A DNA stretch of 64,000 bases from Neptunicoccus sediminis (GTDB taxonomy: Bacteria > Pseudomonadota > Alphaproteobacteria > Rhodobacterales > Rhodobacteraceae). The stretch is taken from NCBI RefSeq assembly GCF_001719615.1, contig NZ_MDVX01000019.1, positions 1 to 64,000 on the forward strand, given 5' to 3'. Both the position numbers and the translations under genes were made by a program. Numbering within the stretch: position 1 is the first letter of the stretch; each line of letters begins with the position of its first letter. A model generated the notes under the pieces. That model ran no database searches and was not told where the DNA came from. It was given only the letters and a program-made list of their open reading frames with translations. Below are positions 1-64,000 of the stretch, one piece after another.

Positions 1-196
1 GTTCTACTTCCGGACCACAGACGTGACCGGTACTGTTGAACTGCCATCCGGCACAGAAATGGTGATGCCAGGCGATAACCTGAAGTTCAACGTTGAACTG
101 ATCGCCCCAATCGCTATGGAACAAGGTCTGCGTTTTGCGATCCGCGAAGGCGGCCGTACAGTCGGCTCCGGCGTTGTTTCCAAAATCAACGAGTAA
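1..196 (+). CDS. tuf: Elongation factor Tu, C-terminal end (partial)
   Basis: The reading frame starting at base 2 and ending with TAA at 194-196 gives about 64 residues of the last beta-barrel domain of EF-Tu. It begins [10 protein letters not shown] and ends [14 protein letters not shown], which is the highly conserved EF-Tu C-terminus. EF-Tu delivers aminoacyl-tRNA to the ribosome as a GTPase; the GTPase domain lies outside the window. Its position immediately before rpsJ is the usual str-S10 junction. The 70 nt to rpsJ hold a short palindromic stretch but no clear T-tailed terminator, so some read-through into S10 is possible. Confidence 0.95.
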
Positions 197-266
197 TACA
201 CCAACCGGTTCGACGAGGGCCGGGCAATAGTGCCCGGTCCTCCTCTCAATCTTGAAAGGCATGAAT

Positions 267-575
267 ATGCAAAGCCAAAACATTCGCATTCGGCTGAAAG
301 CGTTTGATTACCGTGTGCTGGACGCGTCCACACAGGAAATCGTAAATACAGCCAAGCGGACTGGTGCGCAGGTACGCGGTCCTATCCCGCTGCCTAACCA
401 CATCGAGAAATACACTGTTCTGCGTGGTCCACACGTAAACAAGAAATCTCGTGAGCAGTTTGAAATCCGTACACACAAGCGTTTGCTTGATATTGTTGAC
501 CCGACTCCACAAACAGTAGACGCGCTGATGAAGCTCGATCTTGCTGCTGGTGTGGACGTCGAGATCAAGCTTTAA
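267..575 (+). CDS. rpsJ: 30S ribosomal protein S10
   Basis: S10 of the small subunit head (102 aa), also the antitermination partner NusE. The sequence [19 protein letters not shown] and the end [14 protein letters not shown] are typical of alphaproteobacterial S10. The frame is open from TTG 252, with ATGs at 261 and 267. I choose 267 because the GAAAGG ribosome-binding site at 254-259 is then about 7 nt away and the protein aligns with family members from QSQNIRIR. First gene of the S10 group; rplC follows after 15 nt. Confidence 0.95.
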
Positions 576-590
576 GGGGGCATGAAGATT

Positions 591-1439
591 ATGTTGCGCT
601 CTGGAGTTATCGCAAAGAAGCTGGGCATGACCCGCTTGTTCATGGAAGACGGCAAACAGGTTCCTGTAACCGTTCTTCAAATGGAAAACCTGCAAGTTGT
701 TGCACAACGCACCGGCGAAAAAGACGGCTACACCGCTGTTCAGCTGGGTGCCGGTGTTGCAAAGGCAAAACGCACATCCGCAGCGATGCGCGGTCACTTT
801 GCTGCTGCTAAGGTTGAACCAAAACGGAAAATCGCGGAATTCCGCGTGTCCCCTGAAAACCTGATCGAAGTTGGCGAGGAAATCATCGCTGACCACTATT
901 TCGAAGGTCAGTTCGTGGACGTCTCCGGTACATCTATCGGTAAAGGTTTTGCCGGTGCGATGAAACGCTGGAACTTTGGTGGTCTGCGGGCAACACACGG
1001 TGTGTCCATCTCCCACCGCTCCCACGGTTCTACAGGTCAGTGTCAGGATCCCGGTCGTGTTTTCAAAGGTAAGAAAATGGCCGGTCACATGGGTGCTGCC
1101 CGCGTGACGACCCAAAACCTGCAAGTGGTTAAAACAGACAGCGAACGCGGTCTGCTGATGATCAAGGGCGCCGTTCCCGGGTCCAAAGGCTGCTGGGTCA
1201 CTGTTAAGGATGCGGTTAAGAAGCCGTTCCCTGAAAGTGCCATTCTGCCTGCCGCACTGCGCTCTGCCGCTGCTGCTGCTGCAAAAGCCGCCGAAGAAGC
1301 TGCTGCCGAAGCCGCTGCAGAAGAAGCCGCAGCAGCCGAAGCTGCCGCCGCCGAAGCTGCTGCTGCTGAAGAAGCTGCTCTGAAAGCTGCCGAAGCAGAA
1401 ATTGCTGCTGAAGCTGAGAAGAAGGAAGGCGAAGAATGA
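591..1439 (+). CDS. rplC: 50S ribosomal protein L3 with long Ala/Glu tail
   Basis: L3 (282 aa from ATG 591; an in-frame ATG also exists at 582). [17 protein letters not shown] is the standard alphaproteobacterial start, and AAGGGGG lies about 11 nt upstream of 591 but almost touches 582. The globular L3 part, with the glycine-rich loop ([33 protein letters not shown]) that reaches the peptidyl transferase centre, ends near residue 215. The last 60-65 residues are almost only Ala and Glu with a final EKKEGEE. E. coli L3 is about 209 aa, so the tail is an extension. The stop overlaps the rplD start (ATGA), suggesting translational coupling. Confidence 0.95.
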
Positions 1440-2056
1440 AACTCGACGTGATCAAACTGGACGCTGGTAAAGCGGGCTCGGTCGACCTCGACGAGGCGAT
1501 CTTTGGCCTGGAGCCACGTAAAGACATTCTGCACCGTGTTGTGCGTTACCAACTGGCGAAACGCCAGCAGGGGACACACAAAGTCAAGACACGGTCCGAA
1601 GTCAGCTACTCCACCAAGAAGATCTACCGCCAGAAAGGCACCGGTGGCGCACGCCACGGCGCCCGTTCGGCTCCGATCTTCCGCGGTGGTGGTGTTTACA
1701 AAGGCCCGACGCCCCGTAGCCACGCCCACGACCTGACCAAAAAGTTCCGCAAGCTGGGACTGCGTCACGCACTGTCTGCAAAGATGACAGCGGGCGAGCT
1801 GGTCATTCTGGACAACGCCGATATGGCAACTGCCAAAACCGGTGATCTGGCGAAGGCTGTAAAAAACCTCGGCTGGAAGCGCGCGCTGATCGTTGACGGT
1901 TCGGAAGTGAATGCAAACTTTGCATTGGCTGCCCGTAACATCGACGGTGTAAACGTTCTGCCAAGCCAGGGTGCCAACGTGTATGACATCTTGAAAAGCG
2001 ACACTCTGGTCCTGACCAAAGCTGGCGTTGAAGCATTGGAGGCTCGTTTGAAATGA
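1436..2056 (+). CDS. rplD: 50S ribosomal protein L4
   Basis: L4, 206 aa, binds 23S rRNA domain I and sends a loop into the peptide exit tunnel. The tunnel-loop region is visible as [22 protein letters not shown], followed by a C-terminal Rossmann-like part ending [12 protein letters not shown] 1436 overlaps the rplC stop and the rplD stop overlaps the rplW start (ATGA), so rplC-rplD-rplW form a tightly coupled unit. L4 autoregulates S10 operons in gammaproteobacteria; no comparable leader structure was identified here. Confidence 0.95.
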
Positions 2057-2349
2057 GCGATAAAGCTGAACTCTACGACGTGATCCGCAAGCCGATCATC
2101 ACCGAAAAAGCAACAATGGCTTCCGAGCATAACGCTGTTGTTTTCGAAGTGGCAATCGACGCGAACAAACCGCAAATCAAAGAGGCTGTTGAAAGCCTGT
2201 TTAATGTCAAGGTGAAGGCTGTGAACACATCCATCACCAAAGGCAAGGTTAAGCGGTTCCGCGGTCGCCTGGGCCAACGCAAGGACGTTAAAAAAGCCTA
2301 TGTGACGCTGGAAGAAGGTAACACCATCGACGTGTCTACCGGTCTTTGA
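2053..2349 (+). CDS. rplW: 50S ribosomal protein L23
   Basis: L23, 98 aa, sits at the peptide exit and is the docking site for trigger factor and SRP. It shows the family pattern: [13 protein letters not shown] near the start, [17 protein letters not shown], then a basic loop and [10 protein letters not shown]. The start overlaps the rplD stop. In most relatives rplB follows directly. Here transcription meets a palindromic repeat and a strong terminator, and 1.7 kb of unrelated DNA separates rplW from rplB. Confidence 0.95.
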
Positions 2350-2363
2350 TCGGATCTTGCGTG

Positions 2364-2387
2364 TGTCGGGCTGAAGCCCGACCTACG
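2364..2387. repeat. REP-like palindromic repeat, copy 1
   Basis: The palindrome gtcgggc-tgaa-gcccgac (7-bp stem, 4-nt loop), preceded by t and followed by ctacg, gives a 24-nt unit. Identical 24-mers occur at 6713-6736 and 14685-14708, with a diverged copy at 20061-20084. This copy lies 14 nt after the rplW stop and 15 nt before an intrinsic terminator. The form resembles REP elements mobilised by RAYT transposases, but no such transposase is present in the window. Confidence 0.85.
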
Positions 2388-2402
2388 GTTTGAAATTGAG
2401 AG

Positions 2403-2431
2403 AGCCCCTGCTGTAAAGCGGGGGCTTTTTT
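2403..2431 (+). terminator. Intrinsic terminator after rplW
   Basis: Stem agcccctgct (2403-2412) pairs with agcgggggct (2417-2426), with one wobble and a 4-nt loop, followed by a T run. It should end or strongly reduce transcription from rpsJ-rplC-rplD-rplW, so rplB downstream probably needs its own promoter or read-through. Confidence 0.85.
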
Positions 2432-2524
2432 GTTGGTGGCAATATGAATTTACAATCGCCGAATTGAAAATTACTTTAGATGGCAATGCCAAATCCGTAA
2501 CGAGACACGAGGTTAATCTTCTTC

Positions 2525-3850
2525 ATGAAAACTGTGCGGGTTTTGTTGAATTCCGAAGATTTCAATTTGAATGTTTATGCACCAGCAGAAATTCTAGGCG
2601 ATTTTTTGGACAGCTTAAAGGCAATCCAAAAGTACCAAGGCCGGGTTCCCAGAGTGTATCAAGAAATCGTCGCCCTGCTATATTATCACGGACAGGTTTT
2701 AAACGGTGGCCATAACCAGTGGGTCGGGAATTTGTGTAACTTGTTGGACGCACAAGCTGACTTAGAGGGGGAGGCATTGAACAGGTTATTGGGGCCTCAG
2801 GTCGACGGGTTAATGTATGCCGCTCGGGAGCTAGGTTTGGGTGAGCTACATGAACTCTTAGTTGACGTTCTAAGCTGGTTGGCGATGCCTGGTGACCAAC
2901 GTGATTGGATGAAGTTAAACGGATTTGATTCTAGATTCTACGGTTTGAAAATGAACCAAGATGCAATGGAGGTATACTGTAAAGCTGGTCCAAGACCTTT
3001 TCAAAAATGGTTTGAATTGGTGGGCGGTAAAGCGCACGTTGATGGAGTCCATGTCTACTATTTGGCTGTTGCAAAGTTTTTGCTTTTGGACCCAAACACG
3101 GACATCCTCTCGTCAGAGCCTTGGAACAAAGAACGTAGTAAGATCTTCGATGATCCCGAAGCCGTGGTTGCCAAGAAATTGAGTGCTTACGAGCTGGCCA
3201 AAAAATATATTCCATCAGATACCTATATAGCCTTGGTCACGGCTTTTTCAAAAATCCAAGATTCTGAAGGTTCGAAAGTTCGTTTTGTGAAGAAAATTCA
3301 TGCCCTTTCTAATGGTAAGAACGGGTCTACTCGCTTTGTTGCGCAAACAACCAAGAATGTAGTGATTGTTGAAACAGATGAAGATTGCGTGTGTATCTAT
3401 CAACGTAAATTACCTTGGAGCCGATTATTCAAGTGCGCTTTGGTCGAAGCCGGATTTGCGCTGAGGCTTTCGAGCGTTCAAGCCGTTACCAACGCACGTT
3501 GGGTTCGTGGCGAAGCCAAAAGTGGAAAGCTTCTGGCTAAAGCACAAATAAATCCAAAATGGCGAAAAATGTTCTTCGAATTCAAAATTCCGGAAGGGCT
3601 CATGCTGTCTGATGGCGGTGTTGAAGCACACAGCGGCATTCGAAACGGAGATCTAATTGCACTGGAGATTTCGTCTGAACAGATTGGATGGCAATATAAA
3701 ATGTGGAATTCAAATTTAACAATTCGTGCGGATTCGCATACCGTTACGATCGAGCATAAGGAGTTGGGACGGTGCGAGACATTTTCTATGGATCAGCTGG
3801 ATGAGTTGAGAAATAGCTTGCTGCAAAAATACGGGTCTGCTCAGAGCTAG
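2525..3850 (+). CDS. Orphan 441-aa protein inserted in the S10 operon
   Basis: Not firmly recognised. ATG 2525 gives MKTVRVLLNSEDFNLNVYAP; a GAGG lies about 13 nt upstream. No signal peptide or membrane segment is visible, so it should be cytosolic. Residues about 45-130, containing LNGGHNQWVGNLCNLLD, weakly resemble the NNGG(F/H)xQ pattern of DMP19/DUF4375 proteins. The middle is alpha/beta mixed, and the last 200 residues contain many aromatic/basic strands (e.g. QIGWQYKMWNS). Codon use (ttg, aat, aaa, gat) and lower GC differ sharply from the flanking ribosomal genes, pointing to horizontal acquisition. It sits on the same strand between the rplW terminator and the rplB leader, presumably expressed from its own promoter. 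Function unknown. Confidence 0.8.
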   Translation: MKTVRVLLNSEDFNLNVYAPAEILGDFLDSLKAIQKYQGRVPRVYQEIVALLYYHGQVLNGGHNQWVGNLCNLLDAQADLEGEALNRLLGPQVDGLMYAARELGLGELHELLVDVLSWLAMPGDQRDWMKLNGFDSRFYGLKMNQDAMEVYCKAGPRPFQKWFELVGGKAHVDGVHVYYLAVAKFLLLDPNTDILSSEPWNKERSKIFDDPEAVVAKKLSAYELAKKYIPSDTYIALVTAFSKIQDSEGSKVRFVKKIHALSNGKNGSTRFVAQTTKNVVIVETDEDCVCIYQRKLPWSRLFKCALVEAGFALRLSSVQAVTNARWVRGEAKSGKLLAKAQINPKWRKMFFEFKIPEGLMLSDGGVEAHSGIRNGDLIALEISSEQIGWQYKMWNSNLTIRADSHTVTIEHKELGRCETFSMDQLDELRNSLLQKYGSAQS

Positions 3851-3922
3851 TTACGCTAAGGTTTTTCCCTTTAACGCTTGACCCAAAGCCGCCTCTTTCC
3901 TACAAGCCACCATCTGCACCGT

Positions 3923-3951
3923 CCCAGATTCGTCTGGGGCGTTGTTGTTTT
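3923..3951 (+). terminator. TTCG-loop hairpin with T-rich tail in the rplB leader
   Basis: cccaga-ttcg-tctggg (3923-3938) is a perfect 6-bp stem closed by a TTCG tetraloop and followed by gcgttgttgttttt. It can act as a terminator for the orphan gene before it, or as an attenuator in the 222-nt gap before rplB. Downstream, the leader carries two near-identical pieces (ccttcgggggcc and ccttcggggtcc) and a small hairpin gcaggc...gcctgc near 4032-4049. Confidence 0.55.
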
Positions 3952-4072
3952 TGGCGGACAGTTTTTCGCCGACCGCAATTCGGGCACCTTCGGGGGCCTA
4001 TACCTTGGAACCTTCGGGGTCCTTAACCATAGCAGGCTCCTTTGCCTGCGCTATATACGGAAGACAGTAAGA

Positions 4073-4912
4073 ATGGCACTTAAGTCGTATAAACCAACGA
4101 CGCCGGGCCAGCGTGGACTGGTACTGATCGACCGTTCGGAATTGTACAAAGGCCGTCCGGTCAAAGCCCTGACACAGGGTTTGACCAAGAACGGCGGACG
4201 TAACAACACCGGGCGGATCACGATGCGTCGCAAGGGCGGTGGGGCGAAACGCCTGTACCGTATCGTTGATTTCAAACGCAACAAAATGGATGTACCGGCC
4301 ACGGTAATTCGGATCGAATATGACCCGAACCGGACCGCGTTCATCGCACTTATCAAATATGAAGACGGCCAGCAGGCCTATATCATCGCACCACAGCGTC
4401 TGGCTATTGGTGATCAGGTGATCTCTTCGGCAAAGGCTGACGTGAAGCCGGGCAACACTATGCCGTTCACAGGTCTGCCAATTGGTACAATCATCCACAA
4501 CATCGAGCTGAAGCCAGGTAAAGGCGGTCAAATCGCCCGTGCTGCCGGGACTTACGCCCAGTTTGTTGGTCGTGACGGTTCCTACGCACAGATCCGCCTG
4601 TCCTCGGGCGAGCTGCGTCTGGTACGTCAGGAATGTCTGGCCACTGTTGGCGCGGTTTCCAACCCCGACAACTCCAACCAGAACTTCGGTAAAGCCGGCC
4701 GCAACCGTCACAAGGGCATCCGCCCGAGCGTGCGCGGTGTGGTTATGAACCCTGTCGATCACCCGCATGGTGGTGGTGAAGGTCGTACATCCGGTGGTCG
4801 TCACCCTGTATCTCCTTGGGGTAAGCCTACAAAGGGTGCGCGCACCCGCAGCAACAAGACCACGGACAAATACATTGTCCGGTCCCGTCACGCCAAGAAG
4901 AAGGGTCGTTAA
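4073..4912 (+). CDS. rplB: 50S ribosomal protein L2
   Basis: L2, 279 aa, needed for subunit joining and peptidyl transferase activity. [15 protein letters not shown] opens the protein, and the conserved [19 protein letters not shown] segment, with its functionally important histidine, is near residue 225. The end [10 protein letters not shown] is typical. The frame is open upstream to 3878, but ATG 4073 matches all L2 starts and the preceding residues are unlike L2. rpsS follows after 3 nt, so rplB heads the unit rplB-rpsS-rplV-rpsC-rplP. Confidence 0.96.
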
Positions 4913-4915
4913 CAG

Positions 4916-5194
4916 ATGCCTCGTTCAGTATGGAAGGGCCCTTTTGTCGATGCTTATGTGCTTAAAAAAGCAGAAAAGTCTCGGGAATCCGGCCGCAAAG
5001 AAGTTATCAAAATCTGGTCTCGTCGTTCGACGATCCTGCCACAGTTCGTGGGTCTGACTTTTGGCGTTTACAACGGCAAAAAGCACATCCCTGTCAACGT
5101 GTCAGAAGACATGATCGGCCAGAAGTTCGGTGAATACTCCCCATCGCGCACCTATTACGGGCACGCTGCGGACAAAAAAGCGAAACGGAAGTAA
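4916..5194 (+). CDS. rpsS: 30S ribosomal protein S19
   Basis: S19, 92 aa, forms a complex with S13 at the head of the small subunit. It shows [20 protein letters not shown] and [24 protein letters not shown]-type family motifs (given in part), and [19 protein letters not shown] near the end. It lies 3 nt after rplB and 3 nt before rplV, with no room for a separate promoter. Confidence 0.96.
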
Positions 5195-5197
5195 GCC

Positions 5198-5581
5198 ATG
5201 GGAAAGTCTAAGAACCCCCGTCGCGTAGCAGAGAACGAAGCGTTTGCCGTTTCTCGTATGCTGAAAACCAGCCCTCAAAAGCTGAATCTTGTGGCGCAAT
5301 TGATCCGCAACAAACCAGTTGAAAAAGCTCTGGCCGATTTGACGTTCTCCAAGAAACGCATCGCCGCAGACGTTCGCAAGACGCTGCAATCCGCGATTGC
5401 CAACGCAGAGAACAACCACGGTCTGGATGTTGACGAACTGATCGTTGCAGAAGCCTACGTCGGCAAGAACCTTGTCATGAAGCGTGGACGTCCTCGGGCA
5501 CGTGGTCGCTATGGCCGCATCCTGAAGCCTTTCGCACAAGTCACTATTCTGGTGCGTCAGCCAGCAGAGGAGCAAGCATAA
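5198..5581 (+). CDS. rplV: 50S ribosomal protein L22
   Basis: L22, 127 aa, binds all 23S rRNA domains and lines the exit tunnel with a beta hairpin. Family motifs are seen in [20 protein letters not shown] and the hairpin [18 protein letters not shown]. Its TAA overlaps the rpsC start by one base (TAATG), consistent with coupled translation. Confidence 0.96.
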
Positions 5582-6282
5582 TGGGTCAGAAGATCAATCC
5601 AATTGGCTTCCGTCTGCAAGTCAACCGCACATGGGACAGCCGCTGGTATGCCAATAAGGCAGAATACGGCGATCTGTTGCACGAAGACCTGAAAATCCGC
5701 GAGTTCATTAAGAAAGAATGCGCGCAAGCAGGTATCGCACGTGTGATCATCGAACGTCCGCACAAGAAATGCCGCGTGACAATCCATTCGGCTCGTCCGG
5801 GTGTGATCATCGGCAAAAAAGGTGCTGACATCGAAACACTGCGCAAGAAGCTGTCGAACCTGACAGACTCCGAACTGCACCTCAACATTGTTGAAGTTCG
5901 CAAGCCGGAGCTGGACGCGCAGCTGGTTGCCGAAAGTGTTGCACAGCAACTGGAACGTCGTGTGTCTTTCCGTCGTGCCATGAAACGCGCTGTTCAAAAC
6001 GCGATGCGTATGGGTGCCCTTGGTATCCGTATCAACTGTGCCGGCCGTCTGGGTGGTGCTGAAATCGCGCGGACCGAATGGTATCGTGAAGGTCGTGTTC
6101 CACTGCACACACTGCGTGCGGACATCGATTACGCACGGGCCGAAGGTCTGACAGCTTATGGTATCATTGGCATCAAAGTGATGATTTTCAAAGGCGAGAT
6201 CATGGAGCACGATCCATCCGCACGCGAACGTCGTCAGGCTGAAATGCAAGAAGGCGGGCCTTCGCGTCCACCTCGTCGCTAA
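5581..6282 (+). CDS. rpsC: 30S ribosomal protein S3
   Basis: S3, 233 aa, part of the mRNA entry helicase. It begins [18 protein letters not shown], contains the type-2 KH motif [17 protein letters not shown] (residues about 76-92), and has the S3 C-terminal domain [20 protein letters not shown]. The last 20 residues are a basic tail rich in Arg and Pro. It starts on the last base of rplV. Confidence 0.96.
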
Positions 6283-6294
6283 GGAGACAGAGAG

Positions 6295-6708
6295 ATGCTT
6301 TCACCAAAGCGTACCAAATTCCGCAAGGCGTTTAAGGGCCGTATCCACGGTCAAGCCAAAGGCGGTTCCGATCTGAACTTCGGGTCTTATGGCCTGAAAA
6401 CAATCGAGCCCGAGCGGATCACTGCACGTCAAATCGAAGCGGCTCGCCGCGCGATGACACGTCACATGAAACGTCAGGGCCGTGTTTGGATCCGGATTTT
6501 CCCTGATCTGCCAGTGACCAAAAAACCAACCGAAGTCCGGATGGGTAAAGGTAAAGGTTCCGTCGAATTTTGGGCAGCCAAAGTTAAGCCGGGCCGGATC
6601 ATGTTTGAAATTGACGGTGTGTCCGACGCTGTTGCACGCGAAGCCCTGCGCCTTGCTGCAATGAAGCTGCCGGTTAAAACACGCGTCGTTCAACGCGAAG
6701 ACTGGTAA
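6295..6708 (+). CDS. rplP: 50S ribosomal protein L16
   Basis: L16, 137 aa, near the A site. It starts [19 protein letters not shown] and contains [19 protein letters not shown] and [20 protein letters not shown], all typical. An AGGAGA site precedes it. In most bacteria rpmC and rpsQ follow at once. Here rplP is followed by the second palindromic repeat plus terminator, and rpmC lies 3.7 kb downstream. Confidence 0.96.
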
Positions 6709-6712
6709 GTGG

Positions 6713-6736
6713 TGTCGGGCTGAAGCCCGACCTACG
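6713..6736. repeat. REP-like palindromic repeat, copy 2
   Basis: Identical over 24 nt to the copies at 2364 and 14685 (stem gtcgggc/gcccgac, loop tgaa, tail ctacg). It begins 4 nt after the rplP stop and ends 12 nt before an intrinsic terminator, repeating the arrangement seen after rplW and rpmD. Confidence 0.85.
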
Positions 6737-6748
6737 CTGAGAATTGAA

Positions 6749-6778
6749 AACCCCTGATCGTATGGTCAGGGGTTTTTT
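6749..6778 (+). terminator. Intrinsic terminator after rplP
   Basis: aacccctga (6749-6757) pairs with tcaggggtt (6766-6774) and is followed by a T run. The A-rich run on the left makes it possibly bidirectional, also serving the convergent ParB-like gene that ends at 6793. Confidence 0.85.
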
Positions 6779-6792
6779 GCGTTTTGGGTTGG

Positions 6793-7044
6793 CTAATGCA
6801 GACGGGCGTGTACCTCATAGCCTTCGATTGTGTCCTCCCCGAGCGCGCGTAGCGCTTCGAGCCGGTGGTATCCCTCAATCAGGACATAGCCGCCGGTTTT
6901 GCCCTCGCGCACGCGGATCGGGGTGGTTTGGCCGTTTTCCAGTATATCTTCCGCCAGCGCTTGGACCTTCGCGGGGTCCAGCGTCTTTTTGCGTTTCACC
7001 GGAACGCGGATTTCGACTATTGGAAAGGTTTCTTTTATCGGCAT
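6793..7044 (-). CDS. Small ParB-like nuclease-domain protein
   Basis: From ATG 7044 this gives 83 aa starting MPIKETFPIVEIRVPVKRKK. The sequence DILENGQTTPIRVREG followed by YVLIEGYHRLEALRALGED has the ParB N-terminal fold signature: a (Q/N)-P-I-x-V strand and a (E)G-x-x-R/H-x-x-A motif. Here Arg is replaced by His in GYHRLEA, as in sulfiredoxin/ParB-like relatives. No DNA-binding HTH follows, so it is a stand-alone catalytic-type domain rather than a partition protein. The frame stays open to 7170 but that part overlaps the symporter start and looks non-coding. It is convergent with rplP. Confidence 0.7.
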   Translation of the reverse strand: MPIKETFPIVEIRVPVKRKKTLDPAKVQALAEDILENGQTTPIRVREGKTGGYVLIEGYHRLEALRALGEDTIEGYEVHARLH

Positions 7045-7168
7045 GACCGCACTCTGCGCCCGAATTTCCGGTTTGCCCAGCGGTGTTTGCGGCGGGGCTT
7101 CACCGTGACGTGACTGGAGCGTGATCAAACAGCCTGCTAGGCGCATAGAAGACCCTTCGGAGAGACCC

Positions 7169-8554
7169 ATGCAGGCTTACACCATTACCGGAATTTTCAT
7201 TCTGATCGTTATCGCCAGCCTGCTGGCAGCCCCCCGGCGTGTCACGGTCGCCAGCTTCTATGGCGGACAGACGGGCACGGGGGCGCAACCGGCGCTTTGG
7301 ACGCTGGTGCTTAGTCAGGTCACGACGTGGATATTTGCGCGGTCGCTGATGAATGCGGCGATCCTTGGGTATTATTACGGGATTGCCGGCGTGCTGGCCT
7401 ATACCGCCTATTACGGATCCTTTCTGACTGGCGCGTTTGTCGTTGGCCGCTTGCGGGAAAGCGGTGCCGGTTCTGTGCAGGACTGGCTGACAGAGGGTTT
7501 CGGTCCCACAGGCACGGCCTGTTATAATCTTGTGATCGCCTTGCGTCTGCTGTCCGAAGTTTTCGCCAACCTGCTGGTGGTGGGGCTGATTTTTTCTGCG
7601 GTTCTGCCCCATCTGGCAGGGTATCAGGATTATGCGGTGATCGGTGTCGGGTTCATGGCGCTGGCCTATTCCGCCTGGGGCGGGCTGAGCGCTGCTTTGC
7701 GCAGTGATGTGGTGCAGATGCTGGTGTTTCTGGTGGTTTTTGGCGCGGCGTTTATCTGTCTTGTCACCAGTGCGTTTTTTAATCCGCTGGCAACACTGAC
7801 AGCGACAGGTGTTTCCGGCAGTTACAACGGTTGGGTGCTTCTTGCAGTTGCCGGTCTTCAGGTGTTTTCCTATCCCGTCCATGATCCGGTAATGATGGAC
7901 CGTGGTTTTGTCAGCGATCCGGATACGACGCGCCGCAGTTTTCTCCATGCCTTCTGGATTTCCGCGCTCTGCATTCTGGCTTTCGGGTTGTTCGGTATTC
8001 AGGCGGCACTGGAGGGCGCGGCCTATGAGAACCAGTTGCTCGGGACGTGGGCACAGATGCTGCCGTCTTGGGTGTTCTCTGCATTGATGGTGTCGCTGCT
8101 GGTGTCGGCTCTCTCTACGCTGGATTCCGCGCTGTCCTCTGCGGCGCGGCTGGTGGTTGAGGAATTGAACCTCGCGCCGCGCACACTGATAAGCGGACGG
8201 GTTGCCATGCTGGTGTTTGCTGCACTTGGGGCGGCGCTGACGCTTTGGGGTAATCAAAGCCTGTTTGACGCGGTAGCGGTATCGGGCACGGCTTCTATGT
8301 TCCTGACGCCGGTGCTGCTGGTCGGGTTGGTGGGCGGACGCCGTATCGCGCATTGGGCCTATCTGAGCGCATTCGCCGCTGCAATGCTGGGTGCTGCGGC
8401 CTATTTCCTGCGGGACAATGATTTGGTGTCACAGGTGCTGGTTGAGGGGCATAAATACGAACAGCTCTTGCAGATTTGTCTGGTGGTGCTGCTGGTCGGC
8501 TTTGTGGCGGTTCTGGCGGGATCATCCCGGCAAACGGCGCTGCGCAGCCGATAA
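7169..8554 (+). CDS. Sodium:solute symporter (SSS) family permease
   Basis: 461 aa from ATG 7169 (MQAYTITGIFILIVIASLL), with about 12-13 hydrophobic segments and the SSS-type pattern: a loop with ASFYGGQTG, QDWLTEGFGP, and a later segment VSLLVSALSTLDSALSSAARL that matches the sodium-site helix SxLxSxDS of this family. The substrate cannot be told from sequence; relatives carry sugars, proline, pantothenate or others. An upstream GGAGAGA serves as ribosome-binding site. It lies in the non-ribosomal block between rplP and rpmC, followed after 41 nt by a TIGR02466-type gene. Confidence 0.85.
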   Translation: MQAYTITGIFILIVIASLLAAPRRVTVASFYGGQTGTGAQPALWTLVLSQVTTWIFARSLMNAAILGYYYGIAGVLAYTAYYGSFLTGAFVVGRLRESGAGSVQDWLTEGFGPTGTACYNLVIALRLLSEVFANLLVVGLIFSAVLPHLAGYQDYAVIGVGFMALAYSAWGGLSAALRSDVVQMLVFLVVFGAAFICLVTSAFFNPLATLTATGVSGSYNGWVLLAVAGLQVFSYPVHDPVMMDRGFVSDPDTTRRSFLHAFWISALCILAFGLFGIQAALEGAAYENQLLGTWAQMLPSWVFSALMVSLLVSALSTLDSALSSAARLVVEELNLAPRTLISGRVAMLVFAALGAALTLWGNQSLFDAVAVSGTASMFLTPVLLVGLVGGRRIAHWAYLSAFAAAMLGAAAYFLRDNDLVSQVLVEGHKYEQLLQICLVVLLVGFVAVLAGSSRQTALRSR

Positions 8555-8595
8555 AGCGCGTTGGCCCGCGCTTGTCCCTGCGCTATGCACAGAGC

Positions 8596-9225
8596 ATGAG
8601 CCAGATTGATTCCCTCTTTGTGACCCGCCTGTACCGCGCCCAACTGACCGAGCTGGGCGCCGCCATTAACCCTGATGAGCTGGAGGCGACCTGTCTGTCC
8701 ATCGCAGACGACGACGAGGCCGGACAGGACTGGTGCGAGGAGAACGATTTCCCCGGTTACACCAGCTATGCGAGCCTTGACGATCTGCCGTGGCGCTTTC
8801 CGATCTTTAAGGATCTGGTCGCGTCACTGGATGCCCATGTGGCCGCTTTTGCCGAAGATCTGGCCTTTGATCTGGAGGGGCGCGCCCTGCGGCTCGACAG
8901 TTTGTGGATCAATATTCTGCCGACAGGGGGGATTCATACCTCTCATATCCATCCCCATTCCGCGATCAGTGGTACGACCTATGTGGCGATGCCGTCGGAT
9001 GCCAGCGCAATCAAATTCGAAGACCCGCGCCTTGCCATGATGATGGCCGCGCCCACCCGTAAGAAAGACGCAGCGGGCGATTTAAAGCCGTTTCATTACG
9101 TGGCACCGAAGGTCGGGGATGTGTTGCTATGGGAAAGCTGGCTGCGCCATGAGGTGCCGATGAATATGTCCGACGAAGAGCGGATCTCGGTCAGTTTCAA
9201 CTATGCGCTGGTAGAGGCAAAGTAA
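8596..9225 (+). CDS. TIGR02466-type putative 2OG-Fe(II) oxygenase
   Basis: 209 aa from ATG 8596 (MSQIDSLFVTRLYRA). The segment GGIHTSHIHPHSAISGTTYV (residues about 112-131) and the later HEVPMNMSDEERISVSFNY (about 185-204) follow the TIGR02466 layout: metal-binding histidines in the first, a distal His and Arg/Ser in the second, as in cupin-fold 2-oxoglutarate oxygenases. The substrate is unknown. The frame is open 120 nt further upstream but overlaps the symporter end. It may be cotranscribed with the symporter. Confidence 0.75.
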   Translation: MSQIDSLFVTRLYRAQLTELGAAINPDELEATCLSIADDDEAGQDWCEENDFPGYTSYASLDDLPWRFPIFKDLVASLDAHVAAFAEDLAFDLEGRALRLDSLWINILPTGGIHTSHIHPHSAISGTTYVAMPSDASAIKFEDPRLAMMMAAPTRKKDAAGDLKPFHYVAPKVGDVLLWESWLRHEVPMNMSDEERISVSFNYALVEAK

Positions 9226-9339
9226 CGCTGCCCATTGGCGTTTTTGTGATCTCTGCCGCCCTCGACAGGGGGGCAGTGGATTGCTAGCCTGCGCCGAAAC
9301 TGATGAAGACCAAAAAGATCAAGACGTGGGGGCAGTTCC

Positions 9340-9909
9340 ATTATTAGCCGTTTCTTTACCGCTTTCGCGCTGGTGTTAACCCTCTTTCTGGCAGCCTGCG
9401 GGACACCCCCGCCGGACCGTCTGCCCCCTGTGCAACAGTCTGAAGTTGCCGCGCTGGAGGCCAGTATCCTTGCGCTGGGACCGAATGTTGACCCCGCTGA
9501 AGCGGCCCGCGCGGCCTCTATCGCGTTTCACTATCCGCGCAAACTGGCGGTGGAATACGGCGTCACCGACCCACCGCTCATTCACAATACCAAGGTGAAT
9601 GCGGGCACCCGTCCGCGCGGTCTGTGCTGGCATTGGGCGGAAGATATGGAAAACCGTCTGGCGGCAGAGAATTTTCAAACGCTGGAGCTGCACCGTGCCA
9701 TTGCCAATTCCGATGTGGCCTTCCGGATTGATCATTCAACAGTTCTGATCGGGCGTGTCGGCAGCACGATGGAAGAATCGATCATCCTTGATCCGTGGCG
9801 CTATGGGGGGCCGTTGTATTGGGGGACCGTGGCTGGCGACAGGAAATACAAATGGCTGCGTCAGGAAGATGTGCTGGCCCGCCGCGCGGCTGAACGGGCG
9901 GCAGGTTAG
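9340..9909 (+). CDS. Putative lipoprotein, apparent non-standard start
   Basis: The frame reads SRFFTAFALVLTLFLAACG at its start: basic residue, hydrophobic core and lipobox LAAC, so a lipoprotein anchored to a membrane. No ATG, GTG or TTG precedes the signal; the first standard start (GTG 9373) would cut the signal to about eight residues. ATT at 9340 or 9343, with GGGGGC about 7 nt upstream of 9340, would restore a full signal peptide; the next upstream in-frame stop is 9304. The mature part (about 170 aa) contains GLCWHWAEDMENRL and IDHSTVLIGRVG, ending in a basic helix. Resembles conserved roseobacter hypothetical proteins; function unknown. Confidence 0.65.
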   Translation: MISRFFTAFALVLTLFLAACGTPPPDRLPPVQQSEVAALEASILALGPNVDPAEAARAASIAFHYPRKLAVEYGVTDPPLIHNTKVNAGTRPRGLCWHWAEDMENRLAAENFQTLELHRAIANSDVAFRIDHSTVLIGRVGSTMEESIILDPWRYGGPLYWGTVAGDRKYKWLRQEDVLARRAAERAAG

Positions 9910-9935
9910 GGCAGGGCGCTGCGCCCCGCCGCAGT

Positions 9936-10223
9936 TCAAAGGTTCACTGTGATGTCCGAAACCGCAGGGAAGGGGCCGCCCTCTAGTGCTACGATCACAT
10001 CAAAAGGATCGCTACCAGCGTTAACGAAGTTCAGGATGACGGAAGCGGTCGGATCTTCTTCGGTGCCTGTTTCTTCTATCCGCAAGCCGGTGTAGGTGGT
10101 GTCCTTACGTTTCCGCGTGTAATCGCGGAGAGATTGGCCGCAAGAAATTCGTCTGTTACCGGCACCGGCGTTGCATTTCGCGGGTGCTGACAGCGGATTG
10201 CATAGTGCCGGCGTCTTTGCTAA
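9936..10223 (-). pseudogene. Gene remnant: 95-codon open frame without a start
   Basis: The minus strand reads from after a stop at 10224-10226 to TGA at 9936-9938. The translation includes CGQSLRDYTRKRKDTTYTGL and later EDPTASVILNFVNAGSDPF, ending GGPFPAVSDITVNL: normal protein-like composition, not a shadow. There is no ATG, GTG or TTG in frame before the conserved-looking part. An ATG at 10228 in another frame runs 23 codons and stops, as expected after a frameshift. I read it as the 3' end of a degraded gene in the rplP-rpmC gap. The rest of the gap (9910-10388) shows nothing else. Confidence 0.5.
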
Positions 10224-10388
10224 TCATGGGCGAAGGTCCGGTCTTGTGATAAAACCCCTTGCCAGCCTGCCCTATCCAACCTATAGAGCGCGTTCATCAT
10301 CCACTCCATTGGAATCAGGGTGACGTATGTGCATGCGAAAGTATGCGTCTATGCGGCCTGCCAATGATGTTGAAAAAAGGAAATGGCT

Positions 10389-10592
10389 ATGGATGCCAAC
10401 GAACTTCGGGGCAAAACCCCGGATGAGCTTCGTACGGAGCTTGTCAATCTTAAGAAAGAAGCGTTCAACCTGCGTTTTCAAGCGGCCACAAGCCAGCTGG
10501 AAAACACTTCACGTGTACGCCAGGTTCGCCGCGATGTTGCGCGTGTGAACACAATCTTGAACCAAAAAGCTGCTGAAGCAGCGGCTGAATAA
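10389..10592 (+). CDS. rpmC: 50S ribosomal protein L29
   Basis: L29, 67 aa ([20 protein letters not shown]), a small helical-hairpin protein near the tunnel exit; the motif [23 protein letters not shown] is the usual second helix (given in part). ATG 10383 also exists (MAMDANEL), but the AAAAGGAA site at 10375-10382 nearly touches it and is 7-8 nt from 10389. It starts the spc half of the cluster after the 3.7-kb interruption, so a promoter is expected in 10224-10380; none is clear. Confidence 0.93.
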
Positions 10593-10605
10593 GGAAGTGT
10601 GAACA

Positions 10606-10842
10606 ATGCCTAAGCGTATCCTCACCGGCACTGTGACCAGCGACCAGAATGCACAGACTGTAACAGTTTCTGTTGAACGTCGTTTCACACATCCGGTTCT
10701 GAAAAAGACCATCCGTAAGTCCAAAAAATACCGGGCTCACGATGCGAACGAGCAATTCAAAGTTGGTGACAAAGTCCGCATTCAGGAATGTGCGCCAGTT
10801 TCGAAGACCAAACGCTGGGAAGTTCTGACAGACGCCTCCTGA
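10606..10842 (+). CDS. rpsQ: 30S ribosomal protein S17
   Basis: S17, 78 aa, a primary 16S rRNA-binding OB-fold protein. It starts [19 protein letters not shown] and contains [20 protein letters not shown] and the Cys-containing [11 protein letters not shown], all family-typical. A 79-nt gap with a weak hairpin (around 10879-10900) precedes rplN. Confidence 0.96.
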
Positions 10843-10921
10843 GGCCCTGCCGAAACCATCAGTTAATCGAAACCCTGGGGCCTAGACTGCATTTAGGTCC
10901 TCAAAGGTCGGAGTATCTACC

Positions 10922-11290
10922 ATGATCCAGATGCAGACCAATCTTGACGTAGCTGACAACAGCGGCGCACGCCGTGTTCAGTGCATTAAGGTTCTGGGCG
11001 GTTCCAAGCGGAAGTACGCTTCCGTGGGCGACATTATTGTTGTCTCTGTGAAAGAAGCCATTCCACGCGGTCGCGTGAAAAAAGGTGAAGTTCGCAAGGC
11101 AGTTGTTGTGCGCACCGCCAAAGAAGTCCGTCGTGAAGACGGCACAGCGATCCGTTTCGACGGAAATGCTGCCGTTCTCTTGAACAACGCTGGTGAGCCT
11201 GTTGGCACACGTATTTTCGGGCCGGTGGTTCGTGAGCTGCGTTCCAAGAACTTCATGAAGATCATTTCTCTTGCGCCGGAGGTGCTGTAA
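10922..11290 (+). CDS. rplN: 50S ribosomal protein L14
   Basis: L14, 122 aa, at the subunit interface. [18 protein letters not shown] and the end [12 protein letters not shown] are diagnostic. A GGTCGGAG site precedes it. Its TAA overlaps the rplX ATG by one base. Confidence 0.97.
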
Positions 11291-11604
11291 TGGCTGCTAA
11301 ACTGCGTAAAGGTGACAAGGTCATCGTGCTGGCCGGTAAGGACAAAGGGAAAGAGGGCGAGATTTCGTCTGTAAACCCGTCCACTGGCAAAGCTATCGTT
11401 TCTGGCGTTAACGTGGCGATCCGCCATCAGGCCCAGACACAGAACTCTCAGGGTGGTCGTGTACCAACCGAGATGCCGATCCAACTGAGCAACCTTGCTT
11501 TGGTCGATCCTAAAGACGGCGGCCCGACACGGGTTGGTTTCAAAATGGACGGCGACAAGAAAGTCCGTTTTGCCAAGAAATCGGGAGAAGTGATCAATGG
11601 CTGA
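11290..11604 (+). CDS. rplX: 50S ribosomal protein L24
   Basis: L24, 104 aa, an assembly initiator. It carries the KOW motif near the N-terminus ([20 protein letters not shown]) and the conserved [11 protein letters not shown]. It overlaps rplE by 8 nt, so the two are translationally coupled. Confidence 0.96.
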
Positions 11605-12148
11605 TTATACTCCACGCCTGAAGGCTGCGTATAAGGACACGATCCGCGCTGCCATGAAAGAAGAGTTCGGTTACAAGAACGACATGCAAATCCCCAAGCT
11701 CGAAAAAATCGTGCTGAACATGGGTGTTGGCGAAGCCGTAAACGACTCTAAGAAAATCCGCTCTGCTGTATCCGATATGGCCGCTATTGCCGGTCAGCAG
11801 CCTGTGATTACCAAAGCGAAGAAATCCATCGCTGGTTTCCGCGTTCGTGAAGACATGCCTTTGGGTGTGAAAGTCACGCTGCGTGGCGATCAGATGTATG
11901 AATTCCTTGATCGTCTGATCACAGTTGCAATGCCTCGTATCCGCGACTTCCGCGGTGTATCGGGCAAGAGCTTTGACGGCCGTGGCAACTATGCCATGGG
12001 TCTGAAAGAGCACATCGTGTTCCCGGAAATCGACTACGATAAAGTTGATGTCATGTGGGGCATGGATATCGCCTTCAACACGAACGCGAACACAGATGCG
12101 GAAGCGAAAAGTCTGTTGAAGCACTTTAACGTGCCTTTCACAAACTGA
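11597..12148 (+). CDS. rplE: 50S ribosomal protein L5
   Basis: L5, 183 aa, binds 5S rRNA and contacts P-site tRNA. It shows [20 protein letters not shown] and [20 protein letters not shown], plus the C-terminal [20 protein letters not shown]. Length and motifs are normal for alphaproteobacteria. Confidence 0.97.
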
Positions 12149-12169
12149 TCGCGGACAGGAGAAAACATC

Positions 12170-12475
12170 ATGGCTAAAGCTGCAATGATCCAACGCGAAC
12201 TGAAGCGTCAACGTCTGGTAGAGAAATATGCTGCCAAACGTGCCGCGCTGAAGGAAATCGCGACAAACATGGATCTTCCTATGGAGGAGCGTTTCAAGGC
12301 GCGCCTGAAACTTGCGGAACTTCCCCGCAATTCCTCTGCCACCCGTCTTCACAACCGTTGCCAGGTCTCCGGTCGTCCAAAGGCGTATTATCGTAAACTG
12401 AAAATGTCCCGGATCGCGTTGCGCCAATTGGCGTCTGACGGCCAGATCCCTGGCATGGTCAAATCGAGCTGGTAA
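12170..12475 (+). CDS. rpsN: 30S ribosomal protein S14 (zinc-free form)
   Basis: S14, 101 aa, the long form without the CxxC zinc motifs; only one Cys is seen in [20 protein letters not shown]. It starts [19 protein letters not shown]. An AGGAGAA site lies upstream. It is essential for 30S head assembly. Confidence 0.96.
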
Positions 12476-12487
12476 GGAGAAGTACAT

Positions 12488-12880
12488 ATGAACGATCCTA
12501 TCGGTGATATGCTCACACGTATTCGCAACGCTCAGATGCGCGGCAAATCCACAGTGAAAACACCTGCTTCCAAACTGCGTGGCTGGGTTCTGGACGTGCT
12601 CCAGAGCGAAGGTTACATCCGCGGCTATGAGGCTGGTACAGGCGCTAACGGTCACCCCGAGCTGGAGATTTCTCTGAAATACTTCGATGGTGTGCCCGTG
12701 ATCAAAGAACTGAAGCGGGTATCCACACCTGGCCGTCGCGTTTATGCGAACGTCAAGGATATGCCATCGGTTCGCCAAGGTCTCGGCGTTTCCATCGTAT
12801 CGACATCCAAGGGTGTCATGTCAGACGCACAAGCACGCGCAGCCAATGTCGGCGGCGAAGTGTTGTGCACAATCTTCTAA
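12488..12880 (+). CDS. rpsH: 30S ribosomal protein S8
   Basis: S8, 130 aa, binds the 16S central domain. It starts [19 protein letters not shown] and ends with the typical [20 protein letters not shown]. In E. coli S8 represses the spc operon at the L5 gene; no equivalent structure was identified here. Confidence 0.97.
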
Positions 12881-12890
12881 GGGGTGACAG

Positions 12891-13424
12891 ATGTCTCGTA
12901 TTGGTAAAAAACCGGTCGAGCTGCCCAGCGGCGTAACTGCCTCTGTGTCTGGCCAGACCGTAGAAGTAAAAGGCCCAAAGGGTGTGCGCACCTTCAAGGC
13001 AACTGACGATGTAACGCTTACCGTTGAAGACAACGGTGTGCTGGTTACTCCTCGTGGCAAGTCCAAACGGGCACGCCAGCAATGGGGTATGAGCCGCACA
13101 CAGATCGCCAACCTGGTAACAGGCGTGACTGAAGGCTTCAAAAAAGAGCTGGAAATCAACGGTGTTGGTTATCGTGCACAGATGCAGGGCAACACCCTGA
13201 AGCTGGCGCTCGGTCTGTCCCACGACGTTGAGTACCAAGTGCCCGATGGCATCACGGTAACAGCGCCCAAGCCGACCGAAATCATTGTTGAAGGTATCGA
13301 CCAGCAAGTTGTTGGTCAGGTTGCAGCAAACATTCGTCAATACCGGAAACCGGAGCCCTACAAAGGTAAAGGTATCAAGTACAAAGACGAATATATCTTC
13401 CGCAAAGAAGGTAAGAAGAAGTAA
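12891..13424 (+). CDS. rplF: 50S ribosomal protein L6
   Basis: L6, 177 aa, near the factor-binding centre. It starts [19 protein letters not shown] and carries the L6 signature close to the C-terminus ([18 protein letters not shown]). Normal length; 12 nt before rplR. Confidence 0.97.
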
Positions 13425-13436
13425 GGAACGCATAAC

Positions 13437-13796
13437 ATGGCTATTAGCAAGAGAACTCTGTTCCTCAAGCGCCGTATGCGCAACCGGAGCAAAATGCGGA
13501 AGGTGGCTGCTGGCCGCCCCCGTCTGAGCGTACACCGCTCTTCCAAGAACATCAGCGTCCAGCTGATCGACGATGTGAATGGCGTAACACTGGCGTCTGC
13601 TTCCACTATGGAAAAAGATCTCGGTGTTGTGGGTAAGAACAACGTCGAAGCCTCTGCCAAAGTTGGCGCAGCAATCGCAGAACGTGCGAAAAAAGCCGGT
13701 GTTGACACCTGCTATTTCGACCGTGGCGGTTTCCTGTTCCACGGCAAGGTAAAAGCGCTCGCAGATGCAGCCCGTGAAGGCGGTCTGAAATTCTAA
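13437..13796 (+). CDS. rplR: 50S ribosomal protein L18
   Basis: L18, 119 aa, 5S rRNA binding. [20 protein letters not shown] and the end [19 protein letters not shown] are diagnostic. It is followed by a hairpin and a 107-nt gap before rpsE, where neighbours in most genomes are closer. Confidence 0.97.
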
Positions 13797-13803
13797 AGTC
13801 TGC

Positions 13804-13825
13804 AGGTGGGCCTTTCGGCCCACCT
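13804..13825 (+). other. Perfect hairpin between rplR and rpsE
   Basis: aggtgggcc (13804-13812) pairs with ggcccacct (13817-13825) around a TTTC loop. No T run follows, so it is not a classical terminator. It could be an RNA-processing or stabilising stem, or a protein-binding site controlling rpsE. Confidence 0.6.
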
Positions 13826-13903
13826 CGATGATCCGGGGGACGGTTTCGTCCCACCAGGATTGGAACATTTGGGGGAGACCCCACACTATCCAGGAGGCCA
13901 ATG

Positions 13904-14485
13904 ATGGCTAGAGATGACAACCGTCGGGGTCGCGATCGCGACGAGAACCCCGAATTTCAAGATCGCCTTGTAGCGATCAACCGCGTATCCAAAACAGTAA
14001 AAGGCGGTAAGCGCTTTGGTTTTGCTGCGCTGGTCGTTGTTGGCGACCAAAAAGGCCGCGTCGGCTTTGGCAAAGGTAAAGCCAAAGAGGTGCCCGAAGC
14101 AATTCGCAAGGCAACCGAAGCTGCAAAACGCAAAATGATCCGCGTTCCACTGCGTGAGGGTCGTACCCTGCACCACGACATGGAAGGCCGTCACGGCGCT
14201 GGTAAAGTTGTGATGCGGACAGCCCCGCAAGGTACTGGTATCATCGCCGGTGGTCCGATGCGTGCTGTGTTCGAAATGTTGGGTGTTCAGGACGTTGTGT
14301 CCAAATCCATCGGTTCGGCCAACCCGTACAACATGATCCGCGCAACTATGGACGGTCTGACCAAAGAAACCAGCCCGCGCAATGTTGCACAACGTCGTGG
14401 CAAGAAAGTTTCCGACATTCTGCCAAAAACAGACGCCCCTGCCGAAGCACCTGCTGGCGATGTGGCTGAAGAGTTGAAGGTATAA
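13904..14485 (+). CDS. rpsE: 30S ribosomal protein S5
   Basis: S5, 193 aa. It has the alphaproteobacterial charged N-terminus ([18 protein letters not shown]) and the dsRBD-like [20 protein letters not shown]. Two ATGs lie in tandem (13901 and 13904) after the strong AGGAGG at 13892-13897; 13904 gives better spacing. The C-terminus is extended ([15 protein letters not shown]). rpmD follows after 4 nt. Confidence 0.95.
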
Positions 14486-14489
14486 GATC

Positions 14490-14678
14490 ATGGCTAAAAC
14501 CATTGTTGTAAAACAGATCGGCTCTCCGATCCGTCGCCCTGAAAAACAGCGTCAAACGCTGATCGGTCTGGGCTTGAACAAAATGCACAAAACACGCGAG
14601 CTGGAAGACACTCCTGCTGTGCGCGGCATGATCGCCAAGATCCCTCACATGGTCGAGATCATCGAAGAAAAAGGTTAA
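14490..14678 (+). CDS. rpmD: 50S ribosomal protein L30
   Basis: L30, 62 aa ([20 protein letters not shown]), with the family pattern [20 protein letters not shown]. It is followed by copy 3 of the palindromic repeat and a terminator, so rplO is separated by 235 nt. Confidence 0.95.
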
Positions 14679-14684
14679 GCGTTG

Positions 14685-14708
14685 TGTCGGGCTGAAGCCC
14701 GACCTACG
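14685..14708. repeat. REP-like palindromic repeat, copy 3
   Basis: 24 nt identical to copies 1 and 2. It starts 6 nt after the rpmD stop and ends 10 nt before an intrinsic terminator. Confidence 0.85.
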
Positions 14709-14718
14709 GACCAATTGG

Positions 14719-14747
14719 AACGCCCCTGCATTTGTGGGGGCGTTTTT
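14719..14747 (+). terminator. Intrinsic terminator after rpmD
   Basis: aacgcccc (14719-14726) pairs with ggggcgtt (14737-14744) and a T run follows. The 166 nt from here to rplO contain no gene; an expected promoter for rplO was not clear by eye. Confidence 0.85.
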
Positions 14748-14913
14748 CGTTTCGGGGTGATGGAACATGGTAAATGGAATTCCAGCCTTGCTTTGTGCGC
14801 CTTGCCCCTCTATACGCCACCAATCTGGGAACCTTTCCAGAATCACATCGTAACGCCGTGTTTGCCCCTTTGTCGCTCATCGGGGGTAGTTCCGGCAAAA
14901 GGAGATAGCGACA

Positions 14914-15396
14914 ATGAAACTGAATCAGCTTTCAGACAATCCAGGTGCAACTAAAAAGCGCAAGCGCATTGGCCGTGGTCCGGGTTCCGGCACAGGTAAA
15001 ATGGGTGGCCGTGGTATCAAGGGTCAAAAGTCCCGTTCGGGTGTATCCATCGGCGGTTACGAAGGCGGTCAGATGCCATTGTACCAACGTCTGCCTAAGC
15101 GCGGCTTTAACAACATCAACGCAAAAACACATGCTGTTGTGAACCTTGGTCTGCTGCAAAAATTCATCGACGAGAAGAAAATCGACGCTGGCAAGCCGAT
15201 CACAGAAGAAGTTCTGGTTGAATCCGGTCTGGTGCGTCGCGTGAAGGACGGTGTTCGTATCCTGAACAAGGGCGAAATCACCTCCAAAATCGACCTGACA
15301 GTCACTGGCGCGTCCCGCACTGCTGTTGCGGCTGTTGAAGCGGCTGGCGGCAAGCTGACCGTTGCGCAGGCTGCGAAAGCCGACGCTGACGCCTAA
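14914..15396 (+). CDS. rplO: 50S ribosomal protein L15
   Basis: L15, 160 aa. It starts [20 protein letters not shown], carries the glycine-rich [20 protein letters not shown] and [19 protein letters not shown] motifs, and ends with an Ala/Lys-rich tail. An AAAGGAGA site precedes it. Confidence 0.97.
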
Positions 15397-15520
15397 AGTG
15401 TTCTGGCTGTAATTTGGAAGGCCGGCCCGGTCTGGCGTTTCAAATAAAAGTCAAAACCCTTGAATTGGGCTTGTGAGCGGTGGACCTGCCGCTTACATAA
15501 CTCACGATCAAGTTTTTCGG

Positions 15521-15562
15521 CGCCGCGCGACCCAGTTGATTGGTCCCGCGGCGTTTTGTTTT
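15521..15562 (+). terminator. GC-rich hairpin with T-rich tail before secY
   Basis: gccgcg (15522-15527) pairs with cgcggc (15547-15552), with an inner gacc/ggtc extension, followed by gttttgttttt. It is a terminator or attenuator in the 216-nt gap between rplO and secY, placing secY under reduced read-through or its own control. Confidence 0.7.
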
Positions 15563-15612
15563 TGACGCATCACCCGGGACGCCGCGTGTGCGACTATATG
15601 AAAGGGACGTTC

Positions 15613-16977
15613 ATGGCTTCTGCTGCTGAACAAATGGCCTCCAACCTAAGCTGGGGTGCCTTCGGTAAAGCGAAAGAACTGCAATCTCGTATCCTCTTTG
15701 CATTGGGTTTGTTGATTGTATACCGGATCGGGACGTTTATCCCCGTGCCCGGCATCGACGCCGGTGCGCTGCGGGAATTTGTCGAGGGGGCCCAGACTGG
15801 TGTGGGCGGTATCCTCAACATGTTCTCGGGCGGTGCGATTGGCCGGATGGCGATCTTTGCGCTGGGGATCATGCCCTATATTTCTGCCTCCATTATCGTC
15901 CAGCTTCTGACAGCGATGGTTCCGTCTCTGGAACAGCTGAAGAAAGAGGGCGAGGCCGGACGCAAGAAGATCAACCAATACACCCGCTACGGCACTGTCG
16001 CGCTGGCGTTCTTTCAGGCTTACGGCATGTCCCGCGGGCTAGAGGCTGGCGATCTTGCAACCAACCCTGGTTTCCTCAGCTTCCAACTGCCTGCGATTAT
16101 CACGCTGGTCGGGGGCACCATGTTCCTGATGTGGCTGGGTGAACAGATCACGGCACGGGGCATCGGTAACGGTATCTCCCTGATCATCTTCGTTGGGATT
16201 ATCGCGGAATTGCCTGCTGCACTGGCACAGTTCTTTGCGTCGGGTCGCTCCGGTGCGCTGTCCCCTGCGGTTATCGTTGGTGTGATGGTCATGGTTGTGG
16301 TTGTGATCGCGTTTATCGTGTTCATGGAACGCGCCCTGCGCAAGATCCACATCCAATACCCCAAACGTCAGGTTGGCATGAAGGTTTACGGGGGTGAGTC
16401 CTCTCACCTGCCGATCAAGATCAACCCTGCCGGTGTTATCCCGCCGATCTTTGCCTCTGCGCTGTTGTTGTTGCCAACAACGATTTCCACGTTCTCCGGC
16501 ACGCAAACCAGCCCGTTCATGAACACGCTGCTGGCCTATTTCGGGCCGGGGCAGCCGCTCTATCTGCTGTTCTTCGTCGGCATGATCGTGTTCTTCAGCT
16601 ATTTCTACACCGCCAATGTGTCGTTCAAGACAGATGACGTTGCAGACAATCTGAAAAAGCAGAACGGTTTTGTTCCGGGTATCCGTCCGGGCAAAAAGAC
16701 AGAAGAGTATCTTGATTACGTGGTCGCGCGTATCCTTGTGCTTGGCTCGGCCTATCTGGCGGCGATCTGTCTGTTCCCGGAAATCCTGCGCTCGCAACTG
16801 GCGATTCCCTTCTACTTTGGCGGGACATCCCTGTTGATTGTTGTGTCGGTGACGATGGACACAATCACGCAAGTGCAGTCCCATCTGCTGGCCCACCAGT
16901 ATGAAAGTCTGATTGAGAAATCCAAGCTGCGTGGCAAGAACCGCAGCAAAGCACGGGGCGGACGTCGGGGCCGCTAG
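15613..16977 (+). CDS. secY: Protein translocase subunit SecY
   Basis: SecY, 454 aa, the pore of the SecYEG channel in the inner membrane. ATG 15613 (MASAAEQMASNLSWGAFGKA) has AAAGGGA 7 nt upstream. An in-frame ATG at 15598 and an open frame back to 15460 are less likely. Ten hydrophobic segments are seen. Family motifs include RIGTFIPVPGIDAGAL, GIMPYISASIIVQLL (plug/TM2), and cytosolic loops YPKRQVGMKVYGGE and NGFVPGIRPGKKTEEYL. It ends in a basic tail. A terminator follows. Confidence 0.96.
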   Translation: MASAAEQMASNLSWGAFGKAKELQSRILFALGLLIVYRIGTFIPVPGIDAGALREFVEGAQTGVGGILNMFSGGAIGRMAIFALGIMPYISASIIVQLLTAMVPSLEQLKKEGEAGRKKINQYTRYGTVALAFFQAYGMSRGLEAGDLATNPGFLSFQLPAIITLVGGTMFLMWLGEQITARGIGNGISLIIFVGIIAELPAALAQFFASGRSGALSPAVIVGVMVMVVVVIAFIVFMERALRKIHIQYPKRQVGMKVYGGESSHLPIKINPAGVIPPIFASALLLLPTTISTFSGTQTSPFMNTLLAYFGPGQPLYLLFFVGMIVFFSYFYTANVSFKTDDVADNLKKQNGFVPGIRPGKKTEEYLDYVVARILVLGSAYLAAICLFPEILRSQLAIPFYFGGTSLLIVVSVTMDTITQVQSHLLAHQYESLIEKSKLRGKNRSKARGGRRGR

Positions 16978-17010
16978 ACCCTCTGGACGTAACGTTTCAG
17001 TGACCTTTAG

Positions 17011-17044
17011 AAAGGCCGTATCGATCCCGACGCGGCCTTTTTTC
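17011..17044 (+). terminator. Intrinsic terminator after secY
   Basis: aaaggccg (17011-17018) pairs with cggccttt (17033-17040) and is followed by Ts. It separates secY from adk, which begins 130 nt later. Confidence 0.85.
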
Positions 17045-17172
17045 TTGGTGTGAGGGGGCAGGGTGCCCAGCGGCTGCCTGCGACGTGTATGCGCAAGTAT
17101 ACGTTTCTTGTTTTCGCCCGGCATAAAATGAGGCTATAGCTGTGCGCGTGCTGCGATATGAAGGGAATCTAC

Positions 17173-17823
17173 ATGAATATTATTTTGCTTGGCCCACCGG
17201 GTGCCGGTAAAGGAACACAGGCTGCAATGCTGGTGGAAGAGCGGAATATGGTGCAGCTCAGCACGGGCGACATGCTGCGTGCGGCACGGACTTCCGGAAC
17301 TGAAATGGGGAAAACGGTTGCCGGTGTGATGGACCGCGGTGAGCTGGTGACGGATGAGATCGTGATCGGTCTGATCCGCGAGCAGTTGGAAACAGCCAAA
17401 GCCGATGGCGGCTTTATCTTTGACGGTTTCCCGCGCACACTGGCACAGGCGGATGCTCTGGGAGAGCTTCTGGACAGTGTTGGCCAGTCTCTGGACACCG
17501 TGATCGAAATGCGCGTCGATGACGAAGCGCTCGTCTCCCGCATCACCGGCCGCTACACCTGCGCGAATTGCGGGGCGGGTTATCATGATACAGCCAAGAA
17601 ACCGGCGAAAGAAGGTGTTTGCGACAAATGCGGCGGCACCGAGTTCAAACGCCGCGCAGACGACAACGAGGAAAGCCTCAAAACCCGTCTGATGGCCTAT
17701 TACAAAGACACCTCACCGCTGATCGGCTATTACTACGCCAAAGGCCAGTTACAGACCATCGACGGCCTTGCTGCCATTGATGATGTTAAGGCGTCTATCG
17801 ACGGGGCGCTGTCGAACAGCTGA
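17173..17823 (+). CDS. adk: Adenylate kinase with Cys4 LID
   Basis: Adenylate kinase, 216 aa, interconverts ATP+AMP and 2 [19 protein letters not shown] holds the P-loop; FIFDGFPRT is the second signature. The LID domain (about residues 125-163) has two CxxC pairs (YTCANCG and VCDKCGG), the metal-binding form of the long LID. ATG 17173 has AAGGGA 6 nt upstream and is preferred to ATG 17158. It lies in the usual place after secY, followed by its own terminator. Confidence 0.96.
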
Positions 17824-17849
17824 TCCGCGCAGCACATCGGATTTGAATG

Positions 17850-17877
17850 AACCGCTTGCCCTTGCGAGCGGTTTTTT
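17850..17877 (+). terminator. Intrinsic terminator after adk
   Basis: aaccgcttgc (17850-17859) pairs with gcgagcggtt (17864-17873), with one wobble and a 4-nt loop, followed by a T run. Confidence 0.85.
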
Positions 17878-17968
17878 CTTGGGGCACAGTTGGTCAGGGC
17901 ACCGGCAGCGCGGGCAGTTTGACGGGCGTGAAAAGACGCTCTGGCAAGGCTCTGCTGTGTCAGAGGGG

Positions 17969-17997
17969 TTGACCTTATCCGGTACGGCGTGTATCGC
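17969..17997 (+). promoter_or_regulatory. Candidate sigma-70 promoter for rpsM-rpsK-rpoA
   Basis: TTGACC (17969-17974), a 17-nt spacer and TATCGC (17992-17997). It lies in the 324-nt gap between adk and rpsM, after the adk terminator and about 150 nt before rpsM. The match to the -10 is moderate. Nothing else is recognised in this gap. Confidence 0.4.
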
Positions 17998-18147
17998 ACA
18001 GCTTCCTTAAGGAATCGGCCCGTTTCTGCTTATGCCAGTGATTCGTCTGATCCTTGTTCGGGAATGGCCCGATGCCGTGGTGGTGTTGGGCTTTTGTTGT
18101 GAAAAAAGGTTCTGGAAACACGGAGCCGCAACCATAAGGAAGAGCCC

Positions 18148-18516
18148 TTGGCACGTATCGCCGGCGTTAACTTGCCGACCCATAAACGGGTCCCAATCGC
18201 CCTTACATATATTCACGGCATCGGTAACACGACCGCTGCTAAAATTTGCGAAGAAACCGGTCTGGATGTAACCCGCCGGATCAACGAACTTTCCGATGCG
18301 GAAATTCTGAAAATTCGCGAATACATCGACGCTAATCTGGACGTAGAAGGTGATCTGCGTCGTGAAGTTTCCATGAACATCAAACGCCTGATGGATCTGG
18401 GTTGCTACCGCGGCCTGCGTCACCGTCGTGGCCTGCCTGTTCGCGGTCAGCGTACACACACAAACGCACGTACTCGCAAGGGTCCAGCCCGCGCGATTGC
18501 CGGCAAAAAGAAATAA
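18148..18516 (+). CDS. rpsM: 30S ribosomal protein S13 (TTG start)
   Basis: S13, 122 aa, in the 30S head. The family start [20 protein letters not shown] begins at TTG 18148, with AAGGAAG about 8 nt upstream and no alternative ATG that fits. It contains [20 protein letters not shown] and a basic C-terminus. First gene of the alpha unit (rpsM-rpsK-rpoA). Confidence 0.96.
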
Positions 18517-18530
18517 GGAGGGCTTGAATC

Positions 18531-18920
18531 ATGGCACGTGAAAAACTTCGCGCAAAGAAGAAGGTCCGTAAGAACATCACCACTGGTGTTGCTCACGTTA
18601 ACTCCTCTTTCAACAACACAAAGATCCTGATTGCAGACGCCCAAGGCAACGCAATTGCATGGTCTTCCGCTGGTACAATGGGCTTCAAAGGCTCGCGCAA
18701 ATCCACACCTTACGCGGCACAGATGGCTGCGGAAGATGCTGGCAAAAAAGCGCAAGAGCATGGCGTGAAAACGCTGGAAGTCGAAGTGCAGGGTCCGGGT
18801 TCGGGCCGTGAAAGCGCATTGCGCGCACTGGCTGCTGTAGGCTTCAACATCACATCCATCCGCGATGTGACACCGATTGCCCACAACGGCTGTCGCCCTC
18901 CCAAGCGCCGCCGGGTATAA
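18531..18920 (+). CDS. rpsK: 30S ribosomal protein S11
   Basis: S11, 129 aa, on the platform. It starts [20 protein letters not shown] and ends with the conserved [18 protein letters not shown]. An AAGGAGGG site lies upstream. Normal length. Confidence 0.97.
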
Positions 18921-19033
18921 GCCTAGCGTCAAGGATTATCGGGCCGGTTCAAAGGATCGGCCCGCGTTATTGTTAATACCCTCGGGCGTTCCCGATCAAT
19001 CGGATCCGATCGGCGAACAGGAATGGAGGACTT

Positions 19034-20050
19034 ATGATCCACAAGAATTGGCAAGAGCTTATCCGCCCAACTCAGTTGGAAATCAAACCGGGTGGCGACC
19101 CTCTGCGTCAGGCAACCTGTATTGCCGAACCGCTGGAGCGTGGCTTTGGTTTGACTTTGGGCAACGCGCTGCGGCGTGTCCTGCTGTCGTCCCTGCAAGG
19201 TGCTGCGATCACTTCCGTACAGATCGACAACGTTCTGCACGAGTTCTCCAGCGTTGCCGGCGTCCGTGAAGACGTAACCGACATCGTGCTGAACCTCAAA
19301 GGTGTGGCCGTTGGCATGGAAGCAGAAGGCACAAAACGTGTGTCGATTGCAGCCAAAGGTCCAGGGGTTGTGACTGCGGGTGACATCTCTGAAACCGCTG
19401 ACATCCAGATCCTGAACAAAGATCACGTGATCTGTCACCTTGATGACGGCGCGTCCCTGTTCATGGAAATGACCGTTGAAACAGGTAAAGGCTATGTTGC
19501 AGCCGACAAGAACCGTCCGGAAGATGCGCCGATTGGCCTGATCCCGATCGACGCGTTGTTCTCGCCTGTGGTGAAAGTGTCTTACGACGTTCAACCGACC
19601 CGTGAAGGTCAGGTTCTGGACTATGACAAACTGACACTGAAGCTGGAAACAGACGGTTCGATCACGCCGGAAGACGCTGTGGCCTATGCTGCCCGTATCC
19701 TGCAAGACCAACTGTCCGTGTTTGTGAACTTCGACGAACCGGAATCCGCTTCCCGTCAGGAAGAGGAAGACGATCTGGAATTCAACCCGCTGCTGCTCAA
19801 GAAAGTGGACGAGTTGGAACTGTCGGTCCGTTCTGCAAACTGCCTGAAGAACGACAATATCGTTTACATTGGCGATCTGATCCAGAAAACCGAAGCAGAA
19901 ATGCTGCGCACTCCGAACTTCGGCCGGAAATCCTTGAACGAGATCAAGGAAGTTCTGACCGGAATGGGTCTGCACCTTGGTATGGACATCGTGGATTGGC
20001 CACCGGACAATATCGAAGATCTGGCCAAGAAGTACGAAGACCAGTTTTAA
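19034..20050 (+). CDS. rpoA: RNA polymerase alpha subunit
   Basis: 338 aa. The N-terminal assembly domain includes [20 protein letters not shown]. After a linker near residues 235-250, the C-terminal domain contains [20 protein letters not shown] and [20 protein letters not shown], which binds UP elements and activators. AGGAATGGAGG precedes ATG 19034. It is followed by the fourth, diverged repeat and a hairpin before rplQ. Confidence 0.97.
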
Positions 20051-20060
20051 GAATAACGTG

Positions 20061-20084
20061 GGTCGGGCGTAAGTCCGACCTACG
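20061..20084. repeat. REP-like palindromic repeat, copy 4 (diverged)
   Basis: ggtcgg-gcgtaagt-ccgacc followed by tacg is clearly related to copies 1-3 (same ends, same length, changed loop with a shifted stem). It starts 10 nt after the rpoA stop. A second small hairpin, cccgc-agatg-gcggg (20092-20106), follows 7 nt later but lacks a T run, unlike the other three sites. Confidence 0.7.
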
Positions 20085-20187
20085 CAAAATGCCCGCAGAT
20101 GGCGGGGAATATATCGGGTAATTCTGCCCCAAGGAGTGCGAGACCCACGCAGGCTCGCCGGACAAAGCATAGAGAAGGAAAACTGAA

Positions 20188-20610
20188 ATGCGTCACGCAC
20201 GTGGTTACCGTCGCCTGAACCGGACTCATGAACACCGCAAAGCGCTGTTCTCGAACATGACAGGCTCGCTCATCGAACATGAGCAAATCAAAACAACTTT
20301 GCCAAAAGCAAAAGAACTGCGCCCGATCATGGAAAAACTGATCACATTGGCGAAACGTGGCGATCTGCACGCCCGTCGTCAGGCCGCTTCCAAGCTGAAA
20401 GAAGACCAGTACGTTTCCAAACTGTTTGACGTACTTGGCCCGCGCTACAAAGACCGTCAGGGCGGTTACGTGCGCATCATTAAAGCCGGCTTCCGTTACG
20501 GCGACATGGCACCTATGGCGATCATCGAATTTGTTGATCGTGACGTAGACGCCAAAGGCGCGGCTGACAAAGCCCGCGTTGCTGCTGAAATGGATGCAGC
20601 GGACGAATAA
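20188..20610 (+). CDS. rplQ: 50S ribosomal protein L17
   Basis: L17, 140 aa. [20 protein letters not shown] and [20 protein letters not shown] are diagnostic, and [20 protein letters not shown] follows. AGAAGGAA lies upstream. Last gene of the ribosomal superoperon, followed by a strong terminator. Confidence 0.97.
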
Positions 20611-20636
20611 AAACCGATAAAATTCGGGACAGTAGG

Positions 20637-20672
20637 AACCCCGTCAGACCGTCCCGGTCTGGCGGGGTTTTT
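20637..20672 (+). terminator. Intrinsic terminator after rplQ
   Basis: aaccccg/cggggtt with inner agacc/ggtct stem (20637-20669), then a T run. It closes the ribosomal cluster. Confidence 0.9.
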
Positions 20673-20673
20673 C

Positions 20674-20699
20674 TTTGAGTATTTGGCGAACATTGAAGC
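20674..20699 (+). repeat. TTTGAGTATTT...GAACATTGAAGC repeat, copy A
   Basis: A 26-nt stretch beginning tttgagtattt and ending gaacattgaagc, directly downstream of the rplQ terminator and 70 nt before rarA. It differs from the copy at 39079-39104 only in the three central bases. Both copies sit right after an intrinsic terminator. Similar post-terminator sequences are, to my recollection, common in Rhodobacteraceae genomes; I cannot check this here. Confidence 0.7.
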
Positions 20700-20768
20700 G
20701 GCGCTACATTGCGTCCGCAGGGTTTGCAGGCCAAACTGGGCATGGATTTACGTGGGGCAGGTGACGCG

Positions 20769-22100
20769 ATGGCGGATCTTTTTGATGCACTGGATGACGG
20801 GACGAAGGGGCGGGCGGATGCCCCTGCGAAGAACGCGCCGCTGGCGGACCGACTGCGACCCCGTCGCTTTGTCGATGTGATCGGGCAGCAGCATCTGTTG
20901 GGCGAAGATGGCGCGTTGCGGGTGATGCTGGAAAGCGGGCGCCTGTCGTCAATCATTTTCTGGGGCCCGCCGGGAGTGGGGAAAACCACGCTGGCCAAGT
21001 TGCTGGCAGATGAAACCGAGATGGAGTTCGTGCAAATCAGCGCGATTTTTTCCGGCGTGGCTGATTTGAAGAAAGTGTTCGAGGCGGCCAAGCTGCGACA
21101 GCAGACGGGTCGCGGGACGGTGCTGTTTGTGGACGAGATCCACCGGTTCAACAAGGCGCAGCAGGACGGGTTTCTGCCCCATATGGAAGACGGGACCATC
21201 GTGTTGGTTGGTGCGACGACGGAAAACCCGTCGTTTGAGTTGAACGCCGCTGTGATGAGCCGCAGTCAGGTGATGGTGCTGGAGCGGTTGACGCTCGCGG
21301 ATCTGGAACTGATGGCGCAGCGGGCCGAGCAACTGGTGCAGCGGGCTTTGCCCCTGACAGCGGATGCCCGCGAAGCCGTGCTGGAAATGGCAGACGGGGA
21401 CGGGCGCGCCCTGATCAATATTCTGGAGCAGTGTTTTGCTTGGGACACCAAAGAGAAAGTCGGTCGTGACGAATTGTCAAAGCGGTTGTCCCGCCGTGCG
21501 CCCAAATACGACAAATCCGGTGAAGAACATTATAACCTGATCTCTGCGCTGCATAAATCCGTGCGCGGGTCCGATCCGGATGCTGCGGTTTACTGGTTGT
21601 GCCGGATGCTGGAGGGGGGGGAAGATCCGCGTTTTCTCGCCCGTAGAATCACCCGCATGGCGGTGGAGGACATCGGTCTGGCCGATCCGCAGGCGCAGGC
21701 TGTGTGTTTGCAATCCTGGCAAACCTATGAACGTCTTGGCAGTCCCGAAGGCGAGCTGGCGCTGGCGCAGGCGGTGATTTACCTCGCGCTCGCGCCGAAA
21801 TCGAACGGCGCTTACAAAGCCTATAAAGAGGCTCGCAGAGCCGCACGGAAGACCGGATCAGAGTCACCGCCCAAACATATTCGCAACGCGCCGACCAAGC
21901 TGATGAAGGACGAAGGCTACGGGGTTGGCTATGAATATGATCACGATGCCGAGGATGGGTTTTCGGGGCAGAATTACTTTCCGGACGGGATGAAGCACGG
22001 GGTGTATTACGTCCCTGTGGATCGCGGATTTGAGCGGGAGTTGAAGAAGCGGAGCGAGTATTTCGCCAAGCTGCGCACGAGCCGGAACAGGGACGGCTAG
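20769..22100 (+). CDS. rarA: Replication-associated recombination protein RarA (MgsA)
   Basis: AAA+ ATPase, 443 aa, acting at stalled replication forks. ATG 20769 (MADLFDALDDGTKGR) has GGCAGG upstream. Walker A is WGPPGVGKTTLAKLLA (about residues 63-78) and Walker B/DEIH is VLFVDEIHRFNKAQQD; sensor region GATTENPSFELN follows. The C-terminal tetramerisation part contains KHIRNAPTKLMKDEGYG-type motifs. Monocistronic after the rplQ terminator. Confidence 0.93.
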   Translation: MADLFDALDDGTKGRADAPAKNAPLADRLRPRRFVDVIGQQHLLGEDGALRVMLESGRLSSIIFWGPPGVGKTTLAKLLADETEMEFVQISAIFSGVADLKKVFEAAKLRQQTGRGTVLFVDEIHRFNKAQQDGFLPHMEDGTIVLVGATTENPSFELNAAVMSRSQVMVLERLTLADLELMAQRAEQLVQRALPLTADAREAVLEMADGDGRALINILEQCFAWDTKEKVGRDELSKRLSRRAPKYDKSGEEHYNLISALHKSVRGSDPDAAVYWLCRMLEGGEDPRFLARRITRMAVEDIGLADPQAQAVCLQSWQTYERLGSPEGELALAQAVIYLALAPKSNGAYKAYKEARRAARKTGSESPPKHIRNAPTKLMKDEGYGVGYEYDHDAEDGFSGQNYFPDGMKHGVYYVPVDRGFERELKKRSEYFAKLRTSRNRDG

Positions 22101-22195
22101 GGGACTCTCTGTAGGGTTTAGTTGGCCTTCAGCGGCGATACAACTCTGGGTAAAAATTGCGTTCCGGTTTGCAGATGTCTCTACCCTATGGTTGA

Positions 22196-22648
22196 ATGAG
22201 TGCAGGTAGCGTGTATTCCGAGGGGGCTCGATTCGTTTATGTATTGCCCGTTAGAGATTTGACTTTACAGGTTCTTTTTACTTGCAGATTGCATGCCGGG
22301 TTGTCACCCGAACAGGTGGAGCCGCTTCAAAAGGACATATGGAGCCGTTGCGCAGACCGCCGGATCGGGGGCTTTTTCCTGCGGTCCGACAGGCATCTTG
22401 TCGGTCTGTTCGAAGGGCCGGAATCCGTCGTTATCGGACAGGTGGACCATCTGATCCGCAAGCATAAGGTCGCATCGGTCTTTGTTGTACGCGAGGCTGT
22501 GCTGGATGACCGCGAGTGGACCAAGTGGATCGGGGATGTTTTCTGCCTGAATGACCTGCCCGACAGTGATCGCGACAGGTTCGAAGGCCTTGCGCAGATT
22601 GTCGAGATTGCTGTAGAGGCGGACCAGAGAAGCGGTCTGGACGCCTGA
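22196..22648 (+). CDS. BLUF-like sensor with altered flavin pocket
   Basis: 150 aa. The core LQVLFTCRLHAGLSP...IGGFFLRSDRHLVGLFEGP...REAVLDDREWTKW follows the BLUF fold layout (beta1, short helix, GxTGxL strand, FxQxLEG, D(R)xFxxW). The photoactive residues are changed: the early Tyr is Phe, the SRxxN segment is absent, and the Gln of FxQxLEG is Gly. It may bind flavin poorly or sense something else. The start is uncertain: ATG 22196 lacks a good ribosome-binding site and adds about 20 residues before the domain. It lies between rarA and crcB. Confidence 0.6.
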   Translation: MSAGSVYSEGARFVYVLPVRDLTLQVLFTCRLHAGLSPEQVEPLQKDIWSRCADRRIGGFFLRSDRHLVGLFEGPESVVIGQVDHLIRKHKVASVFVVREAVLDDREWTKWIGDVFCLNDLPDSDRDRFEGLAQIVEIAVEADQRSGLDA

Positions 22649-22712
22649 TCGTCTGATGTGCCGCTTGCGGAATGGACCTGTGGTATACAGGTGCAAAAGC
22701 GCAGAGGTCTGG

Positions 22713-23090
22713 ATGAATACTATTCTACAAATCGCTATCGGGGGCGGCCTTGGGGCCGTTATGCGATATGCCACGGTACAGGGCGCGGTGCGCCTGATCG
22801 GGTCAGGCTCTCCGGTTGGTGTCTTCGTTGCCAACCTTGTCGGGTCTTTCCTGATGGGGGCAGTAGCCGTGTGGTTTTTACACCGCGCCGGAGATGCGCG
22901 GATTGCTCCTTTTGTGATGACAGGGCTTCTGGGCGGATTTACCACATTCTCTTCCTTCTCTCTGGATGCGATACAGCTGTGGGAGCAGGGGCGGGGCAGT
23001 TTGGCTGCCCTTTATGTTTTTGGATCGGTGTCGGGCGGCCTTGCTGCCCTTCTGGCCGGAATGGGTTTAATGCGGGCGGTGCTGACATGA
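22713..23090 (+). CDS. crcB: Fluoride exporter CrcB/Fluc
   Basis: 125 aa, four TM segments, a dual-topology fluoride channel. Family motifs: GGGLGAVMRYA (residues about 9-19), GVFVANLVGSFLMG (35-48) with the key Asn, and GLLGGFTTFSSFSLD (70-84) with the Phe box. ATG 22713 has AGAGG upstream; the longer frame from 22656 is not CrcB-like. No fluoride riboswitch is visible in front. Its stop overlaps the next start (ATGA). Confidence 0.93.
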   Translation: MNTILQIAIGGGLGAVMRYATVQGAVRLIGSGSPVGVFVANLVGSFLMGAVAVWFLHRAGDARIAPFVMTGLLGGFTTFSSFSLDAIQLWEQGRGSLAALYVFGSVSGGLAALLAGMGLMRAVLT

Positions 23091-24130
23091 GTGGTGTGCA
23101 ACATATAGCTGTGGCGGAAGATGCTGCGGATCAGAGACTGGACCGCTGGCTGCGCCGGATGTTCCCCCATGTCAGTCAGGGGCGTGTGGAAAAGATGTGC
23201 CGCAAGGGCGATCTGCGGGTGGACAAGGGGCGGGTCAAGGCCAACACCCGTCTGCAACCGGGGCAGGTGGTGCGGATACCGCCGCTGCCCGATCCCGGCA
23301 CCGTTGCAGCCAAACCCGAGCCGGTGATTTCAGAGGCGGATGCGCGTATGTTGCAGGACGCCGTCATCTACCGCGACGATGATATTATCGTGCTGAACAA
23401 GCCCGCCGGACTCGCCGTGCAGGGTGGATCTGGGCAGACCCGCCATATTGACGGGCTTGCGGATGCCTTGCGCTTTGGGATGGATACCAAACCAAAGCTG
23501 GTGCACCGGCTGGACAAGGACACCAGCGGTGTCTTCGTGATGGCGCGGACAGGTCGTGCGGCCGCCGGACTCGCCAAAAGCTTTCACCTGCGCACGACGC
23601 GCAAGATTTACTGGGCGATGGTGGCTGGCAGTCCGTTTCCAAAAATGGGCACTGTGCGCTATGGTCTGGTCAAGGCTGCCGGTCACGGACCCCACGGCGC
23701 GGGGGAGCGGATGCACTGTATTCATCCCGACGAGGTGGAACGCACCGAAGGCGCAAAGCGGGCAACCACCGATTACGCGGTGATTGAGGCTGTCGGCCAG
23801 CGGGCGGCGTGGGTCGGTCTGGTGCCAATCACCGGACGCACCCATCAGTTGCGCGCCCATATGGCGGAAATCGGGCATCCGATTATCGGAGACGGTAAAT
23901 ACGGCACCAACAGTCAGGTGAACGAAGGCGATGGTTGGGGGGCGCAGCTGGGCGGCTCTGTCAGCCGTAAACTGCATCTGCACGCCCGTTCGCTGGCGCT
24001 GCCCCATCCGGTGACAGGGGCCAAGATGAGCTTTACCGCGCCATTGCCCGATCACATGGCGCAGACCTGGGCGTTTTTCGGGTTTGATCCGGCAGAAGCC
24101 CCGTCAGACCCTTTTGAAGAACAAGAGTAA
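23087..24130 (+). CDS. RluC/RluD-family 23S rRNA pseudouridine synthase
   Basis: 347 aa from ATG 23087, which overlaps the crcB stop. An N-terminal S4 RNA-binding domain (RLDRWLRRMFPHVSQGRVEK) is followed by the RluA-family catalytic core with LVHRLDKDTSGVFVMARTGR, where the Asp after HRL is the nucleophile, and TGRTHQLRAHMAEIGHPIIG. It is probably RluC-like (23S positions 955/2504/2580), but RluD cannot be excluded. The frame is open further upstream through crcB; that part is a shadow. Confidence 0.9.
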   Translation: MSGVQHIAVAEDAADQRLDRWLRRMFPHVSQGRVEKMCRKGDLRVDKGRVKANTRLQPGQVVRIPPLPDPGTVAAKPEPVISEADARMLQDAVIYRDDDIIVLNKPAGLAVQGGSGQTRHIDGLADALRFGMDTKPKLVHRLDKDTSGVFVMARTGRAAAGLAKSFHLRTTRKIYWAMVAGSPFPKMGTVRYGLVKAAGHGPHGAGERMHCIHPDEVERTEGAKRATTDYAVIEAVGQRAAWVGLVPITGRTHQLRAHMAEIGHPIIGDGKYGTNSQVNEGDGWGAQLGGSVSRKLHLHARSLALPHPVTGAKMSFTAPLPDHMAQTWAFFGFDPAEAPSDPFEEQE

Positions 24131-24136
24131 TTTGCG

Positions 24137-24856
24137 ATGACTTTGGCTAGGAAGAAACGGTTCTGGAACACGGTTGATGTGGCGCAGACGGAGGCAGGAT
24201 TTGTGATCCAGCTTGACGGGCGCACGGTCAAGACACCGGAAAGGCGCGATCTGCTGTTGCCCACACAACGGGCAGCGGAACTGGTGGCGCGGGAATGGGA
24301 TGATGCCAGCGGAGAACTCGATCCCGCGCAGATGCCTGCGACCCGCTGGGCGAATGTCTCGGTGGACCGGATGGGCGACCAGATGGCGGCTGTGGTCGAC
24401 ATGCTTGCCGCCTATGGCGAGAACGATCTGCTGTGTTACAGATCCAGCCACCCCCAAGAGCTGATCGCCCGTCAGGCGGCGCTTTGGGATGCCCCTTTGG
24501 AATGGGCAAGCCGGACGTTTGACGCGCCGCTTCTGGTCACATCGGGGGTTATTCCGGTGGCGCAGCCGAATCAATCGGTGGCCAATCTGCGGCAGGCGGT
24601 TGCGAAGTTGGACCGGTTTGAACTGGCCGCGTTTCACGATCTTGTGCAAATTTCGGGTTCTCTGGTGCTGGCCCTTGCAGTTTCGCACCAACACATGGCG
24701 GCAGAGCAGGCTTGGGAGGTCGCGCGGGTTGATGAAATCTGGCAGGTGGACCAATGGGGCGTCGATGACGAAGCGGCCGAGGCTGGCGAAATCAAGCGTC
24801 AGGCCTTCCTTCTTGCCGAAGAGTTACTGTTGTCCGTGCGTAAAACGCTGCACTAA
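24137..24856 (+). CDS. ATP12-family F1-ATPase assembly chaperone
   Basis: 239 aa (MTLARKKRFWNTVDVAQTEA). It has the ATP12 features: IQLDGRTVKTPERRDLLLPT, REWDDASGELDPAQMPATRW, ENDLLCYR, and a C-terminal helix with DEIWQVDQWGVDDEAAE. ATP12 binds the alpha subunit of F1 and is found in alphaproteobacteria and mitochondria. It follows the pseudouridine synthase by 6 nt, so probably in one transcript with crcB. Confidence 0.9.
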   Translation: MTLARKKRFWNTVDVAQTEAGFVIQLDGRTVKTPERRDLLLPTQRAAELVAREWDDASGELDPAQMPATRWANVSVDRMGDQMAAVVDMLAAYGENDLLCYRSSHPQELIARQAALWDAPLEWASRTFDAPLLVTSGVIPVAQPNQSVANLRQAVAKLDRFELAAFHDLVQISGSLVLALAVSHQHMAAEQAWEVARVDEIWQVDQWGVDDEAAEAGEIKRQAFLLAEELLLSVRKTLH

Positions 24857-25160
24857 GGAAATTTTTAGTCAGCACTGCTGACGTATGGCTCAGCGGGAAC
24901 TTGAAAGCATACCCTCGTGTTTGCAATATTGTTGGAAAATCAGGGAAATTCCAGTGGTTAAAATGGTCACATATCCTGACCCAATAACTTACCGAGGGTA
25001 AACTTTCGCTGCTTTTTCACTGAGATAAATACCTTGACCTGACAGACTCCAACTCACAGTATGGGGGCTACTTTTCCGGCTATGCTGGATCAGTAAGACA
25101 AGCTGGGTAAACTCCTAGCAAGCCGCCTTAACTTGGGCGGTTCATCAGGAAGAGGTAAAA
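24857..25160. other. Intergenic region upstream of the amino acid ABC operon
   Basis: 304 nt without a gene. It holds a small perfect hairpin gtcagc-act-gctgac (24868-24882) after the ATP12 gene, and an 8-bp inverted repeat taccctcg (24910-24917) / cgagggta (24993-25000) about 75 nt apart. A promoter candidate lies at 25034-25062, and a hairpin (about 25120-25142) sits just before the ribosome-binding site AGGAAGAGG. Confidence 0.6.
25034..25062 (+). promoter_or_regulatory. Candidate sigma-70 promoter of the ABC operon
   Basis: TTGACC (25034-25039), 17-nt spacer, CAGTAT (25057-25062), about 100 nt before the binding-protein start. The upstream inverted repeat at 24910-25000 could bind a regulator. 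Confidence 0.45.
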
Positions 25161-26180
25161 ATGAAAAAAACAACATTCTTCGGCGCTGTTGCCGCGGCCA
25201 CAATGACTGCTGGCTTCGCCGCTGCCGGAACGCTCGACGACGTGAAAGCAAAAGGCTTTTTGCAATGTGGTGTTTCCACCGGTCTTGCAGGCTTTTCTGC
25301 GGCTGACGCGAATGGCAACTGGGACGGTTTCGACGTTGCCGTATGCCGCGCTGTTGCTGCCGCCGTTCTGGGCGACCCGCAAGCCGTTAAATTCACTCCG
25401 ACCACCGGCAAAACACGCTTCACTGCGCTGGCCTCCGGCGAGATCGACATTCTGGCCCGTAACACGACTTGGACATTCTCCCGTGACGTTGACCTGAAGT
25501 TCACCTTTGTTGGTGTAAACTACTATGACGGTCAGGGCTTCATCGTGCCAAAAGAACTTGGCGTGTCCTCTGCCAAAGATCTGGACGGTGCAACGGTTTG
25601 TATCCAGACCGGCACAACAACAGAGCTGAATCTGGCGGATTTCTTCCGCACGAACAACATCTCTTACGAGCCTGTTCCAATCGAAACCAACGCCGAAGCG
25701 CTGCAACAGTATCTTGCCGGTGCGTGTGACACATACACAACCGACGCATCCGGTCTGGCTGCATCGCGTGCGACGTTTGAAAATCCCGAAGCACACACGA
25801 TCCTTCCGGAAATCATCTCCAAAGAGCCTCTCGGCCCGCTTGTCCGTCACGGCGACGACCAATGGGCGGACATTGTGCGCTGGTCCTTGAACGCGCTGAT
25901 CGCAGCCGAAGAGCTGGGTGTGACATCTGCGAATGTTAAAGAATCCGCGATGCAAGCTGGCAACAACCCAGAGATCAACCGTCTGCTGGGCACCGAGGGC
26001 AACCTTGGCGAGCAACTGGGTCTGTCCGCAGACTTCGCCAAAAACGCGATTGCTGCCGGTGGTAACTACGGCGAGATTTTCGCCAAGAACATTGGTGAGT
26101 CCACACCAATCGGTCTGGCCCGTGGCCTGAACGCACAGTGGACCGATGGCGGCCTGATCTACTCGCCTCCTTTCCGCTAA
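25161..26180 (+). CDS. aapJ: Amino acid ABC transporter, periplasmic binding protein (AapJ/BztA)
   Basis: 339 aa. The Sec signal peptide ends near AAGFAAAG (MKKTTFFGAVAAATMTAG...). The mature protein starts TLDDVKAKGFLQCGVSTGLA and contains the family-3 solute-binding signature GFDVAVCRAVAAAVLGD and LARNTTWTFSRD, typical of the AapJ/BztA branch that binds glutamate, glutamine, aspartate and asparagine. First gene of a four-gene operon, separated from the permeases by a hairpin, as expected for a highly expressed binding protein. Confidence 0.92.
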   Translation: MKKTTFFGAVAAATMTAGFAAAGTLDDVKAKGFLQCGVSTGLAGFSAADANGNWDGFDVAVCRAVAAAVLGDPQAVKFTPTTGKTRFTALASGEIDILARNTTWTFSRDVDLKFTFVGVNYYDGQGFIVPKELGVSSAKDLDGATVCIQTGTTTELNLADFFRTNNISYEPVPIETNAEALQQYLAGACDTYTTDASGLAASRATFENPEAHTILPEIISKEPLGPLVRHGDDQWADIVRWSLNALIAAEELGVTSANVKESAMQAGNNPEINRLLGTEGNLGEQLGLSADFAKNAIAAGGNYGEIFAKNIGESTPIGLARGLNAQWTDGGLIYSPPFR

Positions 26181-26188
26181 GATTTAGG

Positions 26189-26219
26189 AACGGGCGCGGC
26201 ACAGGCTGCGCCCGTTTCC
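26189..26219 (+). terminator. Hairpin between aapJ and aapQ
   Basis: aacgggcgc (26189-26197) pairs with gcgcccgtt (26208-26216), followed by a weak T/C tail. It is probably a 3' stabiliser or partial terminator that keeps the binding protein mRNA more abundant than the permease mRNA. Confidence 0.65.
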
Positions 26220-26337
26220 CTTCGGTGAGAACCGCAAACACTCCGAACTATACAAAAACAAGGTGCAACCAGTTCGCCACGCGTTTCGTGGAATTGGAAG
26301 TTGCTACCTCAATGACAGAACAAGGGAGCGTGGACAC

Positions 26338-27555
26338 ATGTCTGCAACCACCGATCCTCCAAAGGACGGCTTCCAACTCAGCCAATTGATATATGACACC
26401 CGCTATCGCTCTATGACGATTCAAATCGTGGCGCTGGTGTTGTTTCTTTTGGGCGTTGGATGGCTTTTGAACAATGCTGCGCAGAACCTCGCAGCTTTGG
26501 GGAAACCGTTGAGCTTTGGCTTTCTCGGGGAAGCCGCCGGATATGATATTAACCAGAAACTGATCGAATATAACAACCAGATGTCCCACGGTCGCGCGGC
26601 GCTGGTCGGGGTATTGAACACACTGCTGGTCGCGGTGCTGGGCTGCATCCTTGCGACGGTGCTGGGTGTGATCATCGGCGTTTTGCGCCTGTCCAGCAAC
26701 TGGGTTGTTGCACGGCTGATGACGGTCTACATCGAAGCCTTCCGCAATGTTCCGGTGCTGCTGTGGATCGTTCTGACCATGGCAATCTTTATCGAATCCT
26801 TTCCCGCACCACGGGCGTTTCGCGGCGACAATGCCTCCGCTTCCATGAGCCTTTGGGATTCGGTCGCGCTGACGAACCGAGGGGTTTATATACCAAAACC
26901 GGAAATGTACGCCGGTTCCATGATCGTGGTTGTGGTTTTCCTGCTGTCCATCATCGGCATATTTGTGTTCGGGGCCTGGTCGCGCAAGCGGCAAGAGGAA
27001 ACCGGACAGATACTGCCGAATTTCTGGATCAAGCTGGCGATCTTCTTTGTACCCGCACTGCTGGCCTATTTCGTTCTGGGCCGCCCCATCGGGTTGGAAC
27101 TGCCAGAGCTGAAAGGCTTTAACTTTCAGGGCGGCATTTACATGCGCAACTCCCTGATTGCGCTGACCCTTGCGCTTGGGCTGTATACGGCGGCTTTTGT
27201 GGCCGAAAACGTCCGCGCGGGGATTATGGCGGTCAGCAAAGGCCAGTCCGAAGCGGCGTTTGCCCTTGGTCTTAGCCCGGGGCGCACCATGAACCTGATC
27301 ATCCTGCCACAAGCGCTGCGGGTTATTATTCCGCCGCTGATTTCCCAGTATCTGAACCTGACCAAGAACTCCTCACTGGCGATCGCTGTGGGATATATGG
27401 ACATCACAGGGACGCTGGGCGGCATCACATTGAACCAGACGGGTAAGGAGATGGAATGTCTTTTGATCCTGATGGGGATCTATCTGACGATCAGCCTGAT
27501 CATCTCTTCCGTGATGAACTGGTACAATGAATCCGTTAAGTTGAGAGAGCGTTGA
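26338..27555 (+). CDS. aapQ: Amino acid ABC transporter permease (AapQ/BztB)
   Basis: 405 aa from ATG 26338 (MSATTDPPKDGFQLSQLIYD), preceded by AAGGGAG. Long N-terminal extension with an extra TM segment, then the His/Glu-type permease core with the EAA loop QSEAAFALGLSPGRTMNLII near residue 300, contacting the ATPase. The upstream frame to 26263 lacks similarity. It starts the AapQ/AapM heterodimer; aapM follows after 1 nt. Confidence 0.9.
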   Translation: MSATTDPPKDGFQLSQLIYDTRYRSMTIQIVALVLFLLGVGWLLNNAAQNLAALGKPLSFGFLGEAAGYDINQKLIEYNNQMSHGRAALVGVLNTLLVAVLGCILATVLGVIIGVLRLSSNWVVARLMTVYIEAFRNVPVLLWIVLTMAIFIESFPAPRAFRGDNASASMSLWDSVALTNRGVYIPKPEMYAGSMIVVVVFLLSIIGIFVFGAWSRKRQEETGQILPNFWIKLAIFFVPALLAYFVLGRPIGLELPELKGFNFQGGIYMRNSLIALTLALGLYTAAFVAENVRAGIMAVSKGQSEAAFALGLSPGRTMNLIILPQALRVIIPPLISQYLNLTKNSSLAIAVGYMDITGTLGGITLNQTGKEMECLLILMGIYLTISLIISSVMNWYNESVKLRER

Positions 27556-27556
27556 T

Positions 27557-28867
27557 ATGAGCGATACGCATGCACAAACCGTCGCTTATGTGCGCGACAC
27601 AATGCTGCCCGAACAAGCGCCTCCGTCAACTGCGGCAGGACCGATCAAATGGATGCGGGATAACCTGTTTTCCAGTGTTCTGAACACGGTGCTGACCCTG
27701 TTGTCAGTTTACTTCCTCTGGCTTGTTCTGTCCCTTGTCCTGCCTTGGGTCTGGTACGGTTCATGGACCGCGACCTCTCTGAAAGAGTGTCGCGAGGTTG
27801 TTGCCGATTTGGGTCTGGCCCACGGCGCGGCCTGCTGGTCCGTCATCGGGGAACGTTATTTGCAGCTGATTTACGGGTTCTATCCGGCAGAGCTGTACTG
27901 GCGTGCTAATCTGGCTTTTGTCCTGATGATCGTGGCGCTGGCCCCTGTTCTTTATCCCAACCTGCCGCGCAAGATTCTGTGGTTTTCCGCACTTTATCCC
28001 TTTATCGCCTTCTGGCTGCTTTGGGGTGGGACGCTCTGGACTCCTGTCGTGGCGGTTGCCGGTTTCGTGCTTGGCTACTTTGCATTTGAGGCGCTTTACC
28101 GCTTGGCCGGTTCGCTGGTCGGCGTGATTGCCGCCATTCTTGTGCCTGTCATCTGGTGGCTGTTGCTGGCCGGACCTGTGGCAAACGGCTTGGCTTCGGT
28201 TCTGCCTCTGACCATCGAGACGGTTGAATCCGCGAAATTCGGTGGCTTTATGCTGTCGATCATCATCGGTGTGACCGGCATTGCCTTGTCGCTGCCGCTG
28301 GGCATTCTTCTGGCGCTCGGGCGTCAGTCGGACCTGATGATCGTCAAGGCGATCTGCGTCGGCTTTATCGAGTTCATTCGCGGTGTGCCGCTGATCACGC
28401 TGTTGTTTGTGGCCTCCACGCTGTTGAACTACTTCCTGCCTCCGGGCACGACGTTCGACATCATCTTGCGGGTGATCATCATGGTGACACTGTTCGCCTC
28501 TGCCTATATGGCCGAGGTGGTGCGCGGCGGTCTGGCAGCCTTGCCAACCGGCCAGTACGAAGCGGCAGATGCGCTGGGATTGGACTATTGGAAGGCGACG
28601 CGGCTGATCACCATGCCGCAGGCGCTGAAGATTTCCATTCCCGGAATCGTGTCCACCTTTATCGGATTGTTCAAAGATACCACGCTGGTGTCGATCATCG
28701 GTCTGCTGGACCCGATCGGACTCACCAATACCATCCGCGCGGATTCAAACTGGAACGGCATCGTATGGGAGCTGTACGGCTTCATTGCGCTGATGTTCTT
28801 TATCTTCTGTTTCGGCATGTCCCGTTATTCCATGTATCTGGAGCGCAAGCTCAAGACCGGCCACTAG
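27557..28867 (+). CDS. aapM: Amino acid ABC transporter permease (AapM/BztC)
   Basis: 436 aa (MSDTHAQTVAYVRDTMLPEQ). Eight or more hydrophobic segments; the EAA loop is YEAADALGLDYWKATRLITM (residues about 334-353), preceded by AEVVRGGLAALPTGQ. The large N-terminal region with extra TM segments is characteristic of AapM/BztC compared with short His/Gln permeases. Confidence 0.9.
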   Translation: MSDTHAQTVAYVRDTMLPEQAPPSTAAGPIKWMRDNLFSSVLNTVLTLLSVYFLWLVLSLVLPWVWYGSWTATSLKECREVVADLGLAHGAACWSVIGERYLQLIYGFYPAELYWRANLAFVLMIVALAPVLYPNLPRKILWFSALYPFIAFWLLWGGTLWTPVVAVAGFVLGYFAFEALYRLAGSLVGVIAAILVPVIWWLLLAGPVANGLASVLPLTIETVESAKFGGFMLSIIIGVTGIALSLPLGILLALGRQSDLMIVKAICVGFIEFIRGVPLITLLFVASTLLNYFLPPGTTFDIILRVIIMVTLFASAYMAEVVRGGLAALPTGQYEAADALGLDYWKATRLITMPQALKISIPGIVSTFIGLFKDTTLVSIIGLLDPIGLTNTIRADSNWNGIVWELYGFIALMFFIFCFGMSRYSMYLERKLKTGH

Positions 28868-28882
28868 TTAGGAGCCTTCAAT

Positions 28883-29674
28883 ATGTCTCAATTAGCAACT
28901 GATCGTGAAATTGATCGTAGCAAGATGGCGGTCTCTGACGAGGTCGCGATCCAGATCAACAAGATGAACAAATGGTACGGTGCGTTCCACGTTCTGCGTG
29001 ACATCGACATGACCGTGCAACGGGGGGAGCGGATCGTTATTGCCGGTCCGTCCGGCTCGGGGAAATCGACCCTGATCCGCTGTATCAACCGTCTGGAGGA
29101 ACACCAGAAGGGCGATATTATCGTGGACGGGATCGAACTGACCTCGGATCTCAAGAACATCGACAAGATCCGGCGCGAGGTTGGCATGTGCTTTCAGCAC
29201 TTCAACCTGTTCCCGCATCTGTCGATCCTTGAGAACTGCACATTGGCGCCGATGTGGGTGCGCAAAACACCCAAGAAGGAAGCCGAGGAAATTGCCATGC
29301 ATTTCCTTGAAAAGGTCAAAATCCCCGAGCAGGCCGACAAATACCCCGGCCAGCTTTCGGGGGGGCAGCAGCAGCGGGTGGCGATTGCGCGGTCCTTGTG
29401 CATGAAACCCCGCATCATGCTGTTCGACGAACCGACCTCCGCGCTTGATCCCGAGATGATCAAAGAGGTGCTGGATACGATGGTGGAACTGGCCGAAGAA
29501 GGTATGACCATGCTGTGTGTGACCCACGAAATGGGATTCGCCAAACAGGTCGCTAACCGCGTGATCTTTATGGATGCGGGCCAGATTGTGGAACAGAACG
29601 AACCGGAAGAGTTCTTCAACAACCCCAAATCCGAACGCACCAAATTGTTCCTGAGCCAAATTCTGGGCCACTAA
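28883..29674 (+). CDS. aapP: Amino acid ABC transporter ATPase (AapP/BztD)
   Basis: 263 aa. Walker [11 protein letters not shown]-loop [10 protein letters not shown], signature [16 protein letters not shown], Walker [13 protein letters not shown] and the switch His in CVTHEMGFA are all intact. It closes the operon and is followed by a terminator. Confidence 0.95.
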
Positions 29675-29700
29675 TCCGAACCTGCCTCAGCGAAAAACAA

Positions 29701-29726
29701 AACCCCGGCCGATGGTCGGGGTTTTT
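29701..29726 (+). terminator. Terminator between aapP and the convergent amidohydrolase
   Basis: aaccccggcc (29701-29710) pairs with ggtcggggtt (29714-29723) around GAT, with T run on the + side and an A-rich run on the other, so probably bidirectional. Confidence 0.85.
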
Positions 29727-29731
29727 ACGTT

Positions 29732-31156
29732 TCACGAGGGCTGTATGATCGGGGGGTGTGCGTCCTCGGGGATCGGGCATTCATAGGGGGTTCTGGACAG
29801 ATGGGCGGCTTGCGCCGCTTTTGCACGGGCCAGCAGATCGGGGTTTTCGATCAGCATCCGTGCGGTGCCTGCCATCACCTTGGCCGCGTGGATCATCCCC
29901 TTATGGGCCAGCGGAGTCTTGCCGTGGGCCACCACCTGCCACGTGTGAAACGGTGTGCCGATGGCCCATGTCGCCCCCCAAAGCTGTACGGTCGGAACGG
30001 CCCAGCTGACATCTCCGACATCAGTTGAACCGGCGCGAACCTCGCCGTTGCGGTCCAATGGCAGGATGAAGTCGCACAGGGATGTGTCCTGATCGTCAGA
30101 GGGGGTGTAATCCATTGAGGCAAGCGTGCTCTCGACCGCGCCTTTGGGCAGGGTTGCCTGAATTTCAGCAGCGAAAGCGCGGTCGTCCGCATTAAACGGG
30201 GCCGGCCCGAGCCGTTCCAGAACGGTTTGCATCGCCTCTTCCAGCGGGCGGTTTGGCAGCAGGTTCGATACGCCGGAATAGACCTTCTTTTCCATCCGCG
30301 TTTCCGTCATCAGCGCCGCACCTTCTGCGATCTTGTCGACACGGGCGATCAGGTCTTTCAGGCCGGGCAAGTTGGGGTGCCGGATCAACTGGCGCACCCT
30401 TGCGCGGGCCTGAACCACATTTGCGGCCTCGCCGCCTGCATCCATATAGGCATAATGTACCCGCGCCGCATCGGGCATGTGTTCGCGCAGGTAGTTCACA
30501 CCCACATTCATCAGTTCCACCGCATCCAGCGCAGAGCGTCCCATGTCCGGCTCGAAGGCGGCATGGGCGGCGGTTCCGTAAAAGGTGTAATCTATGCGAG
30601 CGTTGGCGAGGCTTGGCTCCTGATTGACCGCGAGATAGGGGGCAGGGTGCCAGCTTATCGCGGCATCCACATCGTCAAACAGCCCGTCCCGCACCATATA
30701 GGTCTTGGCCGCGCCCCCTTCTTCCGCAGGACACCCGTAGTAGCGCACCCGCGCCTTGATGTTATTCGCCGCAATCCAGTCCTTCAGCGCGGTCGCCGCC
30801 AGCAACGCGCCCGCGCCAAAAATATTGTGGCCGCAGCCGTGGCCGTGGGCCCCGTCCACTATCGGGCGCGGTTCGGTTTCACCGGAGTGTTGCGACAGGC
30901 CGGGCAGGGCGTCAAATTCCCCGAGGATAGCGATGACCGGACCTTCTTCTCCGGCCTCCCCGATGATGGCTGTCGGCAGGCCGCCAGCGTTATCGGTTAT
31001 GCGAAAGCCTTGTTCTGCCAGTGCTTTGCGGTGGGCGGCGACGGATTTGAACTCGGTGTAGAGCGTTTCGGGCGTGTCAAAAACAGCGTCGGAGAGTTCG
31101 ATAAACCGCCCGCTGTGTGCGTCAGCGCGATCCCAGATGTCATCGGTGTTTTTCAT
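29732..31156 (-). CDS. M20-family amidohydrolase, AbgB-like
   Basis: 474 aa (MKNTDDIWDRADAHSGRFIE). Metal-site motifs of M20 amidohydrolases: AILGEFDALPGLSQ, HGHGCGHNIFGAGALLAA and YGCPAEEGGAAKTYM. The dimerisation domain includes GTAAHAAFEPDMGRSALDAV. It is nearest to the AbgB branch (p-aminobenzoyl-glutamate hydrolase subunit B) and related broad amidohydrolases, acting on N-acyl amino acids. No AbgA partner is adjacent. It lies next to the amino acid importer in convergent orientation. Confidence 0.85.
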   Translation of the reverse strand: MKNTDDIWDRADAHSGRFIELSDAVFDTPETLYTEFKSVAAHRKALAEQGFRITDNAGGLPTAIIGEAGEEGPVIAILGEFDALPGLSQHSGETEPRPIVDGAHGHGCGHNIFGAGALLAATALKDWIAANNIKARVRYYGCPAEEGGAAKTYMVRDGLFDDVDAAISWHPAPYLAVNQEPSLANARIDYTFYGTAAHAAFEPDMGRSALDAVELMNVGVNYLREHMPDAARVHYAYMDAGGEAANVVQARARVRQLIRHPNLPGLKDLIARVDKIAEGAALMTETRMEKKVYSGVSNLLPNRPLEEAMQTVLERLGPAPFNADDRAFAAEIQATLPKGAVESTLASMDYTPSDDQDTSLCDFILPLDRNGEVRAGSTDVGDVSWAVPTVQLWGATWAIGTPFHTWQVVAHGKTPLAHKGMIHAAKVMAGTARMLIENPDLLARAKAAQAAHLSRTPYECPIPEDAHPPIIQPS

Positions 31157-31185
31157 GACTGTGCTTCCTTCATCTTCGTCTGCGT

Positions 31186-31695
31186 TCAGGCGTCAAGCTC
31201 TCGGGGGACAACAAAATCGACGACCTGCCCGCTCCCCATAAAGGGCGTGGACCAGTCGGGAATGTCAAAGGACACCACCAGCGTGGCAGCCGTCGGATAA
31301 AGCCCGAATTTCGGGTGGTCCGGTATCGCGTTCGGGGCCAGCAGGTCATGGGCGAATTGCGCGATGCCCGGATTATGCCCCAGCATCATGACCCTATCGC
31401 CTTTCGCCTGTTTTAGCGCTTCGTATTGCGTGACAGGCGCGGCAAGATAGAGCCTGCGGTGAAAGGAGGGTTCCGGCGTTTCCGGCAGTTCGGCGGATAA
31501 CAGCGCCCATGTCTCCTTGCAGCGCTGCGCATCAGAGCTGATGATCTGGTCCGGTACATGCCCTTGCTGCGTCAGCCAGCGCCCGATGGTGCCCGCCGCC
31601 TGCTGCCCGCGGGTATTGAGTTTACGCTCGTGATCCAGAAGGTTCAAATCGTCCCAACTGGACTTGGCGTGGCGGGTGAGGATAAGGGTTTTCAT
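31186..31695 (-). CDS. SixA-like histidine phosphatase
   Basis: 169 aa, histidine-phosphatase superfamily. LTRHAKSSWDD holds the catalytic RHG-like motif (RHAKSSW is typical of the SixA branch) and VMMLGHNPGIAQFAHDLL the second catalytic His. The target is not known; E. coli SixA acts on phosphohistidine proteins. Its start overlaps the end of the upstream 4Fe-4S gene by one base at 31695, so the two are cotranscribed. Confidence 0.85.
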   Translation of the reverse strand: MKTLILTRHAKSSWDDLNLLDHERKLNTRGQQAAGTIGRWLTQQGHVPDQIISSDAQRCKETWALLSAELPETPEPSFHRRLYLAAPVTQYEALKQAKGDRVMMLGHNPGIAQFAHDLLAPNAIPDHPKFGLYPTAATLVVSFDIPDWSTPFMGSGQVVDFVVPRELDA

Positions 31696-32357
31696 TAAAA
31701 TGCTCTTGGTTTGTGAAAATACGTCATGTGATGGGCGGATTGCTCCGGATCGCGGTTGGCCCCCTTGCTGACCGGACAGGCACGGCGCGCGATGCAGCCC
31801 TGCGTCAGACAGGTTTCACCGGCGTCGCTGTCCAGATAGCTATGGCATGCGGCGGTATCATAGCCCTTCGCCGCACTTAATGCATCCACCGGACAGGCGG
31901 ACAGGCAGGGTTTCGCCGTGCATTTGTCACAAGGACGCATTCCGGTCGGCGGCAGCTCCAGTCTTTGACGGAAAGCCAGTGCCCCGCGAAAAGACACCAT
32001 CAGCCCGGCCGTGTCATGCACCAGCATCCCGACAGGGGAACTCCACGCCCGACCGGACTTGATGGCCCAGCTTAGAAACGGCGCATAGGGTGGCCCGCCA
32101 AAGGGCAGAAGATGCACTGCGGAAAGGTCGACTGCAAGCTGCGGAATAATGCGCGCAGACCAACGATCAATCGGATCGGGCATGGCATCGCGAAATTCGG
32201 CAGACTGGCGGAAAACGGGCCAGAAATCCGGTGCCGGACCCAATAACAGCAGGCTCTGGCAATCCGGTGGCAGGCCGTCCTCTGTGCCGCCGTGGAATCC
32301 GCCCAAAACAGCCAGCCCCTGTGCGGCGGCGGCAGAACAGGCGGCTGTATAGCTCAT
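31695..32357 (-). CDS. 4Fe-4S ferredoxin-type protein
   Basis: 220 aa from ATG 32357 (MSYTAACSAAAAQGLAVLGG). The C-terminal half has CDKCTAKPCLSACPVDAL and a second Cys group CHSYLDSDAGETC...GCIARRACPV, arranged as in the C-terminus of epoxyqueuosine reductase QueG. The N-terminal cobalamin-binding part of QueG is not evident. It is a conserved but uncharacterised redox protein. The start overlaps the stop of the hydroxylase gene upstream (ATGA on the minus strand). The frame extends to 32417 only by overlapping that gene. Confidence 0.75.
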   Translation of the reverse strand: MSYTAACSAAAAQGLAVLGGFHGGTEDGLPPDCQSLLLLGPAPDFWPVFRQSAEFRDAMPDPIDRWSARIIPQLAVDLSAVHLLPFGGPPYAPFLSWAIKSGRAWSSPVGMLVHDTAGLMVSFRGALAFRQRLELPPTGMRPCDKCTAKPCLSACPVDALSAAKGYDTAACHSYLDSDAGETCLTQGCIARRACPVSKGANRDPEQSAHHMTYFHKPRAF

Positions 32358-33148
32358 GTTTTGGTGAACGGCAGTTTCAGGGACCAGCCAAGGCGGTTCG
32401 GACGGTCGTCCTGCCACTGCAACCCGATGGTCATTTCGTCATGCCCCGCCTCGGGCTGTGCGATGTAGGTGCGAAACAAACGGTCCCACAACGAGATGGA
32501 AAACCCGTAGTTGCTGTCATGCTCAAAGCGCTTGTCGGAATGGTGCACGCGGTGCATGTCCGGTGTGACCAGAAACAGGCGCAGCACTGCGTCCACGCGG
32601 CGGGGCAGCTTCAGGTTGGAATGGTTGAACATCGCACAGCCGTTGAGCAGGATTTCAAAGACGATGACCGTCACTGCCGCAGGGCCGAACAGGTAGACCG
32701 CGCCGATTTTCAGCAGCATCGACAGGGCGATTTCGACAGGATGAAAGCGGATCGCCGTGGTGACGTCAAAATCCCTGTCCGCGTGGTGGACACGGTGCAG
32801 CCGCCACAACAACGGCACTTTGTGGGTGATCAGATGCTGCGCCCAGATCAGAAAGTCGAGGATCAGCAGACCCGCAAGAAACTCTACCCACAAGGGCCAG
32901 TCCGTCTGGTTGAACAGCCCGTAGCCCCGCTGCGCAGCGTCAAAGGCGGCGCCCACCGCAAGGGCAGGCACCGCAAAGGCAAGCAGGCGCAGGGTGGCCG
33001 TGTCAATCAGAACAATCGCCCAGTTTGTCACCCAGCGCCGTGATTTGCGCACCCGCAACTTGCGACGCGGCAGCAGATGTTCGGCCAGCGCCAGAAGCAC
33101 GAACAGTCCGATAAATATCGAAAGACGTATGCCGGCCTCATTCTCCAT
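32354..33148 (-). CDS. Fatty acid hydroxylase / sterol desaturase family membrane enzyme
   Basis: 264 aa, with TM segments near residues 7-25, 45-65, 85-105 and 140-165. The di-iron histidine boxes are QHLITHK, HRVHHAD, and HRVHHSD followed by EHDSNYG. The substrate is unknown; bacterial members hydroxylate lipids. The start codon abuts the argB stop, so argB, this gene, the 4Fe-4S gene and sixA form one minus-strand unit. Confidence 0.88.
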   Translation of the reverse strand: MENEAGIRLSIFIGLFVLLALAEHLLPRRKLRVRKSRRWVTNWAIVLIDTATLRLLAFAVPALAVGAAFDAAQRGYGLFNQTDWPLWVEFLAGLLILDFLIWAQHLITHKVPLLWRLHRVHHADRDFDVTTAIRFHPVEIALSMLLKIGAVYLFGPAAVTVIVFEILLNGCAMFNHSNLKLPRRVDAVLRLFLVTPDMHRVHHSDKRFEHDSNYGFSISLWDRLFRTYIAQPEAGHDEMTIGLQWQDDRPNRLGWSLKLPFTKT

Positions 33149-34012
33149 TCAGGCGCGGATCATAGAGCCGGCACCATAGGTGGTGAACAGCTCCAGCAGG
33201 CAGGCGTTTTCCTGCTGCCCGTTCATGATGACAACCGCCTTCACACCGCCACGCACTGCATCAAGTGCGGTTTGGGTTTTCGGGATCATGCCCCCGGCGA
33301 TGACCCCTTCGCGGGTCAGTTTCTCCACATGCTCGGCGCTCAGGCTGGTGATCACATCGCCGTCAGCGTCTTTTACGCCTTCAACATCAGTCAGCAGCAA
33401 CAGACGGTCCGCTTTCAGTCCAGCCGCAATGGCACCGGCGGCGGTGTCGCCATTCACGTTAAAAGTCTCGCCGTTGGCGCCCGCACCAAGGGGGGCGATG
33501 ACCGGAATCATGCCGTCATTGATCAGCGAACGCACAACCCGCGCATCCACGGTTTGCGGATCGCCAACCAGACCCAGATCGCCCTCGGCCTGTGTGCAGA
33601 CCATCAGGTTGGCATCCTTGCCGGAAATCCCGACAGCACGCCCGCCCTGACCATTGATCGCCTGAACGATAGATTTGTTGACCTTGCCCGACAGCACCAT
33701 TTCGACAACGTCCACCGTGGCCGCATCACTGACCCGCTTGCCGTTGACGAATTCCGACGGGATGTCGAGCTTCATCAGCATCTCGTTAATCATCGGCCCG
33801 CCGCCATGCACTATCACCGGATTAACGTTGCACTGGCGCATCAGCACCACGTCACGGGCAAAAGAGGCCATCGCCTCGGGCGAGGACATCGCATGGCCGC
33901 CCAGTTTGATCACAATAATAGAGCCGTCATGGCGCTGCATATGGGGCAGGGCGTCGGACAGGATTTTTGCGGTGGTAATACTGTCTCTTTTCACGGCTTT
34001 TGATTTCTCCAT
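33149..34012 (-). CDS. argB: Acetylglutamate kinase
   Basis: 287 aa, second step of arginine synthesis (N-acetylglutamate to its 5-phosphate). ATG 34012 ([20 protein letters not shown]) has AGAGG upstream. Motifs: [29 protein letters not shown], and [20 protein letters not shown] for ATP/substrate binding. The N-terminal helix before the kinase core is the form found in arginine-sensitive hexameric enzymes. The frame is open to 34159, but that part is unlike ArgB. Confidence 0.95.
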
Positions 34013-34104
34013 GGGGGCCTCTAAGTAGTGTCTGATCTGATTTAACCCTTTGCGCCCCGAGCGCCAAGGGGATACCGTCGCGGCAAAGTCACAAGGATGT
34101 GGAA

Positions 34105-34836
34105 ATGGAACGCAAAAACCTGTTGTTGACCGGTGCAAGTCGCGGAATAGGCCATGCAACGGTAAAGAAATTCAGCGCCGAAGGGTGGCGGGTGCTGACC
34201 TGTTCGCGCCAGCCGTTTTCCGAACATTGCCCTTGGCCCGGTGGAGAGGAAAACCACATTCAGGTGGATCTTTCCAATCCCGAAAGCACGATTGAGGCCG
34301 TGGAACGTGTGCGCAAACGTCTGCCATCGGGGAAACTTGATGCGCTGGTGAATAACGCGGGGATTTCTCCGAAGGGACCGGAGGGCGAGCGGCTGAACAC
34401 CATCGACACCGACCTGCGCACTTGGGGTCACGTGTTTCACGTGAATTTCTTCGCGCCGGTGGTGCTGGCACGCGGGTTGCAGCAGGAACTGGCCGCAGCG
34501 AAAGGCTCGGTGGTGAATGTGACTTCTATCGCAGGGTCGCGGGTGCATCCTTTTGCGGGGGCCGCCTATGCGACATCCAAGGCAGCGCTGGCGGCGTTGA
34601 CGCGGGAGATGGCCCATGATTTCGGACCGCTTGGCGTGCGGGTCAATGCAATCGCACCGGGCGAGGTGGAAACAAGCATCCTGTCACCCGGCACGGAGAA
34701 AATCGTTGAGAAACTGCCCATGCGCCGGCTCGGTCAACCGGCAGAAGTGGCGGATGTGATCTATTTCCTCTGCACCGCGCCAAGCGCCTATGTCTCGGGG
34801 ACAGAGATAGAAGTGAACGGCGGTCAACACGTCTGA
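34105..34836 (+). CDS. Short-chain dehydrogenase/reductase
   Basis: 243 aa from ATG 34105 ([16 protein letters not shown]), with AAGGA about 9 nt upstream; GTG 34099 is possible but too close. TGASRGIG is the NAD(P) site, NNAG the structural motif, and the catalytic Ser-Tyr-Lys are in [10 protein letters not shown] and AYATSKAAL. The C-terminus [15 protein letters not shown] is classical. Substrate unknown. Divergent from argB. Confidence 0.88.
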
Positions 34837-34865
34837 CCGCTGCGCGGGGGCGCAGGCCAAGGTTC

Positions 34866-34932
34866 TTGGATATTTTCCCAAAAAGAGCCTGAAGCGCAGG
34901 GCAAACTGGCTCTTTTTGGTTCAAATATCCAA
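34866..34932. terminator. Long inverted repeat, bidirectional terminator
   Basis: The arm at 34866-34889 (ttggatattttccc, then aaaaagagcc) pairs imperfectly with the arm at 34908-34932 (ggctctttttgg, then ttcaaatatccaa). It lies between the convergent SDR and maiA genes; with A/T runs on both sides it should stop transcription from both directions. Confidence 0.75.
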
Positions 34933-34947
34933 ATCCCGCGCTTGGCG

Positions 34948-35574
34948 TTATTCCGGTTGCCAGTTGTCCGGGTGGGCCGCTTGCACCGCATCCAGTTTTT
35001 CCAGCGCGGCAAAGGCGGCGCGGGTTTTGGGGAAGGGCGACAGGTCCACACCCCAGCGGTTCGCGTTGTAGATTTGCGGCACGAGGCAGAGATCAGCAAG
35101 CGTCACGCGGTCGCCAAAACAATATGTGCCGTCACCCTGCAACATGCCTTCAAAGCCTTTTAGCCCTTTGGGGATGAACTGGCGCATCCAGCTTTCCATC
35201 GTGATTTCGCCCCCCGAATGGGTCGCGGCGAATTTGGCGACCGACAGGTTGCAAACCGGATGGATTTCCATTGCGATTGCATAGGACAATGCGCGGACGC
35301 GGGCCTTGTCGAGCGCGTCTTCGGGCAGGAAGCTGTAATGTCCTGCATCCCCGAGATATTCGATCACCGCCAGCGACTGGGTTAGTGTATGACCGTCGAT
35401 TTCAACCGTTGGCACCAGTCCTTGCGGATTGCGGGCGAGATTCTCGGCGCTTTGATGGGCGCCGGTCAGCAGGTCCACCGGCACAGCGTCATAGTCGATA
35501 CCGGCAATGCCAAACGCGATGCGCAGGCGGTAGGCGGCAGAGGACCGCCAGTAATCGTAAAGAGTCGTGGTCAT
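34948..35574 (-). CDS. maiA: Maleylacetoacetate isomerase (zeta-class GST)
   Basis: 208 aa. DYWRSSAAYRLRIAF carries the SSxxYRxRIA glutathione/catalytic motif of zeta GSTs; NPQGLVPTVEIDG and TLTQSLAVIEYL follow. It converts maleylacetoacetate to fumarylacetoacetate. It is encoded with marR (4-nt overlap, marR first), divergent from hmgA and fahA, which supply the steps before and after. Confidence 0.93.
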   Translation of the reverse strand: MTTTLYDYWRSSAAYRLRIAFGIAGIDYDAVPVDLLTGAHQSAENLARNPQGLVPTVEIDGHTLTQSLAVIEYLGDAGHYSFLPEDALDKARVRALSYAIAMEIHPVCNLSVAKFAATHSGGEITMESWMRQFIPKGLKGFEGMLQGDGTYCFGDRVTLADLCLVPQIYNANRWGVDLSPFPKTRAAFAALEKLDAVQAAHPDNWQPE

Positions 35575-35999
35575 GAGTCTTCTTTCAGAAGTTTGAGAAG
35601 GGTGTCGCGGAAAGCGTCGGTGTCCGCGCCCATCCGCTTGAGCAAGCGCTGTTCAAATTCATCGGCCAGCGGTATGATCTGTTCCATCCGTGCATAGCCC
35701 TGTTCGGTCAGCCCCAGCTTGAGAAGGCGGCGGTCCTCGGCGTTGGTCTCTTTGGTCAGAAACCCTGCTTTTTCCAGACGGGAGGCCGCGCGGGAGACTT
35801 TGGATTTATCCATATCCACGCGGGCCTGAATTTCACGAATAGAGACCGGGCCGGCATTGTGCAGATGCACCAGCACCCGCCACTCCGGTACGGTCATATC
35901 AAAATGTTCCGCATAGATTTGCGAGAACTCGCGGCTGACCCGCGCAGAAACCACGGCGAGTTGGTAGGGCAGAAAATCGTCGAGTGAGAATTGGGACAA
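35571..35999 (-). CDS. MarR-family regulator of the homogentisate cluster
   Basis: 142 aa starting at TTG 35999 (MSQFSLDDFLPYQLAVVSAR). The winged-helix includes VPEWRVLVHLHNAGPVSIRE, the recognition helix MDKSKVSRAASRLEKAGFL, and the wing RRLLKLGLTEQGYARM. Its position between maiA and hmgA, and matching half-sites in both promoter regions, make it the likely repressor released by a pathway intermediate. The start is a TTG because no ATG fits in frame. Confidence 0.9.
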   Translation of the reverse strand: MSQFSLDDFLPYQLAVVSARVSREFSQIYAEHFDMTVPEWRVLVHLHNAGPVSIREIQARVDMDKSKVSRAASRLEKAGFLTKETNAEDRRLLKLGLTEQGYARMEQIIPLADEFEQRLLKRMGADTDAFRDTLLKLLKEDS

Positions 36000-36013
36000 A
36001 TCCGGTCGCCTGA

Positions 36014-36030
36014 TATCGTTGCAAGTGATA
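36014..36030. promoter_or_regulatory. Second MarR site in front of marR
   Basis: tatcgttgcaagtgata contains the 9-nt half-site atcgttgca (36015-36023), identical to the one in the hmgA promoter, plus an imperfect second half. It lies 15 nt before the marR start, so it suggests autoregulation. Confidence 0.55.
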
Positions 36031-36163
36031 TGAGTATGCGACGGCGAAGGTTCGGGATCAAGGGGGGGATCGGTTTGGCCGCAGAAGATCGTGGCGGGGG
36101 TTCATGGGGCTGGCTGGTTCTGGAGGCGCAACAGGAAGGGGAGAGGAAATCACAACTCGGGAA

Positions 36164-36193
36164 TTGACATCGTTGCATTTGCAACGATACAAT
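36164..36193 (+). promoter_or_regulatory. hmgA promoter with embedded palindromic operator
   Basis: TTGACA (36164-36169), 18-nt spacer, TACAAT (36188-36193). The spacer is almost entirely a perfect 9-2-9 palindrome: atcgttgca (36169-36177), tt, tgcaacgat (36180-36188). A bound MarR dimer would sit exactly between -35 and -10 and block polymerase. Confidence 0.8.
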
Positions 36194-36227
36194 AGCCTCA
36201 ATCGAATCCGCCCATGGGAGAGTTGAT

Positions 36228-37592
36228 ATGAACAAGCAGACACAGCCGAAGGGTTTTGTTCAGGCCGCATCCAATATCGGTGTGACCGAAGGGTACATGC
36301 CCGGCTTTGGCAATGATTTTGAAACCGAGGCTCTGCCAGGCGCTCTGCCTGTCGGACGCAACAGCCCGCAGCGGGTGGAATACGGTCTTTATGCAGAGCA
36401 GTTGAGCGGCTCGCCTTTCACCGCGCCTCACGCCACGCTGGAACGGTCTTGGATGTATCGCATCCGTCCGAGCGTAAAGCACGTCAGCCGGTTCAAAAAA
36501 GTAGATATGTCCTACTGGAAGACCGCGCCTCATGTGATCGACGATGTGATCTCTCTGGGTCAGTACCGCTGGGATCCGGTGCCGTTCAACGATGAGAAAC
36601 TGACCTTTGTCACCGGTATGCGGACCATGACTACCGCAGGGGATGTGGGCACGCAGGTCGGCATGGCAAGCCATGTTTATCTGGCCAATACGGATATGGA
36701 AGATGACTATTTCTATTCCGCTGATTCCGAGCTTCTGGTGGTGCCACAAGACGGTCGCCTGAAGATTTTCACCGAGTTTGGCATCATTGATCTGGAGCCG
36801 CTGGAAATCTGTGTGCTGCCGCGCGGGATGGTGTTCAAGGTGACGCTGCCGGACGGACAGGCACGGGGGTTTGTCTGTGAAAACTACGGTGCGAAATTCA
36901 CCCTGCCGCACCGGGGGCCGATCGGGGCGAACTGTCTGGCGAATCCGCGCGACTTCAAAACGCCTGTCGCGGCCTTTGAGGAAAAAGAAACGCCCTGCCG
37001 CGTGACCGTGAAATGGTGCGGCCAGTTCCACACCTGCGAAATCGGTCACTCACCGCTGGATGTGGTGGCATGGCACGGTAACTACGCGCCTTACAAATAC
37101 GATCTGCGCACCTATGCGACTATCGGTTCGATCAGCTTTGATCACCCTGATCCGTCGATCTTTACCGTGTTGACCGCGCCGACCGCCGAAGAAGGCACTG
37201 CGAATATCGACTTCGTGATCTTCCCCGAACGCTGGCTGGCCAATGAGAACACCTTCCGTCCGCCGTGGTATCACAAGAACATCATGTCCGAGTTGATGGG
37301 CAATGTGTACGGTGTCTATGATGCGAAACCCAAAGGGTTTATCCCGGGCGGGATCAGTCTACATAACTGCATGCTGCCTCACGGGCCGGACAACAACGCG
37401 TTTGAACATGCCACCAAGGAAAGCTGGGATCCAGTCAAGCTGACAAATACAATGTCCTTCATGTTTGAAACCCGCTTCCCGCAACAACTGACCCGCTTTG
37501 CCGCAGATGAAGCGCCGTTGCAGGATGATTACGTAGACTGTTGGGACGGGCTGGAGAAAAAATTTGACGGCACGCCCGGTCTGAAGGATTGA
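36228..37592 (+). CDS. hmgA: Homogentisate 1,2-dioxygenase
   Basis: 454 aa, ring-opening step from homogentisate to maleylacetoacetate. N-terminus [20 protein letters not shown]. The iron ligands lie in [15 protein letters not shown] (His and Glu) and [12 protein letters not shown] (His). GGGAGAG precedes ATG 36228. First gene of the plus-strand catabolic unit, under the MarR-controlled promoter. Confidence 0.96.
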
Positions 37593-37735
37593 GCCTGCAC
37601 CTACAGGGTCTGATCGGTGCTGCCGGTCTGTTGTGCCTTGTGGCAGGCGTCGTCTGGTGTATCGGCTGGATGCAGCAGCGATCAAGAAACGATGCGAAGG
37701 GCGGCTCTGACACGGATGCCGCCTCGCAAGACTGA
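37589..37735 (+). CDS. Possible 48-aa single-pass membrane microprotein
   Basis: An open frame from TTG 37589, overlapping the hmgA stop, to TGA 37733-37735. After MSLHLQG it has one hydrophobic helix, [20 protein letters not shown], then a polar tail rich in Arg, Asp and Ser. The hydrophobic-then-charged layout and coupling to the hmgA stop suggest a real gene, perhaps an inner membrane partner. The TTG start has no spaced ribosome-binding site, so it depends on re-initiation. fahA begins 42 nt later. Confidence 0.45.
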
Positions 37736-37777
37736 ACAAGCGGCCCTCTCAGGCTGCAAAATGGAAGGAAGAGAACC

Positions 37778-39049
37778 TTGGGTTTGAAGAAAAGTTGGGT
37801 AGAGTCTGCGAACTCTGCCGAGAGCCAGTTTCCCCTGAACAACCTGCCTTATGGCGTTTATCTGGATGAGGACGGTGTCGGCAGCCCCTGTGTGGCTATT
37901 GGCGACATGATTGTTGATCTGGGCGTTCTGGAAGACGAAGGCGTGATTAATGCAGGTGGTGAAGACCCTGTGTTTGACGTGCCGTTCCTGAATGAATTCA
38001 TGGATCTTGGCTCTGACGCGTGGAAATCCGTGCGGGCGCGCCTGACGGATCTGCTGGCTGAAGGCGGTGACGATGCGCTGTCGGGCAACGAAGACCTGCG
38101 CAACGCGGCCATGATCGCCCAAAGCGATGTGGAAATGGGCATGCCCTTTGTTGTTGGCGAATACACAGACTTTTATGCAGGCCGCAATCACGCCCAGAAC
38201 GTGGGCGAGATGTTCCGTGGCAAGGAAAATGCCCTGCCGCCGAACTGGTTGCACATCCCGATCGGCTATAACGGTCGCGCCAGCACAGTGGTTGTGTCAG
38301 GCACCGATTTTCACCGTCCGAACGGCCAGTTGAAAGGCCCGAATGACACGGTTCCTTCCTTTGGTCCGTGCAAGCGGCTTGATATTGAACTGGAAATGGG
38401 CGCGGTTGTGGGATCCGGCAACAAGATGGGCCAGCCTGTCAGCGTGGCCGAAGCCGACGAGATGATCTTTGGCTATGTATTGTTGAACGACTGGTCCGCA
38501 CGGGACATTCAGGCGTGGGAATACCAGCCGCTCGGCCCGTTTCAGGCCAAGGTTTTCGCCACCACGATCAGCCCTTGGGTTGTGACCAAAGAAGCGCTGG
38601 AACCGTTCCGCTGCAACACGCCAGAGCGTGAATTCGAGCTGCTGCCTTACCTGCAAGAGCCCGGCCCGATGCTGTACAACATTGACCTGGAAGTGGCCCT
38701 TGCCCCTGAGAACAAGGACGAGACTGTCATTTCGCGCACCAATTACAACGAGATGTATTACTCCTCGGCGCAGCAACTGGCACACCATGCCAGCGGCGGC
38801 TGTGAGATGGGTGCAGGTGACTTGCTGGGGTCCGGTACGATTTCAGGTGTGGAAAAGCACCAGCGCGGCGCGTTGCTGGAAATCACTTGGGCGGGCGCTG
38901 ATCCGATCACGCTCGACAGTGGCGAGACCCGCACCTTCCTTGAGGACGGCGACACAGTGACCCTGCGCGGTGCGGCCAAGGGTGACGGTTTCACCATCGG
39001 CTTTGGCGACTGCGCCGGCACCATCCTGCCAGCGGTGAAATTCCCGTAA
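37778..39049 (+). CDS. fahA: Fumarylacetoacetase
   Basis: 423 aa from TTG 37778 (MGLKKSWVESANSAESQFPL), with GGAAGGAAG upstream. Hydrolyses fumarylacetoacetate to fumarate and acetoacetate. Family motifs: EYTDFYAGRNHAQNVGEMFR with the metal-ligand Asp, NWLHIPIGYNGRASTVVVSG, and LLNDWSARDIQAWEYQPLGP with the metal/Lys region. Last step of the pathway. A terminator follows. Confidence 0.95.
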   Translation: MGLKKSWVESANSAESQFPLNNLPYGVYLDEDGVGSPCVAIGDMIVDLGVLEDEGVINAGGEDPVFDVPFLNEFMDLGSDAWKSVRARLTDLLAEGGDDALSGNEDLRNAAMIAQSDVEMGMPFVVGEYTDFYAGRNHAQNVGEMFRGKENALPPNWLHIPIGYNGRASTVVVSGTDFHRPNGQLKGPNDTVPSFGPCKRLDIELEMGAVVGSGNKMGQPVSVAEADEMIFGYVLLNDWSARDIQAWEYQPLGPFQAKVFATTISPWVVTKEALEPFRCNTPEREFELLPYLQEPGPMLYNIDLEVALAPENKDETVISRTNYNEMYYSSAQQLAHHASGGCEMGAGDLLGSGTISGVEKHQRGALLEITWAGADPITLDSGETRTFLEDGDTVTLRGAAKGDGFTIGFGDCAGTILPAVKFP

Positions 39050-39056
39050 GGCAGTG

Positions 39057-39081
39057 CGGCGCCCTGAAAGGGCGCCGTTTT
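39057..39081 (+). terminator. Intrinsic terminator after fahA
   Basis: cggcgccct (39057-39065), GAA loop, agggcgccg (39069-39077), then TTTT. Confidence 0.8.
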
Positions 39082-39104
39082 GAGTATTTCAGGAACATTG
39101 AAGC
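39079..39104 (+). repeat. TTTGAGTATTT...GAACATTGAAGC repeat, copy B
   Basis: 26 nt, 23 identical to copy A at 20674-20699; again placed directly on the T tail of a terminator and about 40 nt before the next gene. Confidence 0.7.
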
Positions 39105-39141
39105 CATCAGGCTTCGCGACAGTACACGTAAGGACATAACA

Positions 39142-40092
39142 ATGGCTAAGGCATTCGCATCGCAAGGCGATACGGCAGAAAAGAAGATCAGCTTCACCGA
39201 AGTAGGTAAGGATCTTTGGGCGTTCACCGCCGAGGGCGATCCGAACTCCGGTGTGATTATCGGCGACGACTCGGTCATGATCGTAGAGGCGCAGGCCACA
39301 CCCCGTCTGGCCAATATGGTCATCGACAAGGTGCGTGAGATCACCGACAAGCCGATCTCTCATGTTGTTCTGACCCACTATCACGCGGTACGCGTATTGG
39401 GTGCTTCCGCATTTAACGCGGATCAGATCATTATGTCTGACGTGGCCCGTGGTATGGTTATGGAGCGGGGTCAGGAAGACTGGGATTCCGAATTCCAACG
39501 TTTCCCGCGCCTGTTTGAAGGCCATGAAAGCATTCCGGGTCTGACCTATCCGACCACGACTTTCAGCGATTCCATGACCGTTTACCTTGGTAACCGTAAG
39601 GTAGAGATCAAACAGATCGGCCGTGCGCATACCGCAGGCGACAGCGTTATCTGGGTGCCGGACGAGCAGGTTATGTTCACCGGTGACATCGTGGAAAAAC
39701 ACTCTGCCTGTTATTGTGGCGACGGCTATTTTGGCGACTGGGGCAACACGCTCGACAACGTCAAAGCCTATGATCCGCAGTCTATTGCACCGGGGCGCGG
39801 GGACGCGCTGGTTGGCCGTGAAGCCGTGGATGAAGCCATCGAGCTGACCCGCGATTTCGTCAACAGCACCTATAAGCCGGTTGCACAGGTTGCCGCGCGG
39901 AACGGTACGCTCAAAGATGCTTGGGATGCCTGCCGCGAGGTTTGCGACCCGAAATTCAAGGACTATGCCATTTACGAGCATTGCCTGCCCTTCAACGTTG
40001 CCCGCGCCTATGACGAAGCGCGCGGCATCGCGCATCCGCGCATCTGGACCGCACAACGCGATCTGGAGATGTGGGAGGCGCTGCAAGGCTAA
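39142..40092 (+). CDS. Metallo-beta-lactamase-fold protein with altered metal motif
   Basis: 316 aa (MAKAFASQGDTAEKKISFTE). It has the MBL layout: DDSVMIVEAQATP, HVVLTHYHAVRVLGASAFN in place of HxHxDH, IGRAHTAGDSVIW and FTGDIVEKHSACYCGDG. In the first box the Asp and third His are Val and Arg (HYHAVR), so one of the two usual zinc sites should be missing. It lies in the homogentisate cluster; role unknown, possibly a thioester or lactone hydrolase that clears a by-product. Confidence 0.8.
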   Translation: MAKAFASQGDTAEKKISFTEVGKDLWAFTAEGDPNSGVIIGDDSVMIVEAQATPRLANMVIDKVREITDKPISHVVLTHYHAVRVLGASAFNADQIIMSDVARGMVMERGQEDWDSEFQRFPRLFEGHESIPGLTYPTTTFSDSMTVYLGNRKVEIKQIGRAHTAGDSVIWVPDEQVMFTGDIVEKHSACYCGDGYFGDWGNTLDNVKAYDPQSIAPGRGDALVGREAVDEAIELTRDFVNSTYKPVAQVAARNGTLKDAWDACREVCDPKFKDYAIYEHCLPFNVARAYDEARGIAHPRIWTAQRDLEMWEALQG

Positions 40093-40107
40093 TCACAGGA
40101 GGACGAT

Positions 40108-40392
40108 ATGCCACCACTCAACACTGCAATACTGACCTTGATGGGCATCGTTTTTGCCGTTTGGGTATTCCTGATGTTCCGGATGCTCGGGCGGCTGACA
40201 CGCCAGTCCGTGCGGGAGCATGATCGCACAGGTGGTGGCTTTTCCGTCTGGATGGGCCATATCTTTCGCGCATTCGGCGGGTTCTTCAGTGACCCGTCGG
40301 TCGCAACAGAACGGCGCCAGTTGATCTGGGTGACAATCCTTTTGATGCTGGTGGTTCTGGCCCAACCCTTTGTATTGGTGCCGCGCGGGTGA
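40108..40392 (+). CDS. Small two-TM membrane protein
   Basis: 94 aa (MPPLNTAILTLMGIVFAVWV). TM segments at about 7-26 and 71-90, separated by a basic/aromatic loop. Excellent AGGAGG upstream. No family recognised. Between the MBL gene and dinB-like gene, with stop overlapping the next start (GTGA), so it is part of the cluster. Confidence 0.75.
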   Translation: MPPLNTAILTLMGIVFAVWVFLMFRMLGRLTRQSVREHDRTGGGFSVWMGHIFRAFGGFFSDPSVATERRQLIWVTILLMLVVLAQPFVLVPRG

Positions 40393-40904
40393 CAGAACAT
40401 TTCGTAAAGATGGCCCAGAACAACGCATGGGCGAACGGGGTGCTTTACGATGCCTGTTCTGCCCTGTCGGAACCTGCGCTTTGGGCGGCGCGTCCGGGGT
40501 TTTTCGGCTCTGTCGGGCGCACGCTCAACCATATTTACGAGGTAGATCTCTATTACCTTGATGCTTTGGAGCAGGGGGGCAAGGGGCGTGCTGTTTATGA
40601 CCGCGAGGATTTCGTCACCCTGCCACCACTGCAACAGGCGCAGGCCGGCGTGGACGCGCGGTTCATTGCATTTGCGCAAGGGCTTGCATCCGAAGACCTG
40701 CTCAGTACGCGGATGACGGAACGCCCCGACGGACCGCAGGAGGAGCGGGTGGACTGGCTGTTCCTGCATCTGGTGCAACATCAGCTGCACCACCGAGGGC
40801 AGGTGCATTGCATGCTTAGCGCGGCGGGGATTGCTCCGCCGCAATTGGACGATTTTTATCTGGAGTTTGGTCGCGTGCAGAGTGCCGCGCCCTATTGGGA
40901 GTGA
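40389..40904 (+). CDS. DinB/YfiT-family protein
   Basis: 171 aa from GTG 40389, which overlaps the previous stop. Four-helix bundle with the three metal-binding His: LNHIYEVDLYYLDAL (first) and HLVQHQLHHRGQVH (second and third). The superfamily contains thiol-dependent transferases and mycothiol-dependent maleylpyruvate isomerase, which would fit an aromatic ring-cleavage cluster; DNA damage roles are also known. Function here is inference only. Confidence 0.85.
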   Translation: MTEHFVKMAQNNAWANGVLYDACSALSEPALWAARPGFFGSVGRTLNHIYEVDLYYLDALEQGGKGRAVYDREDFVTLPPLQQAQAGVDARFIAFAQGLASEDLLSTRMTERPDGPQEERVDWLFLHLVQHQLHHRGQVHCMLSAAGIAPPQLDDFYLEFGRVQSAAPYWE

Positions 40905-40907
40905 CCC

Positions 40908-42506
40908 ATGGTTGATGTAAGATATGAAACAGCGTTCACGCTGTACCCTTATGCACGGTCTGCGGATCAGGATGCTGAAAACCCCGCACGCCACCCTGTG
41001 GTGATTGTCGGCGGTGGCCCTGTCGGAATGGGAATGGCGCTGGAACTGGGACTGAAAGACGTGCCTTGCGTGGTTCTGGATGACCACGACGGGGTCGGTG
41101 TCGGCAGCCGTGCCATCTGCTTTGCCAAACGCACGCTGGAAATTTGTGACCGTATGGGTGCCGCCGATCCGATGGTGGATTTGGGCGTCGTGTGGAACGT
41201 GGGCCGTGTCTTTCGTGACGAACGGCAGATTTACGATTTTAACCTGCTGCCCGAAGAAGGCCACAAGCGCCCCGCTTTCATCAACCTGCAACAGCCCTAT
41301 TTCGAGAAGTTTCTGGTCGAACGCATCCGCGCGGTACAGGCCGAAGGCGCGCCGATCGAAATTCGTGGCAAGAACCGTGTGCTCTCGGTCGAATCCCACG
41401 AGGATCATGTGGTGCTGGAGGTGGACACACCGGAAGGCCCGTACCGTATGGAAGCGGACTATATGGTGGCTTGTGACGGTGCGCGTTCCCCCGTGCGCAC
41501 CATGCTGGGGCATGATTTCACAGGGCGCGTGTTTGAAGACAACTTCCTGATTTGCGATGTGAAAATGACTGCGGATTTCCCCACCGAGCGCTGGTTCTGG
41601 TTCGATCCGCCCTTTAACCGCGGCCAGTCTGTGCTGCTGCACAAACAGCCCGACGACATCTGGCGCATCGACTTCCAGCTTGGCTGGGACATTGACCGCA
41701 AGGCGGTGGTGCAGCCGGAATATTACATGCCAAAGGTGCAGGCGATGTTGGGCGAGGGTGTAGAGTTTGAACCGGAATGGGTCAGCGTCTACACCTTCCA
41801 GTGCATGAGCATGGACGAGTACCGCCACGGCCGCGTCTTCTTTGCCGGAGACAGCGCCCATCAGGTGTCCCCCTTCGGTGCACGGGGCTGTAACGGCGGC
41901 ATTCAGGACGTGGACAATCTGGGCTGGAAACTGGCCGCAGTGATCAAGGGCGAGGCAGGGGAACGCCTGCTCGACACCTATCAGGAAGAGCGAAAGCACG
42001 GGGCGGATGAGAACATCCTGAACTCCAGCCGCACGACTGATTTCATGACGCCCAAGACGGAGATCGCGAAACTGTTCCGCGAAAGCGTGCTGGATCTGGT
42101 GGAGCACACCGATGCCATGCGCCCGCTGGTGAATTCCGGTCGTCTGTCGATGCCCTGTGTCTATGACGGATCGTCCCTGAACGGGGCCGATGACGCAAGC
42201 CTGCCACAACGGACCCGTGTGGGGGCAACACTGGCGGATGCGCCGACGGATCAGGGCTGGCTGATTGACCGGATTGGCGGACGGTTCCAACTGTTCACCG
42301 TAAATTCGGATTTCAAACCCGACGGGCTCGACCTTGATCTAGTGGATGTGATTGTGGCGCCGGACGATTTGATTGCCGAACGTTATCTCGGCAGGGCTGA
42401 ACAGGCGGTCTATCTGGTCCGGCCCGATCAGGTGATTGCGGCCCGTTGGGTCAATCCGACAACCGCCGATGTATCTGCTGCTTTGAACACCGCAATGGGA
42501 GGGTAA
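40908..42506 (+). CDS. FAD-dependent aromatic-ring monooxygenase (class A)
   Basis: 532 aa. The FAD fold starts VVIVGGGPVGMGMALELGLK; DG motif ACDGARSPVRTML and the GD motif VFFAGDSAHQVSPFGARGCN are intact, followed by a thioredoxin-like C-terminal region as in PheA/MhpA-type hydroxylases. Its location in the homogentisate operon suggests hydroxylation of a phenolic acid feeding the pathway (e.g. a hydroxyphenylacetate), but the substrate is inferred. It starts 3 nt after the DinB gene. Confidence 0.85.
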   Translation: MVDVRYETAFTLYPYARSADQDAENPARHPVVIVGGGPVGMGMALELGLKDVPCVVLDDHDGVGVGSRAICFAKRTLEICDRMGAADPMVDLGVVWNVGRVFRDERQIYDFNLLPEEGHKRPAFINLQQPYFEKFLVERIRAVQAEGAPIEIRGKNRVLSVESHEDHVVLEVDTPEGPYRMEADYMVACDGARSPVRTMLGHDFTGRVFEDNFLICDVKMTADFPTERWFWFDPPFNRGQSVLLHKQPDDIWRIDFQLGWDIDRKAVVQPEYYMPKVQAMLGEGVEFEPEWVSVYTFQCMSMDEYRHGRVFFAGDSAHQVSPFGARGCNGGIQDVDNLGWKLAAVIKGEAGERLLDTYQEERKHGADENILNSSRTTDFMTPKTEIAKLFRESVLDLVEHTDAMRPLVNSGRLSMPCVYDGSSLNGADDASLPQRTRVGATLADAPTDQGWLIDRIGGRFQLFTVNSDFKPDGLDLDLVDVIVAPDDLIAERYLGRAEQAVYLVRPDQVIAARWVNPTTADVSAALNTAMGG

Positions 42507-42510
42507 ACCC

Positions 42511-42702
42511 GTGGACAAACTCTTTACGCCGAATATCGAAGATGCAGACGGGTTTTACGCCGAACTGCTGGCGGCCCACGAAGGGCTGAGCGAGGCCGAG
42601 AGCCATGCGCTGAACGCCCGCCTTGTGCTGCTGCTGAGCAATGTGGTCGGGGACCGCGCGATCCTCAGTCGCGCGTTCGAACTGGCCAAACAAGCCGGAT
42701 AA
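42511..42702 (+). CDS. DUF2783-type small protein
   Basis: 63 aa from GTG 42511 (MDKLFTPNIEDADGFYAELL), helical, with LSEAESHALNARLVLLLSNV matching the DUF2783 pattern as I recall it. Such proteins often accompany class A monooxygenase genes. It lies 4 nt after the monooxygenase; last gene of the operon. Confidence 0.7.
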   Translation: MDKLFTPNIEDADGFYAELLAAHEGLSEAESHALNARLVLLLSNVVGDRAILSRAFELAKQAG

Positions 42703-42710
42703 ACAAAAAA

Positions 42711-42741
42711 AACGCCCGCCGGATCCTCTCCGGCGGGCGTT
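42711..42741. terminator. Bidirectional terminator
   Basis: aacgcccgccgga (42711-42723) pairs perfectly with tccggcgggcgtt (42729-42741), 5-nt loop, with an A run before and a short T run after. Between the convergent operon end and the phosphatase gene. Confidence 0.9.
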
Positions 42742-42778
42742 TCTGTCTGTGCCTGACTGATCGATTCGGGCTGCGGAC

Positions 42779-43525
42779 CTATCCCTCGCGGTGGACTTCG
42801 GCGCGTCCATGCTCGGTCAACTCCCAAACACCGCTGTCATCCAGCACCACCGCCGAGAGCGTGTTGCCATAGGCCGCACCTGTGTCAATATTCAGGCGAT
42901 TGCCGTAGTGGGTGACGATCTCGACGGGCGTATGACCGTGTACCACCAGCTTTTCAAAGGGGCGGGTGTGGGCGTGGAACGGTGCGCGTATCCAGATCAG
43001 GTGATCCTCGATCTGGTCGGGAAGGGGGGTGTTCGGCTCTATCCCTGCATGGGCAAAATAGGCGCGGGGCGTGTCGTGAAACGCCGGCAGGTCGCGCAGA
43101 TAGTCGCGATGGGCGGCGGGCACTTTGGCACGGGCCTCTGCCAGAATTTCCTTTTCCTGCGTGTGATCAAATCCGCTGACGCCATAGCTTTCCAGCGTGG
43201 TCAGCCCGCCAAGACGAGGATGCAGCCACGTCAGGTCTTTGCGCAGGACCGGATCCTGTTCCATATGGTCCAGAAACAGCGTCATCATCCGGTCGTGATT
43301 GCCTTTCAGAACCACCCAAGGCTTGCCCTCTTGTTGGCCCGTCATCAGATGGTCGATCACCTGACGGCTGTTGAAACGCCGGTCCACCAGATCCCCGATA
43401 TGGATCACTTCATGGGGGCCGACGGTGTGGGTTGCGATGTCTTCGGCAATCCGGTCGTGTATCATCAGCATTTGGTCCAGATCGCCGTGAATATCACCGA
43501 TGGCATAAAGAACTGGATCGGACAT
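42779..43525 (-). CDS. Serine/threonine-type metallophosphatase
   Basis: 248 aa. PPP-family metal and catalytic motifs are all present: IGDIHGDLDQ, IGDLVDRRFNSR, LKGNHDRMM, FAHAGIEP and VHGHTP. Close to bacterial PrpA/ApaH-like protein phosphatases. Monocistronic, divergent from the beta-solenoid gene. Confidence 0.9.
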   Translation of the reverse strand: MSDPVLYAIGDIHGDLDQMLMIHDRIAEDIATHTVGPHEVIHIGDLVDRRFNSRQVIDHLMTGQQEGKPWVVLKGNHDRMMTLFLDHMEQDPVLRKDLTWLHPRLGGLTTLESYGVSGFDHTQEKEILAEARAKVPAAHRDYLRDLPAFHDTPRAYFAHAGIEPNTPLPDQIEDHLIWIRAPFHAHTRPFEKLVVHGHTPVEIVTHYGNRLNIDTGAAYGNTLSAVVLDDSGVWELTEHGRAEVHREG

Positions 43526-43569
43526 GGGCAGGGTTTCCTTAAGAGTAAAGCGCGTGTTAGCTGTTTCAT

Positions 43570-45123
43570 ATGCAGAGTTTACGCGAATTTGAACCCCTCC
43601 TTCCCGCAGAGCGACGATTGGTTGAAGAAGCCGAGACCGGCGCGCGGGTCATCATCGGTGACGGAGAGCGTCCCGCCCCGCAAGCGGAGGAGGTTGAAAT
43701 CCGCGCCGGGCTGATCCGCCTGATCCTGCTGGAACTGGACCTGACAGCAGTGCCCCACGCCAAAGGCATCCGGATTCGCGGGGCGCGGATCACCGGCACG
43801 CTGGATTTTCAGGGGGTGGATTGCGCCAACGATCTTAGCCTGTCGCGCTGTGTGATGGACAAGACGCTGGTGTTTGTGAACGCACGGATGCACGGCGTTT
43901 TCCTGTCGGGTTGTGTGTGTCCGGGGATCGCGGCGGATAATGCCGTGTTTGACGGATCGGTCTATCTGCGCAACGGATTTGTCTGCACCGGAGAAATTGC
44001 GCTGCCCGGTGCGCGGATTTCGGGAGATTTGCAAATTTGCGATGCGCAACTGGACGGGGGCGGGCGGGCTGCGCTGTTTGCCAACTCCATGCGGGTGGGA
44101 GGATCGGTCTACCTTGGGGATTATCCCTTTGATGCGGATGACACCGAGCTGCACTGCGAAGGGGCCGTGATCCTGTCAAACGGCGACATCGAAGAGGATT
44201 TCTACTGCCGCAATGTGGCGATTTCCGCAGCCGGTAACGGCGGAAAGGCGGTGGCGGACGGGGCAGAGGGCAGCAATTCGATTGCCCTGTCCCTGACCCG
44301 CTGTGAAATTCGCGGGGTGCTCTATTTCAAGCAGAACCAGATTTCCGGTGGCATCATCAATTTCTCCGGCGCCCAGACCCGCCGCCTGAACGACGAGCCG
44401 GGCGGCGCGGGCGGTGGCCATGCGGTGCGGCTGGACGGATTTGAGTATCAGGATTTTGCCCAGCATACGGATATATCGGTGAAAACCCGTCTGGACTGGC
44501 TGGCGCGGCGCCCTGCGGGGATAGATTTTCGCGCCCAACCCTATGAGCATCTGGCACGGGTGCTGGAACGGATCGGCCACAGGGAAGACGCAGAGAAGGT
44601 CTTGATCGAAAAGGAGCGCCTGCAACGGGCCGCAAACCGCGCTGTGGCAACCGGTGGGATGCGGTTGGTTATGACGGTGCGGGACGGGCTGGGGTGGTTT
44701 CTGCTGGCCTATGGCTATCGCCCCTCGCGGGTGGTGCTTTGGGCGGTGCTGCTGATCCTCGGGCTGGGGTTCTATTTCCAGAAAACATGGGAGGCCGGGG
44801 ATATGACTCCGGCCGCCGCGCCGATCCTGATTTCAGCGGGCTGGGTCTCTGCCACGCAGGAACATCCCCGAAATCCGGGGGCTTTCTGGGCGATGCGGGG
44901 GCAGGCTGGGCAGGACTATGAGACGTTTCAGCCCTATGCCTATGCCGCTGATTTGCTGGTGCCGATTGTTAATCTGGGGCAGGAAGAGGCGTGGGGGCCG
45001 TCCACTTCGCGCAGCGCTTGGGGCTGGCACGGCTGGTGGATTCGCTGGGTCGCCAAGATCACCGGCTGGGTGATCACAGCGCTGGGCGCAGCGGCTGTAA
45101 CAGGTGTAATCCGGCGGGGATAA
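43570..45123 (+). CDS. Beta-solenoid membrane protein of unknown function
   Basis: 517 aa (MQSLREFEPLLPAERRLVEE). Residues about 60-270 show repeats of roughly 20 residues of the type GxLxLxxAxIxG (e.g. GARITGTLDFQGVDCANDLS, GARISGDLQICDAQLDG), giving a right-handed beta-helix as in pentapeptide-like proteins. Then a helical region, a TM segment (RVVLWAVLLILGLGFYF, about 382-398), a loop with QPYAYAADLLVPIVNLGQEE, and a second TM near the C-terminus. No catalytic motif seen. Divergent from the phosphatase, 44 nt apart. Confidence 0.75.
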   Translation: MQSLREFEPLLPAERRLVEEAETGARVIIGDGERPAPQAEEVEIRAGLIRLILLELDLTAVPHAKGIRIRGARITGTLDFQGVDCANDLSLSRCVMDKTLVFVNARMHGVFLSGCVCPGIAADNAVFDGSVYLRNGFVCTGEIALPGARISGDLQICDAQLDGGGRAALFANSMRVGGSVYLGDYPFDADDTELHCEGAVILSNGDIEEDFYCRNVAISAAGNGGKAVADGAEGSNSIALSLTRCEIRGVLYFKQNQISGGIINFSGAQTRRLNDEPGGAGGGHAVRLDGFEYQDFAQHTDISVKTRLDWLARRPAGIDFRAQPYEHLARVLERIGHREDAEKVLIEKERLQRAANRAVATGGMRLVMTVRDGLGWFLLAYGYRPSRVVLWAVLLILGLGFYFQKTWEAGDMTPAAAPILISAGWVSATQEHPRNPGAFWAMRGQAGQDYETFQPYAYAADLLVPIVNLGQEEAWGPSTSRSAWGWHGWWIRWVAKITGWVITALGAAAVTGVIRRG

Positions 45124-45151
45124 ACCCCGCCGTCATCCGGTGAATTGTCTC

Positions 45152-46111
45152 TTAAACCAGCGATTTCGATCCCATATCCAGATACTTCTTGCGGCGACCC
45201 TTGCGCAGCGTATCGGGTTTTTTCTTTTCCAACTGGCCAAGCATTTCGCCCAGAGCCTCTTTTACGTTCTGGATCGTATCCTTGGTGTTGCGCTGTGCGC
45301 CGCCGATCGGTTCGGGGATTACAACGTCCGCCACGCCCAGTTCCTTGAGGTCCTGTGCCGTCAGCCGCAGCGCCTCTGCCGCTTCGCGCATCTTGCCAGC
45401 GTCCTTCCACAGGATGGACGCACAGCCTTCGGGCGAGATCACGGAATAAACCGAATGTTCCAGCATGGCGAGCCGGTCTGCCGTGGCAAAGGCCACCGCA
45501 CCGCCGGACCCGCCTTCCCCGATAATGATCGAGATCAGCGGCACGCCAAGCGAGAGACATTTTTCAGTGGATCGGGCGATGGCCTCGGACTGGCCGCGCT
45601 CTTCGGCGCCCTTGCCGGGGTAGGCACCCTGCGTGTCCACCAGCGTGATCACCGGCAGGCCAAAACGGTCTGCCATATCCATCAGGCGGATCGCCTTGCG
45701 ATAACCTTCGGGACGGGCCATGCCGAAATTATGGTGAATACGGGATTTGGTGTCTTTGCCTTTTTCGTGGCCGATCACCATCACCGGTTTGTCATTAAGA
45801 CGGGCCAGACCGCCCATCACCGCATAGTCATCGGCAAAATTGCGATCACCGGCCAGCGGAGTGTATTCGGTGAAAATTGCCTCGATATAATCGCTGCACT
45901 GGGGCCGGTCCGGGTGGCGCGCCACCTGACATTTGCGCCAAGGGGTCAGTTTCTGGTAGAGATCCACCAGAAGATCCTGCGCTTTTTTGTCGAGCGCCTG
46001 AGCCTCTTTTTCCACGTCCATTTCGGGATTCTGGCGTGCCATAGCACGCAGTTCTTCGGCTTTGCCTTCGATCTCGGCCAGAGGCTTTTCAAACTCGAGG
46101 TAGTTTTGCAT
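45152..46111 (-). CDS. accA: Acetyl-CoA carboxylase carboxyltransferase alpha subunit
   Basis: 319 aa from ATG 46111 ([20 protein letters not shown]). It carries [37 protein letters not shown] and [20 protein letters not shown], all AccA hallmarks. It makes malonyl-CoA with AccD. The frame extends to 46165 but that part is not conserved. Its promoter must lie in the 46112-46548 gap. Convergent with the beta-solenoid gene. Confidence 0.95.
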
Positions 46112-46548
46112 TGTCACCCGCGTCAGCGTTGTTTTTAGATTGGCATTATATGGCCGTGCTGGCACAAAATTGCAATGGGGTGCAAAAGCGCAAGCAGCTT
46201 GGGCAGGATGTCTCCGGCGGTCATATCGTCAAGGCCACAATGCATAATATTATTTGCTCGGAATGCGTCAGATACAAAAAGTATCTACAATTTTGTCTTA
46301 CATTTCGCGGTTGAAGAATTGCTTACACATTCCGGCTGGAGATCCATGCACATCGTTTCTCGGTGGCCTCCGTCGTGAATTGGCGGAGACGGTAATTATT
46401 TCAGTGCCTTGTCGTGTAGCCGTACCTCAAGGGCGGATTGCGAACATTCGCCGCGTTGCACCCAGCAACTCACTACTTTTTTTACAGCGGACACTCAAGT
46501 TTCCCGTGTTGAGAAACCATGAGAAGCAATTGGCGCATTCTATAAGTT
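46112..46548. other. Gap between accA and the island end
   Basis: 437 nt without a credible gene. It contains a perfect dyad agatac-aaaaa-gtatct (46270-46286) and a possible minus-strand promoter for accA overlapping it: TTGTAT (46277-46272), 17 nt, AATAAT (46254-46249). The part nearest the tRNA fragment (46490-46548) shows no tRNA 5' half. Confidence 0.45.
46249..46277 (-). promoter_or_regulatory. Candidate accA promoter
   Basis: On the minus strand, TTGTAT, 17-nt spacer, AATAAT, about 140 nt upstream of accA. The -35 lies inside the dyad at 46270-46286. The -35 match is modest. Confidence 0.3.
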
Positions 46549-46595
46549 GAGGATTGAAAATCCTCGCGTCGGTGGCTCGATTCCGCCCCTGGGCA
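46549..46595 (+). pseudogene. 3' half of tRNA-Phe(GAA), probable att site
   Basis: Anticodon arm gagga-ttgaaaa-tcctc with anticodon GAA, variable loop gcgtc, T arm ggtgg-ctcgatt-ccgcc, 3' acceptor strand cctgggc, discriminator A, then caa instead of CCA. The 5' acceptor strand and D arm are missing and the first T-loop base is C rather than T, so it is not functional. It lies 34 nt from the 3' end of an integrase gene, the normal appearance of a duplicated attachment site after integration at a tRNA 3' end. Confidence 0.8.
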
Positions 46596-46629
46596 CAATT
46601 TAACATACTGATATGTTTGTATTTTTTGC

Positions 46630-47745
46630 TCATGATTGATCCTCGTTTCGGTCAGGTTTGACGCTTTTCTGCGAAGGTTTGACAATTTTTGCGCGCTTTT
46701 CGTTTTCTTTTTCCAGCGTCGCCATGGTTTCGCGGTTCTTTTCGGCAAGGTTGGCCGAGCGGGAATAGTGCCGCGCCTTGGAAGGTGTCTTCGGTCCTAG
46801 AAGGTCGGCGATGCGGCGTTCATCGAGCCCTGCTTCGCGCAAAGTCGTGGCGACGGTGTGCCGCAAGCCCTTGAGGGTCAGGCCTTTTTCAATAAGGCCT
46901 TCATTCTCAAGGGCGGTTTTGAAGCGGTGCCAAACAGTCGAAAAGCCGTTGTATGTCCATACCTCACCGCGCGAATTGGAAAGCACGGTCTCGGCGTCGT
47001 GGTTATGCATGCGTTTAAGCGCGGCCTGAAGGGTCGAGCTGACCGGAATCGCAACCTCTTCGCCTGTCTTGCCGCGTACGCCCCAAATTGTCCCGTCATC
47101 GACCTGATCATTCCGTAATCGTAGGGCGTCGGACGGGTCCAGGCCGGTGTACATCATCAAGGCAAGGGCCACGCGCACATGGGGCTTGGCCTTGCCCAAG
47201 ACGGTATTGCGCTCTTCGATGGCCCAAGGGCGGTTGGCATATGCACGGTCGCGCGGGCGTCGCTTGGGAATGACGTCTTTGGCGAAGTTGGCGGAGATGA
47301 GCCCCTTCGGGATGTTGTAGCGAAATACCTCGCTGAGAAGCGTACGGACCATGTTCGCCCGCCGCCAGCCAATTTTCTTTGCGGCCTTGTCGTGGATGCC
47401 TGCTATCAAAGGCGTATCAATCACATGGATCGGGGTGTCGCGGATCGGTTCAAGGAAATCGGCGCACTTGCGATAGTCGCGCCGGGTCGCCTCAGCCAGG
47501 TTCTGATAGTGCTCAGTCTCAAAGTAGGACTGGATCAAACCGCCAAGCGTTCCAGCCTTTGGTGCCTTCGCTCGCTGTGCCTCGGCGATGGCGCGGATCG
47601 TCTCGCATTCGGCGAAGAACTCGGCAGAACCAATCGGTGCGTGGGTCAGGTCAACCTTGTGGCCGGTCTCTCGGTGGTAGCATCGCTGCTTGCCGTGCCG
47701 GTCCTTGAAAATCTTGAAACCCTTGACCCGCACCTGTGTCATCAA
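46630..47745 (-). CDS. Tyrosine recombinase (island integrase)
   Basis: 371 aa (TTG 47745, ATG 47742). N-terminal arm and SAM-like domains, then the catalytic domain: MMYTGLDPSDALRLRND (about 198-214), RGKTGEEVAIPV with the Lys, LKGLRHTVATTLREAG, and HYSRSANLAEKN with the nucleophile Tyr near residue 327. Two expected residues look replaced: Asp where the first catalytic Arg of TGxR is usual, and Lys for the first His of HxLR. The start overlaps the stop of the excisionase remnant. The gene ends next to the tRNA fragment. Confidence 0.88.
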   Translation of the reverse strand: MMTQVRVKGFKIFKDRHGKQRCYHRETGHKVDLTHAPIGSAEFFAECETIRAIAEAQRAKAPKAGTLGGLIQSYFETEHYQNLAEATRRDYRKCADFLEPIRDTPIHVIDTPLIAGIHDKAAKKIGWRRANMVRTLLSEVFRYNIPKGLISANFAKDVIPKRRPRDRAYANRPWAIEERNTVLGKAKPHVRVALALMMYTGLDPSDALRLRNDQVDDGTIWGVRGKTGEEVAIPVSSTLQAALKRMHNHDAETVLSNSRGEVWTYNGFSTVWHRFKTALENEGLIEKGLTLKGLRHTVATTLREAGLDERRIADLLGPKTPSKARHYSRSANLAEKNRETMATLEKENEKRAKIVKPSQKSVKPDRNEDQS

Positions 47746-47978
47746 AGGCGGTCCAGAATGGTGTCGCGGGTGTCGGTCACGGCCCCGGACTTCACATCAT
47801 CAATCCAGAGATCGAGGTAACGGCGATCCCAAAGCAGCGTGCCTTGCTTCAACTAAACGGGGCGCACGGGACAAGCCGCCTTGAAGTGCTTCACCGGCAA
47901 CCCGGCATAACTCGCGGCCTCAGACTGCTTCAGCATGCGCTTTTCGTTCACGCTGATATTGAGATTGGTCGTCGCCAT
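47742..47978 (-). pseudogene. AlpA/excisionase-like gene interrupted by an amber codon
   Basis: The minus strand reads from ATG 47978: MATTNLNISVNEKRMLKQSE, AASYAGLPVKHFKAACPVRP, V, then TAG at 47855-47853 (codon 42), and continues in the same frame LKQGTLLWDRRYLDLWIDDV...TILDRL to TGA at 47744-47742, overlapping the integrase start. Both halves fit a single small HTH protein of the type found before such integrases (the WDRRYLDLWID end is typical). So it is a one-base nonsense mutant, unless the host suppresses UAG. Confidence 0.7.
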
Positions 47979-47994
47979 AACCAGACACCCCCCG

Positions 47995-48246
47995 TCAATT
48001 CGCCACCGAGCCCTCGGCCCTTTTGACCTTGGTCGCGTTCTTCTGGAATCGCTCCCAGCCGCTCATCGTCAGCATCTTGGTCTTTGATGAAATCTCCACA
48101 AATTCCAGTTTGCCGGTGTTCATCAGCGCGCGAATTTGCGCAGGGCAGAGCCCAACGATCTCGCTGAGCTGTTTGGGTGAAAGCAGGCGTTCTTGGGTCA
48201 ATTTCGGCACCATCGCTGGATATGAATAGAATCGCTTGTTCTGCAC
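47995..48246 (-). CDS. Small HTH (excisionase/AlpA-like) protein
   Basis: 83 aa from 48246, or 72 aa from ATG 48213 (MVPKLTQERLLSPKQLSEIV). The HTH reads LSPKQLSEIVGLCPAQIRALMNTGKLEFVEI, followed by SGWERFQKN; this is the MerR/AlpA-like winged-helix layout (segments quoted in part). Divergent from the XRE regulator, sharing a 93-125 nt control region. Probably an excision or regulatory factor of the island. Confidence 0.65.
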   Translation of the reverse strand: MQNKRFYSYPAMVPKLTQERLLSPKQLSEIVGLCPAQIRALMNTGKLEFVEISSKTKMLTMSGWERFQKNATKVKRAEGSVAN

Positions 48247-48310
48247 CTTATGACATGCTCAGATGGTTCAAGGGCAGGAAATACGTCATTTCGTGCAGTT
48301 TCGCTCGTTA

Positions 48311-48324
48311 TGGCGATTTCGCCA
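48311..48324. promoter_or_regulatory. Palindromic operator before the XRE gene
   Basis: TGGCGA-TT-TCGCCA, a perfect 6-2-6 palindrome 15 nt upstream of the XRE start in the divergent control region; a typical repressor site. Confidence 0.55.
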
Positions 48325-48338
48325 ATAGGGAACCTTGC

Positions 48339-48761
48339 ATGCGGCAGGACGCAAAATCAGTTTTCATTGCTATGGGCGCGCGCCTTGCTATCGCGCGCAA
48401 CGAAGTAGGCCTGAAACAAACAGCAATGGCGGAGGCGATTGGCGTCTCACATCGCGCCTATCACAGCTACGAAAAGGGCCAACGGGGTCTTCCTGTGGAG
48501 GCGCTTGTCGCGATGTCAGACCGGTTTGAAGTAGATGCTGCGTGGATATTGCTCGGAACGCAGACAGTCCGTGCATCTCATGACTTTGAAGCCTTGAAAC
48601 AGATTGAGACCTCACTCGATCAGCACCTCAACGAAGAAAACATGAAGATCAAAAGTGAGAAGCGCGGGGCCATCGTCGCGCGCTGGTATCAGTCACATCT
48701 TGAGGGGCGGGAAGTCAGAGATGATGACGTTCACACTTGGATCGAACTGGTAAGGGATTAA
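48339..48761 (+). CDS. XRE-family transcriptional regulator
   Basis: 140 aa from ATG 48339 (MRQDAKSVFIAMGARLAIAR). The Cro/CI-type HTH is ARNEVGLKQTAMAEAIGVSH (helices 1-3), then RAYHSYEKGQRGLPVEALVA and an acidic/helical C-terminus. The frame is open to 48177 but the upstream part crosses the operator and is not conserved-looking. A likely repressor of the divergent HTH/integrase side and possibly of itself. Confidence 0.85.
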   Translation: MRQDAKSVFIAMGARLAIARNEVGLKQTAMAEAIGVSHRAYHSYEKGQRGLPVEALVAMSDRFEVDAAWILLGTQTVRASHDFEALKQIETSLDQHLNEENMKIKSEKRGAIVARWYQSHLEGREVRDDDVHTWIELVRD

Positions 48762-48765
48762 GCCG

Positions 48766-49062
48766 ATGCAAAAGCCAAGCGACAACTGGAAGAAACTTCG
48801 GCGCGCAACACTGGAGCGTGCACGCCGCAACGCAGTCGCGCCGTTGGAACCGCTCAATACGGTACTCTTGGTTGCCAGCGCCCTCTATTTGATCGGTTTC
48901 CTAAGGCTGAGTTTCGGGGGGCAGCCTCATGATTTTACGTTGATATCCGGCGCGGCCATCTTTGCGGTTGCACTATCTGGAATTTTGGTGCCCATTCTTT
49001 CGGGTTCCGTCATCACGTTGCGGCTTGCAGACCGTCAGCTCAAAAAATTGATTGAAGAATGA
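48766..49062 (+). CDS. Small two-TM membrane protein
   Basis: 98 aa (MQKPSDNWKKLRRATLERAR). Basic N-terminus, TM near 31-49 (TVLLVASALYLIGFLRL), a loop, TM near 60-82, and a short basic C-terminal helix. No family recognised. It starts 4 nt after the XRE stop, so is cotranscribed with it; 116 nt before hsdM. Confidence 0.65.
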   Translation: MQKPSDNWKKLRRATLERARRNAVAPLEPLNTVLLVASALYLIGFLRLSFGGQPHDFTLISGAAIFAVALSGILVPILSGSVITLRLADRQLKKLIEE

Positions 49063-49178
49063 CACGATGCATTAAAGCCCCTCGCATTGATACCTCTGCG
49101 GCCCGCCCTGCGGCGTACGCCAGCGAAATTTGTACATTTGCACGCTCTGAGCGCGCGCCAACTTAGGACTACCAATAG

Positions 49179-51641
49179 ATGCCACTGACACTCGCCCAAT
49201 TGGAGCGTCACCTTTTTAGCGCTGCAGACATCCTTCGCGGCAAGATGGATGCCTCGGAATTCAAAGAGTACATTTTCGGGATGCTCTTCCTGAAGCGCTG
49301 TTCGGACGTGTTCGAACAGGCCCGCTTGGAGGTGGTGCAAAAGCGTATCGCGAGCGGCGTGGCCCCGGAGCAGGCCGCAGAAGAAGCGGAGAACAAGGTT
49401 TGGTATGGGCGCAGCGGTACGTTTTGGGTTCCGCCGCAATCGCGCTTTGGTCACCTAGTTGACGAAGCGCACGAGAACATCGGCGACAAACTCAACAAAG
49501 CCTTGGGTGGCGTCGAGTCCGAAAACATCGCGCTCGAAGGTGTCCTCGACCACATCGATTTCACCCGCAAAGTTGGCCAAAGCAAGATCAGCGACCAGAA
49601 ACTGCGCCAACTCATCAATCACTTCGGTGAAATCCGGCTTCGCAACGAAGACTTTGAATTTCCTGACCTTCTAGGCGCAGCATACGAATACCTGATTGGT
49701 GAGTTTGCGGACTCCGCCGGCAAAAAAGGCGGCGAGTTCTATACCCCGCGTTCGGTCGTCCGGATGATGGTGCGGCTGCTCAAGCCAACGCTCGAACATG
49801 ACATCTACGATCCCTGCTGCGGGTCCGGCGGTATGCTCATCGCGGCCAAGGATTACATCGACGAACATGGCCAAGACGGGCGCAGGGCTAACCTTTTCGG
49901 TCAGGAAGCTGCTGGCACTGTTTGGTCCATCGCGAAGATGAACATGCTGCTCCATGGCATCAACAGCGCCGACTTGCGGAACGAGGACACCTTGGGCGAA
50001 CCGCAGCACGTTGAAGACGGCGAGTTGCGCCGCTTTGATCGGATCCTCACGAACCCGCCGTTTTCGATCAACTGGGGTTCCAAGGACAAAGAACGCTCTG
50101 GTGAATACACGTGGCAGCCCAAGTTCAGGGAACGCTTCTTCCATGAGGTGCCGCTTGGCTCGAAGAAGGCCGACCTCATGTTCCTCCAGCACATGTTGGC
50201 CGTCAGTCGTGACGGCGGCATGATCGCAACTGTTATGCCGCACGGGGTCCTGTTCCGGGGCGGAGACGAAGGTAAAATTCGTCAGAAGATCATCGAGAGC
50301 GACCAGATCGAGGCGGTCATCGGCCTCGGCCCGCAGCTCTTCTACGGCACCGGCATCCCGGCTTGCGTGATCGTCCTTCGCCAGCGGGTGCACCATGGCG
50401 CGAACCTCGTGTCGGGCAAGCCTGCCGAACGGCAGGGCAAGGTACTCTTCATCAACGCCGACCGCGAATTTTTCGAAGGCCGGGCGCAGAACCACCTGCT
50501 GCCGGAGCATATCGAGAAGATCGTCACCACGTTCGAGGAATACCGCGCAATCCCCGGCTTCTCGGCCATCGTCGACATCGACACGCTGCGCAAGAATGAC
50601 TTCAATCTGAACATCCGCCGCTATGCCGACAACGCCCCGCCGCCCGAACCGCATGACGTGCGCGCGCACCTTGTGGGCGGCATCCCGATTGCAGAGGTTG
50701 AGGCCAAGACCGCGCTCTTCCAATCCCACGGGCTTGACCCGATGGACCTGCTGATACCGCGCGATGACAAATACCTCGATTTCGCCGCCAGCCTGACCGC
50801 CAAGTCAGACCTCAAACCCGCTATCGAAACCAATGCGGGCCTCACCGCGCGCGAAGCGGAGATCAAGGACAGCTTCAACGCGTGGTGGGACGCGCATCGG
50901 GATAGCATCAAATCCCTCGCCGGGGCCGAAGACTCCGCCGCGCTAATCACCCTGCGGGATGAACTGCTCTCCAGCTTTTCCGACACGCTCGAAAGCCTCG
51001 CCATGCTCGACCCGTTCACCGTGCGGGGCATCATCGCCCAGTTCTGGAACCAGTCGCGGTTTGACTTCCTGACCCTCATGGCGCGTGACACCAAGGGCGT
51101 GGTGGATGCCTGGCGCACCTCTATCGTCACGGCGCTGGAGGATAAGGGAAACAAGGAAAACCCGCTGGATCACAAGCTGGTCGCCTTCCTCATGGGCGGT
51201 TTCGTGCGCGAGATTGCCGAGCTTGAGGCGCGCAAGGCGGAACTGGATGCACAGTTAAAGGCGGCGACGGCCAAGCCCGAGGAGGACGAGGAAGAAGACG
51301 AGGCCGAACCGGTGGACGAGGCGCAAATCAAGCGCTGGAAGAAGGAGCTGAGCGAGGTCAAGAAGACGCTGAAGGCCAAACAGGCGCAGTTCACAGACGA
51401 GATCAACGCAGGCGTTGACGGGCTGTCATCCGAGGAGGCGGCGGAGCTGCTGCTGAAAATCTTGCATGATGACATGCAGAAAATCCTGACCCGCTACATC
51501 GGTGCGCAACGCACCCAGATCGTGGCGGCGTTTGAGAACTGGTGGGACAAGTATCGCGTGACCTTGACCGAGATCGAGGGCGCACGGGCAGAGGCGACGG
51601 AGAAGCTGGCTGGGTTCTTGAAGGGGTTGGGGTATGTGTGA
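49179..51641 (+). CDS. hsdM: Type I restriction-modification DNA methyltransferase
   Basis: 820 aa, N6-adenine methylase and recognition partner of HsdS. N-terminal HsdM domain (residues about 5-140), AdoMet motif DPCCGSGGM (211-219), catalytic NPPF (292-295). After about residue 480 there is an unusually long helical/charged extension with an acidic stretch ([11 protein letters not shown], about 704-714) and a coiled coil; classical HsdM is about 490-530 aa. The stop overlaps hsdS by 8 nt. Confidence 0.94.
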
Positions 51642-52956
51642 CTCAACCTTTGAAAGGGTGGAACTTGGCGATATCGCGGAACGCTCAGAAGGTAGTTTTG
51701 TAGACGGTCCATTCGGATCGAGTCTCAAATCCGACGAATACACTGAAGAAGGTGTGCGCCTGATCCAGCTTCAGAACATTGGGATAAATGAGTGGTTTGA
51801 CGCTAACCAAAAATTCATTTCTGAGCGCAAATTCCTATCACTCCAGCGCCACGGAACCGTTCCAGGTGACATTGCGATTGCCAAGATGGCCGAACCCGTT
51901 GCGAGGGCCTGTATCGTACCGCCCGTTAGCGAGCAGTTCGTAGTGGTCGCGGACTGCATCCGTCTCCGACCAGACACGTCTCGCTTTGTGCCGTCATACA
52001 TCGCAAAGGCAATCAACAGTCCTTACACGCGACTTGAAGCTGAAAAGAAGGCCATTGGATCGACCCGCGTCCGGATCAATTTGACTACGCTAAAGACCGT
52101 TGGCTGCTTGGTTCCTTCGTTCGAAAGACAATCCAAAATCGCCGAGGTGCTGGATACGTTGGATGCGGCGATCCGGGGGACGGAGGCGGTGGTGGCGAAG
52201 TTGAAGGCGATGAAGCAGGGGCTGCTGCATGACCTACTGACCCGCGGCATCGACGCAAACGGAGACCTCCGCCCCCCACACACCGAGGCCCCCCACCTTT
52301 ACAAAGAAACCTCACTCGGCTGGCTCCCGAAGGAGTGGGATTGGGGCAAACTTGAAGACCATTGTTCCCGTATTTGTGTCGGTATCGTTATCAGGCCCGC
52401 CGACTACTACGTATCTGAGGGAGTGCCGACATTCAGATCGGCAAACGTCCGGGAAGGCCAACTCACTGGCACTGACCTCGTGTACATTTCTCCGCAGTCG
52501 AATGCGATGCTCCACAAAAGCCAAGTTCGCAAAGGTGACATACTGACGGTGAGAACCGGATATCCTGGAACGAGTGCTGTGGTGCCTGATGAATATGACG
52601 GCTGTAATTGCGTAGACATATTGATCACTACGCCAGCCGGTTCGATCTCCGCTGATTTCTTGTGTCGATGGATTAATTCGCCGTTTGGAAAAGAGCAGGT
52701 CTTGAATGGGCAGGGAGGGCTAGCACAGCAGCACTTCAACGTTGGTGAAATGCGGGAACTGATCGTTGTTGAACCTAGTATCGTTGAGCAAGACGAGATT
52801 TCACGAAGGCTTGCTGCCGCAGAGAGTAAACTTGAAGAAGAGCTGAAACTGCTCGACAAACTCCGCCTCCAAAAATCCGGTCTGATGGACGATCTTCTTA
52901 CCGGGCGGGTCTCCGCTGCGCCTTTGCTTAAAGAGGGGGCTGCACATGGGGCATGA
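51634..52956 (+). CDS. hsdS: Type I restriction-modification specificity subunit
   Basis: 440 aa, two target-recognition domains each followed by a conserved helix. TRD1: [20 protein letters not shown] ... [14 protein letters not shown], ending [20 protein letters not shown] and [20 protein letters not shown]2 starts [20 protein letters not shown] and ends [20 protein letters not shown]. The TRD parts are AT-richer than the flanks, as usual for shuffled recognition domains. It overlaps hsdR by 11 nt. The recognition sequence cannot be predicted. Confidence 0.93.
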
Positions 52957-55900
52957 ACTCGATGATGTGGAACAGCCCTTCATCGACCAGATTGTCGCCA
53001 TGGGCTGGCAGGCGCAGACCGGCAATATGGACGATCCCTCCCTGACCGGGCGGAACAGTTTCAAGGATGTCATCGCCGAGGCCACGCTGCGCGAGCGCCT
53101 GCGCGCGATCAATCCCGGCCCCGATGGCAAACCCTGGCTCGACGAGGCGCGCCTGTCCGAGGCTGTCAGCGCGCTCACCCGCCACGGCCAGCGCGGGCTG
53201 ATGGAGGCCAATCAAGCGGTGACCGAATTGCTGCTCAAGGGCCTGACGGTCGAGGGTCTGCCCGGCTGGGACGGCGGGCGCGGCCAAACCATCCGCTACA
53301 TCGCTTGGGACGATGTGGGGGCGAATAGCTTCACCGTGTCCAACCAGTTCCGCGTCGATTGCCCGCCCGGCCATGACGTGGGCAAGGGTTTCATCATTCC
53401 CGATGTGGTGATGCTGGTGAACGGTATCCCGGTGGTGGTGGTCGAGGCCAAAAGCCCCGGCATCCCCGAACCGCTGGCCGAGGCGGTCAAGCAACTGCGC
53501 CGCTATCACAACGCCCGCAAGGCCGCGCTGGAGGTTGACGAGAACGAAGGTGCGCCCGCGCTCTTCGCCTCGGTCCAGCTTCTGATCGCCACCAGCTTTG
53601 ACGAGGCCCGCGTAGGCTGCATCGGTGCGGGGCTGGAGTATTACGGGCAGTGGAAGACGGTCGTGGGGCCGGACGGCAAAGGCTCCGAGGATGAGGTGGC
53701 TGCGGCGCTTGGCAAGACGCGCCTGTCCGAACAAGAGCGCATGATCGAGGGCATGCTGCGCCCGGCGCATCTTCTGGATATCCTGCGCCACTACCTGCTG
53801 TTCATGAATGTGGGCGGCCAGACCATCAAAACGGTTTGCCGTTATCAGCAATACCGCGCCGTGAACCGCGCTCTGGAACGCCTGCGGACCGGCAAGACGC
53901 GGCTGCAAGACGGTGAATATGATCGGCGCGGTGGCATCGTCTGGCACACGCAAGGCTCAGGTAAGAGCCTGACCATGGTCTTCATGATCCGCAAGATGCG
54001 GACGGATTTGGACCTGCGAAAGTTCAAGGTGATTATGGTCACCGACCGCAAGGACCTGCAACGGCAACTGTCTGAAACGGCGACGATGTCCGGTGACGTG
54101 GTGGAGCTGGCGACGAGTAACAGTTCCTTGAAGCGGCTCGCCCGCCGTAAAGGGCCGGGTTTGGTCTTTGCAACGATCCAGAAGTACCGCACAGATGAGG
54201 ACGTGGCCGAGGTCACGAAGGGACCGGCCTTTGACGTGCTGAACGAAGATGACACGATCCTGGTCGTGGTAGATGAGGCACACCGGACGCAGGCAGGCGA
54301 TCTACATGCCAACCTGCTGGCAGCGCTGCCGAACTGCGCGCGGATCGGTTTCACCGGCACGCCGATCATCATGGGCGAGAAGAAGCGTTCGACCGAGATT
54401 TTTGGCGATTTCATCGATCAGTACACGATCAAGGAAGCCGAGGCCGATGGGGCGACTGTGCCGGTGCTCTACGAGGGACGGACCGCAGAGGGGGCCGTGA
54501 AGGATGGGGCCACCCTAGACGTCCTGTTCGAGGATATGTTTCGCGGCCGGTCGGACGAGGAACTGGAAGCGATCCGCAAAAAATACGCGACCAAGGGCAA
54601 CATCCTGGAGGCCAAGGAACTGATCGGGGAAAAGGCCCGCGACATGCTTCGGCACTACGTGACCAACCTTTTGCCGAATGGGTACAAGGCGCAGGTCGTG
54701 GCCTACAGCCGCACAGCGGTTGTCCGGTATAATGCGGCTTTTTTGGAGGCACGTGATGAGCTTTTGGCCGAAGCGGCGGCTCTGTGTGACGCTGACAAGT
54801 CGTTGGACGACGAAGAGCTCTGCATCAGAACCGCAGAGCTGCAGGCGTTGGTTCAGGCTTGGCGATACCGCGATACGCTGGAGAAGATTGAGTTTGCGGC
54901 GATCATGTCCGGTGGCAACAATGATGATGCTAGCTGGAAGCAGTGGACCGAAGGCTCAGCGCAGGAAATGCGGATCAAACGGTTCAAGAAACCTTTGTTT
55001 CACAAGGATCCCACGAAGGCGGACCCCCTTGCGTTTCTGATCGTGAAATCAATGCTTTTGACGGGCTTCGATGCGCCCATTGAAGGTGTGATGTACCTTG
55101 ATCGATCAATTCGTGAAGCCGAGCTGCTGCAGGCCATTGCCCGTGTAAATCGAACCGGTTTCGGCAAGACCTGCGGGATCGTCGTGGACTATTTTGGTGT
55201 TGCCCATCACCTCAAGTCGGCCCTTTCCGCCTATTCGGATGAAGACATTGACGGAGCGCTGGTCAGCCTCACAGACCAAATTCCCATTCTGCGAGATCGG
55301 CACATTCGGGTCGTCGACATCTTCAGGCGCGAAGGCTTGGATGATCTGTCGGACGACGAAAGCTGTCTACAAGTGCTGGCAACTGAAAAGGTCAGGGCCG
55401 AGTTCACAGTGAAGCTGAAGGACTTCCTCAAGTCCTTGGAAATCGTGCTTCCAAGGCCGGAAGGTCTGCCATTCGTAAAGGATGCAAAGCGCCTTGCCTA
55501 TATCCAGGCGCGCGCGCGGAACAGGTTCCGCGATGTCGCCGTCATCGGTTCCGATGTAGGTGCTAAGGTTCGAAAGCTGATTGATGACCACGTGATCTCG
55601 TTGGGTATCGATCCCAAGATACCTCCCGTTCAACTTACGGATGCCGAGTTTGAAGACCAGGTTGGGCAAGCAAGCGGTGCGCGCGCCAAAGCTTCGGAGA
55701 TGGAACACGCGATCCGTTCACATATCCGCAAGAAGCTCGAAACTGACCCTGTTCGGTTCAAGAGGATGTCCGAGCGCCTTAATCAGATTCTAGATGGCTT
55801 TGGACATCAGTGGGATGAAATCATCGAGCAGCTTCAAGCGATTATTGATGAGCTACGGTCAGAGTCCCAATCAACTGGCGAAACTGAATTCGATATACCG

Positions 55901-56212
55901 GAGATTTATGTCCCCTTCCTTCGCACCGTTCTCGAAGAGGCGGGAGCGGACGAAAACACACCGGCACAACATCTTCAGGCTCTGCATCGTGTGACCCAAG
56001 AGATCGTGGATCGCATTGTCGAAGAAGTTGTTGCCAATCGCTCAATCTGGAGCACATTCAAGATGGCTGACCAAGAAAATCTGCGATCTGAAATCTTCGA
56101 AAAACTGGTTGATGCAAAGATCGAGGGGCTTGGTGTTTTGGACGCAGAGCGGTTGTCGGAACAGTTGATGCAGCAAGCCAAGGCCAGTGAGGAAGCCTTG
56201 AGGGAATTCTGA
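52946..56212 (+). CDS. hsdR: Type I restriction endonuclease/translocase subunit
   Basis: 1088 aa, ATP-driven translocase and nuclease. Nuclease PD-(D/E)xK: Asp153 and EAK at 167-169 (IPDVVMLVNGIPVVVVEAKS). Helicase: Walker A HTQGSGKS (334-341), DEAH (443-446), GFTGTPI further on. All catalytic residues are intact, so the system should cut. The codon composition of the last third is less GC-rich than the first, hinting at a mosaic origin. The stop overlaps the next start (TGATG). Confidence 0.94.
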   Translation: MGHELDDVEQPFIDQIVAMGWQAQTGNMDDPSLTGRNSFKDVIAEATLRERLRAINPGPDGKPWLDEARLSEAVSALTRHGQRGLMEANQAVTELLLKGLTVEGLPGWDGGRGQTIRYIAWDDVGANSFTVSNQFRVDCPPGHDVGKGFIIPDVVMLVNGIPVVVVEAKSPGIPEPLAEAVKQLRRYHNARKAALEVDENEGAPALFASVQLLIATSFDEARVGCIGAGLEYYGQWKTVVGPDGKGSEDEVAAALGKTRLSEQERMIEGMLRPAHLLDILRHYLLFMNVGGQTIKTVCRYQQYRAVNRALERLRTGKTRLQDGEYDRRGGIVWHTQGSGKSLTMVFMIRKMRTDLDLRKFKVIMVTDRKDLQRQLSETATMSGDVVELATSNSSLKRLARRKGPGLVFATIQKYRTDEDVAEVTKGPAFDVLNEDDTILVVVDEAHRTQAGDLHANLLAALPNCARIGFTGTPIIMGEKKRSTEIFGDFIDQYTIKEAEADGATVPVLYEGRTAEGAVKDGATLDVLFEDMFRGRSDEELEAIRKKYATKGNILEAKELIGEKARDMLRHYVTNLLPNGYKAQVVAYSRTAVVRYNAAFLEARDELLAEAAALCDADKSLDDEELCIRTAELQALVQAWRYRDTLEKIEFAAIMSGGNNDDASWKQWTEGSAQEMRIKRFKKPLFHKDPTKADPLAFLIVKSMLLTGFDAPIEGVMYLDRSIREAELLQAIARVNRTGFGKTCGIVVDYFGVAHHLKSALSAYSDEDIDGALVSLTDQIPILRDRHIRVVDIFRREGLDDLSDDESCLQVLATEKVRAEFTVKLKDFLKSLEIVLPRPEGLPFVKDAKRLAYIQARARNRFRDVAVIGSDVGAKVRKLIDDHVISLGIDPKIPPVQLTDAEFEDQVGQASGARAKASEMEHAIRSHIRKKLETDPVRFKRMSERLNQILDGFGHQWDEIIEQLQAIIDELRSESQSTGETEFDIPEIYVPFLRTVLEEAGADENTPAQHLQALHRVTQEIVDRIVEEVVANRSIWSTFKMADQENLRSEIFEKLVDAKIEGLGVLDAERLSEQLMQQAKASEEALREF

Positions 56213-56964
56213 TGCCCAACCTCCCGCTTTCACCCATTCGCACAGGGGGCCGCTCAGTCCGTTTTTTCGACCAGCATTTGGACGTAGATGGCTTGTCGTT
56301 CAACATACGACGGAGCGATAGGAGAAAGACCCTCCAGATTACCGTGGAGAGATCGGGCGAACTTGTAATTCTCGCGCCGCCGGAAGCAACAGAAAGTGAC
56401 TTGGTCGAGTTCGTTCAGGAGAAACTGCTTTGGGTGCATACCAAGTTGGAGGAAAAGGCGCGACTTCAGCGAAGGGCCCCTATTAAGGAGTTCGTCGATG
56501 GCGAGGGGTTCCTGTATCTTGGTAAAAGTTATCGCCTTCGCTTGGTCGACCGTCAGCTTGTGGATCTGACATTAAAGAATGGACGCTTCTGTCTTCGAAC
56601 GGCCTCGGTCCATAGAGGCCGGGAAGTCTTTATTTCTTGGTACGTTCGCAAGGCACAAGCCTGGTTCGAGAAGCAAACCCTTCAGCATTCAAACCGCATG
56701 GATGTGAGCATCAATGAGGTCAAAGTCCAGGACCTAGGCTTCCGGTGGGGTTCGTTTGGATCAGAGGGGAGGGTTTCCTTTCATTGGAAGGCCGCACTTT
56801 TGCCGCCGAGGATCGCGCAATACATCATCATCCATGAACTGGCGCATGCCCATCATCCCGACCATTCGGCGAAATTCTGGATCAAGGTTGAGCAACATCT
56901 CCCTGATTGGAGGGCCCGCAAGGAATGGTTGGCCGAAAATGGGATGCAAGTTGAAGGTTTGTGA
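56212..56964 (+). CDS. YgjP-like metallopeptidase domain protein (DUF45)
   Basis: 250 aa. Zincin motif IIIHELAHAHHPDHSAKFW (about 202-220), HExxH with a third His as in YgjP/SprT-type proteins. The N-terminal part has the family pattern IRRSDRRKTLQITVERSGEL and APPEATESDLVEFVQEKL. These proteins are often encoded with hsdR; the role (perhaps turnover of the restriction complex) is not established. Starts on the hsdR stop. Confidence 0.88.
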   Translation: MPNLPLSPIRTGGRSVRFFDQHLDVDGLSFNIRRSDRRKTLQITVERSGELVILAPPEATESDLVEFVQEKLLWVHTKLEEKARLQRRAPIKEFVDGEGFLYLGKSYRLRLVDRQLVDLTLKNGRFCLRTASVHRGREVFISWYVRKAQAWFEKQTLQHSNRMDVSINEVKVQDLGFRWGSFGSEGRVSFHWKAALLPPRIAQYIIIHELAHAHHPDHSAKFWIKVEQHLPDWRARKEWLAENGMQVEGL

Positions 56965-57011
56965 ACGTTTCGATTTTGCTGAGGCAGTCCCTCAATCAAC
57001 TCGAAGCAATA

Positions 57012-57031
57012 AAGTTGTCAGTTGACAACTT
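57012..57031. promoter_or_regulatory. Perfect palindrome upstream of the TA-like pair
   Basis: aagttgtca (57012-57020), gt, tgacaactt (57023-57031): a 9-2-9 palindrome in the 86-nt gap before the next gene, followed by AAGGAAAGAG, the ribosome-binding site. Typical of an autoregulated toxin-antitoxin operator. Confidence 0.7.
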
Positions 57032-57050
57032 AAGGAAAGAGACCTATTTA

Positions 57051-57329
57051 ATGCCTAGAAAGTCGCACAAGTCCAAGGAGATCGAAGCCGTTCTGCGTGA
57101 GCTGGAGACCTTGGGCTGGACGGTCACTCTGCGTTCTGGGCGCGGTCATGCGTGGGGCCTGATCCGATGCCCGAACAACGACCCAGACTGCCGGTGCGGT
57201 GAGTTTTGTCAGATGGGTGTCTGGTCGACGCCTCAGAATCCGGGCCGCTTTGCGCGGCAATTGAGAAGTCGGGCACTTGGTTGCACGAAGCTCAACGACA
57301 CGAACGAAGGCCCGCAAGAGGATGAATAA
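57051..57329 (+). CDS. HicA-like small basic protein (possible toxin)
   Basis: 92 aa from ATG 57051 (MPRKSHKSKEIEAVLRELET). LETLGWTVTLRSGRGHAWGL resembles the HicA dsRNA-binding-like core (GW..x..SG.GH). It then has a Cys-rich loop, CPNNDPDCRCGEFCQMGVWS, absent from HicA, and a basic helix FARQLRSRAL. It overlaps the next gene by 8 nt. The frame reaches 56961 but the palindrome lies inside that part. Likely toxin of a pair; not proven. Confidence 0.6.
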   Translation: MPRKSHKSKEIEAVLRELETLGWTVTLRSGRGHAWGLIRCPNNDPDCRCGEFCQMGVWSTPQNPGRFARQLRSRALGCTKLNDTNEGPQEDE

Positions 57330-57918
57330 TATGGCAGAAATCGAGTTCGAACTGATCTTCGCCCTTCCAGAGGGTGAGCATGAAGCGTTCGATCTGATGG
57401 ACGCGGTCTTCGAGGCTGGCTTCGAGGATGCCATCGTTGGCACCGGCTTGCCTGGAATGCTCGGCGTTGCGCTGGAAGCTTCAAGTGATCGCGCCGAGGA
57501 TGCGATCCTAGATGCAGCGCGTACGATCCAAAAGCAGTTACCGGAGGGCTCGGTTTTGCGGGAAGTGCGGCCTGACCTCGTCAGCTTGGCGGATGTGGCA
57601 AAGCGGTTAGAAGTCACGCGTCAGTCTCTGCAAAAGCGCAAGATGCCCCCAGTCAGCCAAGGTGGGTTGTTCCGGATGGAAGAGGTTGCTGTGGTCATCA
57701 TGAATGCGGTTGAAGGCAAGGGAGCTGGAGCCCGCAAAGGGCGCTTCGCAGTGGACAAAGCAGGGAAGTGGCTGAGTGCGGGGAAACCGGCGCGTCGGGT
57801 GAACGCGGGCCTTGCCGTTGGCGCAATTGACGTGGCTACGCTGGAAGTGCGGGACGATGCCAAGCAATTCCTCTACGCTGATGAGATGAGCGCAGAACCC
57901 CGAACTGGCGCGGCCTGA
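57322..57918 (+). CDS. HTH protein, probable antitoxin/regulator partner
   Basis: 198 aa (ATG 57322; ATG 57331 also possible). N-terminal alpha/beta domain (AEIEFELIFALPEGEHEAFD, LMDAVFEAGFEDAIVGTGLP) followed by an HTH: DLVSLADVAKRLEVTRQSLQ and KRKMPPVSQGGLFRMEEVAV, and a basic C-terminus. Coupled to the HicA-like gene and preceded by a palindrome, it is probably the DNA-binding antitoxin. Confidence 0.65.
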   Translation: MNNMAEIEFELIFALPEGEHEAFDLMDAVFEAGFEDAIVGTGLPGMLGVALEASSDRAEDAILDAARTIQKQLPEGSVLREVRPDLVSLADVAKRLEVTRQSLQKRKMPPVSQGGLFRMEEVAVVIMNAVEGKGAGARKGRFAVDKAGKWLSAGKPARRVNAGLAVGAIDVATLEVRDDAKQFLYADEMSAEPRTGAA

Positions 57919-57932
57919 GGAAGTATCCGGCG

Positions 57933-58259
57933 ATGAGTTTGTTTGAAGACCCTGTGCACCCCGGTGACCTCCTGAAGGAGCTTTACCTAGATCCCCAGGA
58001 GTTGGGGGCCATCGCGTTTGCGCGGCGTCTGGGCGTGCCTCGGACGCGGATCGAGCGGTTGATCAAGGCGACGACCGGGATCACACCCGACTCAGCGTTG
58101 CGGTTGGCCCGCGTGTTCAACACCACCCCGGCCCACTGGGTGAACTTGCAGACCAACTATGACATGGCGCTGGCGGCAAACGAAATCGCTGCTTCAGCCG
58201 ACCTGCCGCTCGTTGCGACTTGTCCCTCTAAAACGACATTTTCTGAAGAAGAAACATGA
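57933..58259 (+). CDS. HigA-type antitoxin/XRE protein
   Basis: 108 aa (MSLFEDPVHPGDLLKELYLD). HPGDLLKELYLDPQELGAIA, then FARRLGVPRTRIERLIKATT and GITPDSALRLARVFNTTPAH, WVNLQTNYD: clear HigA/VapI-family HTH. No HigB-like gene is next to it; instead a NADAR gene overlaps its stop (ATGA). It may be the regulator or antitoxin of the downstream cassette. Confidence 0.85.
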   Translation: MSLFEDPVHPGDLLKELYLDPQELGAIAFARRLGVPRTRIERLIKATTGITPDSALRLARVFNTTPAHWVNLQTNYDMALAANEIAASADLPLVATCPSKTTFSEEET

Positions 58260-58690
58260 ACGACGTTCGCTTTCATGGTGCTTCTGGCCGTTATGGGTTC
58301 CTTTCAAACTTCTCAGCCTATGGGTTTCGAGTCGACGAAGTGTTTTGGCCAACCGTTGAGCATTACTACCAAGCATCGAAATTTGAAACCCCTGACAAAA
58401 AACAGGAAATTCTGAACTGTGAAACGCCTAGGCTGGCCAAAAAGCTTGGGGGGCAAGTAGACGGAATTCGTAATGATTGGCTTGAAGAACGGGTCAGTGT
58501 TATGAGGTTTGCTGTGCTGAAAAAGTTCCAACAAAATGACGACATTGCGCGAAGCCTCTGTGAAATAACCGGACAAATTTTTGAAATCTCAGAAGACGAT
58601 TGTTTTTGGGGTGTGGGAGCAGAGGGCACTGGAGAAAATATGTTGGGGAAGATTCTTATGGGCGTCAGAGAACAGGTGTGTGAAGCATGA
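58256..58690 (+). CDS. NADAR-family (YbiA-like) N-glycosidase
   Basis: 144 aa. Motifs YGFLSNFSAYGFRVDEVFWP, TVEHYYQASKFETPDKKQEI and the end DCFWGVGAEGTGENMLGKIL match NADAR/DUF1768 (YbiA). The family cleaves N-glycosidic bonds of ADP-ribose-like adducts; some members reverse guanine ADP-ribosylation as antitoxins to DarT-type toxins, others act on riboflavin intermediates. AT-rich. Overlaps the HigA gene and the next gene by 4 nt each. Confidence 0.88.
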   Translation: MNDVRFHGASGRYGFLSNFSAYGFRVDEVFWPTVEHYYQASKFETPDKKQEILNCETPRLAKKLGGQVDGIRNDWLEERVSVMRFAVLKKFQQNDDIARSLCEITGQIFEISEDDCFWGVGAEGTGENMLGKILMGVREQVCEA

Positions 58691-59103
58691 ACTCAGACTG
58701 GCAGCCGCTACTGGTCGCCCCAATTTCAGGCGGTGTCTTGTCTCAACTCATCTCAATCTCGTTGGGCCGATGGTTTTCTAAACGTGACCAGCTTGATGAA
58801 TGGATGCGAGATGAGAAGTACAAGGTCTATAGCCAAATCATTGATATCACGTCCAAGTCCAATCCTGATTGTGGCTATGAAGCGTGGCCAGGTTTAGTCA
58901 GGTCTTTGAGCCAAAGAATATTCTTGCTGCACGAGTCGGGATATCCACCCAAAGCAATTTCAGATCCTCTAGAAGAGCTATTTCAGTTTGCGATCAAATG
59001 TCGAAACGCAAAGGATGATATTGGTGAAGAAGACCGACAGAACTTCAGGCAGTCTGGGAACGCGTTGAGAACGGCGTTAGCGAAGTCGCTCCATGAAAAA
59101 TAG
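58687..59103 (+). CDS. Small protein with N-terminal membrane-like helix
   Basis: 138 aa (MNSDWQPLLVAPISGGVLSQ). A hydrophobic stretch at about 8-26 (LLVAPISGGVLSQLISISL) may anchor it; the rest is helical and polar (WMRDEKYKVYSQIIDITSKS). No known family. Start overlaps the NADAR stop (ATGA) and the end overlaps the next gene by 11 nt, so it belongs to one cassette. Possible membrane effector or adaptor. Confidence 0.65.
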   Translation: MNSDWQPLLVAPISGGVLSQLISISLGRWFSKRDQLDEWMRDEKYKVYSQIIDITSKSNPDCGYEAWPGLVRSLSQRIFLLHESGYPPKAISDPLEELFQFAIKCRNAKDDIGEEDRQNFRQSGNALRTALAKSLHEK

Positions 59104-59692
59104 ATACTTGTACAAACACAGACCGCTCGAGGACGATTTTCAGAGGAAAATCGTTGCAGACATAATATCCGGAAAAATCTTCGTAAGCGCCAGCTTTCAC
59201 TTCCTTGATCCTCTTGAAAATCTTCACTTAACGGATGATGGGTTAAAAAAACTGGATGGAAATTTTGGTATAGTTTCTTTTACTGATGACCCCCTCCAAC
59301 CTGAAGTTTGGTCAAAATACGCTTTTTGGCATCGCGGCGTTTGCTTTGGCTTCTGCTCGCAGGTTGCCCCGCAGTTGCGCAAAGCGAAAGCGGTCGAGTA
59401 TGTTGAAAACTATTCCTCAAGTGAAGCAGTCAGTTTAGAGGAAAAGCTGCTTGTGAAACCCATTCAGTGGCAGCAAGAAGCTGAATGGCGAATTGTATAT
59501 GGGGAGCGGCAAAAAGAGTATAACGAACTGCCTACGTCCGCGATACTTGAAGTGACTTTTGGAGCTGCGTGCACAGATGACAGCGAAGCATTCGTACGCG
59601 AAAAATTGGAAGAGCAGGACCTGCAGCCAACCATGTATCGCTGCGAACTTGCGAACACGGGAGGTTTCCTTACCAGAGCGTTGATCGAGTAA
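59093..59692 (+). CDS. DUF2971 protein
   Basis: 199 aa (MKNRYLYKHRPLEDDFQRKI). The LYK(H/Y)RPL start, SASFHFLDPLEN, VSFTDDPLQPEVWSKYAF, and KPIQWQQEAEWRIVYGERQK are the DUF2971 landmarks. Function unknown; members often appear in accessory and defence-like neighbourhoods. Its stop TAA lies inside the 8-bp target duplication of the IS66 element, so the gene is complete and the insertion is just after it. Confidence 0.8.
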   Translation: MKNRYLYKHRPLEDDFQRKIVADIISGKIFVSASFHFLDPLENLHLTDDGLKKLDGNFGIVSFTDDPLQPEVWSKYAFWHRGVCFGFCSQVAPQLRKAKAVEYVENYSSSEAVSLEEKLLVKPIQWQQEAEWRIVYGERQKEYNELPTSAILEVTFGAACTDDSEAFVREKLEEQDLQPTMYRCELANTGGFLTRALIE

Positions 59693-59695
59693 ACG
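59688..59695. repeat. IS66 target site duplication, left copy
   Basis: agtaaacg, identical to 62507-62514. It includes the DUF2971 stop codon. Confidence 0.95.
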
Positions 59696-59794
59696 GTAAC
59701 CGAGCCATTGGCACCGCCTGCCTGAGGCTGGAGCGATGATCTAAGAGTCGTCGCTAATGACGTCATTACTGACGTCTCTTATGCGGGGCCTGTG

Positions 59795-60175
59795 ATGCGT
59801 GGCGAAATTCTTGGGGCGGAGCGGCGACGCTTTTGGCATGACGACGACAAGCTTGAGATTGTCGCGTCGGTTGGGATTGCCGGGGCGAGCGTGACGCAGG
59901 TTGCGCAGCGCCATGAGATTAAGCGACAACAAATTTACGCGTGGCGGCATGAGCTGAAGAAGAAAGGCTTGTGGTCGCCCGATGGCGGGGCGCTTTTCTT
60001 GCCGCTGGACATGCCCGTAACTGCAGGAGTGCCGGTGGCGCAGGCCCCGGTCGCTGAGCTGCCGCCTCCAGTTGCTGTTGAATTGCGCCTGCGTGGCGGG
60101 CGCAGTTTGCATTTTGAAAGCACGATTGATCCTGCTGCGCTGTCGGCGCTGATCCGTGTGGTTGACGCTGCATGA
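59795..60175 (+). CDS. tnpA: IS66 TnpA (accessory HTH protein)
   Basis: 126 aa from ATG 59795 (GTG 59792 also in frame). Tnp_1/IS66 OrfA type: VASVGIAGASVTQVAQRHEI and KRQQIYAWRHELKKKG form the HTH. The C-terminal half is Pro/Val-rich. Its stop overlaps tnpB. Confidence 0.9.
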   Translation: MRGEILGAERRRFWHDDDKLEIVASVGIAGASVTQVAQRHEIKRQQIYAWRHELKKKGLWSPDGGALFLPLDMPVTAGVPVAQAPVAELPPPVAVELRLRGGRSLHFESTIDPAALSALIRVVDAA

Positions 60176-60519
60176 TCGGCCCGGGCACCGGTGTGCGTGT
60201 GTATCTGGCCTGCGGTGTCACGGATATGCGCAAGGGGATCGCAGGGCTGGCGGCGCTGACCCAGGACGTGTTGCGACAAAAACCTACCAGTGGGGCGGTG
60301 TTTGCGTTTCGAGGCCGTCGGGGTGATCGGATCAAGCTTCTGTTCTGGGATGGGCAGGGCTTTTGCCTCTATTACAAAGTGCTCGAACGGGGCCGCTTCC
60401 CTTGGCCGAGCGCCAAGGATGGAGCTGTGCGACTGACCTTGGCGCAACTTGCGATGTTGTGGGAGGGGATCGATTGGAGGCGTCCAGATTGGGGCGCTCC
60501 ACCCGCTCGGGTGGGGTGA
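60172..60519 (+). CDS. tnpB: IS66 TnpB (Orf2)
   Basis: 115 aa. VYLACGVTDMRKGIAGLAAL, GAVFAFRGRRGDRIKLLFWD and GQGFCLYYKVLERGRFPWP are the classical IS66 Orf2 signatures. Required for transposition with TnpA; start overlaps tnpA by 4 nt. Confidence 0.95.
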   Translation: MIGPGTGVRVYLACGVTDMRKGIAGLAALTQDVLRQKPTSGAVFAFRGRRGDRIKLLFWDGQGFCLYYKVLERGRFPWPSAKDGAVRLTLAQLAMLWEGIDWRRPDWGAPPARVG

Positions 60520-60581
60520 TTTTGCGTCGGGATTTGCGTTATTTATATGGTGCTTTGACATGACTTTTGGTAGTCAGGCGC

Positions 60582-62195
60582 ATGCCTGAACACGCCGAAA
60601 ACCTCCCCGATGATCCCGCCGTTTTGAAGGCGATGATCGCGGCTTTGCAGGCAGAAAACGCCAAGATATCGGCCACGTTGCGCGTCCATGATCAGTTGGT
60701 TCAGGCGCTTCGCCTACGGATCGCCAAATTGCAGAAACTGGCTTTCGGCAAGTCCTCAGAAAAGATCGAGCGCGAGATCGAACAGTTGGAGCTGGCGCTC
60801 GAAGATCTGCTGGTCGCGGTTGCTGAGGAAGATGACGCGCCCATCAACGAAGGGCAGGATGAACCGTCACCGGAAGCTGCCGATGCACCCGCTTTGCGCC
60901 GCCGACCACGTGTCTCGGGTACGACCCCGCGCGAACGCCGTGAACTGGACCCCGGCACCTGCTGCCCTGACTGTGGCGGTGATCTGCGCGTAGTGGGTGA
61001 GGATGTCAGCGAACTCCTTGACATGATTGCTGCCCAGATGAAGGTGATCCAGATCGCCCGGATCAAGAAATCCTGTCGGCGCTGCGAGCGGATGGTGCAA
61101 GAACCTGCACCCAGCCGCCCGATCCCGGGCAGCATGGCCGGGCCGAACCTCTTGGCACATGTGTTGGTCTCAAAGTTCGACGATCACCTTCCCCTCTATC
61201 GCCAGCATGAGATCTTCGCCCGCATGGGCGCGGACATTCCCGAAAGCACGCTGGTCGGCTGGTGCGGGCGGGCCATGAAGACCCTGCAGCCGCTGATCGC
61301 ACGTATTGAGGCTGACATCATGGGCAGCGACCTGCTGCACGCAGATGACACACCGATCCGGGTGCTGGATCGCAGCATGCGCGACAAGGGTCTTGGCAAA
61401 GGGGTCAAGCAAGGCCGGATCTGGGCCTATGTGCGCGATCAACGCCCATGGGCGGGTGCATCGCCACCGGGGGCCGTCTATCGGTTTGCACCGAACTGGA
61501 AGGAAGAGCACGTTCTCAGCCATCTGGCCAACGCCCGCGGCATCCTCCAGGCTGATGGCTACAAGGGATATGCCAAGCTCTATGCGTCTGAACCCGATGG
61601 TAAACCGCGCTTGCGCGAGGCGGCCTGTTGGGCCCACCTGCGTCGTGACTTCCACGACTTTTGGACCTCAACCAAATCCGAGATCGCCCGCGAAGCGCTC
61701 GACCGGATCGGCAAGTTCTATGACATCGAGCGCGATATAAACGGCCAGCCCGCTGACGTGCGTCATGCGACGCGCCAAAAGCTGACCCAGCCAAAAGTCG
61801 CGGCCTTCTTCGCCTGGTCTGAACAACAGCTCCTGCGCATCCCCGGCAAAAGCGATCTGGCCAAGGCGTTCCGCTATGGTCTCGCGCGGCAGGAGGCCCT
61901 CAGCTTGTTCCTAAGCGACGGGCGTGTGGCCATTGACAACAACCCCGCTGAACGCGCCCTGCGCCCGATTGGAATAGGACGGAAAAACTGGCTCTTCGCG
62001 GGTGCCGATACCGGTGCAGAAACCCTCGCGCGTGCAATGACCGTCATTGAAACCGCCAAGCTGAATGGTCTCGACCCACTGGCCTATCTCGCCGACATCC
62101 TCGACCGTATCCACGATCACAAGATCAACTGGCTGGATGAATTGCTGCCGTGGAATTGGGTGCCGCTGGACACTGCCCATTCACAGGCCACCTGA
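60582..62195 (+). CDS. tnpC: IS66 TnpC transposase
   Basis: 537 aa from ATG 60582 (MPEHAENLPDDPAVLKAMIA). N-terminal leucine zipper (IAALQAENAKISATLRVHDQ), a zinc-finger-like CCPDCGGDLR and SCRRCERM pair, then the DDE domain: LHADDTPIRVLD (first Asp), LQADGYKGYAKL (second Asp), and DNNPAERALRPIGIGRKNWL (Glu). All catalytic residues are present. Confidence 0.95.
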   Translation: MPEHAENLPDDPAVLKAMIAALQAENAKISATLRVHDQLVQALRLRIAKLQKLAFGKSSEKIEREIEQLELALEDLLVAVAEEDDAPINEGQDEPSPEAADAPALRRRPRVSGTTPRERRELDPGTCCPDCGGDLRVVGEDVSELLDMIAAQMKVIQIARIKKSCRRCERMVQEPAPSRPIPGSMAGPNLLAHVLVSKFDDHLPLYRQHEIFARMGADIPESTLVGWCGRAMKTLQPLIARIEADIMGSDLLHADDTPIRVLDRSMRDKGLGKGVKQGRIWAYVRDQRPWAGASPPGAVYRFAPNWKEEHVLSHLANARGILQADGYKGYAKLYASEPDGKPRLREAACWAHLRRDFHDFWTSTKSEIAREALDRIGKFYDIERDINGQPADVRHATRQKLTQPKVAAFFAWSEQQLLRIPGKSDLAKAFRYGLARQEALSLFLSDGRVAIDNNPAERALRPIGIGRKNWLFAGADTGAETLARAMTVIETAKLNGLDPLAYLADILDRIHDHKINWLDELLPWNWVPLDTAHSQAT

Positions 62196-62491
62196 TGGCT
62201 GCCGTGACCCATGTCTACAGCATCGACTACGTAGCCAAAATGTTGGGCGAGGATGCCGAACTTCTCGAAGCGATCATCTCCAACGACGACAACCTGACCT
62301 ATGGAAACATCGTCAGCGTTTACGTCGGACCCGACGAAACAAGCACCGCACTGACCGATGACGGGATCGAAGAGCTGATGGACATGATCCGCGCCGCTCG
62401 TATCACCAACAAAACCTGGCATGAGTTCCTTGATGACTTCGTGCATGACACCGATCTGATGGCACGCATCAAAGCTAAATCGCCGCGGTAA
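62195..62491 (+). CDS. IS66 fourth ORF, small accessory protein
   Basis: 98 aa (MAAVTHVYSIDYVAKMLGED), starting on the last base of the tnpC stop and ending 15 nt before the IS end. Acidic: DELLEAIISNDDN-like region, WHEFLDDFVHDTD. Such an ORF accompanies some IS66 members; role unknown. Confidence 0.8.
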   Translation: MAAVTHVYSIDYVAKMLGEDAELLEAIISNDDNLTYGNIVSVYVGPDETSTALTDDGIEELMDMIRAARITNKTWHEFLDDFVHDTDLMARIKAKSPR

Positions 62492-62506
62492 CAATGGCGC
62501 GGTTAC

Positions 62507-62514
62507 AGTAAACG
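62507..62514. repeat. IS66 target site duplication, right copy
   Basis: agtaaacg, identical to 59688-59695. Confidence 0.95.
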
Positions 62515-62571
62515 ACAATTTTTTCACAAATTAATGCCGCAACCCCCGCTCCGCATGCGCCTCCTGGCTGT

Positions 62572-62871
62572 CTAGCTGTCCCTCAACCTCTCGGCGGCGG
62601 CCTTCGCTAAGGTCAAGCTCTGCTGCAAGTTCTCGTTCAGCGTCTTGTAGTTCGCCTCGTCGTTCAGCAATCCGCTCAAGGCCTTCATGGATGCGGCCTG
62701 CGAACGTATGAGCAAGGTCACGCAGTCTTTTAAGCCAGCCAGCTCCCTCTCGATCCTGCCAGTCGAGCGTGTCTCCAAGGCGGTCAAATCCTTCGCGGAG
62801 ACCTCTGAGGCCGTCACCAACCGCTCGACGCAGGCGAGCAAGTCGCGTTCCAAGGCTGTCAGTTGGGTCAT
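62572..62871 (-). CDS. MobD/MbeD-like helical protein
   Basis: 99 aa (MTQLTALERDLLACVERLVT). Almost fully helical with heptads (SEVSAKDLTALETRSTGRIE, LNDEANYKTLNENLQQSLTL), the size and style of MbeD/MobD mobilisation accessory proteins of small plasmids. It abuts the MbeB-like gene. Overlapping frames on this strand (62531-63091) are shadows. The identification rests on context and composition. Confidence 0.5.
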   Translation of the reverse strand: MTQLTALERDLLACVERLVTASEVSAKDLTALETRSTGRIERELAGLKDCVTLLIRSQAASMKALSGLLNDEANYKTLNENLQQSLTLAKAAAERLRDS

Positions 62872-63297
62872 CTAGGTGACATGTCGTTCGCCCATCGTGC
62901 AGGTCCTGAGCCGCGTCTTCGATGGGTCCAGGATCAGCCAGGTCCCCTCGGGCCGCTCGATCCGCGTCAGGCCCATCTCTGTCAGTTCCGAACGGCTCAG
63001 ATGCACTGTCCAGAAGAAGCTCGCGGCCATCATCGAGGCGATCCCCGTCAGCACCATCCCCGCGATCAGCCAGGGCGAGATCGTCAGCCAAAGGCGGATC
63101 GAGCTCAGCCGCGTCTCGAACAAGCTCTCCGTCTCGGTCTGAAACCGGCGCGTATCGCTCACGATGGTATGCTGCGCGGCGCCCACAATGTTCTTCAAAT
63201 CGATCCTGAAGCTCTTGAGCTGGGACGAGATCGAGGCGACGTGCTCCTGCCTGATCTCGTCGAGCTCCGTGTAGATATGTACGGACTCTCGGGACAC
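62872..63297 (-). CDS. MbeB/MobB-like mobilisation protein
   Basis: 141 aa from GTG 63297 (MSRESVHIYTELDEIRQEHV). N-terminal coiled-coil region as in MbeB, a TM segment near 79-101 (PWLIAGMVLTGIASMMAASF), and a soluble tail (MGLTRIERPEGTWLILDPSK). The codons just upstream of the GTG (GSYAQEV) also look MbeB-like back to a stop at 63322-63324, so the true N-terminus may have been lost by a frameshift. No relaxase is seen in the window. Confidence 0.5.
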   Translation of the reverse strand: MSRESVHIYTELDEIRQEHVASISSQLKSFRIDLKNIVGAAQHTIVSDTRRFQTETESLFETRLSSIRLWLTISPWLIAGMVLTGIASMMAASFFWTVHLSRSELTEMGLTRIERPEGTWLILDPSKTRLRTCTMGERHVT

Positions 63298-63448
63298 TTC
63301 CTGCGCATAGCTGCCCTTGACTTACGCTTCAGCGGAGCACGGATGTCGACCCAAAGACCTAACCGCGTCCGCATTTCCGCCCCACCTTTGAACCAGGTTT
63401 TAAACATGTCCTGCTAGGTTGTGACAAATCGTTAAGAAAGGAAAATAC

Positions 63449-63631
63449 ATGACGATTGATCGCATTTTGAGGCAGAAGGAGGTCATGCATCTGACGGGTT
63501 TGAGCCGGTCCACGATTTACCGCCGGATACAGAGCGGGGAGTTTCCTTCCCAGATCAAACTGACAGCCCGCCTTGTGGGGTGGCGGCAGAGTGATCTGCA
63601 GCGCTGGCTGGACACGAGAGAGGACGCCTGA
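63449..63631 (+). CDS. AlpA-family transcriptional regulator
   Basis: 60 aa (MTIDRILRQKEVMHLTGLSR). RQKEVMHLTGLSRSTIYRRI is the AlpA HTH, followed by GEFPSQIKLTARLVGWRQSD and a C-terminal LQRWLD. AAGAAAGGA precedes the ATG. AlpA proteins control excision or integrase genes in islands. Confidence 0.9.
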   Translation: MTIDRILRQKEVMHLTGLSRSTIYRRIQSGEFPSQIKLTARLVGWRQSDLQRWLDTREDA

Positions 63632-63700
63632 CGAGTGCAATTCGTCTGAACCGTTTCCAGAAGAACCTATACCCAACCAGCATATCCATACACTCTATTC

Positions 63701-64000
63701 TCAGGGCCCGAACGCGGGCCCTGTTTCATTTTCATCGTCGGGCATTGGCTCTTCCGGTTCGAAGAGGGTCTCCAAATCGTCGATTACCTCTTCCTCACTA
63801 ACGTTATCGGCGGAGGGTGCTTCCTGCGCAGGCAGGTCGAACTCATGCTTGGGTCTCTCATTAGACCGTTTTTGATGGTCTGGAGCGCCCTGTGTTGGCC
63901 GCTGAGACCTCTTTGCAGGTGTCAGGGGTGGCGGAGCAGGCAGTGGCTTCTGCGGGCGGCCCAGCGTGGCCTTGATGCTGCGGCTCCAGTTCTTGAAGAA
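63701..64000 (-). CDS. C-terminal end of a gene running off the window
   Basis: The minus strand is open from the window edge to TGA at 63701-63703: 99 codons starting FFKNWSRSIKATLGRPQKPL and ending acidic (NVSEEEVIDDLETLFEPEEP, then GPAFGP). The Pro-rich then acidic composition suits the disordered tail of a relaxase or replication protein, and it faces the MbeB/MbeD-like genes, so a MobA-type relaxase is plausible. Nothing can be proved from this part. Confidence 0.55.
   Translation of the reverse strand, partial: FFKNWSRSIKATLGRPQKPLPAPPPLTPAKRSQRPTQGAPDHQKRSNERPKHEFDLPAQEAPSADNVSEEEVIDDLETLFEPEEPMPDDENETGPAFGP
63703..63722 (-). terminator. Hairpin at the end of the edge gene
   Basis: agggcccg-aacg-cgggccct (63703-63722) overlaps the stop of the minus-strand gene; perfect 8-bp stem. 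A weak T tail follows only on the + strand (gtttcattttc), so it may act in either direction. Confidence 0.5.

Follow-up and report, generated by a model that had tools for sequence, protein, structure and literature searches.

An amber codon interrupts a conserved 78-codon frame

The window analyzed here, a 64,000-nucleotide stretch at the start of a 66,460-base contig (C3) of the Neptunicoccus sediminis genome (72 contigs, 3.86 Mb), carries an excisionase-like reading frame broken by one TAG codon ahead of a tyrosine integrase gene. This raises the question of whether an integrative element has lost its exit factor and become locked in the chromosome or whether the TAG is a codon whose controlled suppression regulates excision; the original prediction allowed for both. 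The interrupted frame consists of the following parts.

47742–47978, minus strand: interrupted 78-codon excisionase-like (winged helix-turn-helix, wHTH) reading frame, recognized by the frame, its homologues and a predicted fold
47856–47978, minus strand: 41-amino acid (aa) stub, the expected product; strong Shine-Dalgarno-like site kept (duplex of −12.9 kcal/mol)
47853–47855, minus strand: private TAG, codon 42; a sense codon in every relative seen
47742–47852, minus strand: 36-codon remainder and stop; TTG after the TAG, without a ribosome-binding-like site (−1.7 kcal/mol)
47817–47819, minus strand: codon 54, Tyr here; all 49 distinct full-length relatives in the alignment have Asp

The frame runs from the ATG at 47978 to the TGA at 47744–47742, and the TAG at 47855–47853, with 41 codons on its 5′ side and 36 on its 3′ side, is the only interruption, so that the frame is indeed open on both sides of it, as had been claimed. 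A stop codon had also been said to overlap the integrase start. This holds for the terminal TGA, which shares its A with the integrase ATG at 47742–47740 (a one-base overlap), but not for the amber codon, which lies 111 bases upstream of that start. No second copy of the 78-aa gene was found in the assembly (next match, E = 0.244).

When the frame was read through, the 78-aa protein matched 47 loci in the genome_contigs collection and 18 of 394 genomes sampled from the family, the genome itself included. Because most of these matches span residues 1 to 78 across the TAG, the frame stands above chance, and the expectation that both halves are conserved proved correct. Most of the 47 loci come from records named Rhodobacteraceae or after genera belonging to this family. 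Pooling both sets of relatives and discarding ten loci already present in the first set left 54 cellular relatives, 50 of them full-length, with 49 distinct nucleotide sequences. At codon 42, these 49 sequences have GAG (27), GAA (12), CAG (6) or CAA (4). Glu is also found there in four relatives outside this count: L048, which is frameshifted; L049 and L064, which have no recognizable N-terminal part; and L066, where the contig begins. The 20 homologues on viral contigs, some of which repeat one another or cellular ones, have mostly Glu (E 13, A 2, Q 2, N 1, S 1, I 1). The Gln or Glu predicted for the TAG codon was thus what the cellular relatives contain. All relatives run through codon 42, and a stop is found there in none of the 54 cellular and 20 viral-contig homologues. 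As judged by this comparison, the TAG is private to the N. sediminis genome among the relatives seen.

The interrupted gene probably encodes a directionality factor

A structure model of the homologue from locus L005, built with a 34-sequence alignment, has a wHTH topology with a pLDDT of 62.8 (below 50 for residues 1 to 7 and 67 to 78). It comprises a helix (residues 4 to 14), two further helices (18 to 25 and 29 to 35), two wing strands (41 to 44 and 47 to 51) and helices 52 to 63 and 71 to 77. The top row of the VIA comparison was the RdfS excisionase (PDB 8dgl; Z = 6.2, 2.7 Å over 59 residues); the GIsul2 excisionase (8c3t; Z = 5.8, 1.9 Å over 53 residues) and Pukovnik Xis (4j2n; Z = 5.7, 1.8 Å over 50 residues) were also matched. 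BldC and MerR proteins came below the excisionases, and unrelated ribosome-assembly proteins also reached a Z of 5.5; all matches of the model were below a Z of 8, and no Foldseek E-value was below 0.001. With modest confidence, the intact homologue can be read as a predicted wHTH protein with excisionases as its best structural matches.

In PHROG searches, 16 of 34 members weakly matched phrog_66 (excisionase and transcriptional regulator; best E = 0.0014) and 2 of 34 matched phrog_539 (excisionase); the best family, phrog_7338, is of unknown function. A profile search of PDB sequences returned designed toroid proteins, with a best E-value of 3.2e-05 but no single stretch above the threshold, as well as weak matches, and tblastn of the plasmid and phage collections found no homologue of the 78-aa protein. 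Recombination directionality factors (RDFs) are typically small and positively charged, a trait that is not strict. The protein is 78 aa long, and the 49 relatives have a median net charge of +1 (range, −1 to +4), less basic than typical RDFs.

According to excerpts of a published study, RDFs are often wHTH proteins, excision often needs one, and most RDF genes adjoin a tyrosine integrase gene (PMC11963761). The 78-aa protein resembles the wHTH RDFs of tyrosine integrases (RdfS of ICEMlSymR7A, Pukovnik Xis and the GIsul2 excisionase) in size, predicted wHTH fold and integrase-adjacent position. RdfS is described in such excerpts as having an extra N-terminal helix, which the 78-aa homologue may share (residues 4 to 14, low confidence). 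The rdfS gene sits in a conjugation operon, as stated in the same excerpts (PMC11963761), whereas the 78-aa gene overlaps its integrase gene. Unlike the known wHTH RDFs, the members of the 78-aa family that were tried had no Pfam or NCBIfam match above cut-off (one weak AlpA match was seen in Pfam), and in the window the gene is truncated at codon 42. The term “excisionase-like” is backed by the position of the gene and, with modest confidence, by the predicted fold, and the gene probably encodes a wHTH directionality factor (excisionase). On the L005 model, the TAG maps to the first wing strand; since the stub would end there, it probably no longer binds DNA.

The 78-aa gene and the integrase gene form a recurrent cassette

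Four further features of the window belong to the surroundings of the interrupted frame.

46630–47742, minus strand: tyrosine integrase, 370 aa, open throughout; N198Y, P246H, Q317P and M322K at near-invariant sites; Phage_integrase match (E = 1.1e-16)
46551–46601, plus strand: attachment-core remnant, with no remaining tRNA portion attached; matches the 3′ end of the intact tRNA-Phe at 47 of 51 bases
47995–48246, minus strand: second small HTH_17/phrog_66-like gene, an alternative directionality factor or regulator; weak matches
48342–48761, plus strand: conserved part of a divergent HTH_3 (repressor-like) open reading frame (48177–48761; start codon not fixed)

The usual order in relatives is a divergent HTH_3 regulator, a small HTH_17-like gene, the 78-aa gene, the integrase gene and tRNA-Phe(GAA). 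The tRNA-Phe is present in 39 of the 47 genome_contigs loci, and homologues of the HTH_3 regulator and of the HTH_17-like gene are each present in 41 of 55 loci, the window included and some loci being short-flanked. An integrase match, broken in some cases, directly follows the 78-aa gene in the 54 relatives, 51 of which have the one-base stop/start overlap (TGATG in 38, TAATG in 12, TAGTG in 1).

Could the directionality factor be the product of the other small HTH gene (47995–48246), so that excision is unaffected by the TAG? That gene is as widespread as stated above and matches phrog_66 with an E-value of 0.0018. However, nine loci (L040 to L045, L047, L062 and L063) have the 78-aa gene and the integrase gene with no upstream homologue detected, which makes the 78-aa gene the integrase's more constant partner, and it is the 78-aa gene alone that overlaps the integrase start. 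We consider this alternative unlikely.

The 78-aa gene is also found in viral contigs (L131 to L150), and in L041, L044 and L047 the cassette is flanked, upstream of position 3001, by large frames of phage-like appearance that by eye resemble portal and capsid genes. Islands and phage-like elements thus seem to share the 78-aa gene–integrase cassette. No published name for it was found in a search limited to open-licence full texts. A wHTH-like gene that is without a curated family match and overlaps a tRNA-Phe integrase gene across islands and phage-like elements of Rhodobacteraceae is a good candidate for a testable family of directionality factors, and as such the cassette is more useful than the stop codon itself.

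Other apparent signs of decay around the amber codon

Compared to five close relatives, the 78-aa frame has three private nonsynonymous substitutions (I11N, the stop and D54Y) and no synonymous ones; codon 12 differs too but varies among relatives and was not counted as private. The corresponding total for L003, L005, L006 and L007 is 1 nonsynonymous and 11 synonymous private changes; the more distant L012 (9 nonsynonymous, 9 synonymous) was left out of the test. The nonsynonymous excess gave a P value of 0.009 in a post hoc Fisher test and 0.033 when the stop was not counted. Asp54, which is Tyr here, is kept not only in all 49 distinct cellular sequences but also in 19 of the 20 viral-contig relatives.

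In the integrase, N198Y, P246H, Q317P and M322K are radical changes (BLOSUM62 below 0) at sites that are at least 90% conserved, four compared to 0 to 2 in 17 relatives of at least 85% identity that align in one piece; more distant or broken ones reach 36 such changes. Q317 and M322 lie just before Tyr326, which we take to be the nucleophile. Private integrase changes overall are 6 nonsynonymous versus 11 synonymous, and a plain count of deviant conserved sites gives five, inside the range of the relatives. A second integrase copy was not found in the assembly.

The intact tRNA-Phe of the genome is on another contig (C72). The last 46 bases of the core at 46551–46601 have four mismatches to the tRNA-Phe of L005, and the sequence left of 46551 is not tRNA. 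Eight other loci (L007, L014, L017, L025, L030, L033, L036 and L056), plus L006 at a contig end, lack a full tRNA-Phe beside the integrase gene. In L007, L017, L025, L033, L036 and L056, the core has no mismatches to a tRNA of its own kind. In L014 and L030, it is reduced to a short end, and since the 78-aa gene and the integrase gene are open in both, core damage by itself is no proof of decay. At L017, L033, L036 (just beyond ~4426) and L056 (reverse strand), the core is preceded by a similar flank that is not tRNA-Phe; these are probably tandem elements or attP-like junctions. No second long core was found in the genome except the tRNA-Phe on C72, in a search that a duplication of about a dozen bases would escape and in which C3 ends at 66460; relatives showed no clear empty site upstream of accA. 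Between accA and the integrase-side junction of the window, a ~240-base repeat (46212–46451) has six further copies in the genome (76 to 90% identity), and its first half is also found upstream of accA in a congener (G408).

Breakage of the module is not unusual. Among the 54 relatives, integrase frames shorter than 340 aa are found in L008, L033, L036, L039, L049 and L064, and also in L006, where a contig end is close. In L048, L049 and L064, the 78-aa gene carries a frameshift or lacks its N-terminal part. The amber codon appears to add another example to a familiar type, ordinary decay rather than a new control mechanism. A link between displacement of the element and breakage is not claimed, as integrase frames below 340 aa occur in two of the eight displaced loci (L033 and L036) and in L008, L039, L049 and L064 elsewhere, which is too few. 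In the Yersinia high-pathogenicity island, the integrase gene carries frameshift and nonsense mutations, as stated in an excerpt of PMC6202445. Going by that excerpt, the two cases share a nonsense-broken integration gene in an element that is probably fixed in the chromosome; in Yersinia it is the integrase gene that is broken, whereas here it is the excisionase-like gene, and the integrase frame is open with unusual residues.

An error of sequencing or assembly would make the TAG an artifact. The genome is a draft of 72 contigs and the TAG is a single-base matter, but the other private changes in the 78-aa gene, the integrase gene and the core look like decay of a lineage, and none of 17 contig frames that were checked has an internal stop. 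The error reading is, in our estimate, improbable.

On these comparisons, decay is favored over control, and loss of function is favored, because Asp54 is lost, the integrase has four radical changes and the core with four mismatches lies outside tRNA-Phe. The occurrence of truncated cores in open modules and of weak ribosome sites at other genes slightly weakens the decay reading.

Translation of the integrase gene may depend on the broken frame

The Shine-Dalgarno–like duplex at the integrase start has a median of −3.0 kcal/mol in 55 loci, compared to −2.7 kcal/mol for random 17-mers from the same loci. For the 78-aa gene, the median is −9.1 kcal/mol (51 loci), and the site in the window is stronger still, as listed above. 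Of 11 other start sites of the window that were looked at, four are weaker than −3.0 kcal/mol. The integrase start is without a clear ribosome-binding site, which is at most suggestive of coupling from the upstream stop. Since it would normally be reached from the excisionase stop, translation of the integrase gene probably proceeds by coupling from the end of the 78-aa frame and would be lowered by the TAG.

We consider it likely that the locus is a nonsense-inactivated wHTH directionality factor gene of a tRNA-Phe–type integrative element known from Rhodobacteraceae, which is decaying and fixed in the chromosome. A nonsense substitution in this lineage would have inactivated the excisionase gene: ribosomes would stop after 41 residues, the wing and the last helices would not be made, and the 41-aa stub would, judging from the model, not bind att DNA properly. 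Integrase translation would also fall through lost coupling from the excisionase stop, and the element, whose integrase has radical changes and whose mismatched core lies outside tRNA-Phe, would stay in the chromosome and decay. The best reading of the stop itself is that loss of the directionality factor probably locks the island in the chromosome, a reading strengthened by the other decay-like changes seen in the module. A double lock, in which the amber codon removes the directionality factor and also silences a mainly coupled integrase, stranding the element outside the tRNA-Phe site, is a more tentative proposal. The case shows how an integrative element may turn permanent through the loss of its exit factor.

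Suppression of the amber codon is not supported

On the regulatory reading, excision is controlled by suppression or readthrough of the TAG under certain conditions. Recoding in integration genes has a precedent: TGA readthrough in IntA, the integrase of Salmonella prophage ST64B, has been reported in an excerpt of PMC12455584. As there, an in-frame stop lies in a recombination gene, and the frame 3′ of the TAG is still open. However, going by that excerpt, the ST64B stop is TGA in an integrase gene, whereas the stop considered here is TAG, lies in an excisionase-like gene and shows neither conservation nor any indication of a suppressor. An RF00005 search and ARAGORN gave 39 tRNAs, none of which has a CUA anticodon. 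A pattern search for CUA anticodon loops gave two matches, a tRNA-Arg(UCU) and one that is no tRNA by ARAGORN. The control pattern for GUA gave eight matches, including the tRNA-Tyr absent from the 39-tRNA list, which brought the total to 40, an incomplete set that is, for example, without tRNA-Ile(GAU). The suggested search for a suppressor tRNA thus came out negative, as none of the 40 tRNAs found reads UAG.

Release factor 1 (RF1) is present (495.7 bits), and TAG ends 7 of 40 long non-overlapping open reading frames picked mechanically in the contig; in view of RF1 and the normal use of TAG, a change of the genetic code was rejected. Programmed readthrough would be expected to show a stop shared by relatives, with both halves under selection, but none of the 54 cellular and 20 viral-contig relatives has it. 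Dedicated decoding of UAG (a suppressor tRNA or a missing RF1) was not found either, although some near-cognate readthrough may occur. The loss of the conserved Asp54 nearby also argues against a regulatory TAG. Controlled suppression, as originally put forward, is thus unsupported, and we regard it as very unlikely.

The least credible reading is a split gene that still functions, giving an HTH peptide of 41 aa and, by a restart at the TTG immediately 3′ of the TAG, the remaining 36 aa, as this TTG has no preceding ribosome-binding-like site, the split point lies inside the predicted wing and the split form is absent from the 49 distinct cellular and 20 viral-contig relatives seen.

Other genes of the contig

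Near the contig end, a relaxase gene (PF03432) and NikA-like mobilization genes are located at 63701–65786 of C3 (1701–3786 of L115). A search of 17 genomes that carry related cassettes, made with no positive control, did not detect the relaxase, and we do not claim that it belongs to the element. In the window, 49179–56964 encodes a type I restriction-modification system (HsdM, HsdS and HsdR) followed by a YgjP-like metallopeptidase. A NADAR-domain gene lies at 58256–58690 and an IS66 transposase gene at 60567–62195.
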